From contig NZ_CP007055.1 of the NCBI RefSeq assembly GCF_000517625.1, forward strand, positions 1,178,001-1,242,000: a DNA stretch of 64,000 nt. Reading direction: 5' to 3'. Origin of the DNA: Halostagnicola larsenii XH-48 (GTDB lineage: Archaea; Halobacteriota; Halobacteria; Halobacteriales; Natrialbaceae). The notes beneath the pieces were generated by a model. That model was not told the DNA's origin. It ran no database searches and saw only the letters and a program-made list of their open reading frames with translations. Within the stretch, counting starts at the first letter, position 1. Each line of letters starts with the position of its first letter. Both the position numbers and the translations under genes were made by a program. Positions 1 to 64,000 of the stretch are shown piece by piece.

Positions 1-77
1 AGCGCTCGGGTCGGAGTAAGTCGACGGAAAATGGAAGAAATAAGCCACCTCGCGTCCGAGAAAGGAGTGAGCGTACT

Positions 78-818
78 GTGAATCCTGTCGTCGATATCGA
101 GAACGTCACGTTCGCCTACGGGGACAGCGTCGCGGTTCGAGACGTGTCACTCACGATTTCGGAAGGGGACTTTCTCGGACTCATCGGGCCGAACGGGTCC
201 GGAAAGACGACGCTGTTGCACCTCATGCTCGGACTGTACGCCCCCGATTCGGGATCGATCGAACTGTTTGGCGAACCGGTTTCCGAATTCGACCGCGGCG
301 AACGGATCGGCTACGTCTCCCAGCAGGCGACCAGCCGCGGGGGAACGATGCCAGTGACCGTCCGCGAGGTCGTGACGATGGGGCGGTTCCCACACGCCGG
401 TCACGCCAGGCTAACCGAGAGGGATCGCGAAATCGTCGACGACGCCATGGAAACGGTCGGGATCACGGACCTGGCCGACCAGCGGGCCAACCAACTCTCG
501 GGCGGACAGCGCCAGCGGGCGTTCATCGCTCGAGCGCTCGCCTCGGAGGCTGACCTGCTCGCGCTCGACGAACCAACGGTCGGCGTCGACGCCGAATCTC
601 GAGACGAGTTCTATCGCCTGCTCGAGTCCTTGAACGAGTCGGGGATCACGATCGTGTTGATCGAACACGACATCGGCGTCGTCACGGACCGGGCGGATCA
701 CATCGCCTGTATCAACCAGGAGTTATACCATCACGGAGATACCGAATCGTTCGTCGAAAGCGACGCCCTGACCGAGGCGTACGGCACATCCGGACAGGTC
801 GTCCACCACCATCACTGA
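78..818 (+). CDS. Metal ABC transporter ATP-binding protein (ZnuC/MntB class)
   Basis: ATPase subunit of an ABC-3 type importer for zinc or manganese; on the cytoplasmic face it would drive metal uptake through the permease encoded next. Motifs visible: Walker A GPNGSGKT (residues 37-44), Q-loop near 82, signature LSGGQRQR (140-147), Walker B LLALDEP (160-166), H-loop His197. The 246-residue length is normal and the protein ends in four histidines, a possible metal-sensing tail. The GTG start at 78 is chosen because the nucleotide-binding fold begins at once. Its TGA shares one base with the permease ATG, so translation is probably coupled. No substrate-binding protein is visible; it may lie before the window. 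Zn versus Mn specificity cannot be read from sequence. Confidence 0.93.
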   Translation: MNPVVDIENVTFAYGDSVAVRDVSLTISEGDFLGLIGPNGSGKTTLLHLMLGLYAPDSGSIELFGEPVSEFDRGERIGYVSQQATSRGGTMPVTVREVVTMGRFPHAGHARLTERDREIVDDAMETVGITDLADQRANQLSGGQRQRAFIARALASEADLLALDEPTVGVDAESRDEFYRLLESLNESGITIVLIEHDIGVVTDRADHIACINQELYHHGDTESFVESDALTEAYGTSGQVVHHHH

Positions 819-1825
819 TGAATCTGAGACGTACCGCTGAGTTCGTCGGAATCGGAGCGACTGGGATGTTGGCAGTTCTCATGCTCGCGTTCGTCGGCCT
901 CGAGTGGCTCCGTGGCTACGGAATCGCGGGCGGTCTGTACGACCAGTTTATCTTCTTCGGAATGTGGATGGACGTCTACCTGGGAACGAACGTCTTCAGT
1001 CACGGGTTCATGTGGCGGTCGATCGCGACGGCGGTCTTCATCGGAATCGTCGCGCCGCTGGTCGGAACGTACCTGGTCCACCGGGAGATGGCGCTCATCG
1101 GAGAAACGCTCGCGCACACGGCCTTTGCCGGCGTCGCCTTCGGCCTGTTGTTCAGCGCAACGACCGGCTGGGACGGCTCGTTGCTGACCGTCGCCCTCGT
1201 CGTCGGCGTGCTCGGCGCGCTCGGGGTCCAGTGGCTCACGGCACGGACGAACACCTACGGGGACGTACCCATCGCAATCATGCTTACCGGGAGTTTCGCC
1301 GTCGGTACGCTCCTGATTAGCTACGGACGTGGTCTCTCCGGCGTAAATATCGAGGAGTACCTGTTCGGAAGCGCCTCCTACGTGACGACCGGCGGCTCAC
1401 AGCTGATGGCGGTGTTGAGCCTCCTCATCGTGAGCGTCGTCGCGCTGACGTACAAACAACTGCTGTTTATCACCTTCGACGAACAGGCCGCCCGCGTCGC
1501 CCGGCTCAACGTCACCTGGTACAACACCCTCCTGATCGTAATGACCGCCGTCGTGGTCGTCGGCGCCATGCAAATTCTCGGGGTCATCCTCGTCGCCGCG
1601 ATGTTGGTCATCCCCGTTGCAGCCGCCTCGCAGGTCGCACACAGTTTCAAAGAGACGCTTATCCTCTCCGTCCTGTTCGGACAGCTTTCGGTCCTCGGCG
1701 GCTACGCCATCGCCATCAATCAGGGTCTCCCGCCGGGCGGATCGATCGTCGTCGCCGCGATCGTCATCTACCTCGTCGCTATTTTCGGCTCGAGCCGGTC
1801 GGTCTCGGCGCTTTCGACGCACTAA
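818..1825 (+). CDS. Metal ABC transporter permease (ABC-3 family)
   Basis: Membrane subunit of the same importer, related to ZnuB/MntC. The 335-residue protein is almost entirely hydrophobic helices, about eight, with the family stretch HREMALIGETLAHTAFAGVA near residues 88-107, which carries the loop that normally docks on the ATPase, and the conserved Pro-containing VAAMLVIPVAAA segment late in the protein. It overlaps the ATPase gene by one base, so the two form an operon. Substrate is probably Zn2+ or Mn2+ by family; nothing in the sequence separates these. Confidence 0.93.
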   Translation: MNLRRTAEFVGIGATGMLAVLMLAFVGLEWLRGYGIAGGLYDQFIFFGMWMDVYLGTNVFSHGFMWRSIATAVFIGIVAPLVGTYLVHREMALIGETLAHTAFAGVAFGLLFSATTGWDGSLLTVALVVGVLGALGVQWLTARTNTYGDVPIAIMLTGSFAVGTLLISYGRGLSGVNIEEYLFGSASYVTTGGSQLMAVLSLLIVSVVALTYKQLLFITFDEQAARVARLNVTWYNTLLIVMTAVVVVGAMQILGVILVAAMLVIPVAAASQVAHSFKETLILSVLFGQLSVLGGYAIAINQGLPPGGSIVVAAIVIYLVAIFGSSRSVSALSTH

Positions 1826-1890
1826 CCGGACTTCCGTCGACCCGGGAACGTCGAACACGTTTAACACACTGCTCGTGAAACGGTGTCGTG

Positions 1891-3987
1891 ATGGGAAGGC
1901 TATCCGAGCTGTTCGAACCCGAGACCGTCGCCGTCATCGGCGCGACCGACCGCAAGGGTGCGGTCGGTCGGGCGATCCTCGAGAACCTCTCGAGCGGCTT
2001 CGCGGGCGAGGTCGTCCCGATAAATCCGAACCGCGAGACCGTTCTCGGATACGAGTGCTATCCGGACGTGGAGAGCGCCCCCTCGGTCGATCTTGCGGTC
2101 GTCATCGTCCCGCCGCCGGTCGTGCTCCAGACGCTTCGAGAGATCGGCGAATCGGGAACCGAACACGTCGTCGTCATCACGGCTGGCTTCGGAGAAACCG
2201 GTGGCGAAGGCGCAGAACGCGAGCGTGAACTCCGTGAAATCGCCGAAGAGTACGACCTCAACGTCGTCGGTCCGAACAGTCTGGGGATCATGTCGACGCC
2301 CGTCGGGATGAACGCGACGTTCGGGCCGGAGCACGCGCTCGAGGGATCGATATCCTTCATGAGCCAGTCGGGGGCGTTCATCACCGCGGTCCTCGACTGG
2401 GCGAACGACCAGCAGATCGGCTTCCGCGACGTCGTCTCGCTGGGGAACAAGTCCGTGCTCGAGGAGACGGACTTCGTCCGGGAGTGGGGCGACGATTCCG
2501 AGACGGACGTCATCATCGGCTATCTCGAGGATATCGAGGCGGGAGACGAGTTCATCCGCGTCGCCCGTTCGGTCACCGACGAAACGCCGATCGTCCTCGT
2601 CAAATCCGGCCGGACCGACGCGGGGGCCCACGCGGCCTCCTCGCACACTGGCGCTATCGCCGGGAGCGAACGGGCGTACGAAACGGGCCTCCAACAGGCC
2701 GGTGTGTTGCGCGCACAGTCCGTTCAAGAACTGTTCGATTACGCTCGTGCGCTTTCGGGGCTTCCGGCCCCCGAGTCCGGCGACGTGGCCGTGGTGACGA
2801 ACGCGGGCGGCCCCGGCGTTTTGACGACGGACGCGGTGGGTGACTCGACGCTCGAGATGGCGTCGCTTACCGAGGAGACCGTCGCGGCGTTATCCGAGTC
2901 GATGCCAGACGAGGCCAACGTCTATAATCCGATCGACATCATCGGCGATGCGGACGTCGACCGGTTCGGCGAGGCCCTCGACACCGCCCTGTCCGACCCG
3001 AACGTCGGGAGCGCAGTCGTCGTGAGCGCGCCGACGGCCGTTCTGACCTACGACGACCTCGCAGAGGTCGTAATCGAAACGCGCGAACGACACGGTAAGC
3101 CCGTCGTCACCTCGATGATGGGCGGGAAGCGAGCGAGAGCCGCAGAGGAGGCGCTTCGCGAGTCCGGCATTCCGAACTACTTCGATCCGGCGCGAGCGGT
3201 CTCGGGACTCGACGCCCTCGCTCGTTACCGTGACGTTCGCGAGCGCACGCGCGATGAACCGGAGGCGTTCGACGTCGACCGCGAGCGTGCCCGTAAAATT
3301 CTCGAGCGCGCGAAATCGCGTCCGGGAAACCAACTCGGCATCGAATCGATGGATCTGCTCGAGGCGTACGGGGTACCAACCCCGAACGGATCGGTCGTCG
3401 ACGATCCGGCGGACGCGCGGGAACTCGCAGAATCGATCGACGGGGATGTCGTCATGAAAATCGCGAGTCCGGAGATCGCACACAAATCGGATATCGGCGG
3501 AGTCAAGGTCGGCGTTCCAGACGCCGAAGTGTACGACGCCTACGAGGATCTGATCGCGCGAGCGCGCAACTACCAGCCCGACGCAGGGATTCTCGGCGTC
3601 CAGGTACAGGAGATGCTCGATCTGGACGACTCGACCGAAACCATCCTCGGCGTGAATCGCGACCCGCAGTTCGGACCGTTACTGCTGTTTGGACTCGGCG
3701 GCATCTTCGTCGAAATCCTCGAGGATACGTCGGTCCGGGTCGCGCCGATCGGAGAGAGCGAAGCGCGGGATATGATCGATGACGTGAAGGCGTCACCGCT
3801 TCTGGCCGGGGCTCGCGGCCGCGAGCCCGCGAACACCGACGCGGTCGTAGAAGCGATCCAACGCCTGTCCCAACTGGTCACCGACTTCCCGGCGATCCTC
3901 GAACTCGATATCAATCCGCTCGTTGCGGGCCCGACCAACGCACAGGCGATCGACCTCGTCGTCACCGTGGACACGGAGAAACTATGA
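1891..3987 (+). CDS. acd: Acetyl-CoA synthetase (ADP-forming), fused alpha-beta chain
   Basis: Converts acetyl-CoA + ADP + Pi to acetate + CoA + ATP, the archaeal route for energy-conserving acetate formation. The order is CoA-binding Rossmann domain (about 5-130, beginning PETVAVIGAT), succinyl-CoA-ligase-like domain with the phosphohistidine motif SSHTGAIAG (His about 252), and a C-terminal ATP-grasp domain (about 465-698, with KIASPEIAHKSDIGGVKVGV). Alpha and beta parts are on one chain, as known in haloarchaea. A GTG three bases upstream is in frame, but a TATA-like TTTAAC about 27 bases before the ATG at 1891 fits a leaderless start there. The stop overlaps the next ATG by four bases. 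Substrate could include other acyl-CoAs. Confidence 0.93.
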   Translation: MGRLSELFEPETVAVIGATDRKGAVGRAILENLSSGFAGEVVPINPNRETVLGYECYPDVESAPSVDLAVVIVPPPVVLQTLREIGESGTEHVVVITAGFGETGGEGAERERELREIAEEYDLNVVGPNSLGIMSTPVGMNATFGPEHALEGSISFMSQSGAFITAVLDWANDQQIGFRDVVSLGNKSVLEETDFVREWGDDSETDVIIGYLEDIEAGDEFIRVARSVTDETPIVLVKSGRTDAGAHAASSHTGAIAGSERAYETGLQQAGVLRAQSVQELFDYARALSGLPAPESGDVAVVTNAGGPGVLTTDAVGDSTLEMASLTEETVAALSESMPDEANVYNPIDIIGDADVDRFGEALDTALSDPNVGSAVVVSAPTAVLTYDDLAEVVIETRERHGKPVVTSMMGGKRARAAEEALRESGIPNYFDPARAVSGLDALARYRDVRERTRDEPEAFDVDRERARKILERAKSRPGNQLGIESMDLLEAYGVPTPNGSVVDDPADARELAESIDGDVVMKIASPEIAHKSDIGGVKVGVPDAEVYDAYEDLIARARNYQPDAGILGVQVQEMLDLDDSTETILGVNRDPQFGPLLLFGLGGIFVEILEDTSVRVAPIGESEARDMIDDVKASPLLAGARGREPANTDAVVEAIQRLSQLVTDFPAILELDINPLVAGPTNAQAIDLVVTVDTEKL

Positions 3988-5114
3988 CTGACACAGACAC
4001 CACCCCAGCTAGCGACTCGACCAACCGAACCGACACCGAGACGGTGCTCATCAGTTCGCTCGAGGCGAGCACCGGAAAGACCGCGATCGCGATCGCGCTC
4101 GCCCGACTCTCACGCGAGAGTGACGATTCGGACCGTGCGGTCGGATACATGAAACCGCGGGGGACGCGCCTCGAGAGCAATGTCGGGAAGACTCTCGACG
4201 AAGATCCGTTTCTCGCTCGAGAACTTCTCGGATTCGAGGCCGAAATCCACGATATGGAGCCGATCGTCTACTCGCCGACGTTCATCGAACAGGTGATTCG
4301 CGGCCGAGAAGAGCCCGACGAACTCCGTGAGCGAGTCCAGGAAGCGTACGAAACGCTCGCTTCCGAGTGCGATCGACTGTTCGTCGAAGGCGGCGGCAAT
4401 CTCGATGTTGGGGGCATCATCGATCTCACGGATGCAGACGTCGCGGACTTACTCGACGCTCGCGTTCTCCTCGTCGCCACCTACGAGTCACCCGGCGACC
4501 TCGACCGCATCACGACCGCGGCGAGAACGTTCGGTGATCGCCTCGCGGGGGTCGTTTTCAACAACGTTTCCGAGGCGGCCTACGACGAACTCGAGACGGA
4601 TGTCGTGCCGTTTCTCGATGGACGGGGAATCTCGACGTACGGAATCCTTCCGAGAGAGCAGACGCTCGCGGGAGTCACCGTCGAGGAACTCGCCGACGAA
4701 CTCGGCGCAACGACGCTCGTCGGGGACGACTCCGACTCGTACGTAGAGCGATTCACCGTCGGTGCGATGGGTGCAGAAAGCGCACTGTCGCACTTTCGCC
4801 GGACGAAAAACGCCGCCGTCATCACGGGCGGTGATCGGTCCGAGATCCACACCGCGGCTCTCGAGGCGCCGGGGGTTCGCTGTCTCGTCCTGACCGGCGG
4901 GCATCGTCCGCCGGGTGCCATTCTCGGTCAGGCGACCGAGCAAGGGTTGCCGGTACTATCGGTCCAGACGGACACGCTCACCACCGTCGAGCGCGCCGAA
5001 GATATCGTTCAGAGCGGGCGGACTCGAAGCCGACAGACCGTCGAAGAGATGGAATCGTTGCTCACAGAATACGCGGACGTCGATCGAATACTCGAGACAG
5101 CATTCGCTGACTGA
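3984..5114 (+). CDS. P-loop/DRTGG-domain protein of the phosphotransacetylase-associated family
   Basis: 376 residues. The N-terminal half is a dethiobiotin-synthase/CobQ-like P-loop domain with ASTGKTAIAIAL near residue 28 and VEGGGNLDVGG near 137. The C-terminal third (about 215-325) resembles the DRTGG domain found between the P-loop and PTA domains of long bacterial phosphotransacetylases; the catalytic PTA domain itself is absent. The gene overlaps the acetyl-CoA synthetase stop by ATGA, so the two are coupled. Database names of the type 'phosphotransacetylase family' would be misleading; a sensing or regulatory role for the acetyl-CoA synthetase is an inference from the operon. Confidence 0.85.
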   Translation: MTDTDTTPASDSTNRTDTETVLISSLEASTGKTAIAIALARLSRESDDSDRAVGYMKPRGTRLESNVGKTLDEDPFLARELLGFEAEIHDMEPIVYSPTFIEQVIRGREEPDELRERVQEAYETLASECDRLFVEGGGNLDVGGIIDLTDADVADLLDARVLLVATYESPGDLDRITTAARTFGDRLAGVVFNNVSEAAYDELETDVVPFLDGRGISTYGILPREQTLAGVTVEELADELGATTLVGDDSDSYVERFTVGAMGAESALSHFRRTKNAAVITGGDRSEIHTAALEAPGVRCLVLTGGHRPPGAILGQATEQGLPVLSVQTDTLTTVERAEDIVQSGRTRSRQTVEEMESLLTEYADVDRILETAFAD

Positions 5115-5437
5115 CTCGGGTCTGCGGTCGTAAAATCGTTGGTCGGCCGGGCAAACCGACCTGGTCCGGGTGGCCGAATGTCAGAGGCACCCCGGCACGG
5201 ATCTCTACGCTGCCCATGCCCATATCCTCATTCGATGCGGTACCGACCGCAGTGTCGTCTCCAGTATTTATTCCTTGTGGTTGTTTATAAGCAAATACAT
5301 AGAACGTCGGTTCCCGCTGTCGATTCCCGAAGATTTCACAGAAGGGCGTTCCGGTCGTGATATCTGTCCTAGTAGCTGTCTCGAGCGCCTCGCCCGTCTG
5401 ACTAACAATTAAGAGTGTGCCATACAAGAATGGAATT
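5115..5437. other. Intergenic stretch with AT-rich promoter-like elements
   Basis: No convincing gene. CAATTAAG at 5406-5413 lies 25-32 bases before the PRC-barrel ATG at 5438 and fits its TATA box. A second element, TTTATAAG at 5284-5291, sits about 150 bases from any start and could drive an untranslated RNA or a long leader; the short frames around it do not look like protein. Confidence 0.5.
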
Positions 5438-5731
5438 ATGGACGATACACAGCAGGAAATAACCTCCCTCGTGGGTCGTGAAGTTTATTCGAACAATGGT
5501 GTTTTCGTGGGGGAAGTCGAGGACCTCCGTTTGAACGTCGACGGACAGACCGTAACCGGACTCGCGCTGGGCAGTCTCAACACGGAGCTATTCGAAGCCG
5601 AGGCACGAAGCGCAAGCGGCGTTATCGTTCCCTACCGGTGGGTCCGGGCCGCAGGAGACGTTATCCTCATCAACGACGTCGTCGAACGCGTCCGCAACGC
5701 CGACGAGGACGAAGAAGAACTGATCGCGTAG
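5438..5731 (+). CDS. Small PRC-barrel domain protein (CdpB-like)
   Basis: A 97-residue, single-domain PRC-barrel protein, LVGREVYSNNGVFVGEVEDL then GLALG and VIVPYRWVRAAGDVILI, with an acidic tail. Single-PRC proteins of this size in haloarchaea include the CdpB1/CdpB2 factors that link SepF to the FtsZ division machinery; the similarity is by size and fold recognised from memory, so the assignment is tentative. The start at 5438 is preferred over one 21 bases upstream because of the TATA-like CAATTAAG at 5406-5413. The gene converges on the DHH phosphoesterase gene with only 16 bases between stops. Confidence 0.85.
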   Translation: MDDTQQEITSLVGREVYSNNGVFVGEVEDLRLNVDGQTVTGLALGSLNTELFEAEARSASGVIVPYRWVRAAGDVILINDVVERVRNADEDEEELIA

Positions 5732-5747
5732 GTTTCGTTCGACCGCG

Positions 5748-7196
5748 TTAGTTACCGTTCGACCCTTCTCCGCCTTCGACTCCCATCGCATCGAACAGCG
5801 TCCGTTTGACCGCTTCTTCGGTTAACTCGAGGAACGTATCCCTCGTTTCTGCCGAAATTTCGATCCCGGTGAAGATGCCGAGCGGAATCTCTGCGCTGGC
5901 CTGGGTCGAGTGACCCGCCGTCTCGCCGATTTCTCCGTAGGCGTCGTCGAGAATCTTGCCGATGTTGATCCGAATATCTTTCGACCGCGCCGACAGGAAG
6001 ATGGTTTCTTCGGCAATACCGAAAACGGCGGTGGTGGTCACACCCTCGAGATTAAGCAGGTGACTCGCGGCCTGCGTGAGCGCCTCGCGGTCGCGGACGA
6101 TCCCGGCGTTCGAGACGAGGTGACTCCCCTGAACGTCGCGGTTTGCGATCGCCTCTGCGAGCACATCCAGCGTCTCCGGCGACATCGACGGCGATTCGAC
6201 CTGTTCTAAGGTGTCGTGGTCTGCAAACGGGTAGAGATACGCGGCTGCCGTAAGATCCGCTGGGGTCGTATCGCGTTTGAAATCCAGCGTCTCGGCTCGG
6301 ATACCATATAGCAACGCGGTCGCGACTTCCTCGGAGACGTTGACGTCGAACTCCTGGATGTACTTCGTCATGATCGTCGACGTCGAGGACATGTTCGGGC
6401 GAATGTCGACGAACTCGGGTTCGTATTCCGCTTCCGGCTCGTGGTGGTCGATTACGATGTCGACGTCGAGGTCGATCTCAGTCGAAGTCGAGTGATCCAC
6501 CAGCGCGACCGTATCGTGGCCCGAAAGATCCTCGAGTTCGTCCCATTGAACCAAGTCGATCCCGAGTAAGTTCACGAACGCCCTGTTCTCCTGGTGGCCC
6601 ATGTCGCCGAGGTAGACGATATCCGACTCGACCCCCAGGTGGGACGCGATCGCTTGCAACGCCGCCGCGCTCGCGATCGAGTCCGGGTCCGGACTCTCCT
6701 GTGTGACGATCGCCAATCGCTCGGTCGTTTTCTCTAACAGTTGGGCGAGTTTCCCGGCATTGTACTCGAGCTCGCCGGACTCGAGTGCTCGGAGCGCCGA
6801 ATCCGCGATGACTGCCGACGGGTTGATGACGATATCGGCACCGAGTTCGGAGAGCTCATCGCCGGAGACGGGATCGCTCGCTCGGGCGACGACGAACTGG
6901 GTACTGTCCGTGTTTCGAATGTGTTCGACGGCGCGTTTGTTCGCCTCGACGTTCGAGGCGAGGATCAACACGACATCGCGTTCGGCGACGAGTTCGGCGG
7001 CCTCGGGTTCGCGGATGTCCGCCGTTCGTGCATCGAGGTCTTGATCTCGGAGCGACTCGACGCGATTCTCATCGCGGTCGATGATGAGAACGTCTTTGCC
7101 TTGCTCGACGAGTTCCTCCGCGACGGCGTAGCCAACGCTCCCGCAGCCGAGAATCGCGTAGTCAGAAATCGACGAGATCGTAACCCCCATACTCAT
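5748..7196 (-). CDS. RCK_N (TrkA-N) - DHH - DHHA1 phosphoesterase
   Basis: 482 residues. Residues 10-130 form an NAD-binding Rossmann domain with GCGSVG (17-22), as in potassium-channel RCK domains; 160-330 is a DHH phosphoesterase core with PDPDS (169-173), VDH (233-235) and IDHH (249-252); the C-terminal part is DHHA1-like. DHH/DHHA1 proteins cleave cyclic di-AMP, pAp or nano-RNA; c-di-AMP breakdown is attractive since the RCK domain suggests a link to potassium, but that is inference. Odd: in motif I the usual metal-ligand His (HxxPDxDS) reads Gln166, codon CAG. An alternative ATG lies two codons in. Confidence 0.88.
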   Translation of the reverse strand: MSMGVTISSISDYAILGCGSVGYAVAEELVEQGKDVLIIDRDENRVESLRDQDLDARTADIREPEAAELVAERDVVLILASNVEANKRAVEHIRNTDSTQFVVARASDPVSGDELSELGADIVINPSAVIADSALRALESGELEYNAGKLAQLLEKTTERLAIVTQESPDPDSIASAAALQAIASHLGVESDIVYLGDMGHQENRAFVNLLGIDLVQWDELEDLSGHDTVALVDHSTSTEIDLDVDIVIDHHEPEAEYEPEFVDIRPNMSSTSTIMTKYIQEFDVNVSEEVATALLYGIRAETLDFKRDTTPADLTAAAYLYPFADHDTLEQVESPSMSPETLDVLAEAIANRDVQGSHLVSNAGIVRDREALTQAASHLLNLEGVTTTAVFGIAEETIFLSARSKDIRINIGKILDDAYGEIGETAGHSTQASAEIPLGIFTGIEISAETRDTFLELTEEAVKRTLFDAMGVEGGEGSNGN

Positions 7197-7354
7197 GTGA
7201 ACGTGATGTAGGTCTCACAGCACTTAACGCTCCCGAAGATTGGTACGTTCCGTGAACGGTGATTGCGATCGGAACCCCAGATGCGTGCGCACCGATCCCA
7301 CGACGGGTCCCAAGGGAAACGTATTTCAACGCGTATCCGAAAATTCCGGGTACA

Positions 7355-7428
7355 GGGCCGGTAGCTCAGTTAGGCAGAGCGTCTGACTCTTAATCAGACG
7401 GTCGCGTGTTCAAATCGCGCCCGGCCCG
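7355..7428 (+). tRNA. tRNA-Lys (anticodon CTT)
   Basis: Complete cloverleaf of 74 nt without encoded CCA. The acceptor arm is GGGCCGG (7355-7361) with CCGGCCC (7421-7427) and discriminator G7428. The anticodon stem is TCTGA/TCAGA around loop CTCTTAA (7387-7393), giving anticodon CTT for AAG. The T arm has the loop TTCAAAT. No intron is seen. Its 3' half is partly copied twice in the following 300 bases. Confidence 0.97.
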
Positions 7429-7431
7429 CTT
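7406..7431 (+). repeat. tRNA-Lys 3' end, copy A of a direct repeat
   Basis: The last 23 bases of the tRNA plus three flanking bases. The same 26 bases recur exactly at 7567-7592 and a shorter, one-base-altered version at 7689-7709. Repeats of a tRNA 3' end downstream of the gene are the usual footprint (attL/attR) of integrase-type insertion. Confidence 0.8.
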
Positions 7432-7467
7432 TTGCTCCGAGAAATCACTCGAGGAGCAAAGCGGCTA

Positions 7468-7479
7468 GCGCGATTTGAA
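7468..7479 (-). repeat. Inverted copy of the tRNA T-loop segment
   Basis: GCGCGATTTGAA here is the exact reverse complement of 7409-7420 in the tRNA T-arm. Between the two, TTTGCTCC (7431-7438) pairs with GGAGCAAA (7453-7460), so 7409-7479 could fold into a long imperfect hairpin. Confidence 0.7.
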
Positions 7480-7505
7480 TGCAGGGAGGTCGCGCGCAGC
7501 GAGAG

Positions 7506-7526
7506 CGCGGTCGCGATGCGACCGCG
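7506..7526. repeat. Perfect 9-bp hairpin
   Basis: CGCGGTCGC (7506-7514) and GCGACCGCG (7518-7526) are a perfect inverted repeat with loop GAT. It lies between the two copies of the tRNA 3' end and resembles the GC-rich hairpins at 48134-48212. Confidence 0.6.
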
Positions 7527-7566
7527 GTTGCGAACGGCGAAGCCGTGAGCGAGCACGTCCGACCGT

Positions 7567-7592
7567 GTGTTCAAATCGCGCCCGGCCCGCTT
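7567..7592 (+). repeat. tRNA-Lys 3' end, copy B (att-like)
   Basis: Exact copy of 7406-7431, 161 bases downstream, without the rest of the tRNA. Like copy A it is followed by an inverted GCGCGATTTGAA (7634-7645). No integrase gene is seen between or near the copies. Confidence 0.8.
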
Positions 7593-7633
7593 CTCACCGC
7601 GAGCAAATCCGCGAGCGGTGCGTCTCGAAACCG

Positions 7634-7645
7634 GCGCGATTTGAA
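7634..7645 (-). repeat. Second inverted copy of the T-loop segment
   Basis: GCGCGATTTGAA again, reverse complement of the copy B segment TTCAAATCGCGC at 7570-7581, so the direct-plus-inverted arrangement of copy A is repeated with a different spacer. Confidence 0.7.
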
Positions 7646-7688
7646 GTAGACCAGAAAGGCGCAGCGAAGCGAGCATTTTTGGGCGTAG

Positions 7689-7710
7689 TTCACAATCGCG
7701 CCCGGCCCGT
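7689..7710 (+). repeat. tRNA-Lys 3' end, degraded copy C
   Basis: TTCACAATCGCG followed by CCCGGCCCG: the tRNA 3' end with one inserted base. No inverted partner follows. It marks the downstream limit of the array. Confidence 0.6.
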
Positions 7711-7795
7711 ATTCTAACGACGAACAAGCCCGAGAGCCACCGCTTTCTCAGAGTTTACGACCACCCCCAGCCACGTTCCAGTGGTCAAAGTTTAA

Positions 7796-8023
7796 CTACG
7801 CCTGCTCGCAGGGCCGCCAGTACACTTTCCCGCTCGCGATTTTCTTCGACTCGAGGTCACACATAAAAGTCAGATCCTCGAGTTTGTTCCGAGCCGTATT
7901 CCGATGACAACTCAGTAGATCAGAAATTTCGGGAGCATCAAACGGTTCACATCGGTCCTCGGCCTCGAGAAAGATTTGGAGAACATCGTCCGTTGAGGTC
8001 CTCGGTTTTCGCCCGCCAGACAT
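7796..8023 (-). CDS. Small winged-helix/HTH protein
   Basis: 75 residues made almost entirely of one helix-turn-helix: EISDLLSCHRNTARNKLEDL (about 27-46) is the HTH and KKIASGKVYW the wing. It is likely a DNA-binding regulator of unknown targets. It starts two bases after the HAD hydrolase stop on the same strand, so the two are co-transcribed. Similar short orphan wHTH proteins are common in haloarchaea. Confidence 0.75.
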   Translation of the reverse strand: MSGGRKPRTSTDDVLQIFLEAEDRCEPFDAPEISDLLSCHRNTARNKLEDLTFMCDLESKKIASGKVYWRPCEQA

Positions 8024-8025
8024 CG

Positions 8026-8703
8026 TTATCGTCCCGTCTCTGAATGATCAACGATATCGGCCAACTCGAGCAGATCCGAAACCTCGTACGTCGGCGTGAC
8101 GGAGAGATCGACGGAACGGCAGTGGTTGCGGCGAACGAAAACCGAGTCCATTCCTGCTCGATGTGCCGCGATCACGTCGCTTTCGCTGTCGCCGACGTAG
8201 AGCGCCGAGTCGGCCTCGAGGTCGTCCAATGCCTTTTCGAGGTAGTAGGTGTTCGGCTTTTTCAACTCGAGGCTCTCGATCGTTTTCTCGCGGCCGTAGT
8301 AGGTCTCGAACAACGAATGAAGGTCGAAGTACTCCAAGACGAATTCGATCGTGCTGTGGTGGTTATTGCTGACGACACCACACCGCTGTCGAAGATCAGA
8401 AATCACGGTGACGTCCTCGTATCGGGTTCTGGCCCCGTCGCGAAACGTCTCGAACTGGGATTCCTCGTCGAGGCGTTCCCGGGCTTCCCAGAACCGTTCC
8501 GGCTCGAGATCGTGCGTAGAACAGATTTCGTACAGATCCTCGAGCGTGACGCCCTCGACGATAGCGTCGACGTGATGGGCTTCGACGTTGGCCGCACCGA
8601 CCGACCGAAGCGCATCGCGAGTCGCACCGGCCTGGGTTTCGCTGGCAGGTGGTTCGACGAGGATTCCATCGCTGTCGAAGAGGACCGTATCGTACGTTGT
8701 CAC
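8026..8703 (-). CDS. HAD-superfamily hydrolase
   Basis: Phosphatase-like enzyme of the HAD family, 225 residues. Motif I is FDSDGI (DxD nucleophile and acid, residues about 9-12), motif II is SNN, motif III the lysine in LKKPN, motif IV GDSESD; a helical cap lies between I and II. The reading frame is open for 24 more codons upstream, but the GTG at 8703 opens directly into strand 1 (TTYDTVLFDSDG) and is preferred. The substrate is not predictable. It is followed closely by the wHTH gene. Confidence 0.85.
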   Translation of the reverse strand: MTTYDTVLFDSDGILVEPPASETQAGATRDALRSVGAANVEAHHVDAIVEGVTLEDLYEICSTHDLEPERFWEARERLDEESQFETFRDGARTRYEDVTVISDLRQRCGVVSNNHHSTIEFVLEYFDLHSLFETYYGREKTIESLELKKPNTYYLEKALDDLEADSALYVGDSESDVIAAHRAGMDSVFVRRNHCRSVDLSVTPTYEVSDLLELADIVDHSETGR

Positions 8704-8878
8704 GTTCAGCGATACTCCAGAGGACCAATTGATCGTTTCGATTAGTGAGCTCTTGGCACCGAACTGCAATTTCACCGACCCAGTCGTGACTATTGAACTC
8801 TGGTGTATGGACAGATTGTTCCTCGAGACTCTGCATACAAGCGCTCAAAAATCGGTGAATAGGTGTCCTTCGAGACCG

Positions 8879-9934
8879 TTACTCCGATTCGGTCGTGTTC
8901 ATCTCCGGGATATCCTCAGCGTCGCCTATCGGCTCCTGTGATTGCCCACCATCTGTCGGTGGTTGCTGCCCTGCAGGCGATTCGTTGTCGGCACCCGGGA
9001 GGCTCGTCTCGTCGACCGATCCCGTCACGAGGAAGTCGGCCACGTTTCCGATGAGTTCGTTGTTGTCCGCGCGGTAGGCGTTTTCGGGCTCGAGGAAACT
9101 CGAGTCGCCGATCATTGCGACGTTGCCGTCGACAGCCCCAACGCCGTAGGTCCCGTCTTCGCGGCTGGTCGACATGGTCGCGTCCGTCTCGAGGACAGTG
9201 TCACTGTCACTCGCACCGACCGAGGAAGCACTTCGGAAGACGACCTGTTCGACGCCGTCTGTCAGGTCCGAACTTCCGGTCGGTTCGGCGTAGATGCTGA
9301 GATAGTTGTTGTCGTTTTCCGTGAGATTGTAGAGGTAGCCGGCCTCCGTGTACAGCCCGTTAGAATCGCCGAGTTCGGCGGCGGTATCCGAGCTCCCTGG
9401 GTTTGCGGTCATCACGAACCGACCGCCGGCATCGGTAAAGGACGTGATCGTCTCCTGGTCTTGCTCGGTGAACGAGACGGAGCCAGGCGCGACGAATGCG
9501 TCCGCGTCACTCAGCGTTTGTGCGAGCGGACCGTCGTTCATCGCTCCCGAGTAGAATTCGACCTCGTGACCGTTTTCGACGAGCGTCGTGACCAGCGGCG
9601 TCACGCCTCGTTCGGTACCGCCGAGCGACCCAGTCGAGAGTTCAGGGCCGTCACTGACGTCCTGAATCGGCAACTGACCGAGCGATGTCTGGCCGCCGGT
9701 CGTCGCGCCGGTGTAGATCACGACGGTGTTTGACTGTTCTTCGCTATCCATCGTGATTTCGCCGCCGTCCGGCGTCTCGTCGGGGAGTGCGTGATCGGGC
9801 TGGAAATGACTTTGATCGACTTCTGCCGGTTCGGGTGTTCGATCGTCGACGACGACCGTCCCGGCTGCGACGAGTCCGATCGTCAGTACGAATCCGAGAA
9901 CGAACGTGGCGATGAGCGTTCGACCGGTACTCAT
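8879..9934 (-). CDS. Membrane-anchored extracellular protein with a DUF4350/GATase-like fold
   Basis: 351 residues. A single N-terminal hydrophobic segment (about 5-25) anchors it with the rest outside the cell. The middle part (VVIYTGATTG, VTPLVTTLVENGHEVEF, DADAFVAPGS, FTDAGGRFVMTANP, NVAMIGDSSFL) has the alternating strand-helix pattern of class I glutamine-amidotransferase-like folds used by DUF4350 proteins. The tail is low-complexity Pro/Gly/Asp/Glu. The gene overlaps the SppA peptidase stop by four bases, so they are an operon and may act together at the membrane. Family name is from pattern only. Confidence 0.75.
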   Translation of the reverse strand: MSTGRTLIATFVLGFVLTIGLVAAGTVVVDDRTPEPAEVDQSHFQPDHALPDETPDGGEITMDSEEQSNTVVIYTGATTGGQTSLGQLPIQDVSDGPELSTGSLGGTERGVTPLVTTLVENGHEVEFYSGAMNDGPLAQTLSDADAFVAPGSVSFTEQDQETITSFTDAGGRFVMTANPGSSDTAAELGDSNGLYTEAGYLYNLTENDNNYLSIYAEPTGSSDLTDGVEQVVFRSASSVGASDSDTVLETDATMSTSREDGTYGVGAVDGNVAMIGDSSFLEPENAYRADNNELIGNVADFLVTGSVDETSLPGADNESPAGQQPPTDGGQSQEPIGDAEDIPEMNTTESE

Positions 9935-10857
9935 TGCTGGTCACCTCCGACTGTCGCGCCAGCGTCAGAATCCGGCAGTTGCGGTGCGACCTCGTGGTGC
10001 CAGACCTCCGGTGCGATCAGTTGTGGTTGGTACGGGTTGATGCTCGAGCCACCCGAATCTTCGATCGCTACCTCGCCATTTTCGGTCGCTTCGAGACCCA
10101 GAATTCCGATATCGCTCGATTCGCTTCGGTTGAACTCGAGGTCGTAGGAGTCGACGCCGGCCGAATCGGCCGCGTGGTGGATCGCATCGTCGAGCGTGCC
10201 GATCTGGTCGGCGTACCCGTTGTCGACCGCTTCGGTACCGTAGTAAGTTCGTGCGTGTGCGACCTCCTCGCGGGAGAGGTCGATCTTATCGCCGCGTTGT
10301 TCCATCACGCTGTCGATGAACATCTCTTGGATCAGTTCGGTTCCCGCCCGGTCATCGTCGGGATGGAGCGATCCCTTGTCCGGCGCAGTCTGTCCCTCGC
10401 TCGGTCCGGTCGGTGCCGGTGCCGGGCCGGTCACACCGACGCTGCCGACGGACGAAGACGGTGAAACGTAAATTTCATCTGCAGGCAACATCGCGTAGTA
10501 GGCGCCCGACGCGCCAATCGAGTCGACGTATGCGGTTACCGGCATCTCCTTGGTCGTCCGCTCGACGGCCGTGTACATCCGTTCGCTCGAGGCCGGTTGA
10601 CCGCCGCCGCTGTCGACCTCGAGAACGACTGCCTCGACGGAGTCGTTGTGGCGTGCGTCTCGGAGTTCGTCTTCGAACTGCTGGGACGTACTCGAGTCGA
10701 TCATGCCGTTTACTTCGACGACTTTGACTGTTGCGTCTCCATCGCTTCCGAAGGCGTACACTTGTGGAGCCACAAGCGCTCCGGCGGCAATTGCGAGCAA
10801 CGCTACCACAGCAACTTGCTGTCCTCGTGAGAGCCTATTGAATGGCCATAACGTCAT
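9931..10857 (-). CDS. sppA: Signal peptide peptidase SppA-type protease (S49)
   Basis: Membrane-bound serine protease that degrades cleaved signal peptides or trims membrane proteins. With the start at 10857 it has 308 residues: one membrane segment (14-33), a crotonase-like protease domain (45-230) with nucleophile Ser117 in IGASGAYY, followed by VGSVGVTG; Lys161 in TAPDKGS is at the position expected of the catalytic lysine in short archaeal SppA. An ATG 12 bases upstream is possible, but a TATA-like GTTATGTAC (complement of 10881-10889) fits a leaderless start at 10857. A Pro-rich insert sits between Ser and Lys. The next gene overlaps by four bases. Confidence 0.88.
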   Translation of the reverse strand: MTLWPFNRLSRGQQVAVVALLAIAAGALVAPQVYAFGSDGDATVKVVEVNGMIDSSTSQQFEDELRDARHNDSVEAVVLEVDSGGGQPASSERMYTAVERTTKEMPVTAYVDSIGASGAYYAMLPADEIYVSPSSSVGSVGVTGPAPAPTGPSEGQTAPDKGSLHPDDDRAGTELIQEMFIDSVMEQRGDKIDLSREEVAHARTYYGTEAVDNGYADQIGTLDDAIHHAADSAGVDSYDLEFNRSESSDIGILGLEATENGEVAIEDSGGSSINPYQPQLIAPEVWHHEVAPQLPDSDAGATVGGDQQ

Positions 10858-11070
10858 GTGGACTGACATTCACAGATACGGTACATAACTCGCTGAGAGG
10901 AATTTCTGGTTCAGAAAACGCGGTGGAAAGCATTCGGAAGCGTCCCCATGTCCTTCCGAAGCGCCATTGTCGTAGGGAGTCTTGGCTTACCAGTAAAAGA
11001 CAGTGTCAGGACAAGCAGTACTAATATGTTTGGAACTGAGATTATTACGCTCTCGGCGCTACGTGAATTC

Positions 11071-11739
11071 ATGGTTTCGATTGTAGACATCGAACTGGCC
11101 GCGTCCGAAACCGGCCTCGGCGATGTCTTCGACGCTATTCCAAGCCTGTCCTGCGAAATGGAACAGGTGATCGCCTCGAGAAATCGAACGCTGTGGCTTT
11201 CGGGAGCGGACCTACCAGATCTCGAGTCGGCGCTAGCCGCATCATCGACAGTGGATCGGTACACGAAGATCGGCGGCGGTGACGATCGATGGTTGTTCGA
11301 TCTCGAGTTCGATCCCGATATCGTCGACGTGTTCGAGATCGTTCGCTCGGAAGACGGGACCGTCCTCTCTGCGACGGCTGACAGCGGTGTCTGGCGGCTC
11401 AGTGTTCGATTTCTCGAGCGTGAAGCCGTAGGCACGTTCTACGAACGGCTTCGATCGACCGGCATCACGCCGGAAATCGTTCGATTGTATGATCCGACGA
11501 CGGAGTTACACGCCCAGTATGGACTGACGAGCCAGCAGTACCGAACCCTTCTCGCCGCCATCGATCGCGGCTACTTCGAAATTCCTCGCAAAATCACGAT
11601 GAAGGAGTTATCCGACGAACTAAGCGTTTCCCATCAGGCGCTGTCCGAACAGCTCCGGCGAGCGTATCGAGCGCTCATAGTAGCTGAGTTCGAGCAGTCC
11701 GCTACTCGATCGAAACCGAAATCGATCTCGATAAACTGA
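11071..11739 (+). CDS. HTH-10 (Bat-type) transcriptional regulator
   Basis: 222 residues. The C-terminal 55 residues (LTSQQYRTLLAAIDRGYFEI ... TMKELSDELSVSHQALSEQL) are the HTH-10 domain of the bacterio-opsin-activator family; the N-terminal 150 residues form the usual haloarchaeal sensor-like domain without a recognisable ligand site. The frame is open upstream, but ATG 11071 has ATTATTA at 11041-11047 as a TATA box 24-30 bases before it and begins the conserved region. It is divergent from sppA. Target unknown. Confidence 0.85.
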   Translation: MVSIVDIELAASETGLGDVFDAIPSLSCEMEQVIASRNRTLWLSGADLPDLESALAASSTVDRYTKIGGGDDRWLFDLEFDPDIVDVFEIVRSEDGTVLSATADSGVWRLSVRFLEREAVGTFYERLRSTGITPEIVRLYDPTTELHAQYGLTSQQYRTLLAAIDRGYFEIPRKITMKELSDELSVSHQALSEQLRRAYRALIVAEFEQSATRSKPKSISIN

Positions 11740-11829
11740 TGGAATCACTCGAATGTATTACTAATTCGCTATCGGGTGACACTCGCAAGCACCACCGGCA
11801 TGTGGTTGTTCCCCGTAAATATTGATGCA

Positions 11830-12279
11830 ATGTGCGCACAATTCAACGACGACGATGTCGGAAAGAGTGTCGTCAATGCAAACGGCGACGAGGTCGGGAT
11901 CGTATCGGATGTCGAGCACGGAACTGCACACGTCAAACCGGATGCAGGTATTACCGACACGATAAAGGCGAAACTCGGCTGGCAGGGCACAGACGAGGAG
12001 ACGTTCCCGCTTCAGGAGGCGGCGGTCGCCAGCGTCTCCGACGACGAAATCAGGCTCGAGGGTGACCTCGGTGACGCAAGCGACACCGCCACTGGTGCGA
12101 CGGCGGGTGCGGGTGCTGGCTCTGCAGCGGGGACCGATCGTGGAGACGAATCGATGCGCGAAGACGACGACGGGATACTCGATGACGACGACGGATCACG
12201 GTCCGATGATGATAGTTTGATGGGAGACGACGAGTCACGGTCTGACGACAGTAGCCTGATGGGCGACGACAAGAGATAA
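11830..12279 (+). CDS. PRC-barrel protein with acidic tandem-repeat tail
   Basis: 149 residues. Residues 1-80 are a PRC-barrel (DVGKSVVNANGDEVGIVSDV ... DEIRLEGDL). Residues 85-104 are Ala/Gly/Thr-rich, and 105-149 are highly acidic and end in two near-identical units, SRSDDDSLMGDDE and SRSDDSSLMGDDK. In-frame starts at 11776 and 11800 exist; 11830 is chosen because it opens the PRC fold. Function unknown; PRC barrels bind RNA or protein partners in other settings. Confidence 0.75.
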   Translation: MCAQFNDDDVGKSVVNANGDEVGIVSDVEHGTAHVKPDAGITDTIKAKLGWQGTDEETFPLQEAAVASVSDDEIRLEGDLGDASDTATGATAGAGAGSAAGTDRGDESMREDDDGILDDDDGSRSDDDSLMGDDESRSDDSSLMGDDKR

Positions 12280-12445
12280 GCGAATAAAAGCGGGACGCGG
12301 ACTGGTGACGCTGATAGCGAGACGATCTAACCGACCCCCTGCGGTTCGTCACCGCTGGCACCCGAACTCGACTGCCCGCTGCAAGTAGCTCTTTTTCCCG
12401 AGAGACTCTCGTTTTATTATGTATTAGTGGATAGTACGACCCGAC

Positions 12446-13042
12446 ATGGAATCGGACGGTCCCCTTTCAATCGCCGAAATCGAACGACGGCTGCCGACAC
12501 TCGAGCTGATAGACGACGAACGAGTTCGTGACCTAACGATCCGACTCACGGCGACCGCGCCAGCGTATTTCTGGGAGCGGCCGGCGTCGACATCGAGAGC
12601 GTATAATCCCGTCTGTCAACAACCACATGGACTGTGGACACAGACGCTCATGCTCTCGACGGTAATCGATCGCCTCGCCGACTCGTACGTCGAACGAAAC
12701 CTCCTCGAGGACCGCGACATCGACCTCGCCCACGCATCGGCGATTCTCCACGATCAGCGGACGTACGGCCAGCCGGAGCGAGCGTCCGAGACTTCGACCT
12801 CGGACCACGACGTGCTGATGGCGGAGCTAGTGTACGATTCTCCGCTCGACGATCGAGTCGCCGCGGCCGTCGCAAGTCACAACGGTCCGTGGTACGATGG
12901 GCCTGTGCCAGAGTCCGAACTCGAGCGGCTCGTCCACACTGCGGACATGGTCGCCTCGTCGCCTTCGATCACGGCGGGCGTTCAACGACCGATCCCAGAG
13001 GAGCTATCCGATCTCGATCTCGAGGCCGTTGACCTCCGATAG
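12446..13042 (+). CDS. HD-domain phosphohydrolase
   Basis: 198 residues with the spaced metal ligands of an HD domain: His in PHGLW (about 60), LHD (about 102-104), DHD (about 123), SHN (about 143) and D in HTADMVAS (about 167). It probably hydrolyses a phosphate ester or nucleotide, with substrate unknown. A TATA-like TTTATTATG around 12412-12420 is 26-33 bases before the ATG. Confidence 0.75.
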   Translation: MESDGPLSIAEIERRLPTLELIDDERVRDLTIRLTATAPAYFWERPASTSRAYNPVCQQPHGLWTQTLMLSTVIDRLADSYVERNLLEDRDIDLAHASAILHDQRTYGQPERASETSTSDHDVLMAELVYDSPLDDRVAAAVASHNGPWYDGPVPESELERLVHTADMVASSPSITAGVQRPIPEELSDLDLEAVDLR

Positions 13043-13180
13043 CCTCGGCAATCCGTAGCCGACCGGCAGCGGGGTCGCGCGACTTCGATCCGATGATCGA
13101 AGCGTTATTCCTCCCCGAAAGAGATTGCGCTACTATGAGTATCCCCTCCACACGTCCCGTCCCCGTGACCGATCCCCGGT

Positions 13181-13741
13181 GTGCCAATGGCCGTCGATGA
13201 GCTAACGCTTCGGGCAGACGAGGCCACACGCTGTGCCGAAGATGCAACGCGAAGACTCGAGGATCGGTACGAGTCGCATCTCGAGCGCCAACGAACGGAG
13301 TCCGTTTCGCGCCGCAGGTTTCGAACACTCGTCGGTCGCATTCAGCGGACGGGAGCACCCTACGGGGTTCATACGCTCGTCTCCCGGCCGACTGGCGAGA
13401 TCCTGTTGGTTCGCCACGGTGGTATCGACCGGTGGGTGCTTCCGGGCGGCGGAATCGACCCGGGCGAATCGTTCCTCGAGACCGCACGTCGAGAACTCGC
13501 GGAGGAAGCAGGCATCGAGGCGTGTTACGACGGGCTTGCGATGTTGACACGTATCGACCTCCGGACGAGCGGTTACCGGATGCGCGGTATTCTCCCCGTT
13601 TTCGCGGCTCGAGCGGAGACGACGACGCCACGGATTTCGGATCCCGACGGAGAAATTTCGGCCGCCGAGTGGTTCGAGACGTTGCCCGAAGAGACGCGGG
13701 ATCGAGCGGCGTTGCGCGCCTGTCGAGCCCACACGCTCTAG
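13181..13741 (+). CDS. Nudix hydrolase
   Basis: 186 residues. The Nudix box is complete: G(5)E(7)REL.EE.GI in GIDPGESFLETARRELAEEA, near residues 89-110, with the preceding strand WVLPGGG. An N-terminal 50-residue helical, Arg/Glu-rich segment precedes the fold. These enzymes cleave nucleoside diphosphates linked to another moiety; substrate unknown. The start may be GTG 13181 or ATG 13187. Confidence 0.88.
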   Translation: MPMAVDELTLRADEATRCAEDATRRLEDRYESHLERQRTESVSRRRFRTLVGRIQRTGAPYGVHTLVSRPTGEILLVRHGGIDRWVLPGGGIDPGESFLETARRELAEEAGIEACYDGLAMLTRIDLRTSGYRMRGILPVFAARAETTTPRISDPDGEISAAEWFETLPEETRDRAALRACRAHTL

Positions 13742-13793
13742 CTCGGGTCGACCGGAGCGGTATCGAAGAACGCTGGGGCTCCCGTAACTCATC

Positions 13794-14627
13794 CTACTCG
13801 TTCGGATTGCCGTGCGAGACGCCGGTTCGCTCATCCGCTTGCATTCGTCGCAGAGTTGCCCGGCCGTTGCTAGCTTCGTATCCGAACAGCACCGACTCCC
13901 CGTAAGCGTCGGCGACTTTCGTCGCGTTGACGAGATCCTCGATATCGATATCGATCGCGTACAACTCGATGCTAAAGGGCGTCTCGAGTGCGCTTTCGAA
14001 CCCTTTCGCGATCGTCTCGAGCCAGTAGGTCGTCGAATAGGCCATGTCGTACAGTGGAACGACGAACTCGTCGACGAAGGGCTCGAGCGCTTCGAGGTCG
14101 ATTCCCGCGCGTTCGTAGAGGTGGCCGGGATACGGATCGGGATACAGCGTCATGTAGACGCGGCCGGGGATCCGGTCTGCGGCCTCGGCGACGAACTCCG
14201 TGATGACGCTCGCGCGCCACTCGAGGCGGTCGTCGTACTCGCTCGCGGCGAAGTGATCCTGACAGGTGTCACAGTGACAGTACTCGCCTCTCGGGAAGCC
14301 GATATCGTCGAGTCGAACGTCATCGTTCGCCGCGACACAGTCGTCGATGATGTCGAACAGTCCGTCGCGGTACTCCTCGCGCGTCGGGCAGATGTAGGCC
14401 CAGTCGAAGTAGGGTTGCTCTCGAGTGGCGGCGTTTCCCTCCTCGTCGACCGGGACCAGCGACGGGTCAGCGTCGGCGGCAGCGTTGTCGCCGAAACACG
14501 AGACCATATTCACTCCGTTCGCGACGGGGGCTGCAGACCTGCCGGTCACGTCTTTGACTTCGTAGAAGGCGCGATCGAACTCCGGCCAGTTCAGTTCGTC
14601 TTCGTTACGCGTGACGACGCCATACAT
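13794..14627 (-). CDS. Conserved hypothetical protein, possibly a TIM-barrel (glycosidase-like) fold
   Basis: 277 residues, not confidently recognised. Segments such as WAYICPTREEYRDGLFDIID, DDIGFPRGEYCHCDTC, RVYMTLYPDPYPGHLYERAG and FVVPLYDMAYS look like barrel strands with acidic and aromatic residues as in GHL10/COG1649-type proteins. A CxCxxC-like group (ECYH-type CHCDTC, about 134-139) may bind metal. No signal peptide, so cytoplasmic. Function is not assigned. Confidence 0.7.
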   Translation of the reverse strand: MYGVVTRNEDELNWPEFDRAFYEVKDVTGRSAAPVANGVNMVSCFGDNAAADADPSLVPVDEEGNAATREQPYFDWAYICPTREEYRDGLFDIIDDCVAANDDVRLDDIGFPRGEYCHCDTCQDHFAASEYDDRLEWRASVITEFVAEAADRIPGRVYMTLYPDPYPGHLYERAGIDLEALEPFVDEFVVPLYDMAYSTTYWLETIAKGFESALETPFSIELYAIDIDIEDLVNATKVADAYGESVLFGYEASNGRATLRRMQADERTGVSHGNPNE

Positions 14628-14756
14628 AGTCGGTCGTATGGCGCCCCACGAATAAGCGGTTCGGGTTTCTCGATAGAGGGGAGAAACGCTCAGTTAGCGT
14701 CCGTTCGAACGGTTCGCCCCCACCGCTCGTCTGATTCGTTCGGTTCGAGTGAACGT

Positions 14757-14888
14757 TTATTCCGTCTGTTCAGCCTGTTCTGTCGGTTCGAAATCGTATT
14801 CGACCTCCGAAGCGCCACGACCGGAAACGACCTTCCAGAGGACGGCGATTGCGAACAGGGCGACCAAGATTTTGAGTGTGCGCGACAT
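14757..14888 (-). CDS. 43-residue single-pass membrane peptide
   Basis: A short frame reading MSRTLKILVALFAIAVLWKV then an acidic tail, EVEYDFEP..., ending at TAA. It has positive residues first, one hydrophobic helix (about 5-21), and an acidic C-terminus, a layout typical of small haloarchaeal membrane proteins. Codon use has the GC-rich third positions of its neighbours. It lies between two annotated genes in space that is otherwise empty. Function unknown. Confidence 0.65.
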   Translation of the reverse strand: MSRTLKILVALFAIAVLWKVVSGRGASEVEYDFEPTEQAEQTE

Positions 14889-15019
14889 ACTCAGCTCGAA
14901 CTACGGCCACAACGTACTTATGATTTCTGTTAGTTCACGGGCGCTGATCGATCGATAAAACTGTTTTACGCGGTCTCGAGAACGAGCTTGAAGACGGAGA
15001 AATGAGCCCGTTTCAGCGA

Positions 15020-15559
15020 TCAGGTGTCGATCAGCGCCGGAATGTTTTCGCGGAAAATCGTCTCGCAGTACGAACAGCGGACCGCGTCCTCGAGGACGTC
15101 GAACTTCGAGGTGACCGGTTCGTCGCCGGTCGTGATACAGCCGGAGTTCGAACACGAGAGAACGCCCTCGACCGAGCTGGGGCGTTCGACGCGGGATTTC
15201 TCGACGACTTCGTACTCGCGAACGATGTTGATAGTCGCGTCCGGTGCGATGAGGGTGAGCACGTCGACTTCGTCCTGGCTCAACTCCCGGTCCTCGACCT
15301 TGATAATGTCTTTTCTGGCGAATCGGTCGGACGGGACGTTCATCCCGATAGAGATTTCCTCGCCCTCGCTGCCGTCGATTCCGAGCACGGCGAGGACGTT
15401 CAACGCCTGCCCGCTCCGAACGTGATCGATGACGGTTCCGTTGTGGATCTTGCTGACCCGCAGTTCGTGGTCGTGCGTGTGGACGTTTCCGTGGTCACCG
15501 GTCTCACTGGAGTCATTGGGGTCGCTGTGAGCGCCGTTTTCGTGTTCGTCGTTACTCAT
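15020..15559 (-). CDS. pyrI: Aspartate carbamoyltransferase regulatory subunit
   Basis: Regulatory chain of ATCase, binding CTP/ATP to control the first committed step of pyrimidine synthesis. After a His/Asp-rich N-terminal extension of about 25 residues, the allosteric domain ([15 protein letters not shown] ... GMNVPS) is followed by the zinc domain with four cysteines, CSNSGC and CSYC. The ATG at 15559 overlaps the end of pyrB by eight bases; an ATG three codons upstream is less likely. Confidence 0.95.
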
Positions 15560-16469
15560 CTGAATCACCCAGGAGGAGATCGAGCAGCGCCATTCGAACG
15601 GGAACGCCGTTGTGGGCTTGCTCGAAGTAGGCCGCGTACTCCGTATCGTCGACTTCGGGCGCGATCTCGTCGACCCGCGGCAGCGGATGCATGATCGTCA
15701 GGTCGTCCGATGCACTCGAAAGCGAGTCGAGGCCGATCTGGTACTCGCCGGCGACTTTCTGGTACTCGTTTTCGTCCGGAAACCGTTCGCGTTGAATCCG
15801 CGTGACGTACAGGACGTCGAGCGACGGCAGGATCTCCTCGAGCCCGTCGTGTTCGCGAATGGAAGAGCCCTCCTGATGGAGGTCGTAAACGACCTCCCGT
15901 GGAAGCGCGAGGCTATCCGGACTGATGAAGTGTTGCTGTGCGTCGAACTTCGCGAGCGCGTACGCGAGCGAGTGGACCGTTCGACCGTACTTCAGGTCAC
16001 CCATGATCCCGATCGTGAGATCCTCCAGACCCGCGTTCTCCCTGATCGTATACAGGTCGAGCATCGTCTGTGTCGGGTGGTGTCCCGCTCCGTCCCCCGC
16101 GTTTACCAGCGGCACGTCGACGAACTCGCTGGCCATCGTCGCCGCTCCTTGCTTCGGATGGCGCAACACCAGCCCGTCGGCGTACCCTTCGATAACCCGG
16201 ATCGTATCCGCGAGGCTTTCTCCTTTCGTCACGCTCGAGGAGTCGATCGCGCCCATGTCGATGACGTCCCCGCCGAGGCGTTTCATCGCGGTCTCGAAAC
16301 TGAGTTTCGTCCGCGTACTCGGTTCGAAAAAGAGCAACCCGAGGAGCGTATCGGCGTGTTTGCCGGCGACGGCCGATCGGTCAGCGTCGATCTCGGCTGC
16401 GTGATCGAGGACGATCTCGATGTCCGCGCGCGAAAGTTGTTTGCTCGTGATGAGGTGATCGTATCGCAT
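15552..16469 (-). CDS. pyrB: Aspartate carbamoyltransferase catalytic subunit
   Basis: Condenses carbamoyl phosphate with aspartate. 305 residues from ATG 16469, the normal length. [20 protein letters not shown] carries the carbamoyl-phosphate-binding STRT, and [24 protein letters not shown] and [10 protein letters not shown] are the other active-site segments. The frame is open 50 codons further up, but homology begins at [12 protein letters not shown]. It forms an operon with pyrI and is divergent from the MinD-like gene across 98 bases. Confidence 0.96.
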
Positions 16470-16567
16470 CCGTTCGTGTACGCAGTTGCGTCCACCTTGA
16501 ATCCCTCCATTTTTCGTTCGTCGATTCCGGCGAGAGTTCAAGTACGAAACCGACGCCACCATCACGT

Positions 16568-17872
16568 ATGATCGCAATCGCTGGGGCGAAAGGCGGCGCT
16601 GGAAAGACGACGACGACACTCGCGCTCGCGCAGGCGCTCGGCCGCGCCGGGAATCGAACGATCGCAGTCGATGCGGACCGTCACCTCCCGAATCTCCACA
16701 GTCTCGCTGGTGTCGACCGTGACGCGACGGACAACCTACGGGAAGCGAACGACCCCATCACAGCGATCACACAGCCAGTTCCTGACCACTCGAACGTAAA
16801 CGTCCTTCCGGCACCGATCCAGACCGGTTCCGCGCGAATGCAAGAGCGACTCCGAGCGCTTACCGCAGAATCGGCCGATATCGTCGTTGACTGTCCGTCC
16901 GGCGCGGGACCGGATCTCGCGGATCCGCTGTCGATTGCCGATGTCGCCCTCGTCGTGAGCACCGCGACGGACGAAAGTCTCACCGCTGCAGCCAAAACGG
17001 TCGCCGTCGCTCGTCGCCTCGAGACGCCCGTTGCGGGAACGGTCCTGACGATGACTGAGACGATCCCAGAGGAGTACGACCAGCGGATCGATGTGCCGGT
17101 TCTCGCGACGATCCCAGCGGCCGATCAGCCGCTTCGTTCGAGTCCGGTTCGCGATGCGTTCGATTCATTGGTCGAAACGCTCACGGCGGAGGGATACCTC
17201 TCTCGAACGACCACAGCCGTCGATCGAACAGCCGAACGACTCGAGACCGGTATCGATGCGCTTGACCGAACGCTCGGCGGCGGACTCGCTCCCGGATCCG
17301 TCGTCGCGTACAGAGCCGCTGCGGCGAGCCAATCCGAACTGCTGTTGTACGAACTTACATCGGCACGGAAAACGCTGTATCTCACAACTGAACGGTCCGA
17401 AGATGCGGTCTCTCGTGCCCTCGAGTCGACACCTGCGACTGTCGGCACGCCGACCGATCGAGGCGCTCCGACGGTTCGTGCGGTCGATCGAGAGACCCCG
17501 ATCGAGGATGTCACACGTGCGCTGGCGGACATCCCGGACGAGTCGAATCTGATAATCGATACGATGGATGTCCTCGAGTCGGCGGAGAAGTCGGCGTACG
17601 TCGATTTCCTCGACGAACTGGGTGAACGGATGCTCGAGCGCGGAAGCGTCGCATACCTGCACTGTTTGAAGGGGCCAACAGAACCCGAGAACCGCACACG
17701 AACCGAACACGCTGCCGACGTCGTCTTCGACCTCGAAACCGATATTTCCAGCGCCGAACTCACACATCGTCTGTCGGTTCCGAAGCGTCGATGTGGTTGC
17801 CAGCCAGCGGAATCGATCACGCTCGACCTAACCGACGGCGTCAGTATCGATACGAGTCGGGATATCGCCTAG
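16568..17872 (+). CDS. MinD/ParA-like ATPase fused to a degenerate RecA/KaiC-like domain
   Basis: 434 residues. Residues 1-210 are a MinD/ParA ATPase: deviant Walker A KGGAGKT (8-14), VDAD (34-37), Walker B-like [10 protein letters not shown] (105-114). Residues 220-420 begin like a KaiC/RadA domain, [20 protein letters not shown], but the expected Walker A is replaced by [11 protein letters not shown]; the second strand [11 protein letters not shown] remains. A Cys pair CGC follows at 409-411. MinD-like proteins in haloarchaea position motility and division structures; the C-terminal domain may sense or bind a partner rather than hydrolyse ATP. Function is inferred only. Confidence 0.85.
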
Positions 17873-17936
17873 GTCGAGACGGGTAGCTCTCTACGATCGG
17901 AAAATTTGCGTCGAAAACGGTCGCTCGAGTCTGCCG

Positions 17937-18911
17937 TTACTCTTCGTCGACTGCGCCTTCGAGTTCGTCGACGATCTCGTCTGCGTCGACGTCGGCGTCC
18001 TCGAGTGCGTCCTCGATGTCCCCGCCGCCCATGCCGCCCATGCCACCGCCCATCATACCGGGCATGCCCATGCCGCCCATGCCGTCGATGGTTTCCTGGA
18101 CGATGACGCGGTCGACGCCGATCTTGCTCATGACGTCTTGTGCGATCTGCTGTTTCGAGAACATCCACTGCTGGTTCATCGTCAGTTGTGGCGTCGCTTC
18201 GACGTAGAGGGTCTCTTTCTCGACCGTCTCGGTCTCGAACTCCGGTTCGGCGTCTTCATCGTCTTCTGCGTCCTCGTCGGGTTCGACGGGGACCTCTTCT
18301 TCGACTTCGTCGGTCTCGATCCAGAGTTCGAGTTTCTGGTCGAGGTACATCTCGATGAGGCCCTGGGCCTGCTGTTCGCGGTCGTCGACTTCCTCGAGAA
18401 TTTCGTACTCGTACTCGACATCCTCGCCGGCGAGCGGGTGGTTGAAGTCGACGCGGGCGCGACCGCCGATGATCGTGCTGATGTAGCCGTGTTCGCCGTC
18501 GACGTGGACGTGCGCGCCAGGATAGCGGTCGTCCTCGTCGATCTTGTCGGCGCTTACAGTCTGGACATCGTCGGGATCGTATTCGCCGAAGGCCTCTTCG
18601 GCGGAGATCGTGACGCTTCCCTCGTCGCCGGCTTCGCCGCCGGTGATCTCTTCTTCGACGCCTTCGAAGATGTGGCCTTCACCGAGGACGATCGTTCGCG
18701 GCTCGAACTCGCGGTCCTGGTCGTCGACGCCTTCCTCCTCGGCGACCTCGGGGTCGGTCGTATCGACCAACTGTCCTTCATCGACGGTACGTGCGGTGTA
18801 GGCGATCTCGACGAAGTCTCCGTTCTGGAGCCCCTCGGCGGTCTCTTCTTCGCTTTCTTCGTCGACGTCATCGGCCTGCTCATCGAGCTCGGCCTCTTGA
18901 TCCTCGGTCAT
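17937..18911 (-). CDS. FKBP-type peptidyl-prolyl isomerase, long SlyD-like form
   Basis: Peptidyl-prolyl isomerase/chaperone of 324 residues. An acidic N-terminus is followed by the FKBP core (about 30-130, with ILGEGHIFEG-like VLGEGHIFEGVEE), an insert-in-flap chaperone domain (HVHVDGEHGYISTI), the return DFNHPLAGEDVEYEYEILE, and a C-terminal extension (220-324) that contains a Gly/Met-rich stretch near 275-297 and an acidic end. TATA-like TTAAAT lies 25-30 bases upstream. The Gly/Met tail recalls chaperonin tails. Confidence 0.9.
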   Translation of the reverse strand: MTEDQEAELDEQADDVDEESEEETAEGLQNGDFVEIAYTARTVDEGQLVDTTDPEVAEEEGVDDQDREFEPRTIVLGEGHIFEGVEEEITGGEAGDEGSVTISAEEAFGEYDPDDVQTVSADKIDEDDRYPGAHVHVDGEHGYISTIIGGRARVDFNHPLAGEDVEYEYEILEEVDDREQQAQGLIEMYLDQKLELWIETDEVEEEVPVEPDEDAEDDEDAEPEFETETVEKETLYVEATPQLTMNQQWMFSKQQIAQDVMSKIGVDRVIVQETIDGMGGMGMPGMMGGGMGGMGGGDIEDALEDADVDADEIVDELEGAVDEE

Positions 18912-19048
18912 ACGTTGTACGTCCCCCTGTCTACATTTAAGGACGACGTTTTCGCGCCGACGGCTCGCTCGAGGAAACGATCGAGCGGAAGCGTCCGAAA
19001 CCGGATCGAAGCGACCGATACTTACCCGCGCTCTCCATCGAGACGAGT

Positions 19049-19600
19049 ATGTACGAGGTCGAAGTGAAAGTCCCCGCCGATCTCGAGCGCGTTCGCGAGC
19101 GACTCACCGAACTCGAGGCGACGGCGCTGGGGGCCGTCGTCCAGACGGATACCTACTACGACGCGCCACACCGGTCGTTCGCCGAAACCGACGAAGCGCT
19201 CCGGATTCGTCGAGAGAGACCCGTCGACGAACAGGATTCCGAAGCCGTCGTGACGTACAAAGGACCGCTGGTCGATGACGAGTCCAAGACGCGCGAGGAG
19301 ATAGAAACGGGGATCGAGGACGGAGAGGCGTTCAACGCCGTGCTTCGAAACCTCGGGTTCGAAGCCGCCGCGACCGTCAGCAAGCGACGCGAACGGTTCG
19401 AACTCGAGTCCGACGAGGGCTACACGATCACCTGCGACGCCGTCGACGGCGTCGGCGAGTACGTCGAAGTCGAAACCGACGCCACCGACGAGGACCTCGA
19501 ATCGGCACGCGAGGGCGCGTTCGAGGTGCTCGACCGACTCGACCTCGACGCGGCCGATACCGTTCGCACGTCGTACCTGGGGATGCTCCTCGAGGAGTAG
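19049..19600 (+). CDS. CYTH-domain protein (class IV adenylate cyclase/ThTPase family)
   Basis: 183 residues covering a CYTH triphosphate tunnel domain. It opens with the signature ExExK (E3, E5, K7) and contains RIRRERP, VTYKGP, VSKRRERFEL and the acidic strand EYVEVETDATDEDL. Members hydrolyse or cyclise triphosphates (adenylate cyclase, thiamine triphosphatase, tripolyphosphatase). Archaeal activity is not settled. Confidence 0.88.
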   Translation: MYEVEVKVPADLERVRERLTELEATALGAVVQTDTYYDAPHRSFAETDEALRIRRERPVDEQDSEAVVTYKGPLVDDESKTREEIETGIEDGEAFNAVLRNLGFEAAATVSKRRERFELESDEGYTITCDAVDGVGEYVEVETDATDEDLESAREGAFEVLDRLDLDAADTVRTSYLGMLLEE

Positions 19601-19640
19601 CGTTCGCCAACGCCCGGGGTGTCCCGAACGCGGTATCGAC

Positions 19641-19659
19641 CCGTGGTAAATTACCACGG
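19641..19659. promoter_or_regulatory. Perfect 19-bp palindrome upstream of methionine adenosyltransferase
   Basis: CCGTGGTAAATTACCACGG: nine-base arms around one central A. It abuts an AT-rich CATATTAT (19662-19669), and a second TATA-like TTATAG (19692-19697) lies 27-32 bases before the ATG. The size and symmetry suggest a dimeric repressor or activator site. Confidence 0.6.
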
Positions 19660-19723
19660 GGCATATTATCGTCCGGAACTGTTTCCGCAAGTTATAGAAC
19701 CACGCTCGAAGAAAGACTATCCA

Positions 19724-20929
19724 ATGAGCGAGCGGAACATCAGGGTCGAACCGATCGACCGACGGGCAGTCGAGGATCAGGAAGTCGAAATCGTCGAGCG
19801 AAAGGGGATCGGGCACCCCGATTCGATCTGTGACGGCATCGCCGAGCACGTCGCCGGGGCGCTGGCGCGCGAATATCTCGAGCGCGTCGGCAAAGTCTTG
19901 CACTTCAACACCGACGAGACCCAACTCGTGGCCGGCGAAGCCGCGCCGGCGTTCGGCGGCGGCGAAGTCGTCGATCCGATTTACGTGCTCATCGTCGGTC
20001 GAGCCACCAAACGCTACGAGGGACAGACGATTCCGACCGAGACGATCGCGCTCAAAGCCGCGCGCGAGTATCTCGAGTCCGAGATTCCACAGCTCACCTA
20101 CGGCGAGGACATCGTCGTCGACGTGAAACTGGGCGAAGGAAGCGGCGATCTGCAGGAGGTCTTCGGCGAGGACGAAGTGACCGTCCCGATGGCTAACGAC
20201 ACGAGTTTCGGCGTCGGTCACGCGCCGCTCTCGGAAACCGAACAGATCGTATACAACGCGGAGAGTCGACTCAACGGCGAGTTCGCCGACGACAACCCGT
20301 ATCTCGGACCCGACGTGAAGATCATGGGCAAACGCGAGGGCGATCAGATCGACGTCACCGTCGCCGCGGCGATGATCGACGAGTACCTCCCGAACATGGA
20401 CGCGTACATCGACGCCGTCGAATCGGTTCGCGAGTTCATCGAGGAGATCGCCACGGAGTATACCGACCGCGACGTGAACGTCTACGTCAACACCGCCGAC
20501 GACTACGACGAGGGAGCGATCTACCTGACCGTGACGGGGACCTCCGCCGAGCAGGGCGACGACGGCTCCGTCGGTCGCGGTAACCGCGCCAACGGGCTCA
20601 TCTCGCCGAACCGGTCGATGTCGATGGAAGCCACCAGCGGGAAGAATCCGGTCAATCACATCGGGAAGATCTACAACCTGCTGTCGACCGACATCGCAGA
20701 ACGGGTCGTCGAGGACGTCGACGGTATTCGCGACCTGCGCGTGCGACTGCTCAGTCAGATCGGACGACCGATCGACCAACCCCACGTCGCGGACGTACAC
20801 GTCGTCACCGAAGACGGCGTCGTCCTCTCCGACGTCGAAGAGGAAATCGAAGCCATCGTCGACGACGGACTCGCCAACGTCACCGACATCACTCGCCGCG
20901 TCATCGACGGCGAGCTATCGACGTTCTAA
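19724..20929 (+). CDS. mat: Methionine adenosyltransferase, archaeal type
   Basis: Makes S-adenosylmethionine from methionine and ATP. 401 residues with archaeal-type features: [20 protein letters not shown] near 28-47, [40 protein letters not shown] and [13 protein letters not shown]. The frame is open 35 codons upstream, but the ATG at 19724 opens the conserved region and has a TATA-like TTATAG 27-32 bases before it. A striking palindrome lies further upstream. Confidence 0.96.
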
Positions 20930-21045
20930 GGCCTCGAGCCCCCCTCTTTTCGAGCCGAATCCTGGACGCTCGCGAGCGTTCGGAATAATCATTAGCGTGT
21001 CTCGCGAACCTGTACTACGAACCGAAACACTGTGGTGTCCCAGTA

Positions 21046-22320
21046 GTGTCTGAGTCGGCTCCGAACGCTCGAGCGGTCGTGCTCGCCGTCGTCGCGAGCA
21101 CCTTCTTCGTCGGATTCGGGGGCGGCGTGATCTTCCCAATCCTGCCGAACCTCGGCGAGGTGCTCGGCATCTCGGCGTTTATGGTCGGCGTGATTCTCTC
21201 TGCGAATCGGTGGACGCGGCTGTTCGCGAACGCGCCGGCGGGCATCCTCGTCGATCGGATCGGAACGCGAACGCCGTTCATCGCGGGACTGGCTATCGAA
21301 GGCGTCGCCACGTTCGGGTACGTCGTCGCTATCCTCGCCCCGGAGATCCCGTTCGTGCCCGACGTTCCCGAGTTCTGGTTCGTCCTCGCACGGGTCATGT
21401 GGGGGGTCGGAAGCGCGCTCGTGTTCGCGACGGCGTATACGATTACAGCAGATGTTAGCGAAACCGCTTCGCGCGGCACTAGCATGGGTATCGTCCGGGC
21501 CGGCATCACGTTCGGATTCCCGGCGGGGATGGTACTCGGCGGCCTCGTCAGCGAATTATACAGTAACGCGGCGGCGTTCGTCATGGCCGCAGCGTTCGCG
21601 GGATTGGCGAGCGTGATCGCCTATTTTATCGTCCCGGAAACGCACGTCGAATCCCCCGACAGATCGGTTTCGCCGTTGGACGTCGAGTTGACGCTCCCGG
21701 CGGTCACCGTCGGACTGGTCAATTTCGGCCTCTACTTCGCGTACGTCGGCGTGTTGTTCTCGACGCTCGTCGTCTACCTTGAGGCCGAGTCGCTGACCCT
21801 CTCCGTCGAACTCCTTGGGTACGCTATCGACTACGAGGAGCAGGGGACCTCCGGATTGTTGATGGCCGTCTCGGTCCTCTCCGGCGCGGTGTTCACGATT
21901 TCCGGGGGAGCCATCAGCGACAGAGTCGGAGCCCGCGTGCCCGTGCTCGTCTGTTTCTTGCTCACGAACTGTCTCGGGTTCGTCGTCCTGACGACGGCAC
22001 CATCGTTCTGGTTCGTCGTCGTGGCCTGCGGCCTCATCGGTGCCGGCCAGGGCGGCGTCGGCGGACCGCTTACGGCGCTACTGGCCGATCTCACGCCAGA
22101 AGAGCGGATGGGGCGTGCGATGGCCACGAACAACGTCCTCGGCGACGTCGGCGGCGGACTCGGTCCGCTGATCGCGGTTCCGATCGCACAGTCGATCGGG
22201 TTCGACTTCATCTACACCCTCAGCGTCTTCATTCCGCTCTGTGGGGCCGTCGTTCTCGTCGCGGGAATCTATACGCACACGGGGAGTCTCAGCCCCACGG
22301 TCGACGAGTCGGCCGTCTAA
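21046..22320 (+). CDS. Major facilitator superfamily transporter
   Basis: 424 residues with about twelve hydrophobic helices in two halves. The family loop motif between helices 2 and 3 reads GILVDRIGTRTPF (about 65-77) and its second-half equivalent GGAISDRVGARVPVL (about 286-300). Substrate unknown; drug or metabolite efflux is typical of this branch. Starts with GTG. Confidence 0.9.
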   Translation: MSESAPNARAVVLAVVASTFFVGFGGGVIFPILPNLGEVLGISAFMVGVILSANRWTRLFANAPAGILVDRIGTRTPFIAGLAIEGVATFGYVVAILAPEIPFVPDVPEFWFVLARVMWGVGSALVFATAYTITADVSETASRGTSMGIVRAGITFGFPAGMVLGGLVSELYSNAAAFVMAAAFAGLASVIAYFIVPETHVESPDRSVSPLDVELTLPAVTVGLVNFGLYFAYVGVLFSTLVVYLEAESLTLSVELLGYAIDYEEQGTSGLLMAVSVLSGAVFTISGGAISDRVGARVPVLVCFLLTNCLGFVVLTTAPSFWFVVVACGLIGAGQGGVGGPLTALLADLTPEERMGRAMATNNVLGDVGGGLGPLIAVPIAQSIGFDFIYTLSVFIPLCGAVVLVAGIYTHTGSLSPTVDESAV

Positions 22321-22428
22321 GCCGCCGAACCGGCCGTCTAGGTACGTTCGTGCGAGGCGTCGTTCGAACGAACCAGCCGTCGAACTACCTCGTAACCCCC
22401 TTATAGCGAGCCCCATCTATCGAACGCT

Positions 22429-23607
22429 ATGCACCCGCCGGGAGCCGACACCGTCCTCGTTCGCCACGGGGATCTGAACACCAAAAGTACGACCGTCAAG
22501 CGGTACATGCTTCGCATCCTCGTCGAGAACCTCGAGGCCGCGCTCGAGGACCGGTCGGTCTCCGGCGCGGTCGATCGGCGTTGGCATCGACCGTTGATCA
22601 CAACCGACGAGGCCGACGTCGAAGCGGCCGTCGAGGCCGCTGCATCGACGTTCGGCGTCGTCTCCGCCAGCGCCGCTGTCACCCTCGAGCCCGATCGCGA
22701 GGCGATTTACGACGTGCTGGCCGAAACCGCGCGCCGACACTACACCGGCGGCTCGTTCGCCGTCGACGCCCGCCGCGCGGACAAACGACTCCCCTACACG
22801 AGCGAGGACGTCGCTCGAGAGGGCGGCACCGCCATCTGGGAGGCCGTCGAAGACGAGTTCGAACCGGAAGTCGACCTCGAGGATCCGGACCTCACGTTCG
22901 GCGTCGAAATCCGTGAGGAAGAGGCGTTCGTCTACCTCGATTCGGTTTCTGGACCGGGCGGACTCCCGCTTGGCTCTCAGGAGCCGATGGTCGCGCTGGT
23001 AAGCGGCGGCATCGACTCGCCCGTCGCCGCCTACGAGATCATGAAACGGGGTTCGCCGATCGTGCCGGTCTACGTCGATTTGGGCGAGTACGGCGGGATC
23101 GACCACGAGGCGCGGGCGATGGAAACCGTTCGCATACTCACCCAGTACGCGCCGAACTTCGACCTGCGCGTCTACCGAATTCCCGGCGGCGAGACGGTGG
23201 CGCACCTCGTCGAGGAGATGGAAACGGGACGGATGCTGTCCCTTCGCCGGTTTTTCTATCGGGTCGCCGAACAGATCGCCGAACGGACGGGCGCGAGCGC
23301 GATTGTGACCGGCGAAGCGATCGGGCAGAAATCGAGTCAAACCGCACAGAATCTCGGGGTCACCAGTCGCGTCACCGACCTGCCGATCCACCGCCCGCTG
23401 CTCACTCGAGACAAGCAGGATATCGTCGCGACGGCCCGCGAGATCGGAACCTACGCCGATTCGACCATCGACGCGGGCTGTAATCGGGTCGCGCCCGACC
23501 GAGCCGAAACCAACGCGCGACTCGAGCGACTTCTGGCGGTCGAACCGGATGGCCTGCTCGAGCGGGCGACGGCGGCGGCCAACGATGCGGATCTGATCGA
23601 ACCGTGA
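22429..23607 (+). CDS. thiI: tRNA 4-thiouridine sulfurtransferase ThiI
   Basis: Adenylates U8 of tRNA for sulfur insertion and feeds sulfur to thiamine synthesis. 392 residues: an N-terminal ferredoxin-like region, THUMP domain (about 60-165), and PP-loop pyrophosphatase domain with VSGGIDSP (about 190-197). The rhodanese domain of the E. coli enzyme is absent, as in most archaea, so the sulfur donor must differ. TTATAG at 22401-22406 is 23-28 bases before the ATG. Confidence 0.94.
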   Translation: MHPPGADTVLVRHGDLNTKSTTVKRYMLRILVENLEAALEDRSVSGAVDRRWHRPLITTDEADVEAAVEAAASTFGVVSASAAVTLEPDREAIYDVLAETARRHYTGGSFAVDARRADKRLPYTSEDVAREGGTAIWEAVEDEFEPEVDLEDPDLTFGVEIREEEAFVYLDSVSGPGGLPLGSQEPMVALVSGGIDSPVAAYEIMKRGSPIVPVYVDLGEYGGIDHEARAMETVRILTQYAPNFDLRVYRIPGGETVAHLVEEMETGRMLSLRRFFYRVAEQIAERTGASAIVTGEAIGQKSSQTAQNLGVTSRVTDLPIHRPLLTRDKQDIVATAREIGTYADSTIDAGCNRVAPDRAETNARLERLLAVEPDGLLERATAAANDADLIEP

Positions 23608-23861
23608 TCGAACCGGGTCGAACACGTAACCGATCTGTGGGAAACGCCATCCTTGGGCAGCAGTATTTCCGCCGCGGTAGCCAACTGACACGGCTGCGGT
23701 GCTATCGAGCCGCTTTTGACGACCACCATAGGTGACGGCTATCCGGGTGTATGTAACAGTTACCCGATTGTTCCGGGGCGCGTACGCACATATAGCGGCC
23801 CGCTAATGTGTGTATTGTTGACAGAACCGTGCACCGTCAGTTGTACCATTCTAATTACAAA

Positions 23862-23886
23862 GGGTCGATAGTGGGAACGTCGACCC
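23862..23886. promoter_or_regulatory. Inverted repeat overlapping the DUF354 start region
   Basis: GGGTCGA (23862-23868) and TCGACCC (23880-23886) form a 7-bp dyad ending one base before the ATG at 23888 and following a TATA-like TCTAATTA (23850-23857). It could be an operator over the transcription start. Confidence 0.4.
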
Positions 23887-23887
23887 G

Positions 23888-24991
23888 ATGCGGGTTCTCA
23901 TCTTCACGAATACGCCGGCACACGTCCACACGTACAGGAACGCTATCGATCGGCTCGTCGAACGAGGCCACGAGGTGCTCGTTCTGGCCCGCGAGTATGG
24001 ATGCACAACCGACCTTCTGGATTTTTTTGGTATCACGTACAGAGTGTACGGCAGTCACGAAGCAACCGCATACTCCCGGCTCGAGTTCGCGAGCGAACTC
24101 ACCGGACAGCTCGCAGCAATCGCACTCGAGGCCCGGCGCTTTCGGCCTGACGTGCTCTTCGGCCGCGGACCGTACGCCGCGTTTTCGGGGGTCGTTACCG
24201 CGGCTCCAACCGTCCTGATTCTCGACGATGAACCGGGGGACTTCAACCACACCGTCTCACGGCCCTTCGCCGACGCGATCATCACCCCGCACGTGACCCG
24301 TCGCGATCTCGGTTCGAATCATTACACCTTCGACGGGTTCAAAGAGTGTGCGTACCTCCACCCGGAGGTCTACGAGCCGATCCCCGACATTCGCGACCGA
24401 CTCGGCGTCGCCGACGACGAGCAGTACGCGATCGCTCGGTTCAACGCCTTCGACGCGCTTCACGACGTCGGCGCGGTGGGCTTTTCGCTGTCCCAACGGC
24501 GAGACCTTCTCGAGTCGCTCGCCGAGGAGGCGACCGTCTTCGTCTCCGACGAGGCCGGGACGATGGATTTTCGAGACCTCCCGGCGCGCGAATACGATCT
24601 CCATCCGGCGTTGCTCCACGACGCGATCCGGGAGGCACACCTCCTCGTCGCGGACACGGGAACGATCGTCACCGAAGCGGGGCTGCTCGGAACGCCGGCG
24701 ATCCGCTACGGCGGCACCGAAGACCGCGAATTCGGCGAATTCGCCGCACTCGAGGACGCGGGGCTAATCGAAGACTGCGACCGCTACGAGCGCGTCAAGG
24801 CCCGTTCCCTCGAGATCCTGCAGGACAAACGCATTCGTACTCGCCGTCGTGAACGCCGCGACGCCTACGTGAGCGGTTTGGTCAATCTGACGGACCTGAT
24901 CGTCGACGTCGCAGAAGCCCGTGGGGATGTCGACCGCGTCGTCTCGAGGACTGGCGGGCGAGCCCAGGCGACGCGCGTGCCGAACCAGTAA
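23888..24991 (+). CDS. DUF354 family protein (glycosyltransferase-like fold)
   Basis: 367 residues with the two-Rossmann-domain pattern of UDP-GlcNAc 2-epimerase/GT-B proteins: MRVLIFTNTPAHVHTYRNAI at the N-terminus, VLFGRGPYAAF near 97, and late motifs HLLVADTGTIVTEAGLLGTP and RYGGTEDREFGEF. It is a DUF354 member, a family often in polysaccharide or glycoprotein loci, but the reaction is unknown and no glycosylation genes lie alongside. Confidence 0.85.
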   Translation: MRVLIFTNTPAHVHTYRNAIDRLVERGHEVLVLAREYGCTTDLLDFFGITYRVYGSHEATAYSRLEFASELTGQLAAIALEARRFRPDVLFGRGPYAAFSGVVTAAPTVLILDDEPGDFNHTVSRPFADAIITPHVTRRDLGSNHYTFDGFKECAYLHPEVYEPIPDIRDRLGVADDEQYAIARFNAFDALHDVGAVGFSLSQRRDLLESLAEEATVFVSDEAGTMDFRDLPAREYDLHPALLHDAIREAHLLVADTGTIVTEAGLLGTPAIRYGGTEDREFGEFAALEDAGLIEDCDRYERVKARSLEILQDKRIRTRRRERRDAYVSGLVNLTDLIVDVAEARGDVDRVVSRTGGRAQATRVPNQ

Positions 24992-25106
24992 GCGGGGTCA
25001 CCCTCGCGATGAATGGCCCGTGACCGGACGATTTCTGGGAATCCTGTCTCTCGATCGGAACGCGGAGGCGAAACCCACATTACCGAGTCCCGCGCACAAC
25101 TCAACA

Positions 25107-25733
25107 GTGACCCGCGTCTGTCTCATCGGGGAAGACGGTGTGAACCTCCAGTACGAACTGCTCTCTCGAGAGACGTCCAGGGAGGCGCTGGCGACGTACG
25201 ATCTCGAGCGCCCGTTCGAGAACGCGCTCGCGGTTCGAACCGTCAGCGTCGGAGCCGCCGTGTCACTGCTCAACGATCTGCAGTGGTACCTCACGCGGTT
25301 CGTCGAGGAGTGTCTCGTTCGGGAGCCGAGCATCGACGACGAGGAGTGGCTCTCGCGGCGACTGGCCGAACAGCTCCGAAACGGCGAGGTCGAACCCGAA
25401 GGGACGGGTGAGTTTTGCAAAGTCTACGGCCTCGAGACGCCCGATACTGCCGAAACGGGAGACACAGCGCCAGGGTTGGACGCCGAGTCGACCGGCGACA
25501 AAGAGAGCAACATCGAGCCGGACCGCCCTGGATCGGCGGATCCCGAACTCGAGTCGAGCGACGAACCCCCCGAACAGCCGTCGGATCGTCGCGTCGCGAC
25601 GGCGTTCGGCCCACAGAAGCTGGTCGAACCGCTGTACGTTCGACGGACCGACGGAGACCTTCCCGAATATGACCTCCGGGACGTCGAGGAAACGCTCGTC
25701 GTCCGACTCACCGAAGCGGAGTTCACCCAATGA
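25107..25733 (+). CDS. Conserved haloarchaeal protein (DUF5804-like)
   Basis: 208 residues. The N-terminal 110 residues (TRVCLIGEDGVNLQYELLSR ... NDLQWYLTRFVEECLVREPS) are well ordered; a low-complexity acidic linker (about 118-165) follows, then VEPLYVRRTDGDLPEYDLRD and a final strand. The GTG at 25107 begins the conserved part. I recall this as a haloarchaeal family (DUF5804), not certain. It overlaps the alpha/beta hydrolase gene by ATGA. Function unknown. Confidence 0.8.
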   Translation: MTRVCLIGEDGVNLQYELLSRETSREALATYDLERPFENALAVRTVSVGAAVSLLNDLQWYLTRFVEECLVREPSIDDEEWLSRRLAEQLRNGEVEPEGTGEFCKVYGLETPDTAETGDTAPGLDAESTGDKESNIEPDRPGSADPELESSDEPPEQPSDRRVATAFGPQKLVEPLYVRRTDGDLPEYDLRDVEETLVVRLTEAEFTQ

Positions 25734-26674
25734 CGGGCGGCACCGGCGTCGTGACGATTCCGCCGAACGGGGCGGAAGGACGGTCGGAGACTCGTCTCAG
25801 CTACCGCCGCGCCGGAACCAGCGGCGACCCCGTCGTTTTGCTCCACGGCGGCGGCGTCGACGACGCGACGCTCTCGTGGAAACACACCATCGACGCCCTC
25901 GCCGACGACTATCGGGTCTACGCGCCCGACTGGCCGGGGTACGGCGACAGTGTCGCTACCGGTGGAAACAATGCTCCCGTCGGCGAGCAGACGATCGAGA
26001 GCTACGTCTCCGTCCTCGAGGGGTTTCTCGCCGAAACCGGCCTCGAGGACGAGCCGATCACCCTCGCCGGCATCTCGATGGGCGGTGGCGCCGCGCTCGG
26101 CTACGCACTCGAGCATCCGGAGACCGTCGCGGCGCTCGGACTCGTCGATAGTTACGGACTCGGACGCCGGATTCCGGGCGGCCAGTTCTTCAAGAGCGCG
26201 GCACACGTCCCCGGCGCGAACTCGTTCGGCTGGGCGACGATGAGCCTCTCGACGGAAACCGCTCGACTGGCGCTCGCGAACGTCGTCGCCGACGCAGGCC
26301 AACTCGAGCCCGAGTTCGTCGACGCGTTTCGCGCTCGAGCGAGCGAACCCGGTGCCGGAACCGCCTTCGAGGCGTTCCAACGCGCGGAGATAACCGCCGA
26401 GGGCGACGCCCGGACGGACTTTACGGACGACCTCGAGTCGCTGTCGGTGCCGACGCTGCTCGTTCACGGCGTCGACGATCCGCTCTTTCCCGTTCGCTGG
26501 TCGAAGCGAGCCCACGAACTGCTCCCCGATTCGCGGCTCGAACTCGTCGAGGACTGCGGCCACTGGGTTCCGCGCGAACGGCCTGAAGCGTTCGTCGAGC
26601 GCCTACGGGATTTTCTCGAGAACGGTACTGACGCCGAGAAAAGATCCGATGCCGAGAACGGCACCAGCGCCTGA
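25730..26674 (+). CDS. Alpha/beta hydrolase
   Basis: 314 residues with the alpha/beta-hydrolase order: oxyanion strand VVLLHGGG (about 35-42), nucleophile elbow GISMG with Ser116, acid Asp in VHGVDDPLFP, and His in CGHWVPRERPEAF. A lid segment lies between strands 6 and 7. Substrate is open: esterase, lipase or C-C hydrolase. Coupled to the preceding gene by a four-base overlap. Confidence 0.9.
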   Translation: MTGGTGVVTIPPNGAEGRSETRLSYRRAGTSGDPVVLLHGGGVDDATLSWKHTIDALADDYRVYAPDWPGYGDSVATGGNNAPVGEQTIESYVSVLEGFLAETGLEDEPITLAGISMGGGAALGYALEHPETVAALGLVDSYGLGRRIPGGQFFKSAAHVPGANSFGWATMSLSTETARLALANVVADAGQLEPEFVDAFRARASEPGAGTAFEAFQRAEITAEGDARTDFTDDLESLSVPTLLVHGVDDPLFPVRWSKRAHELLPDSRLELVEDCGHWVPRERPEAFVERLRDFLENGTDAEKRSDAENGTSA

Positions 26675-26723
26675 GATCGGACACCGGGACGGAACTGCCC
26701 TCGAGACCGAGAGCGGAAACCGA

Positions 26724-27437
26724 CTAGTCGGACCCGGTGTCGGTGCCCGAGTCGCCGTCGGAACCGCTCTCCCCCTCGGATCGATTCGTCGAGACGGACT
26801 TGGACACGCTCGCACTTGCGCTCCCGCTCGAGACGTTGGCTCCGCGTCCGTGTTCGGTCCCGTCGGCATCGACGATCGTAGCCGAAATCGAGGAGGGTTG
26901 TTCGGCGTCGACCGACGCGCGGACGAGCGCGCCGACCGCCGTGAGTTGTTGGGCGCACAGTTGATCCTCGCCACCCGTCTCGGTGACTTCGGCGCGAACG
27001 GTCACCGTCTCGTCCTCGAGGCCGACGGATTCGACCGCCATCTCGTAGCACGTGGTGTTCGCCCCGGCCTCGAGCGCGATCACGCCCGCCTCCTCGAAGT
27101 CCGTCTCGTCGACGAACTCGGAAACGGTGTCGGCGGCGATCGATCGATCCGAAACCCAGCGGTCCGCCTGGTCTTCGCTCGTCAACAGGTCGACCGTGGG
27201 ATCTTCCGGCCGGTCGCCGTGCTGGAACGTGACCGTCGTCGACTCGAGCGGATCGTCGTTTTCGGTGGCATCGTCTCCGACGTCGTTATCGTCTGCATCG
27301 TCGTCGTCCGTGGCGTTTTCGCCGTCGCCCGCAGGACCCGGTGAGGTGGCTAGTCCTCCATCACCGAGACAGCCTGCAGTGAGCGTGACCAATCCTGCTG
27401 TGCCGGCGAGGAGGTGTCGTCGTGAGAGGCCTGACAT
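26724..27437 (-). CDS. Secreted Tat lipoprotein of unknown function
   Basis: 237 residues. SRRHLLAGTAG then LTAGC gives a Tat signal ending in a lipobox Cys at about residue 23, so the protein should be lipid-anchored outside the cell. A spacer rich in Asp and Asn follows. The mature part has strands with paired cysteines (TTCYEMAVESV, DQLCAQQLTAVGALVRASV). The end is a Ser/Gly/Asp tail. No family recognised. Confidence 0.8.
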   Translation of the reverse strand: MSGLSRRHLLAGTAGLVTLTAGCLGDGGLATSPGPAGDGENATDDDDADDNDVGDDATENDDPLESTTVTFQHGDRPEDPTVDLLTSEDQADRWVSDRSIAADTVSEFVDETDFEEAGVIALEAGANTTCYEMAVESVGLEDETVTVRAEVTETGGEDQLCAQQLTAVGALVRASVDAEQPSSISATIVDADGTEHGRGANVSSGSASASVSKSVSTNRSEGESGSDGDSGTDTGSD

Positions 27438-27575
27438 ACAGGTGATGGTACACCGGTCGGGAATATGTATCTCCGGCTAGCTAAAAGACGTATTTCATCG
27501 AACGACGGGGTCGCCAGCGGCGGTGCTGTGGGTGCGTCTGAATCCGGTAGCCGAATAGGTCGGTCGAAAAGTAGG

Positions 27576-28583
27576 TTAGTCGAACAGGCCGGTCGAGAGG
27601 TACCGCTCGCCGCTGTCCCAGAAGACGGTGACGACCAGCGGACAGTCGTCGAACTCGCCGGACTCTGCGCCGCCCAGCGTGCCGCTTCCGTCAGGCCGGG
27701 GTTCCGTCGGCGCTGCGTCTCCGTCGAACGCGTCCGTCGGTTCGGGGCAGTTCAGTTCGGGATCCGCGATCCGCTCACCCACGCGGCGGGCGACGATGCT
27801 CGTCGCGCCGCTCGACTGCCCGACGAGGACGCCTTCCTCGCGCGCGAGCCGACGACACTCGTCTTCGGCGTCCTCGAGTCGCACCGTCTCGACCGAATCG
27901 ATCAGGTCTCTATCGAGGTTATCGCTGACGAATCCCGGCCCCATTCCCTGAAAGTCGTCGCTCCCGGATTCGCCGGTCGAGAGGACGGCGTTGCGTTCCG
28001 GTTCGACGGCAACGATGTCGATATCGGGGAACTCTTCGCGGAGCCGCTTGCCGATACCCGAAAGGGTGCCGCCGGTGCCGACGCCGGCGACGAGGGCGTC
28101 GACCTCTCGTTCACCGACCTGTTCGACGATTTCCTCGCCGGTCGTCCGGTAGTGGGCCGCCGGATTGGCCGGGTTCTCGAACTGGCCGAGCTGAATCGCT
28201 CCCTCGGCCTCGAGTTCGTCCGCGCGCTCGCGGGCGTCTTCCATCTCGCCGTCGACGAGCTCGAGGTCGGCGCCGTAGGCCGCCATAATTTGCCGGCGCT
28301 CCTCGGATTTCGACGACGGCATCACGATCGTGAGATCGTAGCCTCGAGCGGCACAGACGAGGGCGAGCCCGATTCCGGTGTTTCCGCTGGTCGGCTCGAC
28401 GAGGCGGTCGCCGGGCTCGATCAGTCCCTCGCGTTCGGCCGTTCGGACCATCTCGAGCGCCGGTCGGTCCTTGGCAGACCCGCCGGGGTTGAACGATTCG
28501 ATCTTGGCGGCGATCGTTACCCCCTCCGGCGAGTCCACCTGGACGAGCGGCGATCCGATGGTTTCCAGGATGCTCCCCTTCAT
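27576..28583 (-). CDS. cysK: Cysteine synthase (O-acetylserine-type, PLP)
   Basis: PLP enzyme making cysteine from an activated serine and sulfide. 335 residues: the Schiff-base lysine is Lys38 in NPGGSAKDRPA, the asparagine loop is EPTSGNTGIGLA, the phosphate-binding loop GVGTGGTLSGIG, and the C-terminal serine motif VGQSSGATSIVA. Cystathionine beta-synthase-like activity cannot be excluded. A lower-complexity C-terminus (DCPLVVTVFWDSGERYLS) matches family ends. Confidence 0.93.
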   Translation of the reverse strand: MKGSILETIGSPLVQVDSPEGVTIAAKIESFNPGGSAKDRPALEMVRTAEREGLIEPGDRLVEPTSGNTGIGLALVCAARGYDLTIVMPSSKSEERRQIMAAYGADLELVDGEMEDARERADELEAEGAIQLGQFENPANPAAHYRTTGEEIVEQVGEREVDALVAGVGTGGTLSGIGKRLREEFPDIDIVAVEPERNAVLSTGESGSDDFQGMGPGFVSDNLDRDLIDSVETVRLEDAEDECRRLAREEGVLVGQSSGATSIVARRVGERIADPELNCPEPTDAFDGDAAPTEPRPDGSGTLGGAESGEFDDCPLVVTVFWDSGERYLSTGLFD

Positions 28584-28687
28584 TACGATCAGCTACGGCA
28601 TCGAGACGTAAACCGGTGCTGGACCTCGGCAGGACGTGCCGGTGTCCCGTTTCCGGCTCCGAGCCGCGACTGCGACGCGGACGACAC

Positions 28688-30001
28688 CTACTCCCAGTTG
28701 TACAACGCGTCCCGGAATATCTCGGTCGCGTCGGCCTCCGTTACGGGTCGCGGATTACACCGAAGCAATCGCTGCTGGGTTTCGACCGTCTGGCTCGCGA
28801 GCCAGTCGATATCATCCTCGGTGATCCCCGCGAGTTCGTTGAGCCCGCTCGGGATGACGTTCAGATCCCGCTGGAGACGGACGTATTCCTCGCGGGCGAG
28901 ATCGGCCGCTTCTCGAGCACCCATACCCTCAGTGTCGGCTCCCAGCAGCCTGCTCACTTCGGCGAACCGTTCCGGATCGCTCGCGGCGTTGTAGCCGAGC
29001 GTCGAGGCCGGCGTGAGCACGGCGATCGTCTCCCCGTGATAGGTGTGGTATCGGTTTCCGACGGGATAGGCCATCGCGTGGCAGAGACTCGCGCCCGCGG
29101 TGAGCCCCGCGATCGCGCCGAACAACGCGCCCTTGAGCATTCCCGCTCGAGCCTCGATATCGTCGCCGTTGTGAACGGCGGTTCGAACGTTGGTAGAGAG
29201 CAGATCGATCGCCTTCTCGGAGAACATCTCGGTGAGTTCCGTCCGGCCGGCGTAGACTGGCCGTTCTTGCGGATCCGTAGCGCGAAGCAGCCCGTCGAAC
29301 GGATGCGTGGTGTAGCCCTCTATCGCGTGACCGAGCGCATCCATCGCGGTTTTGGCTGTCGTCTCCGGCGGTAGCGTCGTCGTGAACGTCGGGTCGAGCA
29401 CGGCCGCGTCCGCCCGGATGTGGTTGCTCGAGATTCCTTCCTTGATCTCCTGTTCCTCGACGGAGAGGATGGCGACGGGCGAGATTTCGGCACCGGTCCC
29501 GGCCGTCGTCGGCATGAGGACGAGCGGCGGTCCCGACTCGGTCAGCGCGTCCCCGCTACCGGTCGGTTCGGCGATATAATCGAGCGCCTCGCCACCGTTG
29601 GCGATCACTGCACGCGTCGTTTTCGCGACGTCGATGCAGCTTCCGCCGCCGAACCCGAGGTAGAAGTCGTATCCGTCCTCGCCTTCGTTCTCGCGAACGA
29701 ACGAAATGCACTCGCCGACGACCTCGAGCGACGGCTCGCGTTCGACATCCTTCCAGACTGTCGCGTCGTAGCCGGCGTCCTCGAGGTGGTCGGTGACCCG
29801 ATCGACGTGACCGATACCGGCGAGGTTTTCGTCGGTAACGACCAGTCCGTGTGCGCCCTCGTCGACGCCGAGGTCCCCGAGCTGAAATCCCAGTTCCTCG
29901 ACTGCGTCCCGACCGAACCGGATCTGGGGCATCTGCAGGTGCCAGACGGTTTCGGGCTCAAGCGCGTGTTGCTCCGCGGAAACCGACCGGTCGTAACTCA
30001 C
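28688..30001 (-). CDS. Iron-containing alcohol dehydrogenase
   Basis: 437 residues. NAD-binding GFGGGSCIDVAK motif in the first half; metal ligands in DALGHAIEGYTTHPFDG and CHAMAYPVGNRYHTYHGE. The ATP-like TTAGTGAEISP stretch is typical of group III enzymes including lactaldehyde and hydroxyacid-oxoacid members. The GTG start at 30001 overlaps the lactonase-like TGA by four bases, so the two are coupled; substrate may be related to what the hydrolase releases. Confidence 0.92.
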   Translation of the reverse strand: MSYDRSVSAEQHALEPETVWHLQMPQIRFGRDAVEELGFQLGDLGVDEGAHGLVVTDENLAGIGHVDRVTDHLEDAGYDATVWKDVEREPSLEVVGECISFVRENEGEDGYDFYLGFGGGSCIDVAKTTRAVIANGGEALDYIAEPTGSGDALTESGPPLVLMPTTAGTGAEISPVAILSVEEQEIKEGISSNHIRADAAVLDPTFTTTLPPETTAKTAMDALGHAIEGYTTHPFDGLLRATDPQERPVYAGRTELTEMFSEKAIDLLSTNVRTAVHNGDDIEARAGMLKGALFGAIAGLTAGASLCHAMAYPVGNRYHTYHGETIAVLTPASTLGYNAASDPERFAEVSRLLGADTEGMGAREAADLAREEYVRLQRDLNVIPSGLNELAGITEDDIDWLASQTVETQQRLLRCNPRPVTEADATEIFRDALYNWE

Positions 30002-30804
30002 TGTCCCCACCCCTCGCGGATCTCCTCGAACTGATCGGCGTCGTGCCCGTAGACGACCGCCGCGTCGTGGCGACGTTCGAACTCCTTGATCCGTCTCAAA
30101 CTCTCGTACCACTCGGTTTTTCCCCAGAGCAACGACGCGCCGAGCGGTTGCTCGTCTTCGTAGTTCGGCGACTGATAGACCTGGTCGCCCGTGAAAACGA
30201 CGGTTCCGTCACCGTCGAGGTGGACCATCGTCCCAGTCAGACCGGGCGTGTGACCGGGGAAGCGCACGAATTCTACGTCCTCGAAGTGTTGCTCCCGGTC
30301 GCGGTGAAGGACTCGCCAGTTCAGGTCGTGATCGAAGTCCTCGAGGATGTACGCGCCGCTTCCCTTGTCGGTCTTCGCGCTGTAGTAGGCGAACTTGAGT
30401 TCGCGCTCGTGGACGAAAATCGGTACGTCCGTACCGTCGAAAAACTCCAACCCGCCGGCGTGGTCTAAGTGCAGGTGGGTCTGGAACACGTAGTCGATGT
30501 CCTCGAGTCCGTAGCCGTGTTCCTCGAGAACTTCGTCTAGCGGATACTCGTGGGCGTCGTAGGGGTAAAACGCCTGCGCGAGTTCCTCGGGCCAGTGGCC
30601 CTCGAGGGCGTCGTGGTGCGAACCGGTGTCCCAGAGGATGGTCCCCTTGGGATGGTCGATGACGAGGTTCCAGACTGGAATCTCGTCGTAGGTCAGGTCC
30701 GGGTTCGGCTCGTTTTTCGTCCCGAGCGTTTCGCCCTCGATCATGTAGTTTTGATCGCACTCGAGTGCCCCGCGATACAGGACGTCGATGGAAGCATCAA
30801 CCAT
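29998..30804 (-). CDS. Metallo-beta-lactamase-fold hydrolase (N-acyl homoserine lactonase-like)
   Basis: 268 residues. The metal motif HLHLDHAGG (about 111-119), followed by the second ligands in FPGHTPGLTGTM and GDQVY, and the final GHD, match AHL-lactonase-type MBL enzymes that open lactone rings. The ATG at 30804 is chosen because it starts the fold; an ATG 18 bases upstream gives a Cys-rich leader. Two ACCATGGT palindromes flank the start. First gene of an operon with the iron-alcohol dehydrogenase. Lactone versus thioester substrate is not decided. Confidence 0.87.
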   Translation of the reverse strand: MVDASIDVLYRGALECDQNYMIEGETLGTKNEPNPDLTYDEIPVWNLVIDHPKGTILWDTGSHHDALEGHWPEELAQAFYPYDAHEYPLDEVLEEHGYGLEDIDYVFQTHLHLDHAGGLEFFDGTDVPIFVHERELKFAYYSAKTDKGSGAYILEDFDHDLNWRVLHRDREQHFEDVEFVRFPGHTPGLTGTMVHLDGDGTVVFTGDQVYQSPNYEDEQPLGASLLWGKTEWYESLRRIKEFERRHDAAVVYGHDADQFEEIREGWGQ

Positions 30805-30835
30805 GGTACAACACCACAACATGCTACACCATGGT
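30800..30835. promoter_or_regulatory. Paired ACCATGGT palindromes at the lactonase start
   Basis: ACCATGGT occurs at 30800-30807, over the start codon, and at 30828-30835, 28 bases away, with a TATA-like TTATGTAT (complement of 30837-30844) just upstream. Between them the coding strand repeats TGTTGT. They may be a repressor site pair or coincidence. Confidence 0.3.
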
Positions 30836-30889
30836 CATACATAATCGTTCGTTCAGGATAGAGCGTTCCAGCGGTGGGGCGGTTGCCAG

Positions 30890-32161
30890 TCAGATCCCGA
30901 TCATCAGGGGGCCGATCAGCACGCCCATGAGGTGCACGCGCCGCGTCCGAAGCCGAACCGGAACCATTCCGATCGCGGCTGCGACGACGAACACGCCGAC
31001 GCCCACGACCCCGGTGAACAGATACGAGAGGACGAGCAACAGCCCCAGGACGACCACCGAGATCTTCCAGTAGGCGAGTCGACCGACGAACTCGAGGTAC
31101 ACGTCGCCGATCCAGATCACGAGAACGAAGCCGGCTACGCCCGCAAGGAGGATGCTCAAGAGTAAAACCGGCACATCGAGCGGTGCGTTCGCGTTGTCGA
31201 AGGCGATCATGACGCCAGTTCGAGGCTGTCCGAGCGAGACGAGCGCAAATAGTGCGAAAATCGAGTTGGACGTGTCGACGCCGCTCGTCGCGACGATATA
31301 GCCCCGATTATCCGACTCTCCCGGAACGAAGACGAGGACGGCGACCGCCGCGATGGCCGCGGAGATGCCCGGAATGTACCCGACGACGGCACCCGCGAAC
31401 GAACCCGCAAGCGCCGTTATCCCGACCAGTCGACGCGGCATCCGAATTTCGTCGTCGTGCTGGGGCGGGACGCCACCGCCGCGAATCGCTTCGATCAACA
31501 CCGGTGCGCCGAACAACCCCGCGAAAAGCGGTGCGAGCATGCCGCCGGCCTCGAGCGGGGAGTTCGGATCGAAATCGAGTGTCAGGACACCGAGAGCCGT
31601 CGCCAGACCGAACGCGAGGAGTGCGCCAGCACATCGTTTCCAGGTGCGTTCCGAGGCGATCAGTGCGACGACGATCATCGCGAGCACGAGCGAGAGATTC
31701 GACCGGATCGTGGGATAGACGGCGGTGACGCTCCAGGTGATCGGGAGCGCGAGCGGAATCGCTGCGAGAACGGCGAGGATGCTTCCGAGCGCCGAGAGTC
31801 GGATCGCTTCGAAGCCGCGACCATCTAACACCATTCGGTGTGCCGGGAGCGCGGTGATCGCCATCTCGGCGTCGGGAACCCCGAGCGCCATCGCCGGCAC
31901 CGCGTTGACGAACGTGTGGACGACGCCCGCCGCGAGCATCGCACAGCCGACGAACAGCGGCGGCCCGGGAACCGAGGGTGCGACCCCCGCCAGCAGCAAC
32001 GCGAAATTGTTCGCGTGTAGTCCCGGAACCAGCCCGCTACAGCACCCGAGGACGATGCCCGCGAGTATCCACGCGACTAGCTGGGCCGACAGTGCGGGAT
32101 CGACCAGCGACTCGAGAGCGGGGACCGCCATGCCGGGGCTGGCCGCGGGATCGGTTATCAA
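30890..32161 (-). CDS. TctA-family membrane transporter (COG1784-like)
   Basis: 423 residues, roughly ten hydrophobic helices with Gly/Pro-rich loops: GLVPGLHANNFAL near 44 and its repeat FAGAVVGYIPGISAAIAAVA near 255, the duplicated TctA signature. Canonical TctA works with TctB and a periplasmic TctC; neither is seen nearby, so this is the archaeal stand-alone branch. Substrate unknown. Confidence 0.85.
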   Translation of the reverse strand: MITDPAASPGMAVPALESLVDPALSAQLVAWILAGIVLGCCSGLVPGLHANNFALLLAGVAPSVPGPPLFVGCAMLAAGVVHTFVNAVPAMALGVPDAEMAITALPAHRMVLDGRGFEAIRLSALGSILAVLAAIPLALPITWSVTAVYPTIRSNLSLVLAMIVVALIASERTWKRCAGALLAFGLATALGVLTLDFDPNSPLEAGGMLAPLFAGLFGAPVLIEAIRGGGVPPQHDDEIRMPRRLVGITALAGSFAGAVVGYIPGISAAIAAVAVLVFVPGESDNRGYIVATSGVDTSNSIFALFALVSLGQPRTGVMIAFDNANAPLDVPVLLLSILLAGVAGFVLVIWIGDVYLEFVGRLAYWKISVVVLGLLLVLSYLFTGVVGVGVFVVAAAIGMVPVRLRTRRVHLMGVLIGPLMIGI

Positions 32162-32245
32162 CTCTCGGATGAGTCCCCGTTCGGCTAGGCGGTAGCTGCA
32201 CTACGAACGTATCGTCGAAAGAACGGAAAATCGTCTCGAGGCGAA

Positions 32246-32587
32246 TTAGCCGAAGAGTTCGCCGAGTCCTTCGCCGCCGTCGCCTTCGTCCTCGTCGTCA
32301 TCGTCGTCTTCGTCGGCTGCGTCTTCCTCAGCCGCTTCGTCGTCTCCGCCTTCGTCAGCGCCGCCTTCCGCTGGGGCCGCGCCGCCTGCTGCGGCGCCCG
32401 CGGCAGGAACTGCTGCGGCCTCGTCGACGGCCTCGTCGATGTCGACATCCTCGAGCGCGGCGACGAGCGCCTTGACTCGGGACTCTTCGACGTCGACGCC
32501 GGCTGCGTCGAGTACGTCCGTCAGGTTGTCTTCGTTGATCTCTTCGTCCGTTTCGTTCAGGATGAGTGCAGCGTATACGTATTCCAT
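32246..32587 (-). CDS. rpl12: 50S ribosomal protein P1/L12 (stalk)
   Basis: 113 residues: N-terminal dimerisation helices ([20 protein letters not shown]), Ala-rich hinge, then a long acidic tail ending GEGLGELFG. That terminal motif recruits translation factors to the archaeal stalk. Last gene of rpl1-rpl10-rpl12, 15 bases after rpl10. Confidence 0.97.
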
Positions 32588-32602
32588 TGTCTTAAGTTCA
32601 AA

Positions 32603-33643
32603 TTATCCGAACATCGCACCGAGACCTTCGCCGCCAGCGTCCTCGTCGTCGTCATCGTCCGTGTCTGCCTCGGCGTCTTGGTCGTCGGATTCGTCTTGGT
32701 CGTCAGCCGATTCGTCTTCGTCGTCGGGCTCCGCCTGCGTGGCAGTCGGCACCTCGACGCCCTGGAGTTCCTCCGGCAGCGCCTCCTCGTCGTCGATCTG
32801 CGCGGCGAGCGCACGAAGCTGTGCGTCCGCCTTGCTCACGAGATCGTCGGCGAGGTCCGGGGACTCGATCGACGCCTGCAGGCCGAGGCTCTTTGCCTCG
32901 CCCGTCGCCTTCGCGATGAGCGTCGGTGCGGTCGCCTCGGTCGGGAACGTCGCGTTGATCGCGAGGTTCCGTGCGCGGGCGGCCGCCGTCGCCACGTCGC
33001 TCTCGTAGGCGTCGATGTCGATGTCGAGATCTTCGGGGTCGAACTGCACGCCCTCGGCGACGACCGAACGAAGGTCGAGACCAACCTCCTTGGGTTCGAT
33101 GCCGAGTTCGTTGAGCACGTTCGAGAGGTCGGCCGACACTTCTTCGCCGGCTTCGAGGACCGTCGAGTCCTCCATGACCTGAATCGATCCGTCCTCGATG
33201 CGCGCGTTCGCGCCGATGCTCTGGAGTTCGCCGACGAACGGACCGGGATCGACGCCGGTGTCACCTTCCGGGATGACGATATCGTTCGGGGCGACCTCGC
33301 CCTCGTTGATCGGGGCGGGCGTCTTCGATGCCTCGAGTTCCTTGTAGAGTGCGAACGGATTGCTGTCCGTCGCGACCAGCCCGACCTGTCCCTCGATGTG
33401 GGGGACGAGTTCGTCGAGTCCGGCCTCCTCGAGTGCATGCGTCTGGAGCGTGTTTCGGCTGACGCGGACCACGGCGGTGCCGTGGAGGCCGCGGCGCATG
33501 TCCTGGAGTTGTTTGCTCGGAATGCCGGCGATGCCGACGACGCCGATGCTCTCGTAGTTCTCGATGAGCTCCGAGAGTTCGGCGACTTCCGCTTCTTTCC
33601 ACTGTGGCAGGTTCTCAGTTTTGCGCTCGGCTTCTGCGCTCAT
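32603..33643 (-). CDS. rpl10: 50S ribosomal protein P0/L10 (stalk base)
   Basis: 346 residues. rRNA-binding domain first ([20 protein letters not shown]), an insertion domain, then the helical spine to which P1 dimers bind, and an acidic tail ending GEGLGAMFG, the same terminal motif as in P1. One base separates its start from the rpl1 stop. Confidence 0.97.
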
Positions 33644-33644
33644 C

Positions 33645-34277
33645 TCAGGCCACCTCCACGGACGGGCCCATCGTCGTCTTCAGGAAGACTGAATCGATGT
33701 TCTGTGGGCCCTTCTCGAGATCGGCGTGAAGTCGACGAAGAATAACGTCGACGTTGTCGGCGATCTCCTCTGCGCTCATGTCTTCGGCACCGACGCGCGT
33801 GTGGAACGTGCGTCGGTCCCGCGAGCGAATCTGAACCGTGTTTTTGAGTCTGTTGACGGTCTCGACGACATCCTGGTCGTGCGAGAGCGGGTCCGGCATC
33901 TTCCCTCGCGGACCGAGAATGGTCCCGAGGTGCCGGGCGATATCTTGCATCATCTCCTCTTCGGCGATGAAGAAGTCCGTCTCGTCTGCGAGGTCTTTGG
34001 CCTCGTCGTCGTCCAGATCGGCCACGTCGTCGCCCGAGAGAACGTCGTCCGCGACCTCTTCGGCGCGGACTGCAGTTTCTCCCTCGGCGATGACGATAAT
34101 TTGGGTTTCCTGGCCGGTTCCGGACGGCAAGACGACGGACTCGTCGACACGATTCGACGGTTCGTCTAGGTCTAGGTCGCGCAAGTTGACTGCGAGGTCG
34201 ACCGTCTCGGTAAAGTTCCGATCCGGCGCGTCCTCGAGCGCTCGAGCGACTGCTGTTTCGATATCCGAATTTGCCAT
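33645..34277 (-). CDS. rpl1: 50S ribosomal protein L1
   Basis: 210 residues. [21 protein letters not shown], then the G-rich FHTRVG and GPSVEVA ends of domain I, with [17 protein letters not shown] in domain II. L1 binds 23S rRNA helix 76-78 and, in haloarchaea and methanogens, its own mRNA. The start is preceded by a strong Shine-Dalgarno GGAGGTGA (complement of 34281-34288), unusual here since most neighbours look leaderless. Confidence 0.97.
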
Positions 34278-34343
34278 CGTTCACCTCCGTAGTACGCAGG
34301 GATGCTCCTACGGGTCAGTGAAACAGGCGAAGCCTGTCTCCTT
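34278..34343 (-). promoter_or_regulatory. Probable L1 autoregulatory mRNA leader
   Basis: A TATA-like TTTTAAG (complement of 34365-34371) predicts transcription start near 34342, giving a leader of about 65 nt. It holds a perfect hairpin (ACAGGC 34323-34328, GCCTGT 34332-34337) and a Shine-Dalgarno. The L1 operon of Halobacterium is known to have a leader that mimics the L1 site on 23S rRNA; size and position match. End points are estimates. Confidence 0.6.
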
Positions 34344-34449
34344 TGAGAGAAGTCCCATGACGAACTTAAAACCGTCGAACCGCGCGCTCGCGGACGACAG
34401 ACGCCATGACAAGCAACGACACGATCGATGCGAGTTCGTCGGCGTTCGA

Positions 34450-34737
34450 TTACTCCTCGAACTCTTTCGACTCGGGGAGCGGATCCTCCTCGTCGGTTCG
34501 CATCCACTCGAGTTCGAACTCGATACTTCGTTCGACGCCGTCGTCTTCCGGTTCGTCCTCGAGTTCGACTTCGAACTCGAGCGAATCGGGCGGGCTGATC
34601 GAGACGGCTTCGTCGCCGATTTCGATGTCAAACCCGTCTGATTCTCGCAAGTTTTCCGCGAACGTCTCGAAGTGGGTTGCGATGTCTTCGCGTGAAAGCG
34701 TGCCTTCGTACTCGACTTCTGTCTCCTCGTCGGACAT
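34450..34737 (-). CDS. Amphi-Trp domain-containing protein
   Basis: 95 residues, very acidic, with the pattern EVEYEGTLSREDIATHFETF and a C-terminal IEFELEWMRTDEE strand typical of the small amphi-Trp family. It sits between rpl11 and rpl1 on the same strand with its own promoter-like AT-rich stretch. Function unknown. Confidence 0.8.
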   Translation of the reverse strand: MSDEETEVEYEGTLSREDIATHFETFAENLRESDGFDIEIGDEAVSISPPDSLEFEVELEDEPEDDGVERSIEFELEWMRTDEEDPLPESKEFEE

Positions 34738-34929
34738 ACGTCTCTATTTCACGTCCAGACGAATAATGGTACTCCCAAAATGTGCCAGCAGCTGGCGGTT
34801 ATCGCTGCCTCGAGGACAGTTGCATCTCGACCGGGTATCGGCCGCTCGAGGACGGTTACGCGGGGCGGAGAAGCCTCTTTGGAACCGACGAACAACGAAA
34901 ATCGCGGAGCTCGGCCGGGAGCTCTCGAC

Positions 34930-35406
34930 TTACTCGACGAGAACGTCGTCGTACTCGCCGTCGTCGACCTTCGCCTTGAACTCGCGGGCATCGTCGCCTT
35001 CGATGGTGACGCCCATCGAGGCGCAGGTGCCGACGACCTCCTTGGCGGCGTTTTTCGTATCGTAGGCGAGCAGATCCGGATGTTTCTGCTCGGCGATCGT
35101 TTTGACCTGTTCGACCGAGATGTCGGCGACGAAATCGACCTGCGGTTCGCCGCTTCCCGTCTCGAAGCCGGCCTCGTCTTTGACGAGCGCCGCCGTCGGC
35201 GGAACGCCGACGTCGATCGAGTAGGAGCCGTCCTCGTCGTATTCGACGGTGACGGGTACTTCGGTGCCGTCGAATGCTTCGGTCTGTTCGTTGATGTCGT
35301 TGACGACCGCCTGCACGTCGACGGGCGTCGGTCCGAGCTCGGGACCGAGCGGTGGGCCAGGGTTGGCCTGGCCACCCGGAACGAGCACTTCGATGGTTCC
35401 AGCCAT
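34930..35406 (-). CDS. rpl11: 50S ribosomal protein L11
   Basis: 158 residues. AGTIEVLVPGGQANPGPPLG is the N-terminal motif near the factor-binding centre, and the C-terminal domain (KTIAEQKHPDLLAYDTKNAA) binds the GTPase-associated rRNA. The frame is open 36 codons upstream; the ATG at 35406 is the homologous start and has TATA-like TTAAAAC about 24-32 bases before it. Separated from rpl1 by the amphi-Trp gene. Confidence 0.96.
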   Translation of the reverse strand: MAGTIEVLVPGGQANPGPPLGPELGPTPVDVQAVVNDINEQTEAFDGTEVPVTVEYDEDGSYSIDVGVPPTAALVKDEAGFETGSGEPQVDFVADISVEQVKTIAEQKHPDLLAYDTKNAAKEVVGTCASMGVTIEGDDAREFKAKVDDGEYDDVLVE

Positions 35407-35602
35407 ACCCGAATGAATCCTCGCTCGAGTTTTAAGGGTTGCTTTTTCGGGCAGTCCGATCCTGTGACAGTCTGACAGGGTTAGTTCGGACCGCGGCGAC
35501 CGCACAGTCGTCACGCTACGTCACTCGAGGTCGATAGTCCGCGCTGACTCGAGATCGTAATCCCCATCGGCTCAGCACCGGGCAGTCGGTCGATTCGCAG
35601 GC

Positions 35603-35905
35603 TCAGTCGACGTTCTCGGCCCGCCAGGTCGCGAACGACTCGAGCACGTGGTCCTCGTCGAATCGTTCGATGCAGGGCACCTCGTGTGGGTGCAGTTCCT
35701 GAACGCGCGAGACGAGATCGTCGTACGCGTCGTCGGTCGTCTTCGCGAGCAGAATTGCTTCCTCCTTGCGCTGGATCTTGCCTTCCCAGCGATAGATCGA
35801 CTCGGAGGGAAGCCTGTTGACGCAGGCGGCGAGTCGCTCCTCGAGTACGGTTTCGGCGATCTCCGCGGCCGCATCCGGCGGCGATGTTAGGTAGACTGTC
35901 GGCAC
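35603..35905 (-). CDS. cutA: CutA1 divalent-cation tolerance protein
   Basis: 100 residues, normal CutA1 length: TVYLTSPPDAAAEIAETVLE, RLAACVNRLP, SIYRWEGKIQRKEEAILLAK and HPHEVPCIERF. The protein forms ferredoxin-like trimers and in bacteria is tied to copper tolerance, though its direct role remains unclear. The GTG at 35905 is chosen over upstream starts because homology begins there. Confidence 0.92.
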   Translation of the reverse strand: MPTVYLTSPPDAAAEIAETVLEERLAACVNRLPSESIYRWEGKIQRKEEAILLAKTTDDAYDDLVSRVQELHPHEVPCIERFDEDHVLESFATWRAENVD

Positions 35906-35996
35906 AGGTCTGGTTACGGCTAAGTGCCAGAAAAACGTCGCGCCTCGAGAAACGAGCACCCAGCTAAGCGCTCAACTCCCCCGGTACGTGAACGGA

Positions 35997-36182
35997 TTAG
36001 CTTCCGCGGAACGGATTGAACGCACCGTTTATGTCCCACTCGTGGAGACAGTGTGGATTTCCGATCTGCTTTTCGCCGTTTTCGGTTGCAAGCTGCCAGG
36101 CCTCGAGGGTTTCGTCCCACTGTTCGCCGCGACCACATCGTTCACAGACGCGGGCGGTCGGCGTTCGAAGTTCGACGCTCAT
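35997..36182 (-). CDS. HEWD-family small protein
   Basis: 61 residues, with RVCERCGRGEQWDETLEAWQ and the family-naming CLHEWDINGAFNPFR. CxxC and HC/CxH pairs suggest a zinc ribbon. ATG 36182 is used because a TATA-like GGTTATATGTG (complement of 36202-36212) precedes it at the leaderless distance. A haloarchaea-restricted family of unknown function. Confidence 0.85.
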   Translation of the reverse strand: MSVELRTPTARVCERCGRGEQWDETLEAWQLATENGEKQIGNPHCLHEWDINGAFNPFRGS

Positions 36183-36390
36183 TGCCGGGTATGCGAACTG
36201 GACACATATAACCGTGACTGTGTTAGGCAAACGATGCAGGAATCGGCGAAAAATCGTGAAGAATTCAACGAGAGCCATCGACGCACAGCCGCAATTCAAC
36301 GATCGTAAATTTACGTGATTCAGATCGGATCTCGAGAGCCTGCCGGTCCGCCGAACCGGATCGATCACCGCTCAACTGCGACCCGAGTAC

Positions 36391-37902
36391 TTAGTAGACG
36401 GCGTCGACGATTTCGTCGCGGAGTTCGTCGAACGCCTCGAGATAGTCGCGTCGGTCCGCCCGCAGCGAGGATAGCGCGTCGTCGTAGTCCTCGACGTGGT
36501 CGGGGACGTAGTACTCCTCGATGGCGAGTCCCGGCACCGACTCGGGGATCGTCAGGCCCGTCCGCTCGTCGTCGGTCCACTCGATCGTTCCGCGCGCGAC
36601 TTCCGTGAGGACCGTCACGGACTCGGTGACGCCGATGTTTTTGGACTCGTTGCCGAGATAGCCGGTATTGATCACGTAACAGTCGACCTCGAGCGCGTCG
36701 ATCAGGTCTCGGAAAATATTGCCCTCCTCGCCTTCCGGGCCGATGATGAACGGGTTCGTTCCCACGACGCGGATCGACTCGCCCGCGCGCGATGGGTCGC
36801 CCGCGCTGGTTTCGATCGATTCGCCGAGCATGAACGCGACGGCGGCCTGCTCGGTGTCGAGTTTCGCGACCGGCGGCATGAGCGGGTTGCGCGTGATGAA
36901 GAAGACCTGATCCATTCGGTCGAGATCGATCTCCTCGTCGGCGCTCTCGAGCTCGTCGCGCTGGACGACCGCGCGGGAGTTCGAGGTGTAACGAGGCTCG
37001 TCGAAATCGACCGTTCCGTCGTCGTCGACGGCGACGTTCTCGAGGACGGCGGATTCGGCCGTCGCCGCTTCGTAGAGGCCCGGCTGTTCGTCGGGATCGA
37101 GTCCGATCGTTTTGATGAACAGTCCTTCGCCTTCGCTTCCGGGGACCGAGCCGTCGGGCAGCAACCCACACACGTCGTCTTGAACCATCACGGCTTCCTC
37201 CGGCTCCTCGAGCCAGCAGCCGTGTGAGGTTAGGGTCGACTTACCGGTCGCAGAGAGGCCCATGAAGACCTGGCCGACGGTCCGGTGTTTGCCGTCCTCG
37301 TCGCGGACGCGAACGCGCTTGCTGCCGGCGTGGAGGCCGAGCCCGCCGTATTCCTTCACGCGACGCATGAACAGCCGCAGGAACGACTTCTTGGCCTCGC
37401 CGAGGTAATCGGTCCCGAGAACGGCGGTAAACCCGTCGTCGGGTAGGACCCGGACCTCCCGCTCGTCGTGGTCGGGAAGATGGACGGTCACGAAGTCGGG
37501 CTCGCGACCGTCGGTCGGCTCGAACAGTTTGGCCCACGCGAGCGCGATCCGAGCGTGTTCGACCGGCACGAACAGCCGACAACAAAACGTCGCGTTGGGA
37601 TGGCGGCCCAGCAACCGGTCGACACAGAGCATCTCCCGCTCGTTGGCGATGGCGACGGCGTCGGCGAGCAGGTCGTAATCGTCGTCGGAAAACTCGTCGT
37701 CGATCGCGTTTTTCGTCCGGTCTGCACTTCGGGAGCGAACCTCGCTGACGTACGACGGTGACCCGTATTCGGTCGTCGTCTCGTCGGGGCTCGCGAACTC
37801 GCGCAATTGCTCGAGCGACGGGTTCGTTCGGACGTTCGACGCTGTGGTTGGATCCGGAAGCTGTCTGACCAGCGGACGGGACTCCGTCCCGGTTTCGGAC
37901 AT
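36391..37902 (-). CDS. pckA: Phosphoenolpyruvate carboxykinase (ATP)
   Basis: Converts oxaloacetate + ATP to PEP + CO2 for gluconeogenesis. About 503 residues; kinase loop GLSATGKSTLTSHG (about 219-232), metal-site VMVQDDVCG, and ITRNPLMPPVAKL are the ATP-type features. In-frame ATGs at 37914, 37908 and 37902; TTTATGC (complement of 37929-37934) places transcription start near the last two. Confidence 0.92.
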   Translation of the reverse strand: MSETGTESRPLVRQLPDPTTASNVRTNPSLEQLREFASPDETTTEYGSPSYVSEVRSRSADRTKNAIDDEFSDDDYDLLADAVAIANEREMLCVDRLLGRHPNATFCCRLFVPVEHARIALAWAKLFEPTDGREPDFVTVHLPDHDEREVRVLPDDGFTAVLGTDYLGEAKKSFLRLFMRRVKEYGGLGLHAGSKRVRVRDEDGKHRTVGQVFMGLSATGKSTLTSHGCWLEEPEEAVMVQDDVCGLLPDGSVPGSEGEGLFIKTIGLDPDEQPGLYEAATAESAVLENVAVDDDGTVDFDEPRYTSNSRAVVQRDELESADEEIDLDRMDQVFFITRNPLMPPVAKLDTEQAAVAFMLGESIETSAGDPSRAGESIRVVGTNPFIIGPEGEEGNIFRDLIDALEVDCYVINTGYLGNESKNIGVTESVTVLTEVARGTIEWTDDERTGLTIPESVPGLAIEEYYVPDHVEDYDDALSSLRADRRDYLEAFDELRDEIVDAVY

Positions 37903-38305
37903 ATACATGACCACCCAACATCCTGATGCATAAACCCGGAGGGTTTTGACCGAAGTGTGTCACTACCTACCCTATTTGAAGCTGTCATATGGAAGTTACT
38001 ACCGAATTATCGGCTGAGATAGTCGAATCCTGCCTTCGCCAAAAAACATACGTAATCTAGTAAGTATGAGATTTTACTCGAGACAGAAGTAAGATCTTTC
38101 GGCGGTTGCGGTCGGAACGATCCGCTGCGTTCGACCGGCCGAGAATCAAGCCGCGCTCGAAAGAACGATCGACCTCGTTGCGAACGATCGGCGAGCGCTC
38201 GAAAACTACGAGCGACGATGCCTGTTTTCCGCAGCGCAAACCGTCCGCGAGCAAAAAACCGTGATATAGGTACTGATTTCACGGATGATCACGTTAGTAC
38301 AGCCA
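37903..38305. other. Intergenic region between pckA and the MOSC gene
   Basis: No gene seen. Apart from the divergent promoters (pckA TATA near 37930, MOSC TATA GATATA near 38263), 38041-38100 is AT-rich compared with its surroundings and contains weak inverted repeats (AGTAA/TTACT). Short frames across it do not resemble known proteins. Confidence 0.5.
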
Positions 38306-39124
38306 ATGGCTCACCTCGAGCAAATATTCATCTACCCCGTCAAATCACTGGATGGAACGGCGGTGGAAGCGACGACGATTCGCGAAAACGGCGGCCTCGA
38401 GTGGGACCGTCGATACGCGATCGTCGACGAAGACGGGAACTACGTCAACGGCAAGGGCGAGCGCCAGGTTCATCGATTGCGCGCGGAATACGACCTCGAG
38501 CGAAAGACGATCACCGTCTGGAAACAGGGCACCGACGACCGCTTTTCGTTTCACCTCGACGTCGACCGCGACGATTTCGGTTCCTGGCTCACCTGCTTTT
38601 TCGGGTACGATGTCGAGGTCGTCCGAGCCGACGAGGGCGGGTTTCCCGACGACACCGACGCGTCGGGACCGACCGTCATCAGTACCGGAACGCTCGAGGC
38701 CGTCGCGTCGTGGTTCGACGGTATCGACACCGCGGAGATGCGACGGCGACTGCGCCCGAACCTCGTCGTCGGCGGGACCGAGCCGTTCTGGGAGGATCGG
38801 CTCTACGAGACGCCCGGATCGGTCGTCCCGTTCGAGATCGGCTCGAGTACGTTCGTCGGTGTCAACCCGTGTCAACGATGCGTCGTTCCGACGCGGGATC
38901 CTGATACGGGAGAGCCAACGGACGGGTTCCGGAAACGGTTCATCGAACGGCGCGAGGAGACGCTTCCCGATTGGGCAAATTCTGCGTGGTTCGACCACTA
39001 CTTCCGTCTGATGGTCAACACGAGCGTTCCGGAATCGGTCTGGGGGAGTCGTCTCGCGACCGGGGACCCGATAACGGTGGGTGAGCCGATACCGGATCCG
39101 TCCGCGACGTCTGCCTCTTCGTGA
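38306..39124 (+). CDS. MOSC-domain protein
   Basis: 272 residues: N-terminal MOSC_N beta-barrel (HLEQIFIYPVKSLDGTAV) and the MOSC domain with the sulfur-carrying Cys motif VNPCQRCVVPTRDPDTGEP near residue 190. These relate to molybdenum-cofactor sulfurase tails and act on Moco sulfur or N-hydroxylated substrates. The ATG at 38306 matches the family start. Confidence 0.9.
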   Translation: MAHLEQIFIYPVKSLDGTAVEATTIRENGGLEWDRRYAIVDEDGNYVNGKGERQVHRLRAEYDLERKTITVWKQGTDDRFSFHLDVDRDDFGSWLTCFFGYDVEVVRADEGGFPDDTDASGPTVISTGTLEAVASWFDGIDTAEMRRRLRPNLVVGGTEPFWEDRLYETPGSVVPFEIGSSTFVGVNPCQRCVVPTRDPDTGEPTDGFRKRFIERREETLPDWANSAWFDHYFRLMVNTSVPESVWGSRLATGDPITVGEPIPDPSATSASS

Positions 39125-39183
39125 CTCACATTGTGAGACGACGTTGAGATTCGAGCACGCTTGAGCGCCTGTAACCGGCTCGC

Positions 39184-39654
39184 TTAATCGAAGTCGGGGA
39201 GGTCCTCCGGTGGCTCGTACTGGGCTTCCCAGTCGACGTACTCCTCTTTGAGCACGACGGAGACGAGCTGGCCGAACTCGGTGAGTTCCGCGTTGATCGA
39301 GGAGACGGTACCCCACGAATCGAGTTCGGGGTGGTACTCCCGGGCCTGCCAATCTTCGGGGATACCCGGCGCGTGATAGCCGACTCGATCAGCGAAATCG
39401 TCCCAGAAGAAATCGAACTCGACGAAGAGATCCAGGTCCCGAGCGATTTCGAACTCCCGTTCCTCGAGATCGGTCTGCTCGAGCCACTCCTCGAAGGCTT
39501 CCTCCCACGCCCCGTCCTCGAGAAACCCCTGTAGTTCCTCGCGACGATAGTCGATCTCGGTTCCATCGCCGCCGCCGATCGTCGCGTCTTCGTACTCGTT
39601 CGGATCGACGAACGACAGTTCGGGCGGATTCGGGGGGTCGACCTCCAGTCCCAT
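39184..39654 (-). CDS. Conserved acidic haloarchaeal protein
   Basis: 156 residues with 11 or more Trp/Phe positions in an acidic background (EEAFEEWLEQTDLEEREFEI, FVEFDFFWDDFADRVGYHAP). No known domain recognised; it appears soluble. Divergent from the HAD-IIA gene. Confidence 0.75.
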   Translation of the reverse strand: MGLEVDPPNPPELSFVDPNEYEDATIGGGDGTEIDYRREELQGFLEDGAWEEAFEEWLEQTDLEEREFEIARDLDLFVEFDFFWDDFADRVGYHAPGIPEDWQAREYHPELDSWGTVSSINAELTEFGQLVSVVLKEEYVDWEAQYEPPEDLPDFD

Positions 39655-39882
39655 ACGACAGGGTATGTGTCGTCTTCAGATAAGAATTCCCTCCGTGGGA
39701 CGACATCGCCGTTCGGTGGACCAGTACGGCTTTCCGCGGCTCGAGACACGTCGGCGGCTCGAGCCGTCGGGCCGATCGAGTCATTGGCCGTTCGAGCGAG
39801 ACGCACTCGAAACGACACTGGTCGGCCTGATCTGTGGGCCGGAACCCGAACACTCAATCCGCCAGCCGCCGTGTATCGGACG

Positions 39883-40668
39883 ATGACCGCATTCGAGGCT
39901 GCGATCCTCGACGTCGACGGAACGATCGTCCGGGGCGAACAGCTGATTCCCGGTGCCATCGACGGCCTCCGCGCGCTCGAGGCGGCCGGGATGGACAGAG
40001 TGCTTTTTTCGAACAATCCGACTCGCGGGGCGACACACTACGAGACGAAACTCGAGCGACACGGGATCGATATTCCGCCCGAGGCCGTCCTCACGTCCGC
40101 CGTCGTCTCCGCCGAGTTCCTCCGGTCGAACCACCCGGACGACCCCGTTTTTCTGGTCGGGGACGAACGGTTGAAATCCCTTCTCGAGGAGTACGAGCTA
40201 GAGATCACGCAGAATCCCGACGAGAGCGGCGTCGTCCTCGGCTCGTTCGACCGAGAGTTCTCCTACGGAACTATCTGGGAGTCGCTGCGGGCGCTCAAGG
40301 GGTCGACCCCGTTTTACGGCACCGATCCGGACGCGACCATTCCGACCGACGAGGGAGAAATTCCGGGCTCTGGGTCGATTCTCGCCGCAATGGAGGCGGT
40401 TGCGGGCCGTAAACCGGATGCGATTCTCGGGAAACCCTCGGAGACGGCGGTCGAGGCCGCGATGGGGAGGCTCGAGGCACCGCCCGAACGGACCCTCGTC
40501 GTGGGCGACCGACTCGATACCGACATCGCTCTCGGAAAACGGGCCGGAATGGAAACCGCCGTCGTGCTCACCGGAGTCACCCGACGATCAGATATCGAGT
40601 CTGCATCTATCGAACCGGAGTACGTCCTCGAGTCGATCGGAGCGCTCGAGGAATTGCTCGCCGAGTAA
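39883..40668 (+). CDS. HAD-IIA family hydrolase (NagD/phosphoglycolate phosphatase-like)
   Basis: 261 residues. Motif I ILDVDGTIV (8-16), motif II FSNNPTRG, motif III LGKPS, motif IV VGDRLDTDIALG; the cap between motifs II and III is of the NagD type. Likely phosphatase for a small sugar or nucleotide phosphate. ATG 39883 opens directly into motif I. Confidence 0.9.
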   Translation: MTAFEAAILDVDGTIVRGEQLIPGAIDGLRALEAAGMDRVLFSNNPTRGATHYETKLERHGIDIPPEAVLTSAVVSAEFLRSNHPDDPVFLVGDERLKSLLEEYELEITQNPDESGVVLGSFDREFSYGTIWESLRALKGSTPFYGTDPDATIPTDEGEIPGSGSILAAMEAVAGRKPDAILGKPSETAVEAAMGRLEAPPERTLVVGDRLDTDIALGKRAGMETAVVLTGVTRRSDIESASIEPEYVLESIGALEELLAE

Positions 40669-40792
40669 GTCACGGTTCGACTGCGTCAGTAGTGGTGACT
40701 AGCGGTGAGTGAAGCCAGTATTCGACGTGAGCCAAAAACGACCAGCGGTCGACCGCGAACGAGCGAGTGGACTCGCGAGCGGCCCCAAGAAC

Positions 40793-40834
40793 TCGTGATC
40801 GGTTCGAATCAGTTCGTGACCGGTTCGAATTAGT
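40793..40834. repeat. 21-bp tandem repeat, two copies
   Basis: Units 40793-40813 and 40814-40834 differ at two positions; each contains CGGTTCGAAT. The second overlaps the thioesterase stop codon (40830-40832). Confidence 0.6.
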
Positions 40835-41273
40835 GTCCGTTTTCGCCCGCACGCGCTTCGCGCCGAAGGCGTTCGCCCTCCGCTGTTGTGACGGTTAGTT
40901 CAGGGACGGTCGTCGGCTGCTCGTTTTCGTCTATCGCCACGTAGACGAAATACGATTCCGTCGTCTGTTCTCGTTCGTGTGTCTGCAGATCCTCGCGCTC
41001 GGTGACGATCCGAACCTTTACGCTCGAGTCGCCGACGTCGTAGACGTACGCGGTGATAAACGCCGTATCGCCGACGGGAATCGGCCGTTCGAAATTCATC
41101 TGATCGACGCGAGCGGTGACACAGGCCTCGCCGGCAAAGCGCATCGCGGCCATCGCGCCAACCTCGTCCATCCACTTCATCACGTTGCCGCCGTGGGTCA
41201 CATCGAGCGCGTTCGCGTGGTGGGGCTGGACCATTTCCCGGTTTTCGACCACGGTCTCGAGGAGATCAGTCAT
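40830..41273 (-). CDS. Acyl-CoA thioesterase (hotdog fold)
   Basis: 147 residues in a single hotdog domain: NALDVTHGGNVMKWMDEVGA with the catalytic Asp, and RVDQMNFERPIPVGD. This matches the YciA/BFIT-like acyl-CoA thioesterase group. Divergent from the TraB-family gene across about 110 bases. Confidence 0.9.
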   Translation of the reverse strand: MTDLLETVVENREMVQPHHANALDVTHGGNVMKWMDEVGAMAAMRFAGEACVTARVDQMNFERPIPVGDTAFITAYVYDVGDSSVKVRIVTEREDLQTHEREQTTESYFVYVAIDENEQPTTVPELTVTTAEGERLRREARAGENGH

Positions 41274-41382
41274 CGCCCCGTCTTTTCCGACGAGTGCAAT
41301 CAATCTCTCGACACGGCTCCGGGGACGTTGTCGATTGACACGCTTCGATACTGGTAAAAGTCGCGCCCGAGTTGGTTCGGTA

Positions 41383-43155
41383 ATGAGCGATGCAGGTGAT
41401 GTCGACGTTCCCGAACCCTCCGACCCGCCGGACCGCGAGAGCGGGTCCGTGCAGGTTCTCGGGACGGCTCACGTTTCTCAGGCGAGCGTCGATGAAGTGA
41501 CGGAGACAGTACGTGAGGAGTCTCCTGATATGGTTGCCGTCGAACTCGACGAAGGACGATACCGCCAGATGCAAGGCGGAACGCCGGACGACATTCAGGC
41601 AGAAGACCTCCTCTCCGGAAACACCGTCTTTCAGTTTCTCGCCTACTGGATGCTGTCGTACGTCCAGTCGCGTCTCGGAGACCAGTTCGATATCGAACCC
41701 GGTGCGGACATGCGAGCAGCGATCGAATCGGCCGAAAAAAACGGTCACGGAGTCGCGCTCGTCGACCGGGACATCCAGATAACGATTCAACGGTTCTGGG
41801 CCCGACTATCGTTCGTAGAGAAACTTAAGATGGTCGGCGGGTTAGCACTCGGCGTAACCGACCCCCGAACCATCGGGATCACGTTCGGCGCCGTCGTCGG
41901 CGCGTGTTTCGGATTCGTCTTCGCGGCGATTGTGGCACCCTTCGTGGGCCTTGGCGACCTCATGTTGTTCGGCGTTACCGGGCAAGTTGGGCTGCAGTAC
42001 GCCGGCGCAGTCAGCGGCGGGACCATCGTCGGCGGATTGGTCGGACTGATCTGTCTCCCCTCGCTGGACAACGCGGGGGATGCGACGGGGGGATTCCTCA
42101 ACGGGTTTTCCGTTCGCGTCATCGCCGGTATCGTACTCGGACTCCTCACGGGTGTCGCCCTCGTTGTAACCGAGACGTTCGTCGGACCGGTCTCCGCGAG
42201 CGCACTCGAGAACGTCGGCACGTATTCGATCCGCGGACTCGTCGGCGTCCTGGCCGGACTCGGAATCGGAGCAATCGTTGGCGGGCTCTGTGGAATCGCC
42301 CTCGACGTACTGACGACCGATGTCGACGACGTGGACGAAATCGATATCGAAGAGATGACCGACGGCGACGTCGTTGCCGCGATGATGGAGGAGTTCCGCC
42401 GGTTTAGTCCCGGCGGTGCAGAGGCGCTGATCGACGAACGCGACGCCTACATCGCACACAATCTCCACGCGCTCTCTCAAAAGGGATACGACGTCCTCGC
42501 CGTCGTCGGCGCGGGACACAAAGCGGGTATCGAGCGATATCTCGAGGATCCGGAGTCGCTGCCGCCGCTCGAGTCGATCAGCGAGACGGATTCTGGCCGC
42601 CGGTTTTCGGTCGTGAAGGTGTTCGGCTATCTCGTGATGGCAGTCTTCGTCGGCTTTTTCCTCCTGTTGATCATGGCCGGCGTTCAGGACGCCTTCTTGT
42701 TCCGACTGTTCGCGGCCTGGTTCCTCTTCAACGGGTTCTTCGCCTTCACCCTCGCTCGCCTCGGCGGAGCGCGCTGGGCGAGTGCAGGTATCGGCGGCGC
42801 GGTCGCCTGGCTCACCAGCATCAATCCGTTGCTCGCACCGGGATGGTTCGCCGGCTACGTCGAACTCAAATACCGCCCGGTCAACGTCCGCGACATTCAG
42901 GTGCTCAACGAGATCATCGGGGACACGGAGCGGCCGCTCGGCGAAGCCGTCGAAGACATGTTCGACGTACCGCTGTTTCGACTCATCATGATCGTTGCGC
43001 TGACGAACATCGGTAGTCTGATCGCGACGGTGCTGTTCCCGTTCGTCGTCCTTCCGTACCTCGCGCCGGATATCGGCGGCGTCGATGCACTCTTCGCCGA
43101 ACTCCTCCGAGGTGCAGAGAACAGTCTGGAGCTAATTCGAGGGTATTTCTCGTGA
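41383..43155 (+). CDS. TraB/GumN-family protein split by a multi-helix membrane insertion
   Basis: 590 residues. TraB motifs are present but far apart: VLGTAHVSQASV (25-36), AVELDEGRYRQM (52-63), then about 150 hydrophobic residues (155-310, four or five helices), and only then ERDAYIAHNL (352-361) and VVGAGHKAGIERYL (374-387). Further membrane helices fill 410-590. TraB relatives include pheromone-shutdown PrgY and Tiki proteases. TGGTAAAA about 25-30 bases upstream fits a promoter. It is followed by an M50 protease 22 bases on. Confidence 0.85.
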   Translation: MSDAGDVDVPEPSDPPDRESGSVQVLGTAHVSQASVDEVTETVREESPDMVAVELDEGRYRQMQGGTPDDIQAEDLLSGNTVFQFLAYWMLSYVQSRLGDQFDIEPGADMRAAIESAEKNGHGVALVDRDIQITIQRFWARLSFVEKLKMVGGLALGVTDPRTIGITFGAVVGACFGFVFAAIVAPFVGLGDLMLFGVTGQVGLQYAGAVSGGTIVGGLVGLICLPSLDNAGDATGGFLNGFSVRVIAGIVLGLLTGVALVVTETFVGPVSASALENVGTYSIRGLVGVLAGLGIGAIVGGLCGIALDVLTTDVDDVDEIDIEEMTDGDVVAAMMEEFRRFSPGGAEALIDERDAYIAHNLHALSQKGYDVLAVVGAGHKAGIERYLEDPESLPPLESISETDSGRRFSVVKVFGYLVMAVFVGFFLLLIMAGVQDAFLFRLFAAWFLFNGFFAFTLARLGGARWASAGIGGAVAWLTSINPLLAPGWFAGYVELKYRPVNVRDIQVLNEIIGDTERPLGEAVEDMFDVPLFRLIMIVALTNIGSLIATVLFPFVVLPYLAPDIGGVDALFAELLRGAENSLELIRGYFS

Positions 43156-43177
43156 TCCTCTCGAGGGTGAGCGACCG

Positions 43178-43795
43178 ATGAGTTATCCCACCCAATCGGA
43201 GCTACAGTTTAGCGACGAAGAACTGTTGGACCTCGCCGCCGCGTGGGTCACCTTGAGCGTCGCGTTCGCGTTGCTCTTGGAGCCGATCCACCGGGGAGGA
43301 GCGACGACAACCGCCTTCGTTTTGAGCGTCGGGTTGAGCTTCGTCACAGTCGGCGTCGGATTCCTGTGTCACGAACTCGCGCACAAGGTCGTCGCGATCC
43401 GGTACGGGCAGGTCGCCGAATTCCGGGCCAACTACCAGATGCTCTTTCTGGCGATCATGAGCGCGCTCGTCGGATTCCTCTTTGCCGCACCGGGTGCCGT
43501 CTACCACGCCGGCCGAATCACCGAACGCGAAAACGCGATGATCGCGCTCGCGGGACCGTTGACGAACCACGGCCTCGCGCTGTTGTTTTTCCCCTTGATG
43601 GTCATACCAGGGATCGGTATCGTCGGTCACATGGGCGTGCTCATCAACCTCTTTCTGGCCGCGTTCAACATGATCCCGTTCGGGCCGCTCGATGGCAAGT
43701 CCGTCTGGAACTGGAACAAACAGGTCTTCGCCGTCGTCTTTCTCTCAGGTGTCGCTCTGCTGGCCGGGTTTATCTTCATATTCGGACTCTGGTGA
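43178..43795 (+). CDS. M50-type intramembrane metalloprotease
   Basis: 205 residues, about six helices. Zinc motif HELAHK (65-70) and the third ligand in NMIPFGPLDGK (about 167-177) are in the site-2-protease arrangement. No PDZ or CBS domain is attached. It lies 22 bases after the TraB-family gene on the same strand, so co-expression is likely. Substrate unknown. Confidence 0.88.
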   Translation: MSYPTQSELQFSDEELLDLAAAWVTLSVAFALLLEPIHRGGATTTAFVLSVGLSFVTVGVGFLCHELAHKVVAIRYGQVAEFRANYQMLFLAIMSALVGFLFAAPGAVYHAGRITERENAMIALAGPLTNHGLALLFFPLMVIPGIGIVGHMGVLINLFLAAFNMIPFGPLDGKSVWNWNKQVFAVVFLSGVALLAGFIFIFGLW

Positions 43796-43863
43796 GAGGA
43801 CGACGATTCTGGGTGGCTCGCCTATCGGTGAACCGCTCGCTGGCCGCCTCGAGTCGTCTCAGG

Positions 43864-43894
43864 CCCGGACCGGTGACCTTTTAGCCGGTCCGGG
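43864..43894. promoter_or_regulatory. Dyad flanking the purM TATA element
   Basis: CCCGGACCGG (43864-43873) and CCGGTCCGGG (43885-43894) are perfect 10-bp inverted arms. The 11-base centre contains TTTTAG (43879-43884), a TATA element 24-29 bases before the purM ATG. A regulator bound here would occlude TBP. It could also fold as a terminator for the M50 gene 68 bases upstream. Confidence 0.55.
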
Positions 43895-43907
43895 AGGTCT
43901 GTCAGGT

Positions 43908-44918
43908 ATGACCGACCAGACGGACGACTCGGAGTCCGCCGCCGACGGACGATCGGAGGGACTCACCTACGCCGAGACGGGCGTCGATATCGAGGCCAGC
44001 GAGGACGCGACCGCCGCGTTGCTCGAGGCCTTCGGAAGCGATCTGACGACTGAGTACGCCGGCCTCCTCGACATCGGCGATCGGTACCTCGCGCTGGCGA
44101 CCGACGGCGTCGGCACGAAACTGCTCGTCGCCGAAGCGCTCGAGGACTTCTCGACGATCGGAATCGACTGCATCGCGATGAACGTTAACGACCTCGTCGC
44201 GGCCGGCGTCTCCCCGACCGGGTTCGTCGACTACCTCGCGATCGACGAACCGGACGACGAGATCACAAACGAGATCGGCGAGGGACTCGCAGTCGGCCTC
44301 GAGCGGGCCGATCTCACCCTCCTGGGGGGCGAGACCGCCGTCATGCCCGACGTCGTCACCGGATTCGACCTTGCTGGAACCTGCGTCGGACTCGCGTCGA
44401 AGGATGCGATTTTCGACGGCGAGGCTGCCGTCGGCGACGCACTCGTCGGCTTTCCCTCGAACGGAATTCACTCGAACGGCCTCACGCTCGCACGCGAGGC
44501 CGTCACGCAAAATCACGACTACGCGGACACCTTCCCGCTCGATCCCGAGGTAACGATCGGCGAGGAACTCCTTCGGCCGACACGCATCTATACGGACCTG
44601 CTCGAGCCGATGGTCGATGCCGACGTGCGCGCGGCGGCCCACGTGACGGGCGGCGGCTGGACGAACCTGCTGCGAATGGGCGACAACCGATACGTGATCG
44701 AGAATCCACTTCCCGCACAGCCGATCTTCGAGTTCGTCCAGACCGAAGGCGACGTGACCGACGAGGAGATGCACCGGACGTTCAACATGGGCACCGGATT
44801 CGTCGTCGCCGTCCCGTCCGAGCGAGCAGATTCGCTCGTCGAGCGGACGGACGGCCAGATCATCGGGCGAGTCGAAGAAGGCGATAGCGTCGAGATCCGC
44901 GGGCTGTCGCTCTCCTGA
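43908..44918 (+). CDS. purM: Phosphoribosylformylglycinamidine cyclo-ligase (AIR synthase)
   Basis: Fifth step of purine synthesis, closing the imidazole ring. 336 residues: DGVGTKLLVAEAL, GIDCIAMNVNDLVAAGVSP, LLGGETAVMPDVV and GFPSNGIHSNGLTLAR are the PurM ATP- and substrate-binding segments. ATG 43908 is at the homologous start behind a symmetrical promoter element. Confidence 0.95.
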   Translation: MTDQTDDSESAADGRSEGLTYAETGVDIEASEDATAALLEAFGSDLTTEYAGLLDIGDRYLALATDGVGTKLLVAEALEDFSTIGIDCIAMNVNDLVAAGVSPTGFVDYLAIDEPDDEITNEIGEGLAVGLERADLTLLGGETAVMPDVVTGFDLAGTCVGLASKDAIFDGEAAVGDALVGFPSNGIHSNGLTLAREAVTQNHDYADTFPLDPEVTIGEELLRPTRIYTDLLEPMVDADVRAAAHVTGGGWTNLLRMGDNRYVIENPLPAQPIFEFVQTEGDVTDEEMHRTFNMGTGFVVAVPSERADSLVERTDGQIIGRVEEGDSVEIRGLSLS

Positions 44919-44946
44919 ATCGAGCAGTCACGCCGCTAACGACGCG

Positions 44947-45354
44947 CTATCGATCCGCTTCGCTTTCGGCGTGCGATTCGGTCTCTGGAACGTCCTCGTT
45001 CGAAACGCCCTCGAGGGCGGCCCTGATCGTATCGTACTCCTCGTCGCTGTACGCGATGAATCGGATATCCTCGAGCGTTTCCGGCCGGTAACTCGCCAGT
45101 GCTTCTCCGATTATCCTCGCACCCTCTGCAAGATCGAATCCGGCGACTCCACAGCCGAGGGCGGGGATCACGAGCGATTCGCAGCCGAGATCGACGGGAC
45201 CGTTTTCTTTCGCATCCTGATTGACTTGCTCGCCGCCACGTCGGCGTAACGCGCCGGCGACGCCGGAGCCCATCTCGAGGCTCGTTCCCGCGGCGTTGAC
45301 CAGCGCGTCGGCGGACTGTCTCGCGATGTCTCCCTGAACGATGTCGAATTCCAT
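44947..45354 (-). CDS. Macro-domain (ADP-ribose-binding) protein
   Basis: 135 residues comprising one macro domain: MEFDIVQGDIARQSADALVN, AAGTSLEMGSGVAGALRRRG and VIPALGCGVAGFDL are the ADP-ribose loops; the C-terminus is an acidic tail. Such proteins bind or deacetylate ADP-ribose derivatives. Convergent with purM, 28 bases apart. Confidence 0.9.
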   Translation of the reverse strand: MEFDIVQGDIARQSADALVNAAGTSLEMGSGVAGALRRRGGEQVNQDAKENGPVDLGCESLVIPALGCGVAGFDLAEGARIIGEALASYRPETLEDIRFIAYSDEEYDTIRAALEGVSNEDVPETESHAESEADR

Positions 45355-45440
45355 GCGCGAGGTGTGGACGGCCAGCCGTTTGAAAGGGGACCACGCGAAT
45401 CCAACGACGAATCGCGCCCAGTCTTAGGCCGACCAAAACC

Positions 45441-45463
45441 TTTTTAGATTTAGGGTCGCCTAA
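45441..45463 (+). promoter_or_regulatory. TATA box and iron-box-like operator of the 55-residue gene
   Basis: TTTTTAGA (45441-45448) is a TATA element 25-32 bases before the ATG at 45473. TTAGGGTCGCCTAA (45450-45463) immediately after has the TTAGG-n4-CCTAA symmetry of DtxR/Idr-family iron regulator sites and covers the expected transcription start, as for a repressor. Confidence 0.55.
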
Positions 45464-45472
45464 CTCCACGTG

Positions 45473-45640
45473 ATGGACGCCCCCGTTCCAGAACAGGATA
45501 CTGACACCGAACGCGTCGAGGCAGAATCGCCGACGGTTATCTCATCTCACGAACCGCGACCCGGCAAGCTAGTCGTTACCGAGCGAAACAACACGGACGG
45601 TTGGATTGCAAGCGATACAGCCGTCGATCTCGAGCCGTAG
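45473..45640 (+). CDS. Small haloarchaeal protein, 55 residues
   Basis: Reads MDAPVPEQDTDTERVEAESP ... GKLVVTERNNTDGWIASDTA then a short end. The start codon has both TATA and a dyad operator at the leaderless distance, strong evidence for a real gene. The C-terminal half with VTERNNTDGWIASD resembles small haloarchaeal proteins with a WxxSD ending recalled from other genomes. Probably soluble. Function unknown. The iron-box-like operator and the adjacent dpsA suggest an iron or oxidative-stress role (inference). Confidence 0.7.
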   Translation: MDAPVPEQDTDTERVEAESPTVISSHEPRPGKLVVTERNNTDGWIASDTAVDLEP

Positions 45641-45791
45641 TCCGGTGGGATTTTGCCAATATCGCCAGTTGCTAGCGACTTCTCGAGGGATTCTACTGAC
45701 ACCTGAGCCTGCTATCTCTCGGACGTACAATCGACGATTGAAAAACGGCCGCAGACAATTAAGAACTCTTCGAGCGATTCTCTGCAGGGGT

Positions 45792-46337
45792 TCAGTGGGT
45801 CGCTTCTTCGAGGACCAGCGTGTCGTCCTCGAGGTAGTGTTCGAAGTGGTGGCCGTCGTCCTCGACCTCGACTAAGATCTCTCGGAGGATCTCGGCCGTC
45901 GCGTAGTCGCCGAGGTTTTCCGCGAGTTCGATGCTATCGCGCATCGACTCGATGATGTCTCCGTACATCTCGAGGTCGTTCTGGAACATCGTTCGGACGT
46001 CGTAGACGTCCTCGCCCTCGAACTCGACGGTCGCACGCTCTTCGAGGTTCGTCGGGCCCGATACCGGAACGCCGCCGAGGGCCTGTGCGCGCTCTGCCAT
46101 CTCGTCTGCGCCCTCTTCGGCGTGTTCGTAGGCTTCCTCGAGGAACACGTGGAGGTCGAGGAACTCCGCACCCTCGACGACCCAGTGGTGTTTCTTGAGC
46201 TGGTGATACAGGACGTACGCGTTCGCAAGTTCCGTGTTCAACGCGTCGACGACCTGTTCGGCCTTTTCACGGTCAAGGCGAAGTTCGTTCTCCTCGACGT
46301 GATCTGCCTGCTGTCGGACGGTCTTTTGGGTGCTCAT
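45792..46337 (-). CDS. dpsA: DNA-protecting ferritin-like protein DpsA
   Basis: 181 residues, four-helix ferritin fold of the Dps type: VLYHQLKKHHWVVEGAEFLD contains the inter-subunit ferroxidase His residues, followed by HVFLEEAYEHAEEGADEMAE. It stores iron with H2O2 and protects DNA. CTTTAAG (complement of 46363-46369) is 26-32 bases upstream. Confidence 0.95.
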   Translation of the reverse strand: MSTQKTVRQQADHVEENELRLDREKAEQVVDALNTELANAYVLYHQLKKHHWVVEGAEFLDLHVFLEEAYEHAEEGADEMAERAQALGGVPVSGPTNLEERATVEFEGEDVYDVRTMFQNDLEMYGDIIESMRDSIELAENLGDYATAEILREILVEVEDDGHHFEHYLEDDTLVLEEATH

Positions 46338-46550
46338 CTCGTTTCTATATACAGGTGCATTCCACTTAAAGGTTCCCCATGCAAGAAAATTTCTTCGTGT
46401 TCCAAAAACTTATGTTGACTATTGGCGTCTGATCGTTCGTTAGCACCCCTTCTCGAGCGTGACTTCTCGCCCATCCTGACTGTAACGGACAGATTGCCGT
46501 TTTTTCACCCTTGAGTAAATATTTTCAAGCTGGAGATCATAGGGCTAGTT

Positions 46551-48020
46551 ATGGCAACGAGGACAGCACAGCGGACGGAGCGGATCTACGTCGACGGCGA
46601 GTGGCTCGAGACCGGAGAGACGATCTCGGTCTCGGATCTCGCCGACGGCGGGACGTTCGCGAAAGTCGCCGCCGCAGGGCCAGCGAACGCACGAAACGCG
46701 CTCGCGGCCGCACACGAGATTAAACCGACGATGCGACAGACGACCGTCGTCGAGCGCGCCGAGTGGTGTGAGACGATCGCAGAGGGGCTGCGCGAGCGCG
46801 AGGAGGAACTGGCCGAAATCATCGTGCGCGAGGCGGGTAAGCCGATCTCCTCGGCGCGGGGCGAAGTCTGCTCGGCCGCAGAGCGCTTCGACCGGGCCGC
46901 AGAGGAAGCACGCAACATCGTGAGCAAAGGAGAGTTCCGCGAGGGCTCGACCGAGGGACACGAGGGCTGGCAGGCGATCGTCAAACACGAACCGATCGGC
47001 TCGGTGCTGTGTATTACGCCATACAACTATCCCCTCGCGACGACCGCGCTGCAGGTCGCTCCGGCGCTGGCGGCGGGCAACAGCGTGTTACTCAAACCCG
47101 CGAGCAAGACGCCGATTTCGGCCGCGATTCTCGCGGAGGTCATCGCCGACGTCGACGGCATTCCGGACGGCGCGTTCAACTTCGTCCCCGGCGAGGCGAG
47201 CGTCATCGGCGACATCCTCACGGGCGACGACCGGATCAACGCGATCGCGATGACCGGTTCGTCGGGCGCGGGCAAACACGTCGCGAACGAAAGCGGCATG
47301 GTCAACCTCCACATGGAACTCGGCGGGAACGCCCCCGCCATCGTCTTTGACGACGCCGACCTCGAGGAGGTCGCCGGCGCCTGTACGTCGGGCTCGCTCA
47401 AGTACGCCGGACAGCGCTGTTCGGCCGTCTCCCGCGTCCTCGTCGAGGAATCGGTCCACGACGACCTCGTCGAGCGGATCGACTACAACATGAGCACGTG
47501 GCAGGCCGGCGACCTCTTCGATGAAGACACCGCCTTCGGACCGCTGATCTCCGAAGATCAGGCCGAGTGGGTCGAGGAACTCGTCGAGGACGCCGTCGAG
47601 AAGGGCGCGGACCTGGTCCGGGGCGGCAGCCGACAGGCACCCGACGGCGTTCCGGACGAACTCGGCAGCCAGTTCTTCGAGCCGACGCTGCTGGCGAACG
47701 TCCCCCACGACGCCCGCCTCATCGACGAGGAGCAGTTCGGTCCGATCGCCGTCGTGACCACCTTCGAGGACCGCGAGGAGGCCCTCGAGATCGCGAACGG
47801 CTCCGATCTCGCGCTCGACGCCGCCGTGTTCACGACCGATTACAACCGCGCGATGGACGTCGCAGAGCGGGTCGACGCCGGCGGCGTTCGAATCAACGGC
47901 GCACCGAGCCACGGACTGGGCGATATCCCCTTCGGCGGCAACAAGGACTCGGGCATCGGCCGCGAAGGCCTCGACGCCTCGATCCACGAGATGATGCGCA
48001 AGAAGAGCATCGTGCTCTAA
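46551..48020 (+). CDS. Aldehyde dehydrogenase (GapN/lactaldehyde-type)
   Basis: 489 residues. Catalytic Cys in YAGQRCSAVSRVLV, general-base Glu in HMELGGNAPAIV, oxyanion Asn in ITPYNYPLAT, and a C-terminal INGAPSHGLGDIPFGGNKDS. The ending resembles non-phosphorylating glyceraldehyde-3-phosphate dehydrogenase (GapN) or lactaldehyde dehydrogenase; which of these is unresolved. Confidence 0.9.
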   Translation: MATRTAQRTERIYVDGEWLETGETISVSDLADGGTFAKVAAAGPANARNALAAAHEIKPTMRQTTVVERAEWCETIAEGLREREEELAEIIVREAGKPISSARGEVCSAAERFDRAAEEARNIVSKGEFREGSTEGHEGWQAIVKHEPIGSVLCITPYNYPLATTALQVAPALAAGNSVLLKPASKTPISAAILAEVIADVDGIPDGAFNFVPGEASVIGDILTGDDRINAIAMTGSSGAGKHVANESGMVNLHMELGGNAPAIVFDDADLEEVAGACTSGSLKYAGQRCSAVSRVLVEESVHDDLVERIDYNMSTWQAGDLFDEDTAFGPLISEDQAEWVEELVEDAVEKGADLVRGGSRQAPDGVPDELGSQFFEPTLLANVPHDARLIDEEQFGPIAVVTTFEDREEALEIANGSDLALDAAVFTTDYNRAMDVAERVDAGGVRINGAPSHGLGDIPFGGNKDSGIGREGLDASIHEMMRKKSIVL

Positions 48021-48133
48021 GTCGGGCCGCGCCCGCGAAACGCCGCTGTCGCTGTCTTTTCTCGAGATTTCGTTCGGAGTCCGACAAACAACGAGACAAC
48101 TGCGACCGATACCCCGCCACGGTGGCGCGCGCT

Positions 48134-48155
48134 GGTGGGCCGCGAGCGGCCCACC
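48134..48155. repeat. Perfect 10-bp hairpin
   Basis: GGTGGGCCGC (48134-48143) and GCGGCCCACC (48146-48155) with two-base spacer GA. Confidence 0.65.
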
Positions 48156-48181
48156 GAAGCCGTGCGAGGGTGGCGGTGAAC

Positions 48182-48212
48182 GGCGAGGGCAGAACGAAGT
48201 GAAGCCCTCGCC
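48182..48212. repeat. Perfect 9-bp hairpin
   Basis: GGCGAGGGC (48182-48190) and GCCCTCGCC (48204-48212), 13-base loop; second of two hairpins here. Confidence 0.65.
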
Positions 48213-48395
48213 CAGTGAGCGGTGAGCGAAGCGATCCGCGAACGGAGTGAACCGCCGCGGCTGGGGAGGACGAGGCTGCGAAGGTGAGTTGCTGTGGGCG
48301 GGTTTTCAGAAGGTCTTCGTTTCGAACGAACCCGTCGAACCACATCGACTCGAGACGATCGGATCGTCACCGAAGACCGCTCGAGTCCGCGGACG

Positions 48396-49739
48396 CTACT
48401 CGCTTCGAAGCTCCGCGACGTGATCGATCCGCTGTTGGACGAGATCGGCTTTACCGATGTCGTGGCGCATGTGGAGCCCTTCCTCGCCGGCGACGGCGAG
48501 TGCGTCCTCCGCGATTTCTTCTGCCTCGCTGATCGAGTCCGCGACGCCGACAAGCGCGAACGACCGCGAGGTGGTCGTGTAGATGCCGTCCTCGCGTTCG
48601 TCCACGTCATCAGAACTCTCCGAGTTCTGATTGCCCGAAGAGCTTCGCTCTTCGACGCTCGCGTAGTACAGCAGGGCGTCGCCGGCGCTCTCTTCGTCGA
48701 CCTGGACTTTGGTTCCGGCGGACGGATCCGTGGGGTAGCCCTCCGGAACCGCGTACTTACAGACCGTGGCCTGCTCGGCGAACTCGAGTGCCGGCGGTTG
48801 CTGGCCGTCTCGAGCGGCCACGAGCACGTCGAGGAAGTCGGTCTCGAGGACCGGCAGCGTGTTCATCGCCTCCGGATCGCCGAAGCGGGCGTTGAACTCG
48901 ATGACTTTCGGCCCCTCGGCGGTCAGCATGAACTGGCCGTAGAGGATGCCCCGGTAGTCCTCGAGAGCGTCGACCGTCGCCTCGATGATTTCGACGGCCT
49001 CGTCGTAATCGCTCTCGGTCATGAACGGCAGTTCGAACGTCGCGTCGGTGTAGGATCCCATCCCGCCGGTGTTGGGTCCCTCGTCGCCCTCGTAGGCGCG
49101 CTTGTGGTCCTGGACCGCCGGCGCGGTCTCGAGGCCGCCGTTGGCGACGAACGCCTGGACGGTGAACTCCTCGCCGATCAGCCTCTCTTCGAGGACGATC
49201 CGGTCGTAGTCCGAGTCGCGGATGTACGCTTTGCCCTCCTCGACGGTCACCTGATCACCGATGACTTTCACGCCTTTCCCGCCCGTGAGGCCGGCGGGCT
49301 TGATCGCGAGGTCGCCGTCGTACTCGTCGACGAACGCACACGCGGCGTCCATGTCCTCGAACGTCTCGAAGTCGGGACAGCCGGGAATGTCGTTTTCCGC
49401 CATGAACCGGCGCTGGAAGGCTTTGTCCGTCTCGATTTTCGCGTCGGCCTGTTTCGGGCCGAAGGCGTAGACGCCAACGTCCTCGAGGGCGTCCGAAACG
49501 CCCGCGTCGAGGGGCGCTTCGGGGCCGACGACGGCGATAGTTGCATCGATCGCTTCGGCGTACTCCGCGACCGCCGCCGGGTCAGTCGTCTCGAGCGTCT
49601 CGAACTCGGCTGCGAGCCGAGCGATACCCGGGTTCCTGTTCCCCGCGCAGGCGGATAGTTTTGCCTCGCTGGCCGCGAGTTCGCGAGCGATCGCGTGTTC
49701 GCGCCCGCCGCCGCCGATCAGCAACACGTGTTCGCGCAT
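48396..49739 (-). CDS. purD: Phosphoribosylamine-glycine ligase (GAR synthetase)
   Basis: Second step of purine synthesis. 447 residues: N-domain VLLIGGGGREHAIARELAAS, ATP-grasp with KPAGLTGGKGVKVI, EEFTVQAFV and the C-domain DPEAMNTLPVLETDFLDVL. The protein is longer than bacterial PurD because of a short insert, SSSGNQNSESSDD, near residue 375. ATG 49739 is the homologous start; the frame is open upstream. Divergent from DUF502. Confidence 0.95.
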   Translation of the reverse strand: MREHVLLIGGGGREHAIARELAASEAKLSACAGNRNPGIARLAAEFETLETTDPAAVAEYAEAIDATIAVVGPEAPLDAGVSDALEDVGVYAFGPKQADAKIETDKAFQRRFMAENDIPGCPDFETFEDMDAACAFVDEYDGDLAIKPAGLTGGKGVKVIGDQVTVEEGKAYIRDSDYDRIVLEERLIGEEFTVQAFVANGGLETAPAVQDHKRAYEGDEGPNTGGMGSYTDATFELPFMTESDYDEAVEIIEATVDALEDYRGILYGQFMLTAEGPKVIEFNARFGDPEAMNTLPVLETDFLDVLVAARDGQQPPALEFAEQATVCKYAVPEGYPTDPSAGTKVQVDEESAGDALLYYASVEERSSSGNQNSESSDDVDEREDGIYTTTSRSFALVGVADSISEAEEIAEDALAVAGEEGLHMRHDIGKADLVQQRIDHVAELRSE

Positions 49740-49792
49740 GTTCGATAGCCGGACGCACGAACCTGTAAACGTTGCTCTTTTCTCGAGCATGA

Positions 49793-49812
49793 TATACCCA
49801 TATATGTGTATA
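49793..49812. promoter_or_regulatory. Near-perfect 20-bp AT-rich dyad between purD and DUF502
   Basis: TATACCCATATATGTGTATA is symmetrical about its centre apart from one mismatched pair. It lies 54 bases before the purD ATG and 117 before DUF502. It may be a two-way TATA region or an operator. Confidence 0.4.
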
Positions 49813-49928
49813 AAACCGCGAGAGTACTGATCGACGGCGACCACCGCGACACGGTTTCCGTGCAGACGCTCTGTGACAATCACAATCTACTAACAACATC
49901 GTTGTGTATTCGCGTTCGTGATGCGCGT

Positions 49929-50612
49929 ATGAGTCGGTGGAAACGCGACTTCGCGAGTGGACTCATCGTCCTCGGTCCGATTCTCGCAACCGTGTTCATC
50001 TGTTATGTTCTGTATTCGTTCATCGCGAATCTCTTGCCCGGCGTGGTGATTACCGCGGAGTTCCTCGAGGCGTTCTTTCCGGCTATCGGGGACCCAGCCC
50101 GCCAAGAACTCGCGCGCTTTCTCCGAGCCGTGGTCTTTCTCGCGCTCTTGATCGCCATGATGATCGTCGTCGGCCCGCTGGTACGAACGAAACTCGGGGC
50201 GGTGTTCGAGGATCTCATCGATTACGGAGCCAATCGGGTTCCGGGCTTGCGTCTGGTCTACAACGCGTCGAAAACCGCGACGGAAACGACCTTCGGCGAG
50301 AACGACGCGTTACAGACACCGGTCAAAGTCCAGACCTGGGACGGGGTTCGAATGACCGCGTTCAAGACGGGACGGCCCACCGAGAGCGGGGACGTATTGC
50401 TTTTCGTACCGACATCACCCAATATTGCAAGCGGGTTCGTCGTCGAGGTCAGCCCCGACCAGATAACGACGCTCGATGAAACGGTTGAAGAGGCCCTCAC
50501 TCGAGTCGTCAGCGCCGGATTCGGCGATGCCGACAGAGCCGATACGAAGCTCCAAGAGGGGACGGAGATTACGGTCGTCGACGAGATGACGATCGGGCGG
50601 GACGACGAGTGA
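49929..50612 (+). CDS. DUF502 membrane protein
   Basis: 227 residues with two helices (about 8-30 and 67-90) and a C-terminal soluble domain: VPGLRLVYNASKTATETTFG and GDVLLFVPTSPNIASGFVVE, the DUF502 pattern. Function unknown; it is widely present in archaea and bacteria. ATG 49929 opens directly into the family's start. Confidence 0.88.
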   Translation: MSRWKRDFASGLIVLGPILATVFICYVLYSFIANLLPGVVITAEFLEAFFPAIGDPARQELARFLRAVVFLALLIAMMIVVGPLVRTKLGAVFEDLIDYGANRVPGLRLVYNASKTATETTFGENDALQTPVKVQTWDGVRMTAFKTGRPTESGDVLLFVPTSPNIASGFVVEVSPDQITTLDETVEEALTRVVSAGFGDADRADTKLQEGTEITVVDEMTIGRDDE

Positions 50613-50658
50613 ACGGGCGGTAAACCGCATTCGTGCGGGCTCGAGTAGGGAGATCCGG

Positions 50659-53478
50659 CTACGAGTAAAACAGCGGTGGCCGCCGACCGCTGCCGTCATC
50701 GGCCGATTCTGCTGCAGGCTCACCTTTCTCGTTCGAACCAGACTGGGTGGAAACAGTTTCTCCGCGGGAATCGAGAAGCCGATCCAGCACGTCGATAGCC
50801 GCGCCGCGGTGCAAGGGCTGGTTGTCGTTTCCGCACTGTTCGTCCATCACGCATGCCGGACAGCCGTCGACTCGTCCACACCCGCAGTCGGCGATGTGCT
50901 CACGCGCGCGGCGTGCGATCCGTTCGAACTGTTCGTAGATCGATCGTGAGAATCCCAGCCCACCCTCGATTCCGTCGTATATGAACCACCCGCTCGAGGG
51001 GGCGTCCTCGAGTCGAGACGCAGTCGCCCGAACCGTCGCCTGTGCCGCGGCGAGGTTTGTCGGATCGTCACCGGTTGACGCGACCGGCCGGGCGTTTTCG
51101 GGCGCGGAAACGGACCGGTCGTCCGTCGCCTCGAGATCCAGGTGCGAATCGATCGTCAGCGTCGCGAGTCCCCCGAGGTCGCGTTTGTCGACCATCAGCT
51201 CCAGTGGCGCGACGCCGATGGTCGCGTGTTCCGCCGCGTGAAGTCCGGCGGCGTAGCCGAGGTGTGGGCTGTCGGCGAGCTCCGAGTCGAGCCCGGGAAC
51301 CGAGAAGTCGCGGTACTTTTCGATGAGGTCCCGTTCGACCGCTCGAGGGACCTCGAGCCAGCATAGTTGGGTTTCCATCGAGAGCGGTGGGTTGTCCGTC
51401 GGAACGCCCTGCGCCCGACGGTTACCCCCGTGGACCCCGACCTCGTCGTAGGTGCCGTGGTAGACCAGCACGCGGCCGCGCCCGTAATGCAGCGTGAAGT
51501 CGCCGATGTTTCGGCTCTCTTCGGAAACGGCGTCCAGAACCGTTACGTCGCTTCGAGTGACCGTGTAGTAGTCCACGTCCGTCGGCCGCACCGTGACGTG
51601 CGGGGTAGGGCCGTCGTGTACCACCTCCGTGACCTCGTACTGGCGACCCTCGTGGAGTCTGACGGCACCCTCGTGAAAGTCCCTGTAGACCCGTTCGCGC
51701 GCGAGCGGTTCCATCTCCGGATCGTGTTCCTCGTCGACATCCGCAGCGAGTCGAACCTCGTACTCCTCGCCTTGCGTCGCGTACAGCGAAATCGTCGACT
51801 GCGGACGAGGTGGCCCGCAGTAGGAGACGCCCGTCTCGAGCGCGCCGGTCACCTTCCCCGCTCGCCGCCACATCTCGAGGCCGCGCTCGAGCCGATCTCG
51901 ATCGGCGAACGACCCCACGTCGTGCTCGTCGACCGCGAGTTCGTCCGCCGCACACAGCAGGTGCTGGGCGAAGACGGCGTCGTTGTCGGTGTCCGCGACC
52001 GCGTCCTCGACATCGGACTCGAGCAGGAACTCGGAATTCGAGACGACGTACTGATCTAACGTTCGGTGCTCGGCGACCAGAACCGACAGCGATCGATCCG
52101 TTCCCCGCCCCGCGCGGCCGATCTGTTGCCAAAAGGACTGGCGCTGGCCTGGATACCCCATCTGGACCGTCGCGTCCATCCCGCCGACGTTGATCCCGAG
52201 TTCGAGGGCGTTCGTCGACGCGACCCCGTCGAGCAGGCCGGTTTTCAGCTGGTGTTCGGTTCCGTGGCGTTTCGGCCTCGAGTGGCCCGCGTGATAGGGT
52301 TCGATGGCGCTGCCCCCTTCGGGATCCGTGTAGTACCGGCTGCGATCGGTCCGGTGCTTGCTCGCCCGTTTGACCGAGAGTTCCGCGAGCTTTCGCGACG
52401 GCGTGAACAGCAGGGTCTGTGCGCCCAGATAGGTGAGATGAGAGAGGAGTTTCGGCGCCTCGACGGTCGCCGGAACGCGCTCGAGGACGCCCGAATCAGT
52501 ATCTGACGCCGCGTCGGCGTCCGGAACAGCGCCCGCATCCTCGCCGTAATCAGGACTGTCATTTTCGTTCTCGCGCGCTCGCGGCGGGGGGTTCCAGAGC
52601 ACGATATCGCGCGGCCCGCGCGGCGAGCCGTCGTCGTCGACGACCGTCACCGGTTCGTCGAGCAGCGTCTCGGAGTGCTCGCGGGGATTTCCGATCGTCG
52701 CGCTCGTCAGGGCGAACTGCGGCTCCGAGCCGTAGTACTCGAGAACGCGTCGGAGCCGTCGGAGGACCCAGGCGACGTGCATGCCGTGAACGCCCGTGTA
52801 GGTGTGAGACTCGTCGATGACGACCAGATCGCAGGCCGAGAAGAATCGCGCCCAGCGGTCGTGGTCGTGGAGGTACGTGTTCACCCCCACGAAGTTCGAG
52901 ATGATGACGTCCGCCTCCTCACGGATTTCCCGTCGCTCGGTCCCGCGTTCGGTATCCCCGTCGTAGACCCGTACCGTGATGTCCAGACCCAACTGGTCGT
53001 AGAAGTCGTTGAGTTCGCGTTCCTGATCCCTCGAGAGAGCCTTCGTCGGGTAGAGGACGTATGCCGTTGAATCGGTCGATTCGGAACCCGTCCGCTCGCT
53101 CTGGGCCTCGAGGTAGTTCCGGGCGATCTGGAGGGCGTAGATGCGCGTTTTGCCGGAGGACGTACTCGTCGCGACGCAGACGTTCTCGCCGCGTTCGAGG
53201 GCCTCAAGGGCCGCGGCCTGATGCGTGTAACAGTCGTTTTCGAGCGGTGCCGCCAGTTCGGGTCGCAGGAGGTCCTCGTTCGGGACCGTCTCGGGGCCGC
53301 GACCCGGCCGCTCGAGGACGGTCGCGTCCGCCGAATCGCGGTACCGTGGGAACGTCTCGAGCAATTTCTCGCCCGTTGTCGGTCCATCGGCGGACAGATC
53401 GTCTGCGTTCGGGTCGTTCGTGTTCGGGTCGTTCATGTTCGAGTCGTTCGCGTTCGAATCTGGTGCATCAGAAATCAC
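50659..53478 (-). CDS. Hrq1/MrfA-like DEAD/DEAH helicase with DUF1998 zinc domain
   Basis: 939 residues. Helicase motifs: Walker A ATSTSSGKT (103-111), DESH (222-225), SAT (259-261), then the C-terminal RecA domain (GVASTNALELGINVGGMDA and GQRQSFWQQIGRAGRGTDRS). The C-terminal DUF1998/MZB region has the zinc cysteines CGCGRVDGCPACVMDEQC. This matches YprA/MrfA-Hrq1 helicases. The GTG at 53478 overlaps the exonuclease stop by 11 bases, so translation is coupled; a Met 13 codons in is an alternative. The first 35 residues are Asn/Asp-rich repeats. Confidence 0.9.
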   Translation of the reverse strand: MISDAPDSNANDSNMNDPNTNDPNADDLSADGPTTGEKLLETFPRYRDSADATVLERPGRGPETVPNEDLLRPELAAPLENDCYTHQAAALEALERGENVCVATSTSSGKTRIYALQIARNYLEAQSERTGSESTDSTAYVLYPTKALSRDQERELNDFYDQLGLDITVRVYDGDTERGTERREIREEADVIISNFVGVNTYLHDHDRWARFFSACDLVVIDESHTYTGVHGMHVAWVLRRLRRVLEYYGSEPQFALTSATIGNPREHSETLLDEPVTVVDDDGSPRGPRDIVLWNPPPRARENENDSPDYGEDAGAVPDADAASDTDSGVLERVPATVEAPKLLSHLTYLGAQTLLFTPSRKLAELSVKRASKHRTDRSRYYTDPEGGSAIEPYHAGHSRPKRHGTEHQLKTGLLDGVASTNALELGINVGGMDATVQMGYPGQRQSFWQQIGRAGRGTDRSLSVLVAEHRTLDQYVVSNSEFLLESDVEDAVADTDNDAVFAQHLLCAADELAVDEHDVGSFADRDRLERGLEMWRRAGKVTGALETGVSYCGPPRPQSTISLYATQGEEYEVRLAADVDEEHDPEMEPLARERVYRDFHEGAVRLHEGRQYEVTEVVHDGPTPHVTVRPTDVDYYTVTRSDVTVLDAVSEESRNIGDFTLHYGRGRVLVYHGTYDEVGVHGGNRRAQGVPTDNPPLSMETQLCWLEVPRAVERDLIEKYRDFSVPGLDSELADSPHLGYAAGLHAAEHATIGVAPLELMVDKRDLGGLATLTIDSHLDLEATDDRSVSAPENARPVASTGDDPTNLAAAQATVRATASRLEDAPSSGWFIYDGIEGGLGFSRSIYEQFERIARRAREHIADCGCGRVDGCPACVMDEQCGNDNQPLHRGAAIDVLDRLLDSRGETVSTQSGSNEKGEPAAESADDGSGRRPPLFYS

Positions 53479-55060
53479 CGAGTCCGGTCTGTGATCCCGT
53501 TGTCGGGGAATCGCTCGTCGACATCCTTTCGTCGAGCGGTGCCGTTCTCGACTCCGCAGTCGATTTCTCGGCAGTTTGCAACTGTTCGTAGACGTACCAC
53601 ACCGCCCGGCAGTCGTCCTCGCAGTAGGTCTCGTGGCGATCCCACTCGAGTTCCGTGCCGGTTCGAATAAACCGCTGGTAGGCCCGCGCCGTCTGTGCGC
53701 CGTCGAGGCCGGTGGCCGCGCCCTCGTAGCCGAGTGCAGCCGAAACGTCCTCGAGCGCGTTCGTCCGACCGGGAAGGACGGCGTTTTCGTCGGTGACCGC
53801 CCAGCCGTAGAGATCCAGCTTCGCCACGTCGTCCCACGCGTCGAGATACCGGGGGACGTGCCGGGTGAGAAACGACTCGAGGTGCCGGTAGTCAAAGCGC
53901 CAGCCGTTCCACGTGAGCAGCGCCCGATCGGGATGGACCCCGAACAGCCAGTCGCAAAACGACTCGAGGACAGCGCCCGGTTCCGTCGGGTCCGAGCGCT
54001 CGACGAAGGCGCGGTACTCGTCGGTCGCGGGATCGTACGCGCCGATCTGCCAGATTATCGTCGGGGAGAGGCCGTCAGTTTCGATGTCGAGACACAGCGG
54101 CGGCCGCGGTCTATCCTCGGCGGGGAGGGTTTCGTCCGAGAGTCGACGCGGCGCTCCCGACTCGAGCACCGTCGCGTGTTGGTGCATCCGCACCGCCGTT
54201 TGCCGCCCGATCCCCGACATCGACGCGAGCGTTTCGACCGAGGTCTCGAGGAGGTCCGACCGGCTCGCGACGCCGCGGCGCTCGAGTTTGTCGGCGGTTT
54301 TCGGTCCGATTCCCGACACGGCCTCGAGTCCGAATTCGTCCGCGGGGAGCGTCTCGAGTACCTCCACGTCGGGGTTTTCGGGATCGCCGTCGGAGCCGAT
54401 GTCGCCGTCGGAACCGGCGTCGAAGGCTATCGCCGAGAGCGACCCCGCCGTTCCGTAGCCCTCTCGAGAGCCGATTCCGACGATTCGGACTCCGACAGTG
54501 GTTCCTTCCGTCGATTCCACCTGCGAATTCCCGTCGTCGACCCCGACGCCGACGACCGCACCGTCGTCCGCCGCGAGCCGCCAGCGTTCGTCGTAGCCGG
54601 CGGGGAGCCCGCCCGTCAGCACGGTCGTCGTTTTGCCGGCGGGCAACGCGGCGGACAACGCGCTTCGGTGAGCGAGGTCCGTCTCGAGCGCCGTCGGACG
54701 AACCGTCGTCGTCACGTCGTCACAGACGACGCCGGCGATGGAGGGGGCGGTCTCGAGGCGGTGCTCGAGTGCCTGTTCGGCGTCGCCCAGCGCGTCGGCA
54801 CTGGGGACGGCGAAAAGCGAATGTGAGCCGATATCGTGTCGTCGAACCGGTTCGGAGGCGTTTGCCAGCGGCGGGTGGACGACGGGAACGTCGAATACGT
54901 GACGCGCTCGCGCGTCGGCCTGCGGCGCTCGAGACGGTCCGGGAATCAGAACGAGATCCGGGTCGAAATAGTCTCGAGCGTCCTGCAACGCCGCGAGCGA
55001 CCGGCTCGAGAGCACCCTGGGTGAAATCGAGAGCACGCGAGGCCGGCCACGGTTGCTCAT
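53468..55060 (-). CDS. DEDD-type exonuclease with HhH domain (MrfB/YprB-like)
   Basis: 530 residues in three parts: a 230-residue N-terminal region without recognised domain, helix-hairpin-helix motifs (247-300, VSGIGPKTADKLERRGV and MSGIGRQTAVRM), and an RNase-H-like exonuclease (320-495). Acidic catalytic set: Asp325/Glu327 in CLDIETDG, WNGWRFDYRH (384-393), and YCEDDCRAVW with Asp483 and Tyr479. The pair with the downstream helicase mirrors B. subtilis MrfA-MrfB (mitomycin repair). ATG 55060 is preferred because it starts the ordered N-terminus. Confidence 0.85.
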   Translation of the reverse strand: MSNRGRPRVLSISPRVLSSRSLAALQDARDYFDPDLVLIPGPSRAPQADARARHVFDVPVVHPPLANASEPVRRHDIGSHSLFAVPSADALGDAEQALEHRLETAPSIAGVVCDDVTTTVRPTALETDLAHRSALSAALPAGKTTTVLTGGLPAGYDERWRLAADDGAVVGVGVDDGNSQVESTEGTTVGVRIVGIGSREGYGTAGSLSAIAFDAGSDGDIGSDGDPENPDVEVLETLPADEFGLEAVSGIGPKTADKLERRGVASRSDLLETSVETLASMSGIGRQTAVRMHQHATVLESGAPRRLSDETLPAEDRPRPPLCLDIETDGLSPTIIWQIGAYDPATDEYRAFVERSDPTEPGAVLESFCDWLFGVHPDRALLTWNGWRFDYRHLESFLTRHVPRYLDAWDDVAKLDLYGWAVTDENAVLPGRTNALEDVSAALGYEGAATGLDGAQTARAYQRFIRTGTELEWDRHETYCEDDCRAVWYVYEQLQTAEKSTAESRTAPLDERMSTSDSPTTGSQTGLGDF

Positions 55061-55204
55061 TGGGCACTGGAAGACAAGCCGCGGGTATGAGCGTTTTGAG
55101 ACCGGAGTGAAAGTACTTCGAGAGCACCGCCCACGACCGCGAAATTCGACCCTCGACCGCCGGAATCGAATCGGTTTTGGGAGTCCCACCGAAACGAGTG
55201 TACA

Positions 55205-56221
55205 ATGCGTCAGTACCTCGAGCTGGTCGATTCGGTCCTCTCGGGCGGGACACACAAGCCGAATCGGACCGGCGTCGATACGATTTCGTCGTTTAGCGAG
55301 CACTACGAGGTCGATCTGCAGGAGGGATACCCCCTGCTGACGACCAAGGCGATGGACGGCTACCGCTGGAACTCGATGATCCACGAGGTCTGCTGGTACC
55401 TCTCCGGCGAGGAGCACGTCAGAGATCTCCGCGAGGAGACGGAGATCTGGAACGCGTGGGCCGACGACGCGGGACACCTCGATACCGCCTACGGCCGCTT
55501 TTGGCGTCGGTACCCGATTCCGAACGAGGAGGGACAACTCGAGGGCGAGTCCTGGCCCGAGGACGGCCATCGGTGGGTGACCGAGGAAGCCGACGGGCGG
55601 CGGACGTTCGATCAGCTTCAGTACGTGATCGATACGCTCTCGGAGAATCCGAACTCGCGCCGGCTCGTCGTCAACGCCTGGCACCCGGCGAACGCGGCGG
55701 TCTCGACGCTCCCTCCGTGTCACTACACCTACGTCTTCAACGTGCAGGGAGATCGGCTCAACTGCCACCTCACGCAGCGCTCCGGCGATATCGCGCTGGG
55801 CGTTCCCTTCAACATCGCCGCGTACGCGCTCCTGACGAAGGTGATCGCCGCCCAGACCGGATTCGAACCCGGTACCTTCGCCCACACCGTCGTCGACTCG
55901 CACGTCTACTGCGGTCGCGGCGACCGCGGCGAGTGGTACGCGGACAACCTCAAGGCGCTACAATCGCGGCTGGCGGCGGTCGACGAGCCCGCGGAGTACC
56001 GGGACGTGAAATCGTGGCTCGAGTCGAGCGCGCCCGAGGAAGCCGAGGGCGACGAACGCCTCGACCACGTTCCCGGCCTGCTCGAACAGCTCGCTCGCGA
56101 ACCGCTCGAGCGACCGACGCTCTCCGTCGCCGACGTCTCGATCGACGAACTGACGGCCGAGGACGTCTCGCTCGAGGACTACGAGTCCCACGACGGACTC
56201 GAGTTCGCGGTCGCCGAATGA
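55205..56221 (+). CDS. thyA: Thymidylate synthase ThyA
   Basis: Methylates dUMP with methylene-tetrahydrofolate. 338 residues, longer than the bacterial enzyme by an insert and a C-terminal acidic tail. Phosphate-binding Arg-Thr at 21-22, active-site Cys172 in LPPCHYTYVF, and RSGDIALGVPFNIAAYALL. Overlaps the dihydrofolate reductase start by four bases. Use of ThyA instead of ThyX fits haloarchaea. Confidence 0.95.
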   Translation: MRQYLELVDSVLSGGTHKPNRTGVDTISSFSEHYEVDLQEGYPLLTTKAMDGYRWNSMIHEVCWYLSGEEHVRDLREETEIWNAWADDAGHLDTAYGRFWRRYPIPNEEGQLEGESWPEDGHRWVTEEADGRRTFDQLQYVIDTLSENPNSRRLVVNAWHPANAAVSTLPPCHYTYVFNVQGDRLNCHLTQRSGDIALGVPFNIAAYALLTKVIAAQTGFEPGTFAHTVVDSHVYCGRGDRGEWYADNLKALQSRLAAVDEPAEYRDVKSWLESSAPEEAEGDERLDHVPGLLEQLAREPLERPTLSVADVSIDELTAEDVSLEDYESHDGLEFAVAE

Positions 56222-56814
56222 GCGGCGGAGACGAACGGACCGGCGCGGACGATGCCGGTCCGAACGAAGTCGACGTGACCGACGCCGAGGCGCTCGAGAC
56301 GGACTGCGAACTCGTCGCCATCGTCGCCGTCGCAGATAACGGCATCATCGGCAGGGACGGCGACATGCCGTGGCACATCCCCGCGGACCTCGAACACTTC
56401 AAGGAGACGACGATTGATCACCCGGTCATCATGGGTCGGGTCACCTACGAGGGAATTCTCGAGGCGCTGGGCGAACCGCTTCCCGGCCGGACGACCGTCG
56501 TGCTGACGAGCCAGGACCTCGAGACGCCCGAGAACGCCGTTACGGCTGCCGGGATTGAGGGTGCGCTCGAGGCGGCCGAGACCGCCGCGCGGGACCGCCA
56601 CGACGACGCCGACCGAATCTTCGTCGCGGGCGGGGCGACCGTCTACGAACAGTTCCTGCCCGTGGTCGACCGATTGATCGTCACGGAGGTACACGAGGAA
56701 CCAGCAGGCGACACCTCCTTTCCGGCGTGGGACCGGGAGGCGTGGAACGAACGCGCTCGAGACGAGCGCGACGGATTCGCGTTCGTCGAGTACGGTCGAC
56801 GGAGGATGGAGTAA
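56218..56814 (+). CDS. folA: Dihydrofolate reductase
   Basis: Regenerates tetrahydrofolate used by ThyA. 198 residues: an acidic 30-residue N-terminal extension, then ELVAIVAVADNGIIGRDGDM with MPWHIPADLEHFK, VIMGRVTYEGI, and the NADPH loop FVAGGATVYEQF. Starts within the ThyA stop (ATGA), so both are co-translated. A hairpin plus T-run follows the stop. Confidence 0.94.
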   Translation: MSGGDERTGADDAGPNEVDVTDAEALETDCELVAIVAVADNGIIGRDGDMPWHIPADLEHFKETTIDHPVIMGRVTYEGILEALGEPLPGRTTVVLTSQDLETPENAVTAAGIEGALEAAETAARDRHDDADRIFVAGGATVYEQFLPVVDRLIVTEVHEEPAGDTSFPAWDREAWNERARDERDGFAFVEYGRRRME

Positions 56815-56829
56815 ACCGGTGTAGCTTCG

Positions 56830-56851
56830 CCGGCGTGTGCACGCCGGTTTT
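56830..56851 (+). terminator. Hairpin and T-run after folA
   Basis: CCGGCGTG (56830-56837) and CACGCCGG (56840-56847) followed by TTTT; it lies 15 bases after the folA stop and looks like an intrinsic terminator. Confidence 0.5.
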
Positions 56852-57457
56852 GGATTCGTTTCGAGGCAGGTAATCGGTTGTTTGACCCGCTCGTGGTGGC
56901 GTTTGGCTCACAGTACAGTCGGCGTCGAACGGTGAACGTCTCGTCGAGGTGTGCCGTCATCCGATCTGTTTCGCGCTCGTTTTGGGACGCTCTGCCGGAT
57001 CGGAGTGGCGGAGATGGCAGAGACAATCGCTGCACGTGATCAGTACGCGGTGGCGATTTCCCGACGAAATGTCCGCGGAAATCGTTTGTTTTGCTGTGCG
57101 AACGTTCCATGCGATCGTCACAGTCGAGGAAAATTCAGCACCGAGACGCGGCGTCGTCGCCGGACCGTCTATTCTCGAGCGGCGTTCATCGTCGTAGAAT
57201 CGATTCGCTCTCGGTTCGTCAGGCGTCGTGATGGCGGCGTAGAAACATGTCCCTACAATCCAGTTTCGACGGATAAACAATCGTTGCTGAGTGTCCGTCT
57301 CGTCCAGTCAAAAACCGGGAGAACTCGTAGACAGAAGCGCTATCGACACTGTCTCGAGAGAGAAAGCGAGCGTAGACGGTGAAACGATAGCCCGCACTTA
57401 TGCGAAAATTGGGTCAAGAACCGTCTACCCCGAACAGGGGAACTCAGAGTGAGAGAC
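56852..57457. other. Intergenic region without a supported gene
   Basis: About 600 bases less GC-rich than the rest. A minus-strand frame at 56957-57280 contains Cys pairs (LITCSDCLCHLRH), but its remainder is not protein-like, so it may be a decayed gene. No tRNA or other RNA structure stands out. Confidence 0.4.
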
Positions 57458-58006
57458 ATGACAGATGAATTAGATAGCGGACTGTTCGACGACTCGCGGA
57501 GATCGTTCATGAAAAAAGGTGCCCTCGCAGCGGGCGCAGTGGCGCTCGGAACTGCAGGTGCGGGAACCGCAGCCGCACAGGACGACGGTGGCAGCGGGAT
57601 GGTCGTGGTGTTCGGAGACGACTACCAGCCAGGCGTGGAGTACGAAATCGCTTCGACCCTGGATCAGGGAACCAAAGACGAGGTGTTCGAAGCCGCAGAG
57701 TTGACGGACGAATTCGATACGCCGGACGACTGGAACCTCTACCTGATCAACTACGACATGGGCGGATCCGCCCCGTCGCTTGGATACTTGATGTCGGAGG
57801 AAGACTTCAGTTCCGGAGACTCCGATACCATGGGCGAAGACGGGTCGTTCCGAAACGCCCAGCTGAACCTCATCGAAGCCACGCCCGGTGAAAGCGGTAA
57901 CGGCGACACCGCAACCGAAAGCGAAGACAACGGCGCTGGTGCCGGTAACGAGAGCGCCAGCGGATCGGGTGGCGGTGCTGGCAACGAAAGTGCCGGCGGC
58001 AACTAA
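57458..58006 (+). CDS. Tat-exported protein of unknown function
   Basis: 182 residues. Tat signal SRRSFMKKGALAAGAVALGT (19-38) with cleavage near AAAQ. The mature core (GMVVVFGDDYQPGVEYEIAS ... WNLYLINYDMGGSAPSLGYL) is ordered, and the end is Gly/Asn/Glu/Ser-rich and likely a linker. Starts at ATG 57458 rather than GTG 57449. No family recognised; probably surface or secreted. Confidence 0.75.
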   Translation: MTDELDSGLFDDSRRSFMKKGALAAGAVALGTAGAGTAAAQDDGGSGMVVVFGDDYQPGVEYEIASTLDQGTKDEVFEAAELTDEFDTPDDWNLYLINYDMGGSAPSLGYLMSEEDFSSGDSDTMGEDGSFRNAQLNLIEATPGESGNGDTATESEDNGAGAGNESASGSGGGAGNESAGGN

Positions 58007-58015
58007 CACCCGAGT

Positions 58016-58033
58016 CGCTTCATTTCTTTTCGT
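58016..58033 (+). terminator. T-rich terminator after the Tat gene
   Basis: A run of CTTCATTTCTTTTCG about 15 bases after the stop; archaeal terminators are usually such pyrimidine-T stretches without hairpins. Confidence 0.35.
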
Positions 58034-58201
58034 TTCGCTATTCAACCGCGTGAGCATCACATCGAAGGACCGAAAGCGTTCTCGTCGAGTTCGCCTAATT
58101 CGCTCGAGCACCCCTCACCCCCTACAGGGGTATCCAACAGGAGTCGAGAATCGTCTTCGGATCACCTGTGGCTTTTACCCGCGTCGGCCGTAGAACTGTC
58201 C

Positions 58202-60382
58202 ATGACGACCCCGACACAGCGAAACCGGCTCGAGGACGAACAGAGTCCGTACCTTCGCCAGCACGCGGACAACCCCGTCAACTGGCAGCCATGGGATGAG
58301 CGGGCCCTCGAGACCGCCCGCGAGCACGACGTGCCGATCTTCCTCTCGATCGGGTACTCGGCGTGTCACTGGTGTCACGTCATGGAGTCGGAGAGCTTCT
58401 CCGACGAGGAGGTCGCCGACGTCCTCAACGAGAACTTCGTTCCGATCAAGGTCGACCGCGAGGAGCGCCCGGACGTCGACAGCGTCTACATGACCGTTTC
58501 CCAACTCGTCACCGGCCGCGGCGGCTGGCCGCTCTCGGCGTGGCTCACGCCCGAAGGCAAGCCCTTCTACGTCGGGACCTACTTCCCGAAAGAGCAAAAG
58601 CGGGGAACCCCGGGATTTCTCGACCTCCTCGAGAAGACCAGCGGTTCGTGGGAGCAGGATCGAGAGGCGATCGAAAATCGGGCCGAAAAGTGGACCGACG
58701 CGGCCAGAGACCAACTCGAGGGAACGACGGGAAGCGGTCGAGCGGACGCCGACGAATCTGCCCCGCCTTCGAGTGACACCCTCGAGAGTGCGGCCCGGAC
58801 GGCCTTGAGAAGCGTCGATCAACAGTATGGTGGGTTCGGCTCCGACGGGCCGAAGTTCCCGCAACCGGGCCGACTCCACGTGCTCGCTCGAGCGGCCGAT
58901 CGAACGGACCGCGACGGCTACCGCGAGGCGCTCGAGACGACCCTCGACGCGATGGCCGCGGGCGGGCTCTACGACCACGTCGGCGGCGGCTTCCATCGCT
59001 ACTGCGTCGACCGTGACTGGACGGTGCCACACTTCGAGAAGATGCTCTACGACAACGCCGAAATTCCGCGGGCCTTCCTCGTGGGCTACCAGCTGACCGG
59101 AACCGAACGCTACGCCGAGGTCGTCGAGGACACGCTCGCGTTCGTCGACCGGGAACTCACCCACGACGAGGGCGGCTTCTTCAGCACGCTCGACGCCCAG
59201 AGTCTCGACGAGGACGGCGAGAAAGTGGAGGGTGCCTTCTACGTCTGGACGCCCGAGGAAGTCGAAGCCGTGCTCGAGGACGAACACACTGCGGAACTGG
59301 TCTGTGCGGCCTACGACGTTACCGAGTCGGGGAACTTCGAGGGATCGAACGTGCTGAACCGCGACGCGACGCTCGAGGAGCTCGCCGCGGAGTTCGAACT
59401 CGGCGAACAGGAGATCGAACGACGGCTCGAGGGCGCGCTCGAAACCCTGGCCGACGCTCGCGAGGAACGACCTCGCCCGGACCGCGACGAGAAGATCCTC
59501 GCCGGCTGGAACGGGATGATGATCTCCGCGTTCGCCGAATCCGCGCTCGTACTCGGCGAGGAGTCCTACGCCGACACGGCGACCGAGGCACTCGAGTTCG
59601 TGCGCGAAACCCTCTGGGACGAGGAGGCGGGTCGACTCTCGAGGCGATACAAGGACGGGGACGTCGCCGTCGATGGCTACCTCGAGGACTACGCGTTTCT
59701 CGCGCGGGGTGCGCTCCACTGTTACGAGGCGACCGGCGACCTCGAACCGCTCGCGTTCGCGCTCGAACTCGCGGACGTCATCGAAGCCGAATTCTGGGAC
59801 GACGAGCAGGAGACGCTGTATTTCACCCCCGAAAGCGGCGAGTCGCTGGTGACCCGTCCCCAAGAACTCGACGACAGCTCGACGCCGTCGTCGATGGGCG
59901 TCGCGGTCGAAACGCTGCTCGCGCTGGACGGCTTTACGGACTCGTCGTTCGCAGAAATCGCAGCCAGCGCGCTCGAGACCCACGCCGACACGATCGAGTC
60001 GAACCCGCTCCAGTACGCGACGCTCTGTCTCGCCGCCGATCGCCTCGAGAACGGACTGCTCGAGATCACGGTCGCCGCCGCGGAGATCCCCGACGCGTGG
60101 CGGGATCGGCTCGGCGAGCGGTACCTTCCGGACCGACTCATCGCGCGGCGGCCAGCCACCGACGACGAACTCGAGTCGTGGGTCGACCGACTCGAACTCG
60201 CGGACGCGCCGCCGATCTGGGCCGCCCGCGAGGCTCGCGACGGCGAACCGACGCTGTACGTCTGCCGGAATCGAGCGTGCTCGCCGCCGACGACGGATAT
60301 CGAGGAGGCGCTCGAAGTCATGACCGAGAAGCACCAAACGGCGGACATAGACGGTATCGACGAGGACGACGTTCCGTTCTGA
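58202..60382 (+). CDS. DUF255 thioredoxin-domain protein (YyaL/SSP411 family)
   Basis: 726 residues. The N-terminal thioredoxin-like domain has SACHWCHVMESE (about 55-66), a CxxC redox site, and NPVNWQPWDERAL at the start. Residues 200-600 form an alpha-alpha barrel like glycosidases (GGFHRYCVDRDWTVPHFEKM), and the end has CRNRAC. Substrate and biological role are unsettled in this universal family. CTTTTACC at 25-30 bases before the ATG fits a promoter. Next to two other thioredoxin-fold genes. Confidence 0.9.
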   Translation: MTTPTQRNRLEDEQSPYLRQHADNPVNWQPWDERALETAREHDVPIFLSIGYSACHWCHVMESESFSDEEVADVLNENFVPIKVDREERPDVDSVYMTVSQLVTGRGGWPLSAWLTPEGKPFYVGTYFPKEQKRGTPGFLDLLEKTSGSWEQDREAIENRAEKWTDAARDQLEGTTGSGRADADESAPPSSDTLESAARTALRSVDQQYGGFGSDGPKFPQPGRLHVLARAADRTDRDGYREALETTLDAMAAGGLYDHVGGGFHRYCVDRDWTVPHFEKMLYDNAEIPRAFLVGYQLTGTERYAEVVEDTLAFVDRELTHDEGGFFSTLDAQSLDEDGEKVEGAFYVWTPEEVEAVLEDEHTAELVCAAYDVTESGNFEGSNVLNRDATLEELAAEFELGEQEIERRLEGALETLADAREERPRPDRDEKILAGWNGMMISAFAESALVLGEESYADTATEALEFVRETLWDEEAGRLSRRYKDGDVAVDGYLEDYAFLARGALHCYEATGDLEPLAFALELADVIEAEFWDDEQETLYFTPESGESLVTRPQELDDSSTPSSMGVAVETLLALDGFTDSSFAEIAASALETHADTIESNPLQYATLCLAADRLENGLLEITVAAAEIPDAWRDRLGERYLPDRLIARRPATDDELESWVDRLELADAPPIWAAREARDGEPTLYVCRNRACSPPTTDIEEALEVMTEKHQTADIDGIDEDDVPF

Positions 60383-60428
60383 TCGGACGGTCGGAGTTCG
60401 TCGCAGGAGGTCGTACCGGTGGGGAAAA

Positions 60429-60812
60429 TCAGTTGGCCGGCTCGAGCGTCGTCTCGAGCTGATCGGCGAGCCAAACCGCGGGCGGTTGGTCTTCCGATTC
60501 GACGAATCGAGTGACTTCTTCGCCGTCGTCGTCGAGGACGACCACTGTCGGAATGTAGTCGATGCCGTATTCGTCGACGCCGGGACCCTGCTTATCTTCG
60601 TCGACGGCGATTTCGTCGATACGGTCGTCGGGGACGCCCGCGGCCTCGAGCGCCGCACCGAAATCAGGCAGGAGCGCTCGGCAGTCTTTACACCAGTCGC
60701 CGCCCCAGACTTTGTAGGTCAGTTCGTCGCGGTGGGATTCGAGCGTTTCGACGGTCCCCTCGTAGGACGCCGCGTCCCACGTCGGGTTCGGTTCCATGGT
60801 CTCGAGACTCAT
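60429..60812 (-). CDS. Thioredoxin-family protein
   Basis: 127 residues with the redox motif WCKDC in GGDWCKDCRALLPDFG and the cis-Pro in YIPTVVVLDDDG. A reductant or thiol-exchange role is likely. ATG 60812 is preferred over one two codons upstream. Convergent with the DUF255 gene. Confidence 0.88.
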   Translation of the reverse strand: MSLETMEPNPTWDAASYEGTVETLESHRDELTYKVWGGDWCKDCRALLPDFGAALEAAGVPDDRIDEIAVDEDKQGPGVDEYGIDYIPTVVVLDDDGEEVTRFVESEDQPPAVWLADQLETTLEPAN

Positions 60813-60869
60813 GCACACAGGTTGTGGATCAGGACGCTTAACCGCCGTGTTTCTGGCAGGCGTTTCCAG

Positions 60870-61433
60870 TTACTGGTCGACCCATTTGATCGAACAGCCC
60901 TGCGAGGGCTTCCACTCGAGGTCGACGGACTCGCCGGCCAGTACGGCGTCGATGGCCTCGCGGATGTGGAATCTGGTCGGTTCGTCCTCCGGGTTCAACG
61001 CGTCGTCGAGTCGTCCCTGGTAGACGAGTCGGAACTCACCGTCCTGATTCTCGAACAGGAACGGATCGGGGGTACAGACCGCGCCGTAGGCTTCGGCGAC
61101 CGACTGACTTTCGTCTCGCAGATAGGCGTCGAAATCGATGGGGCCCTCGGTCGCGTACTCGCGCATCTTCTCGAGCGAGTCCTCCGGGTACTCCTCGGCG
61201 TCGTTCGGGTTGATACCGACGACGGCGACGTCGTCGTACTCGGCGGCCAGTTCGTTCATCAGATCGAACTTGGCCTGTGCGTACGGACAGTGATTGCACG
61301 TAAAGACGAGCAACAACGCTTCGTTCTCCGCGAACGACTCGAGCGAGTACGTCTCGCCGTCGGCTCCCTCGAGTTCGAACGACGGAGCGGCGTCGCCTTC
61401 GTCCAGTTTGGTTTCAGATTCTTTCAGGACCAT
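60870..61433 (-). CDS. AhpC/TSA-type thioredoxin-fold protein (peroxiredoxin-like)
   Basis: 187 residues: LDEGDAAPSFELEGADGETY, FTCNHCPYAQAKFDLM with two Cys, and C-terminal CTPDPFLFENQDGEFRLVY. The CNHCPYA site matches the thioredoxin-family proteins often called DUF899/AhpC-like; the peroxidatic Cys cannot be told from the resolving one here. Same strand as the preceding thioredoxin. Confidence 0.85.
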   Translation of the reverse strand: MVLKESETKLDEGDAAPSFELEGADGETYSLESFAENEALLLVFTCNHCPYAQAKFDLMNELAAEYDDVAVVGINPNDAEEYPEDSLEKMREYATEGPIDFDAYLRDESQSVAEAYGAVCTPDPFLFENQDGEFRLVYQGRLDDALNPEDEPTRFHIREAIDAVLAGESVDLEWKPSQGCSIKWVDQ

Positions 61434-61606
61434 ATCGGGAGGGTATTACTCGTCGGGCCTTAAGCGTCGGGTTCGTTGCCTTGGTGCCGAATCGGAATCA
61501 GCACTCTCGACTCAGTTCGGACCTGTATGGAGTACTCCTGAGTGGGGATTGGACCGAGACCCTGGGACGACTCACATATTTGTATCCCCCGCAACATTCA
61601 CGACGT

Positions 61607-62170
61607 ATGAAGTCACTCGAGGTCACGGACGAACAGTACGCCTTCGTACAGCACCTTCGCGAGGAGATCTCCGAACAGGTCGTCGGCAAATACGGTCACG
61701 TCCGCGAGAAAGACGCCGTGCAGTTCCTGATCGACAATCTCGACGGCGACCTCGAGGTGGACGGGGAGTTCGACGCGGGTGACGTGTCGGTGGATTCGCT
61801 CGAGGACGGCGACGGACCGGACGACCTCGAGGAAGTTTCCTACGACGAGGCCGATGACGGCGCTGCCGACGGACAGGGGCCAGAGGAGTCCTCGGACGCC
61901 ACCGGCGGCGAGGCCGACGAAGAAGGTGCTGAATCCGACCCCGAGACGGGCGACGACACCGAATCCACCGACGGCAGCGATGACGACGGCGCGGCCGACG
62001 ACGACGATATGTTAGACGAGATGATGAGTCTGCTCGAGACCCACGACGACAAGTGGGAGGAATCCTCGTCGGGCGACCACCGCTACAGCGTCGAACTGCC
62101 GGACGGATCGACCGAAGAGGTGCAGACGAAAGACGACGTGCGGGCGATTCTCTTCAAGAACTACCGCTGA
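61607..62170 (+). CDS. Conserved haloarchaeal protein with acidic linker
   Basis: 187 residues. N-terminal 45 residues MKSLEVTDEQYAFVQHLREE ... GHVREKDAVQFLIDNL look like a ribbon-helix-helix or short helical DNA-binding domain; an acidic linker (60-145) follows; the final 40 residues (DHRYSVELPDGSTEEVQTKD) form a small strand domain. Function unknown. It precedes the Lrp gene on the same strand. Confidence 0.75.
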   Translation: MKSLEVTDEQYAFVQHLREEISEQVVGKYGHVREKDAVQFLIDNLDGDLEVDGEFDAGDVSVDSLEDGDGPDDLEEVSYDEADDGAADGQGPEESSDATGGEADEEGAESDPETGDDTESTDGSDDDGAADDDDMLDEMMSLLETHDDKWEESSSGDHRYSVELPDGSTEEVQTKDDVRAILFKNYR

Positions 62171-62272
62171 CTGTCCTCGGTTGGGCCAGTCGCATCCATG
62201 TCGTCCCCCTCTGTGTGTGAACGACCGGCACGAGTCCGGAAGAAATTTACTCGCGCTCGCGCATCCGTCCGT

Positions 62273-62758
62273 ATGAGCGAACGCGAGGTTCTCGAGTTGC
62301 TCCGTGAGAACGCGCGGTACACCACTGCGGATATCGCGCGAATGACCGACCTCGAGGAGTCGGCGGTCGAGGCGACGATCGAATCGCTCGAGGAGGCGGG
62401 CGTGATTCGCGGCTACCAGCCCGTCGTCGACTGGGACGAACTCGAGGACGAACGGGTCCGCGCGGAAGTCGAGTTGAACGTCATGCTCGACCGGGAGACG
62501 GGCTACGGCGACATCGCGGAACGCCTCGCACGATTCCCGCAGGTGACGGCCCTGCGACTGGTCAGCGGCGACTACGACTTCGACATGGAAGTCGAGGGCG
62601 ACTCGATCCGCGAGGTATCCCAGTTCATCAGCGAAAAGGTCGCGCCCGTCCCCGAGATCACCCAGACGGTCACCCACTACGTGATGACCTCCTACAAGGA
62701 AAACGGGATCGAACTCGGCGACGGCGACGACGACGACAGGCTGTCAGTGTCCCCATGA
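62273..62758 (+). CDS. Lrp/AsnC-family regulator
   Basis: 161 residues. N-terminal winged HTH (LLRENARYTTADIARMTDLE) and a C-terminal ligand-binding RAM domain (RVRAEVELNVMLDRETGYGD ... SGDYDFDMEVEG). It may sense amino acids. Its stop overlaps the aminotransferase ATG by four bases, which points to joint control of that enzyme. Confidence 0.92.
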   Translation: MSEREVLELLRENARYTTADIARMTDLEESAVEATIESLEEAGVIRGYQPVVDWDELEDERVRAEVELNVMLDRETGYGDIAERLARFPQVTALRLVSGDYDFDMEVEGDSIREVSQFISEKVAPVPEITQTVTHYVMTSYKENGIELGDGDDDDRLSVSP

Positions 62759-63936
62759 CGATCGACCTATCCGAACGCGTCGAGTCGGTCGGCCCCTCGG
62801 GGATCCGCCGCTTTTTCGAGATCGCCGAGGAGCGCGACGACGTCATCTCGCTCGGCGTCGGCGAACCGGACTTTTCGACCCCGTGGGCCGCCCGGGACGC
62901 AGCGATCGCCTCCCTCGAGCAGGGAAAGACCTCCTACACCGCAAACCGCGGGAAGCGCGAGCTTCGCGAATCCATCTCGGAATACGTCGGCGACCGCTTC
63001 GACCTCGAGTACGGCGCCGACGAAGAGATACTCGTCACGGCGGGGGCCAGCGAGGCCGTCGATCTGGCGTTTCGGGCCATCGTCGACCCCGGCGATACGG
63101 TCGCGATCGCCCAGCCGTCGTACATCTCCTACGAACCCGGCGTGATCTTCGCCGGCGGCGAGGTGCTCCCGGTGCCGACCCGCGAGGAAGACGACTTCCG
63201 GCTCACCGTTTCCCAACTCGAGCAGGCCGGGGCGGCCGACGCGGACGTGCTCGTCATCTGCTATCCCAACAACCCAACCGGGGCGATCATGACGCGCGAC
63301 GACCTCGAGCCGGTCGCGGCCTTCGCACGGGAACACGACCTGACGGTGCTGGCCGACGAGATCTATGCGGAGTTGACCTACGACGAAGACCACACCTCGA
63401 TCGCCACTCTCGAGGGGATGCGCGAGCGAACTATCGTCTTCAACGGGTTCTCGAAGGCCCACGCGATGACGGGGCTTCGATTGGGCTACGCGCTCGGCCC
63501 GGCCGAGACGATCGGTGCGATGAATCGGATCCACCAGTACACGATGCTTTCGGCGCCGACGACGCCCCAGTACGCCGCCCTCGAGGCGCTCGACACCTGC
63601 GCGGACGACGTGCAGGAGATGGTCGAGCAGTACGACCGACGGCGACGATTCGTCCTCTCGCGCTTTCGCGAGATCGGCATGCCCTGTTTCGAGGCCAAAG
63701 GTGCGTTCTACGTCTTCCCCGAGGTACCGTCGGGCTGGAGTTCGGAAGAGTTCGCCGAGACGCTGCTCGAGGAACAGGGCGTCGCGGCCGTCCCGGGCGA
63801 CGTGTTCGGCGACGGCGCTTCGGGCCACCTCCGGGTGTCGTACGCGACGGGACTCGAGGACCTCAAGGAGGCGCTGAACCGAATCGAGGCGTTCCTCGAG
63901 GAACACGAGCCGATTGCGAGCAGCGCTGATTCGTAG
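62755..63936 (+). CDS. Class I/II aminotransferase
   Basis: 393 residues, PLP-dependent. Active-site Lys234 in FNGFSKAHAMTGLRLGYA, with CYPNNPTGAIMT and ADEIYAEL as PLP-binding segments. Aspartate or branched-chain/aromatic substrates are possible; the aromatic/Asp branch of archaeal aminotransferases is likely. Coupled to the Lrp regulator. Confidence 0.92.
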   Translation: MTIDLSERVESVGPSGIRRFFEIAEERDDVISLGVGEPDFSTPWAARDAAIASLEQGKTSYTANRGKRELRESISEYVGDRFDLEYGADEEILVTAGASEAVDLAFRAIVDPGDTVAIAQPSYISYEPGVIFAGGEVLPVPTREEDDFRLTVSQLEQAGAADADVLVICYPNNPTGAIMTRDDLEPVAAFAREHDLTVLADEIYAELTYDEDHTSIATLEGMRERTIVFNGFSKAHAMTGLRLGYALGPAETIGAMNRIHQYTMLSAPTTPQYAALEALDTCADDVQEMVEQYDRRRRFVLSRFREIGMPCFEAKGAFYVFPEVPSGWSSEEFAETLLEEQGVAAVPGDVFGDGASGHLRVSYATGLEDLKEALNRIEAFLEEHEPIASSADS

Positions 63937-63987
63937 CAAACCTGGCGAGTCGCCACGTTATTGCGCGTTCGATCCGTTCGCGAGAGT

Positions 63988-64000
63988 ATGGTCGAGTATC
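63988..64000 (+). CDS. Possible start of a truncated gene
   Basis: ATG GTC GAG TAT at the window end with a TATA-like ACGTTATT about 27-34 bases before it. Too short to identify. Confidence 0.3.

Follow-up and report, generated by a model that had tools for sequence, protein, structure and literature searches.

The tRNA-Lys(CTT) gene of Halostagnicola larsenii XH-48 found in the 64,000-nucleotide stretch of DNA analysed here (the window) is followed by an array of two units, each combining a direct copy of the 3' end of the gene with an inverted copy of its T-arm, and this array is one case of a class-wide haloarchaeal feature. We put at about 0.5 the probability that it was built by hairpin units being inserted repeatedly, at the DNA level, into the tRNA T-loop, and conclude that the footprint is that of a class-wide, gene-less, tRNA-proximal unit system and not of lost proviruses. 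The unit may be written as [tRNA 54-73]-H-T'-C, where H stands for the trailer hairpin, T' for the inverted copy of the T-arm and C for an imperfect hairpin core, and the window array runs in the order tRNA - H1 - T'1 - C1 - copy 1 - H2 - T'2 - C2 - copy 2 (Table 1).

Table 1. The tRNA-Lys(CTT) gene and its two-unit array, with positions given in the window.
Feature	Positions	Strand	Evidence and remarks
tRNA-Lys(CTT)	7355..7428 (end 7428/9)	+	T54 at 7409, discriminator N73 at 7428; ARAGORN; Rfam RF00005, 67.9 bits
Unit 1 H, trailer hairpin CTTTTGCTCC...GGAGCAAAG	7429..7467	+	Sequence and fold
Unit 1 T', inverted T-arm copy (GCGCGATTTGAA)	7468..7479	+	Inverted repeats I2/I7
Unit 1 C, imperfect hairpin core, type AGGGAG...CGACCGTG	7480..7569	+	Core type also at orthologous tRNA-Lys loci
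Direct copy 1 of tRNA 54-73, 20/20	7570..7589	+	Within the 26-base identity 7567-7592
Unit 2 H, trailer hairpin, with stem-GA-GC-loop-GC-GA-stem cap at 7601-7614	7590..7632	+	Sequence and cap motif
Unit 2 T', inverted T-arm copy (GGCGCGATTTGAA)	7633..7645	+	Inverted repeats I1/I5
Unit 2 C, imperfect hairpin core, type TAGAC...GGCGTAG	7646..7688	+	The only unit in congener G271 is of this type
Direct copy 2 of tRNA 54-73, T-loop degraded and one base inserted	7689..7709	+	Reads TTCACAATCGCGCCCGGCCCG

The earlier note on this DNA had described a 26-base segment of the tRNA 3' end which recurs exactly 161 bases on, and this was found to be so for GTGTTCAAATCGCGCCCGGCCCGCTT at 7406-7431 and 7567-7592, with no further occurrence in the window; the third, degraded copy and the T-loop sequence inverted after each of the first two copies are also present as described. 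When the window was scanned with tRNA positions 54-73, matches of at least 15/20 besides the tRNA itself were restricted to the two direct copies and the two inverted sites, and a cmscan of the window at Rfam gathering thresholds listed the tRNA alone, with no match to the RtT family. The array region folds better than 100/100 shuffles (z = -5.0). The suggestion that each unit can form a long hairpin may be refined in that each T' is flanked by direct copies on both sides and can therefore pair with either one; in the minimum-free-energy fold the tRNA is undisturbed and T' pairs with the copy downstream of it.

We surveyed the DNA downstream of each of the 43 tRNA genes found in the source genome, and identified a direct copy of the gene's own 3' end behind approximately 25 of them, mostly 70-180 bases on, leaving about 40% of the tRNAs without units. 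The same search of the upstream flanks found no copies apart from places with two tRNA genes in tandem. Six occurrences of the strict palindrome GATTTGAA-N20-50-TTCAAATC are present in this genome, every one just 3' of a tRNA. Across the class Halobacteria, the T'-C-T palindrome is present in 251/292 genomes and 72/77 genera (the reversed control pattern gave 0), and the full T - T' - T layout with its 24 fixed bases in 108/145 class genomes (control zero). ARAGORN placed a tRNA nearby in 27 of the 30 loci fetched from other genera, with the palindrome always on the tRNA 3' side, and haloarchaeal arrays comprise between one and five units behind a tRNA. Outside the class but within the same phylum, the palindrome was seen as single matches in a few genomes, which is chance level. 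The pairing of direct and inverted copies, which had been thought unusual for plain att remnants, is a regular class-wide unit.

The distance between copies has a median of 102 nt in the 215 units first collected, with 86-132 nt spanning the 10th-90th percentile, and an inverted T-arm matching at 9/11 bases or better was found in 183/214 spacers compared with 3/214 shuffled ones. Among 189 units with a recognisable T', the direct copy agrees with its own tRNA at positions 62-73 in 87-99% of cases, and with other tRNAs in 28-74% (the copies were picked at a 15/20 threshold and the identities are somewhat raised by this). This similarity stops sharply at position 73 and has a near-sharp start at 52-54, fading at 52-53, and the repeated block therefore begins in the T-loop (~53/54) and ends with the mature tRNA (73). 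A per-position test of T' found it to be tRNA-specific above chance at 62-64 and not beyond 64. We note that at the tRNA-Arg gene at C1:301397 of the source genome, and likewise in its congener (locus L458), truncated copies of only ~63-73 lie between the tRNA and the full unit, which makes for an unusually short echo.

These arrays turn over. The orthologous tRNA-Lys(CTT) genes of relatives carry from zero to two or three units, with varying H and C types and combinations, so that the case of an array identical in all relatives, under which the earlier note would have been wrong, does not hold; the inserted element which it proposed looking for at this locus was not seen in the relatives compared. 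Between the source genome and its congener G271 the arrays differ at most array-bearing tRNAs, and at five loci (1185355, 1978639, 1964070, 856514 and 648599) comparison by eye found a common distal unit and a different proximal one, with a single counter-case at locus 1822852 where this pattern is reversed. The same polarity is seen within arrays of at least two copies, where the first copy is nearer in sequence to the tRNA than the last in 31/46, the reverse is true of 1 and 14 are tied (p = 1.5e-8). The C cores of adjacent units are unrelated in 41/43 pairs, which indicates that arrays have not grown by tandem duplication and rules out the duplication of existing units for most of them. A long tRNA-Ser array in a ~2.1 Mb haloarchaeal genome (G007:C1:704500-706800), in which two unit types alternate as nearly identical repeats, has likely arisen by tandem duplication of pairs of units. 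For 69/178 cores (13 expected) the nearest relative was found at the same tRNA isotype in another genome, and for 8 (3.7 expected) at a different isotype in the same genome, which represents weak within-genome spread.

Hairpins kept as RNA are expected to show more G:U than A:C mismatches, as is seen in the tRNA acceptor and T stems where the ratio of G:T to A:C is 93:12. RNA-like tolerance of this kind is not found in the T':T pairs (18:22; p = 1.6e-7 against the tRNA stems) or the H stems (13:13), bearing in mind that the units are mutually related and do not provide independent events for this or the following tests, and that transcription-coupled mutation bias could shift these counts. The ratio for whole C cores (60:37) is inflated by fixed flank mismatches, and isolated interior mismatches are too few to tell. 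Structure is nevertheless strand-specific, as the sense strand of the C core folds better than the antisense strand in 170/199 cases with RNA parameters and in 169/199 with DNA parameters (169:30), and a stem-GA-RC-loop-GY-GA-stem cap is found in 60/202 H hairpins in sense compared with 2 in antisense, with the same GA-RC-loop-GY-GA cap in 37/201 and 0 of the C cores, respectively. The R-Y pair of the cap covaries (62 G-C, 36 A-T and 6 other), and the cap is ~100-fold enriched behind tRNAs relative to the remaining source-genome DNA that was fetched. We rejected a K-turn or k-loop (an L7Ae site) in H, since the tandem G:A pairs are closed by two further base pairs (RC/GY) and form a 2x2 internal loop. 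Three GA-RC-GNA-GY-GA motifs also lie within ~60 bases at window positions 48180-48250, remote from tRNAs, and are the only such cluster in the window. DNA-like substitution together with strand-specific structure points to single-stranded DNA of the tRNA-sense strand, which could be exposed by transcription.

Our search for carriers, cargo and integrases bears on the proposal of the earlier note that the locus records repeated integration and loss at one attachment site. Repeated events at one tRNA 3' end are borne out by the block limits, the layered arrays and the differences between relatives; plain remnants of lost elements are not, as we saw no element or cargo and no plasmid or virus match, and the closest integrase is ~190 kb off. 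Integrase matches are absent for ~180 kb on either side of the window array, the array itself had no match in plasmid and phage collections, and three core patterns were absent from 2.9 million viral contigs. A shorter palindrome does match viral and bacterial contigs; given its 16 fixed bases and the huge size of these collections, we take the matches as chance. Copies that enclose cargo or are of intermediate size were not found in 227 tRNA loci, and none of the loci compared held an integrated element. Four far copies were considered as cargo-bearing and rejected, as two are weak matches without a preceding T' core and the other two are only 280-313 bases on. The integrase-linked tRNA at 931133 of the source genome served as a yardstick for att sites, and its 54-73 segment was found elsewhere only as a one-mismatch match at another tRNA. 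This tRNA has no echo array itself, and nearby (G000:C1:902245-930742) two pairs of integrase matches (902245/924528 and 908085/930368) are offset by exactly 22,283 bp, which suggests a tandemly duplicated ~22 kb element ending beside it.

In the explanation we prefer, a new unit would enter as DNA between the tRNA body (to ~53) and the existing 3' end, bringing with it an identical 3' end, so that the tRNA remains whole, and the former 3' end would be pushed downstream to become the direct copy. Repeated insertions would then produce an array in which the oldest and most degraded unit lies farthest from the tRNA. Recognition would probably be of the T'-C-T palindrome, in the form into which the tRNA-sense (non-template) strand folds when single-stranded, and the unit might arrive as a circle or as a target duplication. 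In favour of this explanation we count the own-tRNA specificity of the direct copies, the polarity within arrays and between congeners, the unrelated neighbouring cores, the mismatch counts and the strand-specific structure; insertion rather than gene conversion, and recognition of the hairpin, are what we infer. Several observations argue against insertion. Gene conversion which repairs the nearest copy most could also produce the polarity, and locus 1822852 breaks strict polarity; nearest cores mostly belong to one isotype, with weak spread between isotypes within a genome; T' fits its own tRNA at 62-64 above chance, which would be needless for a ready-made unit; and no enzyme, circle or carrier was found in our searches of integrases, plasmids, phages and viral contigs. 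Our main doubt is that some of the pattern could equally be produced by gene conversion or by errors of replication.

Four other explanations can be weighed against recurrent insertion. It is unlikely, if the least unlikely of the four, that the units would act as functional RNA, being transcribed with the tRNA and providing hairpins for 3' processing, termination or the sponging of tRNA fragments. Such a role would account for the much better fold of the sense strand and the conservation of the tandem G:A and cap motifs, and the RtT of a similar array in Escherichia coli is annotated as an sRNA, but G:U is not in excess over A:C in the T':T and H stems, arrays are lost, gained and swapped between congeners, and a substantial share of tRNAs (~40%) do without them. 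An improbable alternative is target-site duplication by a Cas1/casposase-like or other integrase, in which a small H-T'-C insert would be accompanied by a 20-bp duplication in the manner of CRISPR spacer entry. This would yield own-tRNA copies at any tRNA without the need for a tRNA-specific donor, and leader-proximal growth with a duplicated repeat would match the polarity. The Aciduliprofundum boonei casposase reads TCAAATC of the tRNA T-loop as its target; however, it duplicates the 14-15 bp downstream of this and not the T-loop itself (PMC6614799), whereas the haloarchaeal duplicated segment is 54-73 and there is no fixed spacer length. Moreover, no terminal inverted repeats were seen by eye on H-T'-C among the listed units, and cores track isotype, not genome.

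Less probable again is that the arrays are a by-product of replication and recombination, with template switching at palindromes behind highly transcribed tRNAs and gene conversion in polyploid cells keeping the copies alike. The layout is quasi-palindromic, substitution is DNA-like and T' is adapted to its own tRNA at 62-64, all of which speaks for it, yet template switching would erase mismatches where core types and strand-specific G:A mismatches are kept across genera, and it leaves both the exact ends at 54 and 73 and the unrelated neighbouring units unexplained. The least probable, and disfavoured, is that the copies are remnants of integrative plasmids or viruses whose tyrosine integrases used att sites at the T-loop, with the element lost and the att flanks left. 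The block extends from the T-loop to the end of the gene, as tRNA att sites do; haloarchaeal prophages leave tRNA 3' duplications of 22-43 nt (PMC3119063), and tRNA-targeting tyrosine integrases of the SNJ2, pNOB8 and SSV types (reviewed in PMC8371274) similarly involve an identity block running from inside the tRNA to its 3' end and a tRNA restored afterwards. Against this, a uniform unit with mostly 86-132 nt between copies is seen at ~60% of tRNAs and in 72/77 genera, and random remnants would not be expected to have inverted T-arms so regularly or to share core types between genera; in addition, the 227 tRNA loci lack cargo-bearing or intermediate-size copies, there is no integrase near the window array, and the haloarchaeal sites differ from those of known tyrosine integrases in having ~100 bp units without an element or integrase.

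If recurrent insertion is the true reading, most haloarchaea hold many layered arrays behind their tRNAs which record repeated insertions, and these arrays have so far gone without a name in the open-access papers we searched. In that literature we found prophage-related tRNA duplications and no description of the haloarchaeal arrays. Recurrent insertion would also tie the E. coli tyrT repeats, which are old and lack an explanation, to something widespread, offer many natural replicates for tracing the enzyme, and add a gene-less, cassette-like recombination system with tRNA genes as docking sites. For annotators, we caution that finding a piece of a tRNA 3' end near a haloarchaeal tRNA does not in itself point to a lost provirus.

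Among known systems, the E. coli tyrT/tyrV distal repeats (RtT/RttR sRNA, tpr) come closest. In E. coli K-12 (NC_000913, 1285500-1288500; locus at 1205-1763 of this segment, L465), three direct copies are found behind tRNA-Tyr (tyrV) at a spacing of 178 bp, each repeat carrying the final 19 nt of the tRNA (AATCCTTCCCCCACCACCA), with 22 nt of inverted T-arm lying between copies, and the match is overlain by one to four RtT annotations in 10 sampled strains. Both systems therefore have direct copies of their own tRNA 3' end and an inverted T-arm per repeat. They differ in that E. coli has one locus where a haloarchaeal genome has dozens, in that the E. coli units are ~95% alike (tandem duplication) whereas neighbouring haloarchaeal units are unrelated, and in that the encoded CCA is part of the E. 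coli copy, which begins at ~58 in contrast to the haloarchaeal block of 54-73; RtT also has no sequence homology with the window array at Rfam thresholds.

Integron cassettes end in an attC site, which is an imperfect palindrome: end boxes inverted relative to each other enclose a mismatched spacer and a stem with a loop that varies, and one strand is structurally informative. The end of the haloarchaeal unit has the same elements, with GATTTGAAC/GTTCAAATC as its end boxes, and again the structural information is on one strand and growth is polar, beside a fixed site. In contrast to integrons, this fixed site is a tRNA gene, the units are gene-less, with 86-132 nt between copies and no cargo, and the T-loop GTTCAAATC is not the attC box GTTRRRY. 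A search for integrases in general gave no match near the window array; with no IntI and no genes seen, we do not class the array as an integron. As a wider reading, doubtful but ahead of the four rival explanations above, haloarchaeal tRNA genes may be the fixed site of a cassette-like recombination in which gene-less, attC-like hairpins of folded single-stranded DNA would be captured singly at the T-loop, with E. coli tyrT/RtT as a bacterial example.
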